The position numbers and the translations under genes are program-made. From the IMG/VR virus record IMGVR_UViG_3300006071_000068, positions 1-28,886 of that record: DNA of 28,886 bases, one strand, 5' to 3'. Of this stretch, positions 1 to 28,886 are shown in pieces. Under the pieces are notes generated by a model. That model did no database searches. It saw nothing but the letters and a program-made list of their open reading frames with translations, and had not been told where the DNA came from. Position 1 is the first letter of the stretch; the number at the start of each line of letters is the position of its first letter. This DNA is from a virus.

Positions 1-770
1 CACCTGGGGCGCCAACTGCTAGGTAATTAAAATCAGTACTCAATGCAATTGAATATCCAAATTGTGCTCCAACGGCTTGGAAGGTTGACGACGATACTAA
101 TGCAACCCCTGGAGTTATTCCAGATGGAAGATTATAAAATACTTGTACTGTTCCACTGTTTGCATGATACGGTGCGCCGATAGCAATTACACTAGCATCA
201 TCTGACCCTGCAATAGCGTAACCCCACTGACTGTTAGATGTCAATGTTACGCTAGGTTGAACTGTGCTGATATAAGTTGCTGTCACCGTAGCAGTTGTAC
301 CATTAATTGCATAAGCATGAACAACACCATCGGTGTCCATAGGAGCACCAACTAATGTAAATTTAGTTGCAGTATTTCTTTGAACAAATAAACTTGAACC
401 GAACTGTGCAGTAGATGATCCTGGATTTGTAAGCCACATTTGTAATTTTTCATTAAAAATTGTGTCAATGCTACTAATTCTTACAGTACCACTATTGTTA
501 TATGATCCCGGTGCACCTGCAAACATTAAACCATAAAGTGATCCATGGAATTTCATGTCATCATAAAATACTGAATAGCCCAATTGATTATTGTTACCTG
601 GGGTCAACGATGGTTGATAAATTGTTATAGGTATCAATGCATTATTGGTAGACTGATATAGACCAGCACCGCCAGTATATGCACCTGTAGTTCCAAATTT
701 AGGCGATCCAATTAAAACATAAGACTGACCTTTAGGTTTGTGAATACTAAATCCAAACCCTTCATCTACT
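1..770 (-). repeat. FG-GAP-type beta-propeller repeats in the giant structural protein
   Basis: At least five protein repeats follow one another with the pattern (F/W/L)G-[YFS]-S/A ... (V/I/A)G-(A/S)P. Successive cores are EGFGFSIHKP...VLIGSP, NQLGYSVFYDD...MFAGAP, AQFGSSLFVQR...TLVGAP, SQWGYAIAGSDD...VIAIGAP and AQFGYSIALSTD...LAVGAP. They are about 35-65 residues apart, and the last is cut by the window edge. FG-GAP repeats fold as blades of integrin-alpha-type beta-propellers, which usually have seven blades, so more are expected to the left. Repeat 1 lies near position 765 and repeat 5 near position 60. Confidence 0.75.
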
Positions 771-3700
771 GGCGTCGACAATTCTGAAGTTACAGTAGTA
801 GTGTAATTCAAAACTTTTTCGTAAACTGCCCAACCATTGTTGTCAGTGTTGTTACCAGAATCTACCCAAATAAACGAACCGTTCTTATATTTGTAAAGTT
901 TTTGGTCAGAGGGTAACTGGTCAAATGTCGGGAATCTAGATGATTCAAATGTAAACAAGAACCCTGGTGATGCAGGATTAGGGAAATCAATAGATGACAG
1001 GGTGCTTGGAACAGTAAACTCTGTACTAGATGGCACACTTGTAATTTGATAGATTCCGTCTACTTCTGAATTAAAATCTACAATAGATATAATTTGTGTT
1101 GCAGATAATCCGTGAGGTACGGATGTAGTAAATGTTATCGCACTGTATGGTTGAGATGCATTTACATCAATAATACTAGCTGAGTGGAAAGTATATCGTA
1201 AAACGTCCCAGCTACCATTAGGGGTGAATCCTAACCAAATAGTAGTTCCGTCATTGATAATTCCGTTATTAGCAATGTCTAACAAACTATTTTGGTTGTA
1301 AGCAGTAGCATTAACATCATCAATTCTAACATACCCTGCGTGAATTAATTTAAATGCATCATTGCTTGAACTGGTAGTAGCAATACTAGGCAAAGATCCT
1401 GCACCTATTGCCAAATCACTAGGGGTTATATAATAAATTAAATCATCATTAGTTACTTGATCTGGAGTTACAAATGTGACAATTTGTGGATTTTCTTTAA
1501 ATGTTCCTTCATGCAATGGCGCTTCATATTCGTTGTATGTAGTGAAACTTCCATATTGTCCAACTCGGAATGCCCATTCTTCTCTATATCCAACAACACT
1601 ACCTAAATTATTTAATGATGCTTTAGATAGTTTTGCAATGGCGTTTGATGTACCTTTGTCCTTGATATATCCTTGATAAAATTTGTATTGGCTGATAGGA
1701 TCAGTAAACACATTGTTTAGATATGTTCTAGGAATGTAACCAATTAAATTTTGTGCGGCTTGCTGTTGCCCTAAGTCAAAGTTATCAATATCTAAACTGT
1801 AAAAATCGTTGAACTGTCCAATCTTATAATCAAAGTTAGGCAACAATCCTGCTACAGGTTGAGTTCCTAAATTATTCCATTTGGTAAAGTCAAATGTGGA
1901 ACTGCTATTGATATTTTTCTTGGCACTGTAATATAATCCATTATATTTTACAATGCTACTAGCAAGGTAATTGGTATATGGGGTCCAATTTACAGCCAAC
2001 GCTTCATCATACACAAAGCCTGGTGCAAAGAAATCACCGTTCCATTTAGAAGTTCTAAATCCTACTAGTTTCATTCTTTCTTGGCGTTCGCCTGTTTGAA
2101 TATCATAAATTACATCACCAAAAATGTCAGTATTGTCAAACACAATAGCATGTTCTTTTTGTATGCAATTCAACTGTGCAAAATATATTCCTTCAGTAGT
2201 GTTAATCGTGTTGATTGTGAATACACCATTTTGTCTTGCAACAAATAAATTGTTCTTAGGGAAAGGTGTACCATCAGCACGAGCAATACTGTAGTTGTAA
2301 AAACTATTAAAAATGTTATCAACTACAGCATTATTTTTTTGGAATTTAATTTGGTCTGCAAACGGACTGATGGAAATAACATTGTTAGTATCCCAATTTT
2401 GAGTTGTCCAGTATAAAAATTCTTTAGCACTTAGGCCCCAATCATTAACAACCCCAAGATCTTGATTGAATTGATCAAACACAAATCCCTGATCAGATAA
2501 CCATGCGCCATAGCCCACAATCATATCATACAGGGCTTGTACAGATGTAAATGTAGTACCATAAGGAACTTTTACAATAGTCTTATCAAATACATCAGCT
2601 AACTGTACCGTAGCACCACCAGTAGTCGGCAAAGTATCTAATATCTGATAAAGTGTGCTGTCAAATACAGCTTCGGCTTGATGAGAAACTAGGACTCTAT
2701 AATAATTTGAACCGTACTGTACTATTTGACCCTTTTGATAGAAGCTAGTTGTCGGTGCAGATCTAGCAGTAGTAGTTTGACTCAGTGATAATCCATTAGC
2801 ACCAGTCGAACTATATGGTTGCCATGTCACATATTGTGCTGTAACTCCACCAACTGTTATAGATGGAGTTGCTCTGTTTCTAACAGGTTTGTAGTAATTA
2901 AAATATGGTGTTGTTCTATCGTAACCTCTTACAACAAAATTGCCGTTAACTCGTTGAATGATAATTCCAGAAATGCCAACCGTTGTAATTGGATTACTAG
3001 AATTTAAAATTAAATTATAACTTTCATTTGGAAGTATTGCACCTGGTGCAGGTGTTGTAGGCTCATAAGCATCAATAATAATTTGTAAAGTATTTTTGTT
3101 TATGAATCCGCCAACCTTATGGAACAAATTAAAATCTGCATACTGCAAATCTTGACGCAATTCTTGAATGTAGTTCTGTGTTCGTTGTCTATTAATTTCA
3201 CTTACAAATACACTATACCCACTGGTAGCAACAGTGTTCTCACCATGTATTGGTACGTTGTTAAGTTGGATAAACGATTCATTATCGCCATATGTCCATT
3301 GTCCGGCTGCATTAATTTTCATATTGTATGGGTCATACATCAATGCAGAATAAGTTGCTGGTTTGGTCAATGCTGTTAGGCGTTGAACAACGAATGGCCA
3401 ATAACTACTACGTCTCCAAGCAGTTTCTGCTGGTCCACGATCACCAATAGCCCAATCATATCCAATTGTTAGAGGATTGTATGTGCCAATAAGTCCAATT
3501 GTCACCGGATCTAGCAAGTCACCGTTATCGTCAACTGGCAAAATTTTACTTAATCCTGGACGAGCATAGAATGTATTAACACCTGCTGTAGGACCTTGCG
3601 ATATTCTACCAGCTTCAATGTCGCCCCACATTACATTGTTACCAGATGTATAAGGAGCAGGACCATATTCACTTACCCACCAATCAGGTTGAGAAATAAA

Positions 3701-6451
3701 CCCTAACATTTCCCATGGGTTAGTATTAGGTCTATCTGTGTCATAGAAGTAATCAAACACAGCTCTCCAACTTCCGTTTACAGGAATTCCCAATTTTTGG
3801 TTAAACGATTGATCATAGTTCCAAGTAAATGGATTTGCCGAATCATATGTGTTGTTTGATGCATAATCAATTCCATATTCGCCAGCCCAACGGATAAAAT
3901 CAGATTCAATTATGCTGTTTACTTCAGATATACTGTAATCACTATTTCTAAAAGCACCTGGCTTGACAGAATTAACGTCAAATAAATTATTACGGTATGC
4001 TACTTTAATATTATTGTAGATACGTTTTTCATATTCTAATATAATTGCATCACGATAATCATTAAATGCAACCATTAAGCTGCCATCATGGCCTTGTATA
4101 ACATTAACTGGACCAGATGAATAAGTGTTATCCATAAACATTTGTGGAACAAATGCTGGATATAATCCTAACTTAGTTGGAGTTGGTGGAATAAAACTAC
4201 CACGAGTATCATAATAATCATCGACGGTAATTAAATCACCTTGATTTAAATGATGAGAAATTACAACAGTTCCATCAATTGAATCAAATGTATAATCAAC
4301 ATTGTATGTCAATAACTTGTTGTTTAGATATACATAGATAGTTCTAAAAGATGGAACATTAATATCAAACGGTTTTAATAATGGGTAAGTAGGGCTCAAT
4401 GCACTAGTTACGGTATAATTAATTGTTTGTTTTTCGTCAGCATAAGCCATCATATCTGATAGATAGTATGGGCTTTGTGCTGTTTTATTAACATTAAGAT
4501 TTCTTACAATGGTATCAAGTGCCAATTTAGGATTGTTATAATACTTCTTGTTAGGAAAGTTGATACCAGATGATAGAGAATTTATTAATGTTAATTTAAA
4601 ATAATTGTAAGCTTCAGCAGATTTTATAATAGAATCTATTGCACTATTATTCTTTTTGCCAATAAACATCATGGCAAATGCAATAGGATTTATTCCATTT
4701 GCTACAAGGCGTTGATTGGTATTCGCATGTTCAGTAAGATCCGATAATGTAAAATAATTAAGGTTACCATTTAACGGGTTGTTTGTTAGACTTAATGGCA
4801 ATTCATAATAACCATTGCTATCAGTGACGATTGGTGGAGCTATCAAATCACTCCATACGTTTACTAAATCTCCATTAATTTTAAAATATGTACTAATTGT
4901 AGGAACTTGTACAGTAGACAAATCTGGATTAGATATAACAATTGATGATTCAGAAAAGTAATTTTCAAAAAGGAAACTGCCAACAGTATTCAAATTTCTG
5001 TAATTTAATTTCAATCCCAATACAGGATCAACTGTATTATTATTGTTGATACTATAACCAAAAATCTTATTTCCATGGAAATTTGTTTGGTGCATTGATA
5101 CATCAGAATAGCTTATACCATTACTATCAAACAAATCAAATAGTGGACTTTGATTTAGGTATGTATGTTGTTGAGCATACACCCAGTCAGTGCCATTGAA
5201 CCACCAAGTAGAACCGCCATTTGTTGTTCCTTGTGTAACCAACACTGAAGAATTTACTGCGGGATCAGTGTCGTCATCAGGCAGTAATGCTACTTTTGAA
5301 ATTTTGTTTGTAGTAACAATTTCAACTTTATAAATTTTACTTCGGACATTTACATCAAAGTCAGCTGTAAAAATAACACGCATTCCATGTTCAAGGTTTA
5401 CACCATCAATCTGAGTAGTTGCAGTATTAAGAACACCAGTGCTAGTACTTGAACCTGAAATAGTTAAAAATGCTTCTTTAGTTGTTGTATCAACTAAATC
5501 TACTGGTTTAATTGCTGTAGATCCAAAATTGTATAATTGTATATTAGCATTAAATTCTACAATAGGACGAGTAGCACGCTGTGACGCAGGCAACTCTACA
5601 GATTCACCATTAATTAATGAACTAGATGCAATTACATCAGCACTAACCCAACGATTGTATCTAGACCAAGAATTCCTATCAGTACTGGCTCGATTTATTG
5701 TTACATACTCTGGAACGATAGGCATGTTTCTATCGTTATCAAACGCATAGGTATCAAAATTGTCAGTGTCATATAAATCTAATCCTGGAGAAGCAATCGA
5801 TTCAGGAGTTATTAATTCGTCATACGGTATTAATTGGATTGATGTTCCTACACCTTCAACAAAGAACTCACGGTATTGATACATAGGGTCAACACCTTGA
5901 CCACTAAATGCTACTAACATACCATTTGCTAGAGATAAAGATTGTGATCCCACTGTTAAAGTTGCAGTGGTTTGACCAACTACAACATTAGCCACATCAA
6001 GTTTATCTTGATCAAACTCAATAAGTTTTGGCCCAGTAGGTAACCAATAATAATCTTGATAGTTTACTAACTTGTCCCAATTTACTTGTGGGTAATAAGA
6101 GTAAGATTCACTTCTAAATAATCTATCAAAATTATCAGTGATACCGCCTGCTGTAGAAATTTCATTTACTAAATCATCAATTGCAGTAACACCCTGTATT
6201 ACTGAATTAATATCACGAGTAACTAACGCAGGAGTTAATTGGTATGCTTGTCGTAAACCGCTATCCTCTTGAATATAGTTGTCACCAACTTTATAAGTAG
6301 GAGTTGAAGTTGATCCAATAAAAGCATTTAATCGTTCTAACTCAGTAGGTTGAATTAGTTGATCAATTGTGCTTGATAAAAATTTAGCGTTTTTACTTGT
6401 TTGAAAATAAACTGGTAATAAACTAACTGACTGAATAGTTGACGTTGTCAT
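1..6451 (-). CDS. Giant virion structural protein, probable baseplate/tail component (C-terminus beyond window)
   Basis: Reading leftward from an ATG at 6449-6451, the frame stays open for 2150 codons to the window edge, so the C-terminus is missing. The start lies 2 bases after the gp6 stop, so it belongs to the baseplate operon. The N-terminal 150 residues include NWDKLVNYQDYYWLPTGP, which I associate with very large structural proteins found after gp6 in aquatic T4-like phages. That is the position of T4 gp7, a 1032-residue wedge protein, and this protein is more than twice as long. The last 250 or so visible residues form at least five FG-GAP-type repeats (separate entry). The middle is rich in Asn, Ser, Thr, Tyr and Asp, typical of beta-rich virion proteins. 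A role in the baseplate periphery or receptor contact is inferred from position and repeats. No enzyme motif was seen. Confidence 0.8.
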   Translation of the reverse strand, partial: MTTSTIQSVSLLPVYFQTSKNAKFLSSTIDQLIQPTELERLNAFIGSTSTPTYKVGDNYIQEDSGLRQAYQLTPALVTRDINSVIQGVTAIDDLVNEISTAGGITDNFDRLFRSESYSYYPQVNWDKLVNYQDYYWLPTGPKLIEFDQDKLDVANVVVGQTTATLTVGSQSLSLANGMLVAFSGQGVDPMYQYREFFVEGVGTSIQLIPYDELITPESIASPGLDLYDTDNFDTYAFDNDRNMPIVPEYVTINRASTDRNSWSRYNRWVSADVIASSSLINGESVELPASQRATRPIVEFNANIQLYNFGSTAIKPVDLVDTTTKEAFLTISGSSTSTGVLNTATTQIDGVNLEHGMRVIFTADFDVNVRSKIYKVEIVTTNKISKVALLPDDDTDPAVNSSVLVTQGTTNGGSTWWFNGTDWVYAQQHTYLNQSPLFDLFDSNGISYSDVSMHQTNFHGNKIFGYSINNNNTVDPVLGLKLNYRNLNTVGSFLFENYFSESSIVISNPDLSTVQVPTISTYFKINGDLVNVWSDLIAPPIVTDSNGYYELPLSLTNNPLNGNLNYFTLSDLTEHANTNQRLVANGINPIAFAMMFIGKKNNSAIDSIIKSAEAYNYFKLTLINSLSSGINFPNKKYYNNPKLALDTIVRNLNVNKTAQSPYYLSDMMAYADEKQTINYTVTSALSPTYPLLKPFDINVPSFRTIYVYLNNKLLTYNVDYTFDSIDGTVVISHHLNQGDLITVDDYYDTRGSFIPPTPTKLGLYPAFVPQMFMDNTYSSGPVNVIQGHDGSLMVAFNDYRDAIILEYEKRIYNNIKVAYRNNLFDVNSVKPGAFRNSDYSISEVNSIIESDFIRWAGEYGIDYASNNTYDSANPFTWNYDQSFNQKLGIPVNGSWRAVFDYFYDTDRPNTNPWEMLGFISQPDWWVSEYGPAPYTSGNNVMWGDIEAGRISQGPTAGVNTFYARPGLSKILPVDDNGDLLDPVTIGLIGTYNPLTIGYDWAIGDRGPAETAWRRSSYWPFVVQRLTALTKPATYSALMYDPYNMKINAAGQWTYGDNESFIQLNNVPIHGENTVATSGYSVFVSEINRQRTQNYIQELRQDLQYADFNLFHKVGGFINKNTLQIIIDAYEPTTPAPGAILPNESYNLILNSSNPITTVGISGIIIQRVNGNFVVRGYDRTTPYFNYYKPVRNRATPSITVGGVTAQYVTWQPYSSTGANGLSLSQTTTARSAPTTSFYQKGQIVQYGSNYYRVLVSHQAEAVFDSTLYQILDTLPTTGGATVQLADVFDKTIVKVPYGTTFTSVQALYDMIVGYGAWLSDQGFVFDQFNQDLGVVNDWGLSAKEFLYWTTQNWDTNNVISISPFADQIKFQKNNAVVDNIFNSFYNYSIARADGTPFPKNNLFVARQNGVFTINTINTTEGIYFAQLNCIQKEHAIVFDNTDIFGDVIYDIQTGERQERMKLVGFRTSKWNGDFFAPGFVYDEALAVNWTPYTNYLASSIVKYNGLYYSAKKNINSSSTFDFTKWNNLGTQPVAGLLPNFDYKIGQFNDFYSLDIDNFDLGQQQAAQNLIGYIPRTYLNNVFTDPISQYKFYQGYIKDKGTSNAIAKLSKASLNNLGSVVGYREEWAFRVGQYGSFTTYNEYEAPLHEGTFKENPQIVTFVTPDQVTNDDLIYYITPSDLAIGAGSLPSIATTSSSNDAFKLIHAGYVRIDDVNATAYNQNSLLDIANNGIINDGTTIWLGFTPNGSWDVLRYTFHSASIIDVNASQPYSAITFTTSVPHGLSATQIISIVDFNSEVDGIYQITSVPSSTEFTVPSTLSSIDFPNPASPGFLFTFESSRFPTFDQLPSDQKLYKYKNGSFIWVDSGNNTDNNGWAVYEKVLNYTTTVTSELSTPVDEGFGFSIHKPKGQSYVLIGSPKFGTTGAYTGGAGLYQSTNNALIPITIYQPSLTPGNNNQLGYSVFYDDMKFHGSLYGLMFAGAPGSYNNSGTVRISSIDTIFNEKLQMWLTNPGSSTAQFGSSLFVQRNTATKFTLVGAPMDTDGVVHAYAINGTTATVTATYISTVQPSVTLTSNSQWGYAIAGSDDASVIAIGAPYHANSGTVQVFYNLPSGITPGVALVSSSTFQAVGAQFGYSIALSTDFNYLAVGAPG

Positions 6452-6453
6452 TC

Positions 6454-9400
6454 TTACATTCCATTCAATTGTGCGGCAGTTGCGGCACTAATAATTTGTA
6501 TATTATCAGCAGTTGCTCCGCTGATAAAGATTTCATTCGACTGACATGCAACTTCGTATAATCCGCCAAAACCGCTTGATGCTGGCACAATTAAAAAGTT
6601 TGTAATGTTTGGTGTTAATAAGTTCATTATGTATGTGGCTAGTTCGCTAAAATAAAAACTTTGTCCAAAGTCCCAATTTTCTAAACTGAAAAAACTATTA
6701 ATGCCGTCAAGTATTTGTGACTTAATTGCATTATCACTCAATGTGGTAGTACTGCTACGGACTGCTTTAAAGGTCGCTCTTAAATTTATATTTGCAGTAT
6801 TTCCAAATAGTACTTTATAACTTGCTGGTTGATATATAATTTGATCACTAATAGTTTTAATTGGTTCAAGAACTGATGCGTAACTATTTTCTAAAGCAAC
6901 CGTAGTAACTGGCAATGGCTGTGTTCCGTTTCCAGTAGAAAGCCAATTTCTAAAAGCCGCATCATAATCTGCTGTTAACATATAAATGTCAATAATATTA
7001 CTCTTAGCTGGATCAATTCTTACCTGTGTACTAGGATTGTGTTGGTATTGGAATTTTAATCCATTACGTCCTGGATATGTAACTCCATCAATATTTACTG
7101 TAGGTGTCCCTGGGCCTATTATAGTATTGAATGTATCAGGATTTACAATATAACTAAATTGCTGGCTTGACTGATGTTGATAGTAACTTACTGTTACTTT
7201 AGATGGATTAACATATCCATCTGTTTCAACTATCGGTCCATTAATTTGCCATTGATAATCTACTGGCAACGCAAACCCTGTAGTTAAATCAGGATTGACT
7301 GACAACACTGAAATTTTATCCTTAATTACTGTATTGTTTGTATAATCAAAATTTACAGTAGATGCGTCAATGTAAAATCCAGTCTGTGAAGCACTTTGAA
7401 AAATGTATTCAGTGTTTTTAACAGTTACTTGGTAATTGTTTGATCCTGGTTGCCAAGAGAATTTAATCAACCAGCTGGCATCTTTTCCTGTACTGGTAGT
7501 ATCTCCCGCATAGTCAAACATCATTGAAGGATCAACAAAGGATTGATTTAAATTGTTTCCTTGAATAATAGTCCATGTCCTATATGTTGGATCAATTGTC
7601 AATCCAAAAGATTGATTAGACAAACACAAATTAACAATATTTGTTTCAAAAGTAAATCCTAAAGAATTAATATATGCAGGAACAATTTCTACAGGTATTG
7701 ATAAATTTGGAATCACACTTGAGAATATTATAGGTCCAGTACCATCACTTAAATTTCCAAGTCCGTTGTTAGATCCTGTACCAATAACTTGTTGTACCGT
7801 GGTCCATATGTACTGTGTAGCATTGTATGTTTTAGTATTAGTAATTGTTCCATCAGGTAAGAAGTATTGTGTGTTACCGTTGATATCATTAGGTGCGGCA
7901 AATTTAATCATTGCACCTGGTTCAATGTAATATGTTGGATATGAAATTGCAGAATACACTGGTCCAACTGCATATGGCACTGTAACTGCACCGCCAATGG
8001 TAGAACCTAAAAAGTATCCACGGCTTTGGCCTGATACCACATTAGACAATTGCCATGAAAGTTGTAAAGAACTATTTGCTAAAACAGGTAGTTGACTTCT
8101 ATAAGTGTCTAAGTAGAAAGAATATAATCCTGTACTGTTAACTTGTGGATTTAAATTATTTTTTAATGCAATCCAAATGTCATTTTGACTGGCAAAACTA
8201 AAAGCAAAATTTGTACTGGTAGTGTTTTTTGCTAACACCCCGTCATCACAAAAAATATTTGTGCTGGAATATTTTCCACTTACATCACTAAGCTCAAAAT
8301 ACTTGCTAATGCCGCTACTGATTCTATTCACACTTTTTACTTTTACAACATTAGTTGTATAGGTCAATGGTGCAATATTATAATCTTCACCAGTAACCAT
8401 ACGATTCTGTGTATAGTATTGTTGTGGAGCATTTTGTCGAATACTTGCATTTGATTCAGCACCAACACTATTACTCACGGTATATTCAAGACTTAGCACT
8501 AACGTTAAAATTTGATTTAGGCCAGATTTGTCAACATATGGAATTTCAACAACAATACCAGACATTTGTTCTGGTTTTAATGTGTAGACTGATCCATTGC
8601 TTTGACGATAAAACAGTTGGAAGTTACCATTAGGTAAATTACCAAAACTTCCGTCAGCAAAGTTTAAATCAATTTGATCTTGATCACGAGTTGTTACACT
8701 GTAAATGTTTCTATTTGATTGCAACAAACTATTATAGATAACACTATTTCCGCTAATTGCCGGAACTTGTGACCACAAGTTAGAATAATTGCCTGCAGGA
8801 TCTAACTGCCATAACCAAGTATCGGTGTTGTTAATGTTACTAACATTAATACCTACAATTTCATTTGGAACTGCATTGTTCAATGTAAAACTACTAACTG
8901 ACATTTTACCTTGTTTAAAGAACGCAAAGAATCCAGTGTTATTGCTTCCAGAACCTTGATTATCATTTTGATAGATAAGGCTAATTGGATTTCCTGGCTT
9001 AGGTGCATCCTCATAAATGTAATCTTGACCTTCAAATGTTCCTGGAACAATTTCAAAGTTCATAGAAGAACCATTTACGTTCTGTGTAAATGTATAGATA
9101 GGTACATCTAAATTAGAACTGTTAAGCAAATATTGTTCACTTAATATCCCGCCAACAACTCCACTAGAGTTAGGATTACCAAAAGCCATGGAACCTGGCA
9201 TAGCATTATTCATGATTGTCATAAATTGGCTATACCAATTGTTATTAGTCGAGTCATTCCAAACAATTGTGTTATTGGCCAAATTAACACCTGTATTATC
9301 CAATACATTACCAGTAGTGGCAATCGCAGATATTTTTAGTAATCCACTTGCAGGAACATTACGTTTAGGAATATAACTTACTAACTGGGCAAGTCTTAAG

Positions 9401-9690
9401 ATACTATCACGGCGTTGAGCTGTTTCTAAAAAGTTTTCTCGTGCATTTAAATCAATACGGAAACTTAAATTCTGTCCTAGATAAGCAATTAAGTCAACAA
9501 GGGCAATATACTCACTGCTTTCAATGAAATCATTAAAATCTTCAGGATAATTTTCTTGAAGATATGTGATTAAAATACGGCGTAACGTATCAAAGTCGTA
9601 ACTTTGAAACTCTGCGTTAGGCTTAGATTGGTATATTTTTGTCCAATCTTCTGTAACTAATAGCTGTGAGGGTGTTGTTGGAATTGTCAT
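6454..9690 (-). CDS. 6: Baseplate wedge protein gp6-like
   Basis: This 1078-residue protein matches T4 gp6 by features and position. Near the N-terminus (residues 30-110) it has FDTLRRILITYLQENYP, then SEYIALVDLIAYLGQNLSFR and LNARENFLETAQRRDSILRL, the characteristic gp6-family opening. The C-terminal 120 residues (from about 965) contain the expected fold region, with TLSDNAIKSQILDGINSFF and a Gly-rich end. In T4, gp6 forms the dimeric ring that ties the six baseplate wedges together. T4 gp6 is 660 residues, so this copy is about 400 longer, mostly in a Ser/Asn/Thr-rich middle. It follows gp25 after 46 bases that hold a late-promoter match, and precedes the giant protein by 2 bases. No strong Shine-Dalgarno was seen at its ATG. 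Confidence 0.85.
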   Translation of the reverse strand: MTIPTTPSQLLVTEDWTKIYQSKPNAEFQSYDFDTLRRILITYLQENYPEDFNDFIESSEYIALVDLIAYLGQNLSFRIDLNARENFLETAQRRDSILRLAQLVSYIPKRNVPASGLLKISAIATTGNVLDNTGVNLANNTIVWNDSTNNNWYSQFMTIMNNAMPGSMAFGNPNSSGVVGGILSEQYLLNSSNLDVPIYTFTQNVNGSSMNFEIVPGTFEGQDYIYEDAPKPGNPISLIYQNDNQGSGSNNTGFFAFFKQGKMSVSSFTLNNAVPNEIVGINVSNINNTDTWLWQLDPAGNYSNLWSQVPAISGNSVIYNSLLQSNRNIYSVTTRDQDQIDLNFADGSFGNLPNGNFQLFYRQSNGSVYTLKPEQMSGIVVEIPYVDKSGLNQILTLVLSLEYTVSNSVGAESNASIRQNAPQQYYTQNRMVTGEDYNIAPLTYTTNVVKVKSVNRISSGISKYFELSDVSGKYSSTNIFCDDGVLAKNTTSTNFAFSFASQNDIWIALKNNLNPQVNSTGLYSFYLDTYRSQLPVLANSSLQLSWQLSNVVSGQSRGYFLGSTIGGAVTVPYAVGPVYSAISYPTYYIEPGAMIKFAAPNDINGNTQYFLPDGTITNTKTYNATQYIWTTVQQVIGTGSNNGLGNLSDGTGPIIFSSVIPNLSIPVEIVPAYINSLGFTFETNIVNLCLSNQSFGLTIDPTYRTWTIIQGNNLNQSFVDPSMMFDYAGDTTSTGKDASWLIKFSWQPGSNNYQVTVKNTEYIFQSASQTGFYIDASTVNFDYTNNTVIKDKISVLSVNPDLTTGFALPVDYQWQINGPIVETDGYVNPSKVTVSYYQHQSSQQFSYIVNPDTFNTIIGPGTPTVNIDGVTYPGRNGLKFQYQHNPSTQVRIDPAKSNIIDIYMLTADYDAAFRNWLSTGNGTQPLPVTTVALENSYASVLEPIKTISDQIIYQPASYKVLFGNTANINLRATFKAVRSSTTTLSDNAIKSQILDGINSFFSLENWDFGQSFYFSELATYIMNLLTPNITNFLIVPASSGFGGLYEVACQSNEIFISGATADNIQIISAATAAQLNGM

Positions 9691-9708
9691 AATCTTTTAT
9701 CTATACCG

Positions 9709-9716
9709 TATTTATT
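9709..9716 (-). promoter_or_regulatory. Candidate T4-type late promoter before gp6
   Basis: The minus strand reads AATAAATA, one mismatch from the T4 late consensus TATAAATA. It lies in the 46-base gap between gp25 and gp6, 18 bases before the gp6 ATG, so transcription would start about 12 bases before the ATG. The window encodes the gp55 that would recognise it. AT-rich chance matches are possible. Confidence 0.45.
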
Positions 9717-9736
9717 GTGGCAATTAACCACGCAGA

Positions 9737-10174
9737 TTATTGCACTGACAAACCAACTTCTTTGTTAAAATTTAATATTAGGTTTGATGATTGGTCAGTG
9801 CCAACTAGGAGTAATGTTATTTCAACAAGATATCCTCCTGGCTTTTCGTTAATGTTAATCTGAGTAGGGCTAACTCTAGGATCACTAGAACAAATGGTTT
9901 GTAGGTCATTAACTAGTAAATCATAAATTGCAGGAGTCATTGGCTCCATAATAATGTCCCAAATTATTGTGCCAAATTTAGGATTCATGACTCGTTCGCC
10001 CTTACGAGTATTGAATTGATTAATAAAATCCTGTTTAATTAAATCAAGATCGTATAATTTAGAATTAGTATTGCCAATATCAACACTACTAAACCCAATA
10101 TAGAACTGTCCAGTCTTAGGAGGCTGTTTATAAACTGATGAAGGGCTAGTGATTTCAAGTGATTTGTATGGCAT
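9737..10174 (-). CDS. 25: Baseplate wedge protein gp25-like (GPW/gp25 family)
   Basis: The product has 145 residues (T4 gp25: 132). The family signature is clear: LYDLDLIKQDFINQFNTRKG at about residues 41-60, then ERVMNPKFGTIIWDIIMEP (P..GT.IWD...EP core), followed by a long helix and a C-terminal beta hairpin. gp25 is an inner-baseplate protein that joins the gp6/gp53 wedge core and helps set the start of the sheath; homologues occur in type VI secretion systems and R-type pyocins. The neighbours, gp5 upstream and gp6 downstream, are as expected. The ATG has no visible Shine-Dalgarno; instead an AATAAATA element overlaps the previous stop codon and ends 7 bases before it. Confidence 0.93.
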   Translation of the reverse strand: MPYKSLEITSPSSVYKQPPKTGQFYIGFSSVDIGNTNSKLYDLDLIKQDFINQFNTRKGERVMNPKFGTIIWDIIMEPMTPAIYDLLVNDLQTICSSDPRVSPTQININEKPGGYLVEITLLLVGTDQSSNLILNFNKEVGLSVQ

Positions 10175-10181
10175 AATAAGT

Positions 10182-10189
10182 TATTTATT
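10182..10189 (-). promoter_or_regulatory. Candidate late promoter overlapping the gp5 stop, before gp25
   Basis: The minus strand reads TAATAAATA across the gp5 stop codon (TAA at 10190-10188, with a second in-frame TAA after it). The element AATAAATA ends exactly 7 bases before the gp25 ATG. With the usual T4 late start site about 6 bases after the element, the transcript would have a leader of only about 2 bases. Confidence 0.4.
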
Positions 10190-12563
10190 AGAGCCCAAGA
10201 CCGCTATATGGGTCAGTCGTACTGGTTGCATCAGGTGCAGTTCTTACTGGTTTACCTGAACTGTCAGTTACAATAGTGCCAGATCCAGATTTAACAGGAG
10301 TACCTGATCCAGGAGTTGCTGATGCAGGTACAGTAAAGTAGTCAGGTTGTCCTTTAACAATACCAACTCCTGCGGCTTTTAGAATTTTTACCACGTTTGT
10401 TTTTTGTAATTCTGCTTGAGCACCAACCATGCCTGGGGTAATATAACCTTTCTTAGGTGCTCTATCAAATCCACTGTTACTTGTATACCACGATTGTGTT
10501 GGAGAACCTGGAGTACCATCAGCAATTACTTGATCTAACGGAGCAAATCTAAATTTAGGCAAGAAGATAGTCATGTAAATGTTGGCAATATTTGGGTTAG
10601 GACATTTAGAACTTGGCCATCCAAACTGTTGGAAGAACTTCTTAACATATTGCATCTGTTCAGGTCTAGTCATAGCCGCCAATTGTGCAGTTGTAGTACC
10701 TAGTCCCTTTGCTGTGGATTCTAAGAATTGGATCATACCTGTAGCAGATCCAAGTGGGTTGACATAGCCTGGCGTATAAGTTTTACCACCAACAATAATA
10801 GCCGGATCATAAGTTCCAGCAGATTCATTATACATCGCACCTAACAAGTCTAATGGATCAAAATTAAATCCTTCACAAATTGTTTTAACTGCTGTTAGAA
10901 ATGGTTGATCAGTACTCCATGGGAATTTTTGTCCGCGAACTGTACCTTTATCGATACCTGGTCCAGATTGTGCTGGGTAAGGAGTATTAGCAGATGGTCC
11001 AGCTGGAATAATTGCTCCATTTTCTGCTCTAACGCTTGGTCCAACTGTTGAATCTGTATTGGCTAATGTAAACTGCGTTGGGTTAATGTTTTCATGCTGA
11101 TCCCATGGCTCGTGTTGTGGGATACGTTGCATAATTGACGGAATAATTGATCCGTTATAAAAATTGCCATATGACCAACCAGTTGTCTTATCTTTGGTTG
11201 GTACACCAAACAAGTTTAATCCTTGTGGATGTAGAGTATTTGGTGGTGTTGCTGAGTTTGCTACAGTTGCTGGCACACTATTCATATTGATCATGCCACC
11301 TTGTAGTGTTACTGATCCACCACTTAGAGACACATCTGATCCCGCAGTAACCGCAACTAGCCCACTAGATTTTAAATTCAACTGTTCGTTGGCTGTAAAG
11401 TTTCCTGCTTCTCCAGCTGTAAAGTTTATAGGACCTAATGCAGTGGTTAACAAAGACGCACTGATAGTAGTATTTTGATTTCCACCAACAGTTAAATTAT
11501 AATCACCAGAAGACGCAATCAAATGCTGTGTAGCAATTACGTTTAAGCTACCTTGTATGGATTGTGAAAAATCCCCTGTGGCTGCTACATTAAAGTTTCT
11601 GCCAGCTTCTAAGTTAAAATCTCGATCAGCTCTTAAGTTAAAGTCACCCTTAGTGTGTACTGATACAGAATCTTCCGCATATACGTCTATTTTGCCTTGA
11701 CTAGTTAATTCAATCCAAGCAGATCCAGAACTGTTTCCAATGTAAATCAAATCTGCAGAATTGTGTAACAGAATCTGATGTCCAGTTCGTGTTCTAATTC
11801 TTACCAATTCATTTTGATTATTTTCGTCACCGTCATCCATAACAAAAGTACTACCGCCTAGACGGCTGACTGGTGCAATACTAGATTCTGTAGCACCTAT
11901 TCTTGCTTTTTTACCATTGGGATCTAACGGTCCTGGAGTTGACCAGCCATATACTTGACTTGGTACTTCACGTCTTGCACTACTTGATGATGTTCCTCGA
12001 ATAGTATCTAACAATAACCCCTGTGTTAACAGTCTATCTGCAAACGGATGAACTGGTTTAGGCTTATCGTTGATCCTAGGATCCTTCATAGGCTCAGTTT
12101 TAGTATTGAATTCAGCTACTGGCAAATAATCTGTTGCATATTTTGTTTGCTGAGCCGAAGTCATATTTGTAGAACTGGTTGCGGCAATACCTGGAACCAT
12201 ATGATTACGGTACATCTGCTGTATGCAACCAATCCAAAAACATTGATTAGGATCGCTATTGGCAAATATGATTAGGACTTTATTTCCTATGTCAGGTGGT
12301 ATTGCCCAAAAGCCGTAACTTTTTTGTACATCATTAAAGTCTGCACTATTTGTTCCTTCATAAAGTGCATTAGTTGCACCATAAAAAGGACTTAGATATT
12401 GAGCAACATATGTTTCAACTGAATTCGATGGTGAGTTTGCCACACCATCTACTACTGTTACTTCTAATCTGCCCATTCGAAGTGGGTCCAAGTGGTTAAC
12501 TACCGTTGCAATAAACGGTCCACTACCTGGAGGAATCGAACGGGCTCTTGTCTCAAATGTCAT
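10188..12563 (-). CDS. 5: Baseplate spike protein gp5-like with C-terminal transglycosylase-like domain
   Basis: This 791-residue protein is the central puncturing spike. Residues 1-130 form a gp5/VgrG-type OB-fold region (FIATVVNHLDPLRMGRLEVTV; later GFWAIPPDIGNKVLIIFAN). Residues 265-430 are short beta-helix repeats (for example GDFNLRADRDFNLEAGRNFN), the needle that punctures the outer membrane. T4 gp5 carries its lysozyme between these two parts. Here that linker has no obvious lysozyme, and a lytic-transglycosylase-like domain follows the helix at about 555-690, with LLGAMYNESAGTYDP, probable catalytic Glu580, and GSATGMIQFLESTAKGLG. The last 90 residues are low-complexity Gly/Ser/Pro/Thr. 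T4 gp5 is 575 residues. The gene starts 3 bases after the upstream hub gene and is followed by gp25. Confidence 0.85.
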   Translation of the reverse strand: MTFETRARSIPPGSGPFIATVVNHLDPLRMGRLEVTVVDGVANSPSNSVETYVAQYLSPFYGATNALYEGTNSADFNDVQKSYGFWAIPPDIGNKVLIIFANSDPNQCFWIGCIQQMYRNHMVPGIAATSSTNMTSAQQTKYATDYLPVAEFNTKTEPMKDPRINDKPKPVHPFADRLLTQGLLLDTIRGTSSSSARREVPSQVYGWSTPGPLDPNGKKARIGATESSIAPVSRLGGSTFVMDDGDENNQNELVRIRTRTGHQILLHNSADLIYIGNSSGSAWIELTSQGKIDVYAEDSVSVHTKGDFNLRADRDFNLEAGRNFNVAATGDFSQSIQGSLNVIATQHLIASSGDYNLTVGGNQNTTISASLLTTALGPINFTAGEAGNFTANEQLNLKSSGLVAVTAGSDVSLSGGSVTLQGGMINMNSVPATVANSATPPNTLHPQGLNLFGVPTKDKTTGWSYGNFYNGSIIPSIMQRIPQHEPWDQHENINPTQFTLANTDSTVGPSVRAENGAIIPAGPSANTPYPAQSGPGIDKGTVRGQKFPWSTDQPFLTAVKTICEGFNFDPLDLLGAMYNESAGTYDPAIIVGGKTYTPGYVNPLGSATGMIQFLESTAKGLGTTTAQLAAMTRPEQMQYVKKFFQQFGWPSSKCPNPNIANIYMTIFLPKFRFAPLDQVIADGTPGSPTQSWYTSNSGFDRAPKKGYITPGMVGAQAELQKTNVVKILKAAGVGIVKGQPDYFTVPASATPGSGTPVKSGSGTIVTDSSGKPVRTAPDATSTTDPYSGLGL

Positions 12564-12566
12564 AGG

Positions 12567-15500
12567 TTATGCCTGACTTGTATTATCTTGATTATTTAAC
12601 GCCGCAACTAAGGGGCTTACACTATTGTTGTTACTAACGCTTCCGTAAAGATTATTCACAGAAGAACTTAATTTTGTTGAATTAATTCCTAAAACACTTC
12701 CAATTGCCAGTTGAGTTCCGTCTGATGACGCATTAACATTGGCAGTTTTATTAAACAGTCCAATGCTTGAACCTAATTTACCAGATTGCACGGTGTTGTC
12801 AACTTGCGGTTGCAACGAATATAAATTGGCCAACGGATCTTCAAATGTTGCATTGGCAGTTGCTGGTGTAACTGGATTGCCGCCAATGAAGCCTGGATCT
12901 CTTAATACCTTAAATGGTACAGGTATTGCTGGTATGTTAGTTAATGTTGGAAGTTTGTTTATTAAAATACCTTGTGCGGCTGCTGATGCCAAATTAACAT
13001 TAGCTGGCAGGCTTGACGGAGTGTTTAATAATTTGTTAAGCAAATTGCTTGACAACGCACCTGTAAGTCCAGTAATACCGCTGGCATTGATTCCAAATGC
13101 CTTATTAATACTATTGGTAGCTCCGTATATTGCATAATTAACACTTGATTCAACTCCATTAATAGCACCAGTGACATTGTTTGATGCATTTAATAAAGGT
13201 GAAGTCAATTGTTTAGAAATATTACTGTTAACATTTGTGGCCACATTTGCAATATTGTTTACCGCAGATGGGCCAACTGGTGACGTACTTCCAAATATGT
13301 TGGCAACCGCATTAACTGTTGCGGCAGTTCCTAATAATGCATTTTGTGCATTAAAAATTCCTTGAGTTGATGCTCTAATTCCAGTAGCAAGTTGATTTGT
13401 CCCATTAGGCACAATACTGTAAACTGAGGACGGCAAGCCACCCGATGGGTTTGTAGCGCCAAATACTGGATTACTACTGCCGCCCAAGCCACCTGGAGTA
13501 GAACCGTTTGCAGTATACCCAAGTGCGGTTACATTTAACGCTGTTTGATTTGATGCCTGTGTGCCATCATTAGTAACAGGATTACCTGAACCTGGAGGAG
13601 CAGTATCTTGTGATATTTGATCTTGTGGGTTTGGTGCTGATCCGAACTGATTAGTTAAGTCATCAGGAACTTGTTGTGAATTTTGTGGCTGTCCAGGAAT
13701 TCTATTAACAGTCAATGTTTGTTTGAATAGTCCGTTTTTAAACTCGCTCTTTACTTCAGTGACCATATAAATTCCACTGAACGGCAATACCAGCTGTTCA
13801 AATTGCATCATGCCTGTGGCTTTGTTAATATCAATAGGATTGTTAAAATTAATATTGATAAGAACTTGACCTGACCTCACAGATGCTTCTTGATTTCCAG
13901 ATGTCTTACCTACATCACCTTTCTTACCTGCATAGTTTCCACTTCCATTGGCTGTAAGATAATAAGGATCACCTAAAATAGATAACTCGCCTGATATTAA
14001 TGAACCTTTAGAATTTACAATTGCTTCATGCATTACCTTGACCATTTGTTGCCAAGGTGATCCGTTAGGAGCAGATGCATTAGGAGTGTTGCCTGGTTGA
14101 TTACTGCTGGCATCAACAGTTTCTGTTCGTGGCGCTGTTGGAATAGTATTATTGCCACCTAACTGTGGTGTTTGATCTTTTTGTTTTGTATTACTTTCAT
14201 TGGTATTGCTGGCTTTACCATCAGTAGTTTGAGTATTCTTAGGAGGGTTACCTAATCCTTTTGGCAATGCTTCGTAAAATAATGTGTTGAAGTTAATTTT
14301 AAAATCTACAACATCAACATTATTACCAGAATAGATATAGTTGTAATTTCTTAAAGTATATTTTTTTAATTTTTTATCATCAATATACTGTCTATTTTGT
14401 CCCGGGACCGCAGTATTATAAACCATTTTGTATGGAAGGACCATATAACGGTATGTTCTATAAGGACCATTAGTTACAGGATTATAAGTACCTGGGTTAT
14501 CAATAACTTCTGGAACCACAACAAAGTAATTAATCATTTGATCCTTAACAACAGTATTGGGATCACCACCTTGATTAAATGCTTTTAAAACATCTGTAAC
14601 ATATGTGCTGTCACGAACTATCGCACTGATTACATCATGTATGGGCACACCACTATCAAACTGAGCTGTATGTTTTACAGGTGGAGTTGAATCTGATGAA
14701 CTTTGTTGCGCGGCCTGTGTAGGACTAATTGGTTTATTACCGTAAGCAGATTTAGTGCTGTCAATGTTTGACATTTTGACAGTGACTTTAGATGTTTTAT
14801 CTGGTTCAAATTTACCTTGCCCAACTACATTAACAGATCCCAATATCATTCTATTATTTTCATCAAGCTCTGGGCATACTATTTCGTATTTGTCATGTTC
14901 ATTAGTACCAATGCCTTTTGATACATCTGATTCTATTGTTTGTTTGTTTAGTCCGTCTTGTAAATCTTTTAACAAATCAGCAACCGTGTTTCCCTCAATG
15001 GCTGTTTGTTTTCTTAAACTGCTAATTGACTTACCAAAATTTAAATCTGAACGGATTACTGCTTTACACTTATATCGCGTACCTTCTTGAGTAACAGTTG
15101 CTTCAACTTCTGTAATTTTAATAAAGAAATATCTTAGTGATCCCGGAATTGGTACTGGCTCTGGCAATCCTACGCCGTCTGGATATCCTGTAAAGTCCAT
15201 AACCATTACATAACTGCATTGCAAATAATCTGGATATCCTGCGCCAAGAGCCGATGCTTGTAATGCTTCAATAAATCCATTTAAACTGTAAGGCTCAATT
15301 ATTTCAAAAGACATTTCTGTTGGAAGAGATGCCGCCGAAGCTTCATTAAATTTAAATGTAGATACAATATTGACATCGTCAACAAACATATCAAATCTGC
15401 CTGGACTGATTTGATTGAATCCAGTTACTTGATCAGCAACATAAGCAAGTGCTTGTTTTCTATTTTGTTGAGCTTTCATAGCAGTATCGCTATTATCTGA

Positions 15501-15863
15501 AGAAGCTGTTTGATTAGAAGCGTTTGGAACTGCTGATGAAGACGACTGTGTTTGGTCTGAACTGGCTTGAGTAGTGTTAGTAGGTTTAGCAAAATCAGAA
15601 ACTGTATTTGACAGTCCTGTAGATGCTTTACCTTTAGTTGTTGCAACTATTAAATCAAGATTATTAGGATTAAACAATTGTGGATCATTTAACTGTCCAT
15701 GTCTCAATGCGGCTAAAGTAAAATTATATGCTACAGATCGATAGTTGTTTAATACATTAGCACCTGCAGATGCTGTATCTACTTCAGCTTGTGAAATATT
15801 AAGTTGGGCTCCGCTGGCATTCGCAGTTTTTCTTTCAGCGGTAGTGTTATCTACTTCTGCCAT
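12567..15863 (-). CDS. Putative baseplate hub protein (gp27-like role) with long disordered tail
   Basis: I place the start at the ATG at 15863 (MAEVDN, 1098 residues). A TTG 12 bases upstream would extend the frame but overlap gp53; the ATG leaves one base after the gp53 stop. Residues about 150-330 are a folded beta-rich region (RFDMFVDDVNIVSTFKFNEA, YFFIKITEVEATVTQEGTRY). Residues 400-560 contain a second (VPIHDVISAIVRDSTYVTDV ... KYTLRNYNYIYSGNNVDVVD), and about 655-725 a third ending SGIYMVTEVKSEFKNGLFKQ. The order resembles hub or gpD-like tail proteins that carry the spike, and it sits directly before gp5, where T4 would need gp27 (391 residues). The final 370 or so residues are Asn/Ser/Ala/Gly/Thr-rich and look disordered. 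The function is inferred from position and fold pattern. Confidence 0.5.
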   Translation of the reverse strand: MAEVDNTTAERKTANASGAQLNISQAEVDTASAGANVLNNYRSVAYNFTLAALRHGQLNDPQLFNPNNLDLIVATTKGKASTGLSNTVSDFAKPTNTTQASSDQTQSSSSAVPNASNQTASSDNSDTAMKAQQNRKQALAYVADQVTGFNQISPGRFDMFVDDVNIVSTFKFNEASAASLPTEMSFEIIEPYSLNGFIEALQASALGAGYPDYLQCSYVMVMDFTGYPDGVGLPEPVPIPGSLRYFFIKITEVEATVTQEGTRYKCKAVIRSDLNFGKSISSLRKQTAIEGNTVADLLKDLQDGLNKQTIESDVSKGIGTNEHDKYEIVCPELDENNRMILGSVNVVGQGKFEPDKTSKVTVKMSNIDSTKSAYGNKPISPTQAAQQSSSDSTPPVKHTAQFDSGVPIHDVISAIVRDSTYVTDVLKAFNQGGDPNTVVKDQMINYFVVVPEVIDNPGTYNPVTNGPYRTYRYMVLPYKMVYNTAVPGQNRQYIDDKKLKKYTLRNYNYIYSGNNVDVVDFKINFNTLFYEALPKGLGNPPKNTQTTDGKASNTNESNTKQKDQTPQLGGNNTIPTAPRTETVDASSNQPGNTPNASAPNGSPWQQMVKVMHEAIVNSKGSLISGELSILGDPYYLTANGSGNYAGKKGDVGKTSGNQEASVRSGQVLININFNNPIDINKATGMMQFEQLVLPFSGIYMVTEVKSEFKNGLFKQTLTVNRIPGQPQNSQQVPDDLTNQFGSAPNPQDQISQDTAPPGSGNPVTNDGTQASNQTALNVTALGYTANGSTPGGLGGSSNPVFGATNPSGGLPSSVYSIVPNGTNQLATGIRASTQGIFNAQNALLGTAATVNAVANIFGSTSPVGPSAVNNIANVATNVNSNISKQLTSPLLNASNNVTGAINGVESSVNYAIYGATNSINKAFGINASGITGLTGALSSNLLNKLLNTPSSLPANVNLASAAAQGILINKLPTLTNIPAIPVPFKVLRDPGFIGGNPVTPATANATFEDPLANLYSLQPQVDNTVQSGKLGSSIGLFNKTANVNASSDGTQLAIGSVLGINSTKLSSSVNNLYGSVSNNNSVSPLVAALNNQDNTSQA

Positions 15864-15864
15864 C

Positions 15865-16164
15865 TTATAATCCAAATGCAGTCTTTAACGCACTTAATTT
15901 TGGTAACTGAATTTGTGTTCCGGCGACCATGTCAAATACAGGATCTTGAATTACATCTGGATTTCTAACTGCAAACACCCACCATAGACCAACATCATTG
16001 TAAAGATCAAAGGCCAACAAGTCAGGACGTCTTTCATAAGTTTTAGTAATTGTAAAAAGTACATCATCTGTGGCTGCTGGAACTGTACGCCAATTTATTA
16101 TATCTAAGTATCCATTAGCTTGACCAGTAGAAAAATATGGGCTGAGTGCGTTATATGATGCCAT
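15865..16164 (-). CDS. 53: Baseplate wedge protein gp53-like
   Basis: This short protein has 99 residues; T4 gp53 has 196. The core YERRPDLLAFDLYNDVGLWW, followed by VFAVRNPDVIQDPVFD and a closing GTQIQLPK, is the conserved signature of the small gp53-type wedge proteins, and the C-terminal part resembles a LysM-like fold. In T4, gp53 joins the inner baseplate wedge and is needed for wedges to assemble into a ring around the hub. The start overlaps the stop of the upstream gene by one base (TAATG), so translation is probably coupled. It lies 1 base before the hub gene. Confidence 0.85.
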   Translation of the reverse strand: MASYNALSPYFSTGQANGYLDIINWRTVPAATDDVLFTITKTYERRPDLLAFDLYNDVGLWWVFAVRNPDVIQDPVFDMVAGTQIQLPKLSALKTAFGL

Positions 16165-17069
16165 TATAGTAATCCATTAATTCTTTGAGTTTTATTTGCT
16201 AACCAGTCTGGTACTGTTGCATCTAACATTTCTTGACGACTGTACATTGGCTTGCATGTTACACTGATTGTTGACTTAGTAGGAACGGCTGCTTGACCAT
16301 ATTGTGGATCATTTAGATAAAAATAATCTACGTCACCTGGTAAATCAGTCTTGACACTTGTTACTGCTATAGGAACATTGTCTAACATAAATGTACCATA
16401 AGCATGCAACCTACATACTGGTGGCGGGTTTCCTTTTAAAGGATCACTTCCGCCAAATCGACCTTTTGTTAATGCCCTTAACAAATGCAAAGATGCCAAG
16501 TAAGTCACGGCATCTGCTTTATTTTGAACAGTAAAAATTCCCTGTATGCTAATATCACCCACCATACTGTTTTTATAAAAAAATATAGCATAGTTACTGT
16601 GTATTGGACTTTGTCCAGTGTAATCTGCTTTGTGCTCTATACTAATTTGTGGTGTATATGGAAAAATAATTCCATGTGAGTTTTTTAAATTATCTCCATA
16701 GCCACTAGTAAATGCCTGTAGATAACTTGACGGCACTTCAATTCTAACCCTCATGTCCTGACGAGAGCCATTGAAATTAATAACAGGGGGCAGGGGTTTA
16801 ACTGGATCTGAATTAATAGTTATTCGAGTACTACCATCTGGAGTTATTGGCTGATTAAATTTAGAAGATAATTGATCAACAGTACTGCCGCCAACATTTT
16901 CTGTTGTGGCGGCACCCACAATAGGTGCGTTGGCAATACGGTCTGCACTCAACTGCTGAGCTTCATTGACTGTGTTTGTACTACTGACGTCACCGTTGGT
17001 GTTGGTTATAAGAGTACTGCCGTCATCAAAACTTTGAATCGAGCTGCCATCTTCAAATACTTGTGCCAT
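16164..17069 (-). CDS. Baseplate tail-tube cap/initiator, gp48/gp54-like
   Basis: The product has 301 residues (T4 gp54: 320; gp48: 364). The first 95 residues are a hydrophilic Asn/Ser/Thr-rich leader. From about 100 onward comes a tube-type fold: MRVRIEVPSSYLQAF, GIIFPYTPQISIEHKADYT, SNYAIFFYKNSMVGDISIQG, then YLASLHLLRALTKGRFGG and PPPVCRLHAYGTFMLDNVPI. This is the pattern of the proteins on which the tail tube starts to polymerise. I cannot tell which of gp48 or gp54 it represents, and only one copy is present here. It is the first gene of the minus-strand baseplate operon. A good ribosome site (AAGGAAAA) precedes the ATG, and a TTAAATA late-promoter-like element lies about 21 bases upstream. 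Confidence 0.75.
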   Translation of the reverse strand: MAQVFEDGSSIQSFDDGSTLITNTNGDVSSTNTVNEAQQLSADRIANAPIVGAATTENVGGSTVDQLSSKFNQPITPDGSTRITINSDPVKPLPPVINFNGSRQDMRVRIEVPSSYLQAFTSGYGDNLKNSHGIIFPYTPQISIEHKADYTGQSPIHSNYAIFFYKNSMVGDISIQGIFTVQNKADAVTYLASLHLLRALTKGRFGGSDPLKGNPPPVCRLHAYGTFMLDNVPIAVTSVKTDLPGDVDYFYLNDPQYGQAAVPTKSTISVTCKPMYSRQEMLDATVPDWLANKTQRINGLL

Positions 17070-17090
17070 AGATAATTTTCCTTGTTACAT

Positions 17091-17097
17091 TATTTAA
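17091..17097 (-). promoter_or_regulatory. Candidate late promoter for the baseplate operon
   Basis: The minus strand reads GGTTAAATAATG, containing TTAAATA (6 of the 7 bases of ATAAATA). It ends 21 bases before the ATG of the first baseplate gene, at the left end of the divergent region 17070-17195. A second TTAAATAA lies further upstream (near 17115-17122). Consensus fit is weaker than at 22080 or 24193. Confidence 0.35.
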
Positions 17098-17130
17098 CCA
17101 TAAATAATATGCTATTATTTAAAGTATTGG

Positions 17131-17158
17131 TTGACTTTAGAAAATTCTGTGTTAAACT
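17131..17158 (+). promoter_or_regulatory. Candidate sigma70-type promoter for gp55
   Basis: TTGACT (17131-17136) and TAAACT (17153-17158) are separated by 16 bases, and TGT directly before the -10 gives an extended -10. It would start transcription about 30 bases before the gp55 ATG. A host-sigma promoter fits a gene that must be made before late transcription. A ribosome site AGGAAAA lies at about 17179-17185. Confidence 0.5.
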
Positions 17159-17195
17159 GATACTGCACTATTACATATAGGAAAACAATAATAAG

Positions 17196-18125
17196 ATGAC
17201 TATGACCACAATCGCCCCAACGGGGAGAAAGGTAAAATACCTAAACAACAGAGATTTATTAGCAGAAATACACCGTTCAAAATGTTCTTATTCAAGTTTT
17301 ACAAAACCTGAATACCAACAATATGATATTATTTTAGCCGATCTCAAGAAAGTCAATATCAGAACTATCGCAGATGCAAAAAGAGCTCGCGCTAAGAGAT
17401 TAGGACTAATAGCATTTTCACAAGCCAGGGCTAGCGGCGACAAAAAGATCAAGCTAGCCGAATGTACTCCAGACTACAAAACTATTGCTAAAACAGATAT
17501 TGTCATTCGTATTATGACATTTGAGCATATTCCACTTGCTCCTGGACGTAAAAAGACTGTTAAAAGCACCGCAGATGGTCACGAAAAAGTAAATTTCCCG
17601 CCATTCCAACATTGGAAATTTGACGATAATCAACCAGATCAATTGATTTGCGTAGGTAAAAGCCACTGGAAGGGTTCAATTGATACTGGCAAATTTGACA
17701 AAGATAATGGCAGAATCACAGAAAATCTAGGTAAGATGTTTATTAAACTCAGCGACAGATATGCACAGCGTAGCAACTGGCGTGGGTATACCTATGTAGA
17801 AGAAATGAAGGGTCAAGCGATTCTTCAGTTAAGTCAAATTGGTTTACAGTTTGATGAATCTAAATCAGAAAATCCTTTTGCTTACTATACTGCCGCAGTT
17901 ACTAACAGTTTTACTCGTATTCTAAACATTGAAAAGAAAAGTCAAAACATCCGTGATGACTTGTTAGAAGAAAATGGCCTAACACCAAGTATGACTCGAC
18001 AAAATAGCCAAGAGTATGCTGAAGAAATTGCACGGCAAGCAGAGATTTATAAAAACATGCGTATGCCAAAGAGCGAAGATGTTGATGACGAGGAAGAAAC
18101 TGAAAACGACAACATTATTCCTTGA
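17196..18125 (+). CDS. 55: Late-transcription sigma factor gp55-like, with internal extension
   Basis: The product has 309 residues; T4 gp55 has 185. The core at about 180-250 is the gp55 family: KLSDRYAQRSNWRGYTYVEE, then LQFDESKSENPFAYYTAAVT and NSFTRILNIEKK, equivalent to the sigma region 2 segment that binds RNA polymerase and the late -10 element TATAAATA. The N-terminal KYLNNRDLLAEI (14-25) matches the T4 gp55 opening (YVNNKELLQAI). Between the two lies about 130 residues absent from T4, containing a basic KRARAKRLG stretch and IRIMTFEHIPLAPGRKKTVK ... NFPPFQHWKF. The C-terminus is acidic and lacks the T4 clamp-contact sequence SLDFLYE. It is the first plus-strand gene of the gp55-47-46 island. 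Confidence 0.85.
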   Translation: MTMTTIAPTGRKVKYLNNRDLLAEIHRSKCSYSSFTKPEYQQYDIILADLKKVNIRTIADAKRARAKRLGLIAFSQARASGDKKIKLAECTPDYKTIAKTDIVIRIMTFEHIPLAPGRKKTVKSTADGHEKVNFPPFQHWKFDDNQPDQLICVGKSHWKGSIDTGKFDKDNGRITENLGKMFIKLSDRYAQRSNWRGYTYVEEMKGQAILQLSQIGLQFDESKSENPFAYYTAAVTNSFTRILNIEKKSQNIRDDLLEENGLTPSMTRQNSQEYAEEIARQAEIYKNMRMPKSEDVDDEEETENDNIIP

Positions 18126-18150
18126 TCTTTACTTACAGTCACGCTATACT
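18122..18150 (+). promoter_or_regulatory. Candidate sigma70-type promoter for gp47-gp46
   Basis: TTGATC (18122-18127) and TATACT (18145-18150) have the ideal 17-base spacing. The -35 overlaps the gp55 stop codon. Transcription would start about 10 bases before the strong ribosome site AAGGGAGAA that precedes the gp47 ATG at 18168. Confidence 0.5.
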
Positions 18151-18167
18151 TTTAAAGGGAGAATTAT

Positions 18168-19181
18168 ATGAACCTATTTAAAAAGGTAGCGTGTTTTACA
18201 GATATACACTTTGGTTTAAAATCAAATAGTGGCACACATTTAAAAGATTGTGAAGAATTCGTAGATTGGTTTATTTCAACCGCCAAGGAGCAAGGGTGTG
18301 AAACTTGCATATTCCTTGGTGATTGGAGTCACAATCGAAATAGCCTTAACTTGTTTACCTTAGATAGTAGTTTACGCTGTCTAGAAAAGTTAGGGGCGGC
18401 ATTTGAAAATTTTTACTGGTTTCCCGGCAACCACGATTTGTTTTACAAAGACAAGCGTGACATTCATTCATCGGCGTTCGGTCGCCATATACCTGGGGTC
18501 ACTGTTGTAGATAGTATTATGACCCAGGGTGATGTTACCCTAGTCCCATGGCTTGTCGGGGAAGAGTGGAAAACTATTAGCCAAGTCAACAGCCGATACA
18601 TGTTTGGACATTTTGAATTACCGTTGTTCTATATGAACGCTATGGTACAAATGCCCGACCATGGTGAACTACAGGCTAGTCACTTTAAAAATCAAGAATA
18701 TGTGTTTAGTGGACACTTCCACAAACGTCAGAATCGAGATAAGATCCATTACATTGGCAATGCATTTCCTCATAACTTTGCTGATACAGGGGATGACGAA
18801 CGTGGTATGATGATTTTAGAATGGGGTGGAGAACCTCAATATATTAATTGGGAGAATTGTCCCAAGTATAGAACAACTAGTTTGAGCACTCTAATTGACG
18901 AGGCTGATACTATTCTAAAATCAAAGATGCACATCAAGGTAAACTTAGACATTAATATTACTTTTGAAGAAGCAAACTTTATTAAAGAAAAGTTTTTAAC
19001 TGATTATGATATCAGAGAAATTAGTCTTGTTCAAGATAAAACCAATTTAGACGGTACCGTAGATACAAATCCAGATAGCCTATTTGAAAGCGTAGATCAA
19101 ATTGTCACTGAAGGATTAGTTAATTTAGAAAACGGCGCTTTTGATAAAAACACACTCTTACAGATTTATAACGAACTATAA
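18168..19181 (+). CDS. 47: Recombination endonuclease subunit gp47-like (Mre11 family)
   Basis: The product has 337 residues (T4 gp47: 339). All metallophosphoesterase motifs are present in order: TDIHFG (D12, H14), GDWSHNR (51-57), GNHD (87-90), MFGHFE (H148) and GHFHKRQ (182-188). These coordinate two metal ions for nuclease activity. With gp46 it forms the Mre11/Rad50-type complex that resects DNA ends, feeding strand invasion and recombination-dependent replication; in T4 it is also involved in host DNA breakdown. The gene follows gp55 by 42 bases that hold a sigma70-like promoter and an AGGGAG ribosome site. Its stop overlaps the gp46 start by one base (TAATG), so the two subunits are probably translationally coupled. 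Confidence 0.95.
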   Translation: MNLFKKVACFTDIHFGLKSNSGTHLKDCEEFVDWFISTAKEQGCETCIFLGDWSHNRNSLNLFTLDSSLRCLEKLGAAFENFYWFPGNHDLFYKDKRDIHSSAFGRHIPGVTVVDSIMTQGDVTLVPWLVGEEWKTISQVNSRYMFGHFELPLFYMNAMVQMPDHGELQASHFKNQEYVFSGHFHKRQNRDKIHYIGNAFPHNFADTGDDERGMMILEWGGEPQYINWENCPKYRTTSLSTLIDEADTILKSKMHIKVNLDINITFEEANFIKEKFLTDYDIREISLVQDKTNLDGTVDTNPDSLFESVDQIVTEGLVNLENGAFDKNTLLQIYNEL

Positions 19182-20965
19182 TGTCATTTCACATCAAGAA
19201 TTTAACAGTAAAAAACTTTATGAGTGTGGGCAACCAGACTCAAGCTGTAGACTTTGAACAATCATCACTGACACTTGTACTAGGTGAAAACTTAGACTTG
19301 GGTGGAGATGATACAGGCTCTCGAAATGGTACAGGTAAAACTACAATTATCAATGCGTTAAGTTATGCATTGTATGGCCAAGCTCTTACAAACATTAAGA
19401 AAGAAAACTTAATTAATAAAACCAACGGAAAAAATATGTTGGTTACTGTAGAGTTTGAAAAAGATGGAAACAATTATCGCATTGAACGTGGACGCAAGCC
19501 CAATGTTTTAAGATTGTTTGTCAATAATGATCAGCTAAAAACTGACGAAACAGATGACGATGCACAAGGTGATAGTAGAGATACACAAAAATCTATTGAG
19601 CAGATGTTGGAAATGTCACACACAATGTTTAAGCACATTGTGGCATTGAACACATACACTGAGCCATTTTTAAGTATGCGGGCCGCTGATCAACGAGAAA
19701 TTATTGAACAGTTGTTAGGTATTACATTGTTAAGCAGTAAAGCAGAAGCATTAAAATCTAATTTAAAAGATACTAAAGATGCGATTGTAATTGAAACTGC
19801 CAAGATTGAAGCAACTAAAGTTGCCAACGATAACATACAAAAAAGTATTGATAGTTTAATTAACCGTAGAAACGCTTGGGAAACTAAGAAAGAACAAGAC
19901 ATAAACGGATTAATTAAAAGCATAGAGACTTTATCTACTGTTGATATTGCCAATGAATTAGATTTACATGCCCAACTTAAGGTATGGGAAGAAAATAATT
20001 CTAAGATTGTGGGCTTACAAAAACAAAAGGCTACATTAGAAGCCGCATTGATGCAGGCTGAAAAAGCCAGTGACAAGTATCAGAAAGAATTAGAAAAGTT
20101 AAAAGATAAGACATGTCCTGCGTGTGAACAAGATCTTCATGATCATAAACATGAAGAAATGAACGCTGTAGCACAAAAGCATTTTAATGAATCTGTAGAA
20201 TATGGTATCAAAATTGGTAATGATTTAATTCCTATCTTGGATGAATTAGAAGCTATAGGTAAACAACCCAAACGTCCTATTACTTTTTATGACACTGAAT
20301 CAGAAGCATTGGGTCACAAAAATAATTTAGATGCATTAGAACGTAAATTAACTGAACGTGCTGATGAAAATAATCCCTATGATGAGCAAATTGACGAATT
20401 AAAAAATTCCGCATTGCAAGAAATTTCATGGGATACTGTAAACGAATTAACAAAATTCAAGGATCATCAAGAGTATCTATTAAAATTGCTAACCAACAAA
20501 GATAGTTTTATTCGTAAAAAGATCATTGATCAAAACTTGAGTTATTTAAATAAGCGTCTAGGTTACTATATTGACAAGTTGGGTTTACCACATCGTGTTA
20601 TATTCCAAAATGACTTGGGTGTAGAAATTACTCAATTGGGTCAAGATTTAGACTTTGATAACTTGTCACGTGGTGAACGCAATAGGTTAATTTTGAGTTT
20701 AAGTTTTGCTTTCCGAGATGTTTGGGAAGGCTTATACCAAAGTATGAATTTATTGTTTATTGATGAACTTGTAGATTCTGGTATGGATAGTGCAGGCGTC
20801 GAAAGTTCACTTGCAGTACTTAAAAAGATGACTCGTGAACGAAACAAAAACATTTATTTGATTAGTCATAAAGATGAACTGATGGGTCGAGTGAATAACA
20901 TACTCAGAGTGGTAAAAGAAAATGGATACACTTCATACAGCAACAGTACAGACTTTGTTGAATGA
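19181..20965 (+). CDS. 46: Recombination endonuclease ATPase gp46-like (Rad50 family)
   Basis: The product has 594 residues (T4 gp46: 560). The Walker A motif is GSRNGTGKTT (46-55). A long coiled coil follows, broken at its apex by a zinc-hook motif CPAC (C312, C315) with EQDL after it, as in Rad50 dimerisation hooks. The second coil is followed by the ABC signature LSRGERNRLILS (from 495), Walker B LLFIDE (524-529) and the C-terminal LISHKDE switch. It is therefore a complete SMC-type ATPase and should drive gp47 nuclease activity on DNA ends. It overlaps gp47 by one base and the next small gene by 44 bases. Confidence 0.95.
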   Translation: MSFHIKNLTVKNFMSVGNQTQAVDFEQSSLTLVLGENLDLGGDDTGSRNGTGKTTIINALSYALYGQALTNIKKENLINKTNGKNMLVTVEFEKDGNNYRIERGRKPNVLRLFVNNDQLKTDETDDDAQGDSRDTQKSIEQMLEMSHTMFKHIVALNTYTEPFLSMRAADQREIIEQLLGITLLSSKAEALKSNLKDTKDAIVIETAKIEATKVANDNIQKSIDSLINRRNAWETKKEQDINGLIKSIETLSTVDIANELDLHAQLKVWEENNSKIVGLQKQKATLEAALMQAEKASDKYQKELEKLKDKTCPACEQDLHDHKHEEMNAVAQKHFNESVEYGIKIGNDLIPILDELEAIGKQPKRPITFYDTESEALGHKNNLDALERKLTERADENNPYDEQIDELKNSALQEISWDTVNELTKFKDHQEYLLKLLTNKDSFIRKKIIDQNLSYLNKRLGYYIDKLGLPHRVIFQNDLGVEITQLGQDLDFDNLSRGERNRLILSLSFAFRDVWEGLYQSMNLLFIDELVDSGMDSAGVESSLAVLKKMTRERNKNIYLISHKDELMGRVNNILRVVKENGYTSYSNSTDFVE

Positions 20966-21266
20966 GCCACTTGAAGAGTATAACAAGTTATACTCAGATT
21001 ATTTGGCCTTGATCTTAAAGATACATAACTACAACACGAAGTTTCTTAGTTTCGATGCTCTAAGAGTTAGAGACGGGTATAAGTTGAGAAAACTTTTCAA
21101 AGAAATGAGAAAACTTCAGACTGAGTTATGGCGTACTTGCAAAGATGCAGATTACAAACACTGGGAATTAAATCCCCCAGTGCGCGGACGACCATTACAG
21201 GAAACTACTAAATGGCCAAGGCGTAAGAAAAAGAATGTGGCTCCACCAGGATCAGATCGTAAATGA
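20922..21266 (+). CDS. Small basic protein of unknown function after gp46
   Basis: I do not recognise this 114-residue protein. The first ATG overlaps the end of gp46 by 44 bases and has only a weak AAAGAAA before it. No good internal start would keep most of the protein. It is predicted to be mostly helical for residues 1-80 (LEEYNKLYSDYLALILKIHN, then KLRKLFKEMRKLQTELWR). A basic, proline-containing tail follows (RGRPLQE, WPRRKKK, ending PPGSDRK), which could touch nucleic acid. The overlaps on both sides (gp46 and the GIY-YIG gene) suggest co-translation with the recombination genes and a possible accessory role in DNA metabolism. That is inference only. Confidence 0.65.
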   Translation: MDTLHTATVQTLLNEPLEEYNKLYSDYLALILKIHNYNTKFLSFDALRVRDGYKLRKLFKEMRKLQTELWRTCKDADYKHWELNPPVRGRPLQETTKWPRRKKKNVAPPGSDRK

Positions 21267-21657
21267 ACTACCAGAAGACTGTGTAGGGTTTGTGTACCTG
21301 ATAACCAATCTAACAAATAATAGAAAATACGTAGGCAAGAAATTAGCAAAATTTAGTAAAACAACTTATAAAACAGTAAAATTAAAAAACGGCACAAAGA
21401 AAAAGAAGAAGATCAGAAGCAAAATAGATAGCGACTGGCAAGAATATTATGGATCAAGCAACGAACTCAGTGCAGATGTTGCGAACTTAGGCAAAGAAAA
21501 TTTCAAAAGAGAGATATTATACTACTGTCGTAGTAAAGCAGAATGTAGTTACATTGAGGCCCGCGAACAATTCGACCGCAAAGTATTGGAATCTACAGAC
21601 TACTATAATGGACAAATCTCGGTCCGTGTACATGGCTCACACATTTTAAAGAAATAA
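21235..21657 (+). CDS. GIY-YIG-type nuclease
   Basis: The product has 140 residues. The GIY-YIG elements are recognisable: GFVYLITNLTNNRKYVGKK (Y21 in the first strand, Y32 in the YVG strand), a basic stretch with KKKKK, then DWQEYYGSS, KENFKREILYYC and YIEAREQFDRKVL (E108, the expected metal-binding glutamate), closing with YYNGQI (N125). GIY-YIG enzymes include phage homing endonucleases such as I-TevI and the Seg proteins, but free-standing small members also occur in aquatic T4-like phages. No separate DNA-binding domain is visible, so a compact nuclease is more likely than a full homing enzyme. It overlaps the preceding gene by 32 bases and is followed directly by the structured non-coding region. 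The start codon is uncertain; the ATG at 21235 lacks a close Shine-Dalgarno. Confidence 0.75.
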   Translation: MWLHQDQIVNELPEDCVGFVYLITNLTNNRKYVGKKLAKFSKTTYKTVKLKNGTKKKKKIRSKIDSDWQEYYGSSNELSADVANLGKENFKREILYYCRSKAECSYIEAREQFDRKVLESTDYYNGQISVRVHGSHILKK

Positions 21658-21660
21658 TTC

Positions 21661-21990
21661 AGGAATGGCTCGCATCGGCCTAGCTCGGGTGCCTAGTGAC
21701 AACTCTATAAAATGAGGGACGGAAGTCTTGCCGCTGAAGCAAGCACTCATCTACTACCCGAAAGGATGAAGATCGTAAAACGCTTACGGTTTAGATGTTT
21801 GAAGATAATGAATAAGCAAAATGAGGGTTAATAACCCACGTTATTATGCAAGATAGTATTTGTATAATAACCGCCGCTGGATGAAGACTGAGCTCGTGGT
21901 ACAGGCCAACCGCCACTGTAATGCTCTAATACTATGTGACTGAGTCGACTCAGATGATGTTCTTTCGCCCGCAAGGGCGAAGTGTGACCA
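21661..21990 (+). ncRNA. Candidate structured non-coding RNA
   Basis: No convincing gene lies between 21658 and 22107. By hand count 21661-22000 is about 46% G+C, above its surroundings. Visible stems: 21712-21716/21746-21750 enclosing 21727-21731/21739-21743; 21774-21778/21784-21788; 21825-21829/21833-21837; a 12-bp stem 21840-21851/21860-21871 with one G-U; 21940-21944/21949-21953; and 21964-21970/21975-21981 closed by a GCAA tetraloop. The loop of the 12-bp stem (21853-21859, ATAGTAT) is complementary to 21929-21935 (ATACTAT), allowing a 7-bp pseudoknot. No tRNA, tmRNA or intron core was recognised. Strand is assigned from the flanking genes. Short ORFs here (16, 39 and 20 codons, starting at 21665, 21712 and 21881) could mean it is partly coding. 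Confidence 0.5.
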
Positions 21991-22011
21991 AACAATCTAG
22001 ATGATATTAAA

Positions 22012-22074
22012 ACTTCTACGAAGTAAAAAATGCTTCAAGCGATAGCGTAGAAGCAATTGAGCTAAAGCTCAATT
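22012..22074 (+). other. Hairpin cluster upstream of the late promoter
   Basis: CTTCTACG (22013-22020) can pair with CGTAGAAG (22046-22053). Alternatively two smaller hairpins can form: ACTTC/GAAGT (22012-22016/22020-22024) and TGCTTC/GAAGCA (22031-22036/22050-22055). A perfect 8-bp hairpin AATTGAGC-TAAA-GCTCAATT follows (22055-22074). It ends 5 bases before the late promoter and may insulate it from upstream transcription, but there is no U-run, so a classical terminator is not supported. Confidence 0.45.
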
Positions 22075-22079
22075 CTATA

Positions 22080-22087
22080 TATAAATA
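22080..22087 (+). promoter_or_regulatory. T4-type late promoter (perfect TATAAATA)
   Basis: TATAAATA matches the T4 late consensus exactly. The expected start site is near 22093, followed by a ribosome site AAGGA (22096-22100) 7 bases before the ATG at 22108. The gp55 needed to read it is encoded in the same window. Confidence 0.7.
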
Positions 22088-22107
22088 AATCATCAAAGGA
22101 ATTAGAT

Positions 22108-23025
22108 ATGAAATTCGACGAGTTATTAGAAGCACCTATGGGGTTTGGGAGTACTTTAAAAACTGCTGCCAAAGCAATTAACCCTTTTAGTCTAAGTGGA
22201 AGAAAGCAAGCACAGGGGCAACTTAGTACTGGTAAAACTGCTAATCAAATATATGGCGAATTCTATAAATGGCTAGGTACGTCAGGTGCACCAGCCGACA
22301 CTGATTCCGTTGTTGCTTTCCTTCAACAAAACGGGTATAGTCAACAAGCAATACAAGCCGCTCAATCTAAATTCCCCCAAGCACCTGCCGCTGATCAAAC
22401 ACAAACTCAACAACCCCCTGCAGATAATAAAGTTGAACCAACTTTAGATAATCCAACTCAACCACAAAAACTGACTCCGGATCAAATTGCGGCGCAAAAA
22501 TCTCAAAGAAAACAAAATATATCTAATTTAAAAAAGAATCCTAATCAAAACGGGTTTAGCAACTGGGCCAAATCTGGTGGTGTTAATCCTGGAGTAGATC
22601 CTAATGCGCCATCTGTACAGAAGAATTGGAGAGAATCTCGCATAATGGAAGGTGTTGCATTAAACAAAGATCAACTTAGTGCAATTTTTACAAGTGTAGC
22701 ACAAGCTGGAAGTGCCCCAACTACTGGTCAAAGCAGTGCAGGTAATGCTACTGTACAGCCAAGTTATAATCAAAGCACAGCTGGATCAAGAAATCAAAAG
22801 GCTCCTCCAGTGCAACGACCACAATTGACTGTTGATTCTGTAGTTGAATTTTACAAGACACTAGATACTAACGGTAAACAACAATTAAAAGATGCGATTG
22901 CTACTGTTGACCAAGGTGCTGTTGATCAAAATCAACCTAAACTTTCACCTGACGAGTATATTAGTAGGATTGGAGCAGAACCAACTCCAGAAAGTTACAG
23001 CCGTTTCTTAGGACGTAGTCTTTAA
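22108..23025 (+). CDS. Low-complexity protein with capsid-targeting-like N-terminus, possible internal head protein
   Basis: I do not recognise the family of this 305-residue protein. It begins MKFDELLEAPMG, which resembles the capsid-targeting leader of T4 internal proteins (MKTYQEFIAEA) and contains LLE|A (6-9), matching the T4 prohead protease rule (L/I)-x-E followed by a small residue. A second match, IME|G, is at 179-182. The rest is Gln/Pro/Ala/Asn-rich, with short ordered segments at about 44-85 (YGEFYKWLGTSG) and 240-300 (VDSVVEFYKTLDTNGKQQLK). No enzyme motif or membrane segment was seen. It sits alone behind a perfect late promoter with a good ribosome site, and its stop overlaps that of the convergent gene by 4 bases. 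Late expression plus the leader suggest a protein packed in or on the head; this is inference. Confidence 0.7.
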   Translation: MKFDELLEAPMGFGSTLKTAAKAINPFSLSGRKQAQGQLSTGKTANQIYGEFYKWLGTSGAPADTDSVVAFLQQNGYSQQAIQAAQSKFPQAPAADQTQTQQPPADNKVEPTLDNPTQPQKLTPDQIAAQKSQRKQNISNLKKNPNQNGFSNWAKSGGVNPGVDPNAPSVQKNWRESRIMEGVALNKDQLSAIFTSVAQAGSAPTTGQSSAGNATVQPSYNQSTAGSRNQKAPPVQRPQLTVDSVVEFYKTLDTNGKQQLKDAIATVDQGAVDQNQPKLSPDEYISRIGAEPTPESYSRFLGRSL

Positions 23026-23243
23026 AAGAAAGGTAGTTGACTTTCTTTAGTTGTTTGTAAGTTCTTTTCAATTATCGAATATATGATTTGACGCTCTTCT
23101 GGCGTTAGCATATGGCTTTCGTTGTATCCAACTCCACCTCGCATAAACCAACATATTCTTAAAAGATCTTCTTTTAGGGCTTTTGTATTGTTGTCGTATT
23201 CTTGAATAACACGATCGATGTCGGCAGTCTCAACAATAGACAA
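23022..23243 (-). CDS. Small gene after gp26, possible baseplate-hub assembly factor
   Basis: The 73-residue product starts with TTG at 23243, 5 bases after the gp26 stop; no ATG is usable without losing most of the protein. AAGG precedes the start at short distance. The segment LLRICWFMRGGVGYNESHML then PEERQIIYSIIEKNLQTTKE is a pattern I associate with the short gene that follows gp26 in aquatic T4-like phages, sometimes labelled gp51-like. T4 gp51, a hub-assembly factor, is far longer (about 249 residues), so equivalence is doubtful. The protein is predicted helical. Its stop overlaps that of the convergent 305-residue gene by 4 bases. A hub-assembly role is inferred from the pairing with gp26. 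Confidence 0.65.
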   Translation of the reverse strand: MSIVETADIDRVIQEYDNNTKALKEDLLRICWFMRGGVGYNESHMLTPEERQIIYSIIEKNLQTTKESQLPFF

Positions 23244-23248
23244 AAGCC

Positions 23249-24139
23249 TTATACGAAAAAATTTGAAGCATCAAACACCAACGGAATTTCAATAGTATCG
23301 CCGTTGATTCCTTTTTCACGCATTTCATCTGTGACGGTCACTACAACAGGTTTAACTGTGTTTTGCTCTTTTAATGATTCTAAATGCGTTTGGATTTTAT
23401 TAAAAATGTCTTTATCAGCATTGGCAACAAAGTCTTTAATAAATTGTGGATTGTCGGTACTGCCTTGACTGGTGTCAATTTTAAAAATGCTGTCAGCAAT
23501 TACGCCAATAGTAGCATCTGTTAACTTTCTAAAACTATCTTTGAACATAGTTACTTTTGTATCTTCGTCCAACTTGTCATTGTTAGTCAATTGAATAATT
23601 TTTTGAGTTTCAAATGTTTGTAGAGCCGCGTTAGTTGCTTGTCTATAAGTTAGAGGTTTGACATACACGGTCATGTCGTCGCTAATTGGAATAATAGGAT
23701 TCCAACTAATTGAACGCATCAAATTGTCAATGACAGTTCGCAAGTCTACTTTATATTCATATTCAATGTCTTCGCTGATATTGATAGGACTGGACATCAT
23801 TTCACCATAACTGGCAATTCTTAATGCAATTAAAATAACATCCATATCAATGTTTGGAGTCATCCAAGCATTTTTAATATTAGGTATACAATTTTGAATA
23901 ACATCAACTACCGCTTGCCCATTCATAAGAGCATCTGGAACATTTAACATTAGTTCATCTTTAGCAGTCATCGAGTAAACTGGCAGTTTACCGTCTTCGG
24001 GTAATTGAATGCTGCCAGGTGCCCAGTACTGTCCTTTGCTGGGCAAGCTGATATACACCTTGGGTTGACGCATAAACATGGACAAAGGGTTTACTGGTGC
24101 ATTGTTCGCTTGTGGCGGGAACATTACGTTATTTTGCAT
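23249..24139 (-). CDS. 26: Baseplate hub subunit gp26-like
   Basis: The product has 296 residues (T4 gp26: 208). After a short leader the family hallmarks appear: KVYISLPSKGQYWAPGSI (about 27-44), PVYSMTAKDELMLNVPDAL (54-72), NGQAVVDVIQNCIPNIKNAW (73-92) and DVILIALRIASYGEMM (about 99-114). The C-terminal half is helical and matches the extended version seen in aquatic T4-like phages. In T4, gp26 acts in assembly of the central baseplate hub. The start has a good ribosome site (CGGAG, then 7 A's and the ATG). A perfect minus-strand TATAAATA lies 53 bases upstream. With its small downstream gene it forms a two-gene minus-strand unit flanked by plus-strand genes, apart from the main baseplate operon. 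Confidence 0.85.
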   Translation of the reverse strand: MQNNVMFPPQANNAPVNPLSMFMRQPKVYISLPSKGQYWAPGSIQLPEDGKLPVYSMTAKDELMLNVPDALMNGQAVVDVIQNCIPNIKNAWMTPNIDMDVILIALRIASYGEMMSSPINISEDIEYEYKVDLRTVIDNLMRSISWNPIIPISDDMTVYVKPLTYRQATNAALQTFETQKIIQLTNNDKLDEDTKVTMFKDSFRKLTDATIGVIADSIFKIDTSQGSTDNPQFIKDFVANADKDIFNKIQTHLESLKEQNTVKPVVVTVTDEMREKGINGDTIEIPLVFDASNFFV

Positions 24140-24150
24140 TTTTTTCTCCG

Positions 24151-24158
24151 AATAAATA
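24151..24158 (+). promoter_or_regulatory. Candidate late promoter for the tape measure-portal unit
   Basis: AATAAATA (7 of 8 to the late consensus) lies 67 bases before the tape-measure ATG. It is left of the minus-strand promoter at 24193-24200, so the two transcripts would overlap in antisense for about 24 bases. A ribosome site AGGAAAA precedes the ATG at 24226. Confidence 0.4.
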
Positions 24159-24192
24159 ACTTAAAGATATAAGGTAGTCTTATCCTTTAGAG

Positions 24193-24200
24193 TATTTATA
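24193..24200 (-). promoter_or_regulatory. T4-type late promoter for gp26 (perfect TATAAATA)
   Basis: The minus strand reads TATAAATA exactly, 53 bases before the gp26 ATG, in the 86-base divergent gap 24140-24225. The expected start is near 24187, giving a leader of nearly 50 bases. Confidence 0.6.
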
Positions 24201-24225
24201 TACGCAGAAAACCCCAGGAAAAACA

Positions 24226-26586
24226 ATGGCTGAAGTCACAGGAACACTAACAGGCGCAGATGGCGTTCAAGATGTCATTTTAAATAATGCGGCTACCGAA
24301 GCGACTTTAAGGTTACTGCTCCAAGCTACCTTAGCCACTACTAAAGAACAGCGCGATGCCATTAAAGAAATGGCTGACAAGGTGGGTCTAAGCAATGAAA
24401 CTATTGATGAGACCAACAGAAAAACTGCTCAACTTGGCAACAACGCCAATCAACTTTCAGACAAGTTTACAAATTTATCAATAGTTGCTAGTCAAGTAAG
24501 TAATGCATTTTCATCTTTATATGGAGCCACTGCTAAATTAACATCTGGTACTGGTAGCCTAGCTGATGTATTAGGCAGTTTTGCTAAATTGCCATTAGGT
24601 ATTGGGGCAGTTGCGGGTGGATTGCAACAGTTGGCTACTTACCAAGAAACTATGCTTAAATCGTACAGATCGGTAGCTGATGCTGGAGCAAGTTTTGGAG
24701 GAAGTTTAACTGAATTACGATTGGCTGCAAGTAATTCATATTTGACACTAGCAGAGTTTACCAATGTCATAAAAACTAACAGTACTACCTTAGCCAAAAT
24801 GGGCGGCACTGTTACTGAAGGTGCTCGTGCATTTGCTGTATTGCAAAATTCAATTATGAGCGGCAAAATCGGCGACCAACTATTATCCTTAGGATATAGT
24901 TCTGAAGAAGTTGGTAATGGCATGTTAGGATTCATTACTGCTACAGGTGGTAGATCAAAAACTGAATTGGCCAACACCGCGGCTCTAACTGAAGCTACTG
25001 GTCAGTACTTAACTGAATTAGATAAACTATCAGAGTTTAGTGGTATTAGTAGAAAACAACAAGAAGAAGAAATGAAAAAAGCTGCCAGTCAGGCAGCATA
25101 CCAGCGGGCATTATCAAAACTTTCAGAAGACCAACGAGCCAGAGCCGCTGTGGGGTTACAAGCGGCTATTAATTCAGGTATTCCTGGTGCGGTCGAAGCG
25201 TTCCAATCTAAGATTGCTGGCTTACCGCCCATGACTGATGATGCTAGAAAATTTACAGGTATGTTCGGCGAAGCAGCCGATGGTGTAAATCAAATGGCCG
25301 ATGCGGCACTTGATACTAAAGGTACAATGGATCAAGTTGAGCAGGGATTTGGTAACTTTAATCAAGGTATAGTTGAACAAGTTGATGCACTTGGCACTGC
25401 TGGCGATGCAATGACATTCAGTAATAAACTAATGAATGCCGCAAGTTTGAATGCAACTAATTTGATTAAAAAAGGTGCAGATACTGCGGCTGGCACAATT
25501 AATTTATTTCACGAGATTACCAAAGATCAAGCTGAGCGCAATAGTTCGCAAGCTAAACAAGCCGCAGAAAGCGAACAGGCAATTAAACAAATGGGGCAAA
25601 GTATATTGAATAATTTATTGCCTATCATTGCAGATTTACTAACACCTTTAAATTATTTGGTACAGGGTTTTGGGTATTTGGTAAGTTCGTTAGGTAAAAG
25701 CAGAATATTATTTGATGGCTTGGCGATTGCATTAGGTGCAGTTGTCACTGGGCTTATTGCATACAAGGCCTACATTGGAGTACAAAATTTAACTAATGCG
25801 TTCACTGCGGCGCGTGGTGGAAGAGGTGGAATTGGTGGAGTTGCTCGAGGATTAGCCGGAGTTTTAACCAAGCGTGACGGCCAATCTCCAGGAACTGCGT
25901 TATATGTAGAAGTTGTTGGTGGAGGTGGTGGCGCAGGTGGAGTAATAGAAGATTTATTAGGTGGCGGTGGAGAAGGGAAATCATCAACCCGAACAGCTAG
26001 AGAAGCAAAAGCAAATCAATTAAGATCGAGAAAATTAGGTCTAGGTAAAAACTTCTTAAAATATGCATCTAAATTAAAAGGTGTTGCTGGTGTTGGCACT
26101 GTGCTAGGCGGATTAGAAGCTGGTGGCGAAGTATTAGATATTGAAAAACAAGTTGAAGCAGGCACTATTACCAAACAGGAAGCTAGAAAACAAGAAGGCG
26201 GTATTGCTGGCGGGTTAGCAGGTGGCGCCGCAGGCGGTTGGGGCGGAGCAGCCGCTGGTGCGGCAATTGGAACAATGATATTCCCAGGCGTAGGAACTGC
26301 TATCGGTGGCTTAATTGGTGGTATTGGTGGCGGATTCTTAGGTGACAAGATTGGAAAAATTGCTGGTGAGTTCGTTGGTGATAAACTTAGTTCAGAAAAT
26401 AAGAGCACAGATCCTGCACAACCATCATCAAGTGGCAATAGCATGGATCCAGAACACAAAGCACTAATGAACAAACAATTAGAAATATTAGAACAACAAC
26501 GTCTGTTGCAAGAAAAACAATTGCAACATTTAGATGATATCAACGATAACACCGAAGGGAAAAAGAGTTGGTTGTGGGGACACTAA
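24226..26586 (+). CDS. Tail tape measure protein (gp29-like role)
   Basis: The product has 786 residues (T4 gp29: 590). Residues 1-130 are helical and hydrophilic (LRLLLQATLATTKEQRDAIK). A long helical, Ala/Gly/Ser-rich body follows. A membrane-length hydrophobic helix lies at about 497-520 (GLAIALGAVVTGLIAYKAYI). Gly-rich linkers follow at 532-590, then an extreme glycine-zipper region at about 655-710 (AGGLAGGAAGGWGGAAAGAA). The C-terminus is a predicted coiled coil (KQLEILEQQRLLQEKQLQHL). Long helices with internal hydrophobic segments are the hallmark of tape measures, which set tail length and may enter the host membrane during DNA injection. It is followed by the portal gene after 28 bases. 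No metallopeptidase or lysozyme motif was seen. Confidence 0.75.
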   Translation: MAEVTGTLTGADGVQDVILNNAATEATLRLLLQATLATTKEQRDAIKEMADKVGLSNETIDETNRKTAQLGNNANQLSDKFTNLSIVASQVSNAFSSLYGATAKLTSGTGSLADVLGSFAKLPLGIGAVAGGLQQLATYQETMLKSYRSVADAGASFGGSLTELRLAASNSYLTLAEFTNVIKTNSTTLAKMGGTVTEGARAFAVLQNSIMSGKIGDQLLSLGYSSEEVGNGMLGFITATGGRSKTELANTAALTEATGQYLTELDKLSEFSGISRKQQEEEMKKAASQAAYQRALSKLSEDQRARAAVGLQAAINSGIPGAVEAFQSKIAGLPPMTDDARKFTGMFGEAADGVNQMADAALDTKGTMDQVEQGFGNFNQGIVEQVDALGTAGDAMTFSNKLMNAASLNATNLIKKGADTAAGTINLFHEITKDQAERNSSQAKQAAESEQAIKQMGQSILNNLLPIIADLLTPLNYLVQGFGYLVSSLGKSRILFDGLAIALGAVVTGLIAYKAYIGVQNLTNAFTAARGGRGGIGGVARGLAGVLTKRDGQSPGTALYVEVVGGGGGAGGVIEDLLGGGGEGKSSTRTAREAKANQLRSRKLGLGKNFLKYASKLKGVAGVGTVLGGLEAGGEVLDIEKQVEAGTITKQEARKQEGGIAGGLAGGAAGGWGGAAAGAAIGTMIFPGVGTAIGGLIGGIGGGFLGDKIGKIAGEFVGDKLSSENKSTDPAQPSSSGNSMDPEHKALMNKQLEILEQQRLLQEKQLQHLDDINDNTEGKKSWLWGH

Positions 26587-26587
26587 G

Positions 26588-26607
26588 AGTAAATAACTAA
26601 CTTGGAG
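26588..26607 (+). promoter_or_regulatory. Portal start region: GTAAATA element and Shine-Dalgarno for a TTG start
   Basis: AGTAAATA (26588-26595) is a weak late-promoter match. GGAG at 26604-26607 is a clear Shine-Dalgarno 7 bases before TTG at 26615. The frame has a stop upstream (TAA at 26594-26596) and no ATG between, which fixes TTG as the portal start. Confidence 0.5.
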
Positions 26608-26614
26608 AAATAGA

Positions 26615-28357
26615 TTGTCTTGGAAAAAATACTTTACGCCTGTTAATATATCAGGAAAAAACAGTCCTATTAGCGGTAGTACTAGTTTGAACTTGGGCAA
26701 TAATCCTAGCCGTTCAAATTATAGTAGCTATTTGCCTGACGTTTATGCTGGCCATCCTAACCGTTTAGAGCGTTATGGGCAGTATGATACAATGGACAGC
26801 GACAGTGAAGTTAACGCGGCATTCGATATCTTAGCCGAATTCTGCTGTCAATTAAACGAAGAAAACGGCACTCCGTTCCAAATTAAATTTAAAGAACAAG
26901 CAACAACTACTGAAATTAAGATTATTAAAAAGTATCTACAACAGTGGTGTAAGTTAAACAAATTCCCTGTTCGTATGTTTAAAATCGTACGAAATGCATT
27001 TAAATTTGGTGATAGTTTCTTTGTACGTGACCCAGAAACACAGGCTTGGATGTATGTAGATCCTGCTAAAGTAGACAAAATTATTGTTAATGAAAGCGAT
27101 GGCAAAAAGCCAGAGCAATATCACATTCGTGATTTTAACCCAAACTTTGAAGCCCTAAGTACAACGGCTATTCAACCTAGCAATCAAAACGGTGGCGGAA
27201 GTCAGTTTGGTGGAAGTTATGGAAGCGGTGGTGGAGCCGCAGGTGGCGCACGAGGCATGGTGGGATCATTCCCTACAACTGCCAATAGTAGCCGCTTTAG
27301 TGAAAATCAAAACCAATACGCTATTGATGCTAGACACGTTATTCACATTTCAATGAGTGAAGGACTGGACAATAACTTCCCATTTGGTAATAGTTTGATG
27401 GAAAGTATCTTTAAAGTCTTTAAACAAAAAGAACTTTTAGAAGATGCTATCCTTATCTATCGTATACAACGTGCTCCAGAACGGCGTGTATTCCACATTG
27501 ACGTAGGTAATATGCCCAGTCACTTGGCCATGGCATTCGTTGAACGTGTTAAAAATGAAATTAACCAACGCCGTATTCCAAGTGCAGGTGGCGGTGGACA
27601 AAGTTTAATTGACGCAAGTTATAATCCGTTGAGTATCAACGAAGATTATTTCTTCCCAACGACCGCTGAAGGCCGTGGTAGTAAGGTTGAAATCTTACAA
27701 GGCGGACAAAACTTAGGAGAAATTGATGACCTTAAGTACTTTACTAACAAATTGTTTAGAGCTTTGCGGATTCCTAGCAGTTACTTACCTACTGGTTCGG
27801 ATGATGGAGGAAGCAACTACAATGACGGACGAGTCGGGACAGCCTTTATACAAGAGTTACGGTTCAACAAATACTGCGAAAGACTCCAATCTTTAATTAC
27901 AGACCCATTTGATATTGAGTTCAAAGCATATCTACATACACAAGGTATCAATATTGACAGCAATATTTTTGACCTAAAATTTAATCCTCCACAAAACTTT
28001 GCGTCATATCGCCAAGCAGAAATGGATACTGCCCGTGTTAATACATTTAACACTATGGTAGCTATTCCGTTTATCAGTAAACGCTTTGCTCTAGAACGAT
28101 TCTTAGGACTAACAAGAGAAGAAATCGCACAAAATGCTACTCAGTGGAAAGAAGAAAATGTTGATGAAGACCAATTCCTAAGTGCAAGTAGTGAAATGCG
28201 TAGCGCAGGAATTACTGCCAACGGCATGGCAGGAGACATTGGCAGTTTAAGTGCCCCGACACCCGAAGAAGGAGCAATGGGCGGAGAAGGCGATGAAGCC
28301 GCAATGGCACCAACACCAGGTGGAGACACTGGTGAAGCCGCTACTCCTGCCGCATAA
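26615..28357 (+). CDS. 20: Portal vertex protein gp20-like
   Basis: The product has 580 residues (T4 gp20: 524). Conserved portal segments are unmistakable: LERYGQYDTMDSDSEVNAAF (51-70), LLEDAILIYRIQRAPERRVF then HIDVGNMP (about 272-300), GRGSKVEILQGGQNLGEIDD (about 351-370), RALRIPSSYLPTG and YNDGRVGTAFIQELRF. The dodecameric portal starts head assembly, is the channel for DNA packaging with the terminase, and later joins the neck. Two oddities: a Gly-rich insertion at about 191-217 (NGGGSQFGGSYGSGGGAAGG) and an acidic Ala/Pro/Gly tail of about 35 residues. The start codon is TTG with a good ribosome site. It follows the tape measure; a small gene and a gp67-like gene follow, as in the T4 20-67 order. 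Confidence 0.95.
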   Translation: MSWKKYFTPVNISGKNSPISGSTSLNLGNNPSRSNYSSYLPDVYAGHPNRLERYGQYDTMDSDSEVNAAFDILAEFCCQLNEENGTPFQIKFKEQATTTEIKIIKKYLQQWCKLNKFPVRMFKIVRNAFKFGDSFFVRDPETQAWMYVDPAKVDKIIVNESDGKKPEQYHIRDFNPNFEALSTTAIQPSNQNGGGSQFGGSYGSGGGAAGGARGMVGSFPTTANSSRFSENQNQYAIDARHVIHISMSEGLDNNFPFGNSLMESIFKVFKQKELLEDAILIYRIQRAPERRVFHIDVGNMPSHLAMAFVERVKNEINQRRIPSAGGGGQSLIDASYNPLSINEDYFFPTTAEGRGSKVEILQGGQNLGEIDDLKYFTNKLFRALRIPSSYLPTGSDDGGSNYNDGRVGTAFIQELRFNKYCERLQSLITDPFDIEFKAYLHTQGINIDSNIFDLKFNPPQNFASYRQAEMDTARVNTFNTMVAIPFISKRFALERFLGLTREEIAQNATQWKEENVDEDQFLSASSEMRSAGITANGMAGDIGSLSAPTPEEGAMGGEGDEAAMAPTPGGDTGEAATPAA

Positions 28358-28360
28358 ATA
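28353..28360 (+). promoter_or_regulatory. Late-promoter-like element overlapping the portal stop codon
   Basis: CATAAATA contains the portal stop (TAA, 28355-28357) and ends 7 bases before the next ATG at 28368, with no Shine-Dalgarno in between. The same geometry is seen before gp25. If active, it would give a transcript with about a 2-base leader. Confidence 0.35.
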
Positions 28361-28367
28361 CACTACT

Positions 28368-28616
28368 ATGTTTTTAAGAGAATTCATTTATTTCGATCGT
28401 GATCACGCTGGTCCACAAGAGGATGACCGTTATGTCAGCCAAAATGACACTGACAATATCCTTAAAAGATCAGACTATCGCAAGACACGTTTGACATTAA
28501 AAATGATCAATGATATTAGAAAAGCCAGTGAGGCACATAACAAAGAGCACAAAGAAGAATTGGGTTTAGTTCGTAAAATGTATGCGGCTCCGCCCCCAGA
28601 AGCTGCCGCACAATAA
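28368..28616 (+). CDS. Small gene between portal and prohead core, unknown function
   Basis: The product has 82 residues. The frame is open further upstream inside the portal gene, but the ATG at 28368, 10 bases after the portal stop, is the sensible start (MFLREFIYFDRDH). It is a hydrophilic, mostly helical protein: DNILKRSDYRKTRLTLKMIN, then KASEAHNKEHKEELGLVRKM and an Ala/Pro-rich end. I know of no characterised domain. Its place between portal and a gp67-like gene suggests a head-assembly or scaffold role, and similar short genes follow the portal in aquatic T4-like phages. No Shine-Dalgarno is visible. Confidence 0.7.
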   Translation: MFLREFIYFDRDHAGPQEDDRYVSQNDTDNILKRSDYRKTRLTLKMINDIRKASEAHNKEHKEELGLVRKMYAAPPPEAAAQ

Positions 28617-28640
28617 CACACACTATAACTAACACACACT
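28614..28640 (+). repeat. 11-base direct repeat
   Basis: TAACACACACT occurs at 28614-28624 and again at 28630-28640, 16 bases apart. The first copy includes the stop codon of the preceding gene. No function known. Confidence 0.6.
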
Positions 28641-28644
28641 GAAA

Positions 28645-28651
28645 CTAAATA
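28645..28651 (+). promoter_or_regulatory. Candidate late promoter (CTAAATA) for the gp67-like gene
   Basis: CTAAATA lies in the 184-base gap 28617-28800. CTAAATA-like late promoters are described for T4-like cyanophages, to my knowledge. A second GTAAATA is at 28751-28757, inside a hairpin loop. Confidence 0.35.
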
Positions 28652-28674
28652 TTTTTAACAAAAAATTGTCAATA

Positions 28675-28766
28675 TAGAGTTAAACTCTAGCACTTTCTGG
28701 CCAAAACCGCTCGTTTTCAGCCTATTTCCAGCACGTAATATTACTGTAGTGTAAATATTGCTACAG
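28675..28766 (+). other. Hairpins in the leader of the gp67-like gene
   Basis: TAGAGTT-A-AACTCTA (28675-28689) is a near-perfect inverted repeat. CTGTAG (28744-28749) pairs with CTACAG (28761-28766) around an 11-base loop holding GTAAATA. Neither has a U-run. Downstream, AGGAG (28785-28789) is a strong ribosome site 11 bases before the ATG. Apart from these, the repeat and the CTAAATA element, nothing else is seen in 28617-28800. Confidence 0.45.
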
Positions 28767-28800
28767 CCTTGCCGCTACCCTAATAGGAGAAATTAATAAC

Positions 28801-28886
28801 ATGTCTACAAAATTTGAACAATTACTAGACTTACTTGTAAACGAAGACATGGAAGGTGCTAACGCTCTATTCCACGAAATCGTTGT
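28801..28886 (+). CDS. Prohead core protein, gp67-like (N-terminal fragment)
   Basis: Only 28 codons are visible before the window ends: MSTKFEQLLDLLVNEDMEGA then NALFHEIVV. The pattern resembles the start of T4 gp67 (about LIEAIKSNDLVAARKLFAEA), an 80-residue prohead core (scaffold) protein encoded just after the portal gene in T4. The position agrees. The start is firm: a strong AGGAG site 11 bases upstream and an in-frame ATG. The rest of the gene, and probably the prohead protease gene, lie to the right. Confidence 0.55.
   Translation, partial: MSTKFEQLLDLLVNEDMEGANALFHEIV

Follow-up and report, generated by a model that had tools for sequence, protein, structure and literature searches.

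The window, which is the whole stretch of viral DNA analyzed here (28,886 nucleotides; IMG/VR record IMGVR_UViG_3300006071_000068), carries a T4-like block of genes at positions 17196–28357. This block includes a gp47-like metallophosphatase (18168–19181), a gp46-like ATPase (19181–20965), and the T4 portal protein gp20 (26615–28357; PF07230, E = 3e-105). The gene for a SegE-like GIY-YIG endonuclease is followed by a gap of 450 bases (21658–22107) that extends from the SegE stop codon (21657) to the ATG of the next gene (22108), a presumed late gene whose product has no Pfam match. The gap is present as an earlier note on this DNA had described it, and the elevated G+C content given there from a hand count (about 46%) agrees with the computed value of 46.1% at 21661–21990, whereas the window as a whole has 37.0% and the SegE gene 35.9%. 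A T4-type late promoter −10 box, TATAAATA, lies at 22080 and is the sole plus-strand copy within the window. Across homologous loci, an exact late promoter box is found within 60 nt after the RNA described below at 35 of 147 loci, versus 2.8 expected, and in the 60 nt before the RNA at none of 144.

Structure and limits of the RNA

Comparative evidence proves that the gap contains a structured RNA. A total of 147 dereplicated sequences of 415–483 nt were aligned, and a weighted covariation scan of this set identifies helices along the whole gap. The structure was evaluated on a separate, diverse alignment of 50 sequences drawn from the 147, in which no pair is more than 80% identical. Of the 74 base pairs proposed, 64 show two-sided compensatory changes, and these changes are the evidence that counts, since the structure was derived from related sequences and the percentage of cells paired (91.6%) is thereby favored by construction. 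The covariation score is 0.579, compared with 0.219 when the partners are shuffled and 0.08–0.10 when they are slid, and on each of five measures all 500 shuffles fall short of the observed value. Folded on its own, a single sequence is only marginally more stable than its shuffles (z = −1.99; 2 of 100 are equally good), so energy alone is no proof of structure.

The elements of the structure are collected in Table 1. The earlier note had predicted a structured phage noncoding RNA with a pseudoknot, to be checked by covariation among homologous gaps, and the covariation bears this out, with a signal that is lost on sliding. The 12-bp stem and the GCAA-capped stem that it listed were both recovered, and the pairing that it proposed between a loop and a downstream segment (pseudoknot C) is perfect in the window. 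The 3'-terminal hairpin covaries and is followed by the late promoter box; consequently, the RNA is taken to be independent of the next gene and a putative stand-alone transcript.

Table 1. Positions of the RNA, its structural elements, and the flanking features, numbered as in the window.
Feature	Position	Strand	Evidence and remarks
SegE-like GIY-YIG endonuclease gene	21235..21657	+	Pfam PF19835 SegE_GIY-YIG, E = 6e-34; context, outside the RNA
Whole RNA, ~420 nt	21657..22080	+	Ends placed from conservation and covariation, ±10 nt; homologues 415–483 nt
Pseudoknot A: 21658–21662 with hairpin loop 21734–21738	21658..21738	+	Two-sided changes in 4/5 pairs; 69% of cells paired, outer pair weakest
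RF01718-covered part	21667..21800	+	cmscan, 83.1 bits
Pseudoknot B: 21667–21669 with 21678–21680, crossing 21672–21676 with 21688–21692	21667..21692	+	92.7% and 98.8% of cells paired; covariation
Long-range helix 21748–21753 with 21792–21797	21748..21797	+	98% of cells paired; two-sided changes in 5/6 pairs
12-bp stem 21840–21851 with 21860–21871	21840..21871	+	Two-sided changes in 12/12 pairs
Pseudoknot C: 21853–21859 with 21929–21935	21853..21935	+	Two-sided changes in 7/7 pairs; 96.2% of cells paired
Pseudoknot D: 21876–21880 with 21906–21910, crossing 21890–21893 with 21923–21926 and 21896–21899 with 21913–21916	21876..21926	+	97%, 100%, and 100% of cells paired; two-sided changes in 8/13 pairs
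R1 heptamer AGATGAT	21952..21958	+	Preceded by invariant ACUC; equals R2 in 146/147 homologues
GC hairpin with GCAA loop, between R1 and R2	~21963..21982	+	Sequence; present in aligned homologues
R2 heptamer AGATGAT	21999..22005	+	Preceded by invariant UCU; equals R1 in 146/147 homologues
Stem with conserved GAGC-GNNA-GCGAA-type loop	22032..22054	+	Two-sided changes in 5/5 pairs; 68% of cells paired, gappy alignment
3'-terminal hairpin, terminator-like	22056..22073	+	Two-sided changes in 7/7 pairs; 94% of cells paired
Late promoter −10 box, T4-type	22080..22087	+	Between the RNA and the next gene
Next gene, presumed late gene	22108..23025	+	Open frame; context

A cmscan search assigns 21667–21800 to the Rfam family RF01718 (Polynucleobacter-1) with 83.1 bits (cut-off 37; E = 1.7e-16), and the match spans the full 141-nt model with no truncation. 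The window RNA belongs to Polynucleobacter-1 by model score. The RNA continues past the end of the model, with covarying helices and pseudoknots for a further ~270 nt, and covariation spans 21658 to 22073. RF01718 is only the first (5') third of an RNA of ~420 nt, and the complete object is approximately three times longer than the curated family. The Rfam search suggested by the earlier note therefore did yield a match, to an uncharacterized family that could not be recognized from the letters alone and only over the first third of the RNA; the right boundary that it placed at 21990 was too short, as covarying helices reach 22073. Its statement that the region fits no tRNA, tmRNA, RNase P, or intron is in agreement with ARAGORN, which reports no tRNA or tmRNA in the window, and with Rfam, where the group I and group II intron models give no match even at E values up to 10. 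Rfam likewise provides no match above threshold to ToxI or other antitoxin RNA families and no sequence match to GOLLD, ROOL, or OLE.

Polynucleobacter-1 was introduced by Weinberg et al. in 2010 (PMC2864571), where it is listed as a probable RNA and probably cis-regulatory, with sources in Burkholderiales from fresh water or estuary; within the library of papers searched, the name appears solely in that survey. The window RNA and the curated family share the full model and a freshwater setting. In contrast to the curated family, which stops at ~21800, the window RNA adds pseudoknots, a module containing the heptamers R1 and R2, and a terminal hairpin, and RNAs of its type are located in T4-like phages and in mobile elements containing DUF6641 and a recombinase.

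The equal heptamers R1 and R2

Unbiased column statistics reveal that some pairs of columns in the alignment covary by identity, not by complementarity. These columns correspond to R1 and R2, which are equal in all 47 members of a dereplicated set, among which ten different words occur, and in 146 of the 147 sequences in the larger set, where the single exception differs at one base. Both alignments can test equality because their sequences were chosen by other motifs (three further locus sets came from DNA patterns of conserved stretches, none of which specified the heptamers), whereas a census requiring at least 6/7 equality cannot. On a tree built without the R1 and R2 columns, 62 of 62 inferred changes in R1 fall on the same branch as, and are the same change as, one in R2, for which the changes total 63. 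Neighboring pairs of columns at the same offset of 47 coincide only 0–3 times, except at the two edges of the repeat unit, 21947/21994 (16) and 21960/22007 (7). Change in the heptamers is slower than elsewhere in the RNA, and a divergent virus retains the equality with the word GGTCAAG. To our knowledge, equal heptamers of this kind have not been described.

Both words occur in near-duplicate settings of the form GUGAC..NNA-YYY-R7. The three bases that precede them are invariant and yet different, CUC before R1 and UCU before R2, in 147 of 147 sequences. Gene conversion of the repeat unit is an unlikely cause of the equality, because this invariant difference persists immediately beside the repeats. 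In two loci of a minority type with the word GCATAAT (L013, L379), the sequence around R1, CGCATAATGT, resembles the XerC half of dif sites; the likeness is probably due to chance, as the other types of R lack it.

Distribution in phages and bacterial elements

SegE-like proteins are found in at least 585 viral stretches, and an Rfam search places the RNA just after SegE in 13 of 20 sampled loci. Among 32 whole viral or phage records, 19 contain RF01718 above the cut-off, with one copy per record, and the RNA occurs in hundreds of freshwater T4-like phages. SegE is upstream of the RNA, in the same direction and with a median gap of 12 nt, in 132 of the 133 phage loci with enough sequence. The link to the GIY-YIG gene drawn in the earlier note therefore stands as one of position. 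It need not be one of function: common descent of phage gene order accounts for the adjacency equally well, and the bacterial relatives have no neighboring SegE. A similarity search of isolated phages found neither the window RNA nor a related RNA; four of these phages with a SegE relative (Melnitz, ACP17, C48C1, and V45v66) are without the RNA, and in phages that lack it another gene follows SegE. Three divergent viral copies of RF01718 (L385, L390, L410) have a 3' part without the ACUC/AUCU flanks, and a shorter repeat, CGCAG, may replace R1 and R2 in them.

The 3' module is also found on other 5' scaffolds. Some phages without RF01718 have an RNA after SegE that carries the R1/R2 module at its 3' end and a 5' half with no Rfam match. 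A covariance model of the 3' module built here detects it in these phages with E values of 1e-16 to 5e-8; the model recovered 8 base pairs with the hairpin misaligned and is thus close to a sequence profile. The words in these RNAs (ACATGAA, ACAGAAA, AGATAAT, AGATGAA) are equal within each RNA. A second scaffold containing GCGAGTCGATGTAGGTTGGGAAAG, present in 27 viral stretches (L025 3418–3900, L077 3680–4160, L070, L671–L697) and without an Rfam match, ends in the module with the word ACATGAA, or ACAGAAA in L070. A third, located after SegE in L054 and L075 (3417–3830) and also without an Rfam match, combines a GGTACCGGTCAACCGCC core with the module. The GGUACCGGUCAACCGCC stretch of the main RNA type is present in one of the other scaffold types and absent from the other, and the alternative 5' halves could be either distant relatives or replacements.

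In bacteria, RF01718 has a patchy distribution in Burkholderiales (Comamonadaceae, Sterolibacterium, and others). Among 90 genomes from a single genus, 7 score above the cut-off, with up to two copies per genome. Sequence patterns scanned against bacterial genomes gave chance matches for the most part, and of 5 genomes retested with the family model, 2 proved real. The bacterial copies have R1 and R2 with the CUC/UCU flanks or close variants but with other words (ATCGAAAG, ACCAAAAG, AGTGAATG, GCAAATG), and some pairs match at 6 of 7 positions, the mismatch being an edge base. These copies diverge from a gene for DUF6641 (PF20346) and are located between it and a small tyrosine recombinase. The recombinase (~200 aa) is encoded on the strand of the RNA in 20 of 22 DUF6641 loci fetched, mostly 1–5 kb from DUF6641, and the RNA is recognized in about half of the 22. 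Several of the loci also have in common genes for an AAA ATPase, for two unknown proteins, and for an integrase of full size, and on this basis they are read as a mobile element. No SegE gene adjoins the bacterial relatives, and no bacterial copy was found on a plasmid.

A group of Burkholderiales loci (L520, L521, L560–L579) represents a family of mobile elements centered on DUF6641; it combines DUF6641, the divergent RNA, the ~200-aa tyrosine recombinase, the AAA ATPase, unknown proteins of ~284 and ~291 aa, and an integrase of 453 aa, and their genomes have up to 8 copies of DUF6641. A protein resembling tRNA-guanine transglycosylase (DpdA-like, as judged by eye) is encoded near the bacterial copy in L521 (6198–7493). 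One copy is broken (L523, G051:C4); it is identical to L529 for ~220 nt and then continues into unrelated sequence, and the break adjoins a gene for a lytic transglycosylase.

Proposed mechanism and alternative explanations

A partner for the heptamers has been sought within the RNA, nearby in cis, and in trans. Within the RNA, the best other column for position 21952 has a covariation score of 12.7, compared with 143 for R2, and no other R column has a partner near the R1–R2 score. Exact complements of R are absent from any fixed place in the RNA or within 4 kb, and exact complements, a permutation test, and covariation all fail to identify a partner in cis. In three phage records, complements of R are not enriched (26, 21, and 9 sites, versus 29.3, 20.3, and 7.2 expected), none lies near a start codon, and in the parts alignable as DNA only R1 and R2 switch with the phage's own word, with no third site. 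With the patterns used, neither an R site nor an alignment could be obtained for one larger phage record (G016), which therefore adds nothing to these tests. The joint change of R1 and R2 and the absence of a third site leave three options, a shared external nucleic acid, the annealing of a copy, or DNA exchange, and an external base-pairing partner is left as most likely because the copying, recombinase, and protein-reader options are disfavored, as discussed below.

The overlaps used by lambda-type integrases are seven bases long and must be identical, with any sequence allowed. R1 and R2 could accordingly be 7-bp crossover regions of a tyrosine recombinase, functioning as a site at the DNA level, and the ~200-aa recombinase on the RNA's strand in most DUF6641 loci is consistent with this idea. 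It is nevertheless very unlikely, as no Phage_integrase domain was found in 20 phage records, inverted arm sites around R are absent, the pseudoknotted structure requires an RNA, and a spacing of 47 bp between the repeats is too short for ordinary excision; moreover, no clean R-to-R deletion allele was seen, the one deletion (L415) not being at R. Alternatively, the module could be an A-B-A' template, in which a polymerase copies R2, the hairpin, and R1, after which the newly made R1 copy anneals again at R2 and tandem-repeat DNA results. Matching, freely varying A and A' are the reported signature of the DRT10 ncRNA (PMC12632851), and the likeness to this RNA and to telomerase RNA templates lies in the equal words that flank B. 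The partner would then be the copy itself, which would account for the missing complementary third site. In contrast to those systems, a reverse transcriptase is mostly missing here (no RVT_1 in 20 phage records, nor in 9 of 11 RNA-bearing bacterial genomes), and B is long (~40 nt) and holds a strong GC hairpin, whereas repeat addition by DRT10 is undetectable with a 20-nt insert (PMC12632851); we give copying very little credence. All absences given in this text, including that of DUF6641 from the phage records, are provisional, because a virus record may be only a fragment and a MAG may lack part of its genome. It is also conceivable that R1 and R2 are equal sites for one protein, either a dimer or a ribonuclease that frees the 47-nt R1–R2 piece, loosely like a type III antitoxin. 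The near-duplicate settings and the A-rich words fit such a role, the bacterial copies have a conserved small protein, DUF6641, as a neighbor, and ToxI and other type III antitoxin RNAs similarly have direct repeats, pseudoknots, and an interplay with phages. Unlike them, the window RNA is not a tandem array, its phage copies have no adjoining toxin gene, and no antitoxin family, ToxI included, matches above threshold. Furthermore, the phages lack DUF6641, and 62 concerted changes would demand as many shifts in specificity. Such repeated change is unlikely for a protein and is tolerated by base pairing, and the protein-site explanation as a whole is judged unlikely.

Other explanations place the function outside the heptamers. 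GOLLD and ROOL are larger than the window RNA, and we know of no equal heptamers in GOLLD, ROOL, or OLE. These RNAs form RNA-only complexes (PMC12286853), and by analogy the window RNA might be a scaffold that forms oligomers, with R1 and R2 a side issue; it too is large, ornate, borne by phages or mobile elements, and without a protein gene of its own. It has no sequence match to those families, and intermolecular contacts should appear as internal complementarity, whereas R1 and R2 match by equality, not by complementarity, which makes oligomer formation quite unlikely. A riboswitch-like leader regulating the following gene in cis would agree with the 'y' for cis-regulation in the original description of Polynucleobacter-1 (PMC2864571) and with the position of the RNA ahead of a gene that is read the same way. 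Between the RNA and that gene, however, lie a hairpin resembling a terminator and a late promoter; in bacteria, a different gene comes next in that direction, and the RNA diverges from DUF6641. Only a slim chance is left to such a leader. The earlier note also raised the possibility of a relic of a mobile intron-like element linked to the nuclease. More broadly, the RNA could be a remnant or component of a mobile intron or of a homing cassette that goes with SegE; the adjacency of SegE in nearly all phage loci and the different 5' scaffolds that share the place after it would speak for this. This we regard as the least probable explanation of all, given that no intron family matches, that structural selection is strong with no decay, that phages without the RNA carry another gene after SegE, and that bacterial relatives exist without SegE.

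Our preferred reading, held tentatively and at a little short of an even chance, is that of a trans-acting, stand-alone phage RNA of ~420 nt, an extended Polynucleobacter-1, in which R1 and R2 pair with one external nucleic acid. The RNA would probably arise by read-through of the SegE operon, or else be started at a promoter within that operon, and the transcript would end at the hairpin ahead of the late promoter of the next gene. The pseudoknotted body would then present the 3' module, with R1 and R2 unpaired on either side of the GC hairpin. Both heptamers would pair with the same external nucleic acid, which would differ between phages, such that a change in one heptamer would force the same change in the other and a single RNA molecule would offer two equal docking sites. 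The external partner would probably be encoded by the host or by a defense system. Against an external partner, the slow evolution of R fits an arms race poorly, and the searches in cis and in three phage records provided no partner. A further proposal, possible and rated clearly short of even, concerns the 3' module itself (CUC-R7, hairpin, UCU-R7): it may be a new RNA device in which heptamer identity is selected, used by phages and bacterial mobile elements on at least two scaffolds, and read by a variable partner in trans or by copying or strand exchange without a known reverse transcriptase.

Covariation by identity between columns is a generic search signal that methods restricted to structure, such as RNAalifold and CM pipelines, do not seek. 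The equality of two unpaired words across 62 changes is a rare and clean mechanistic clue that can be tested with single mutants, and it points to a partner or process that must read both words. What has been filed since 2010 as a family without a function makes up the 5' third of a large RNA with pseudoknots, one that is common in freshwater T4-like phages and is shared with DUF6641/tyrosine-recombinase elements.
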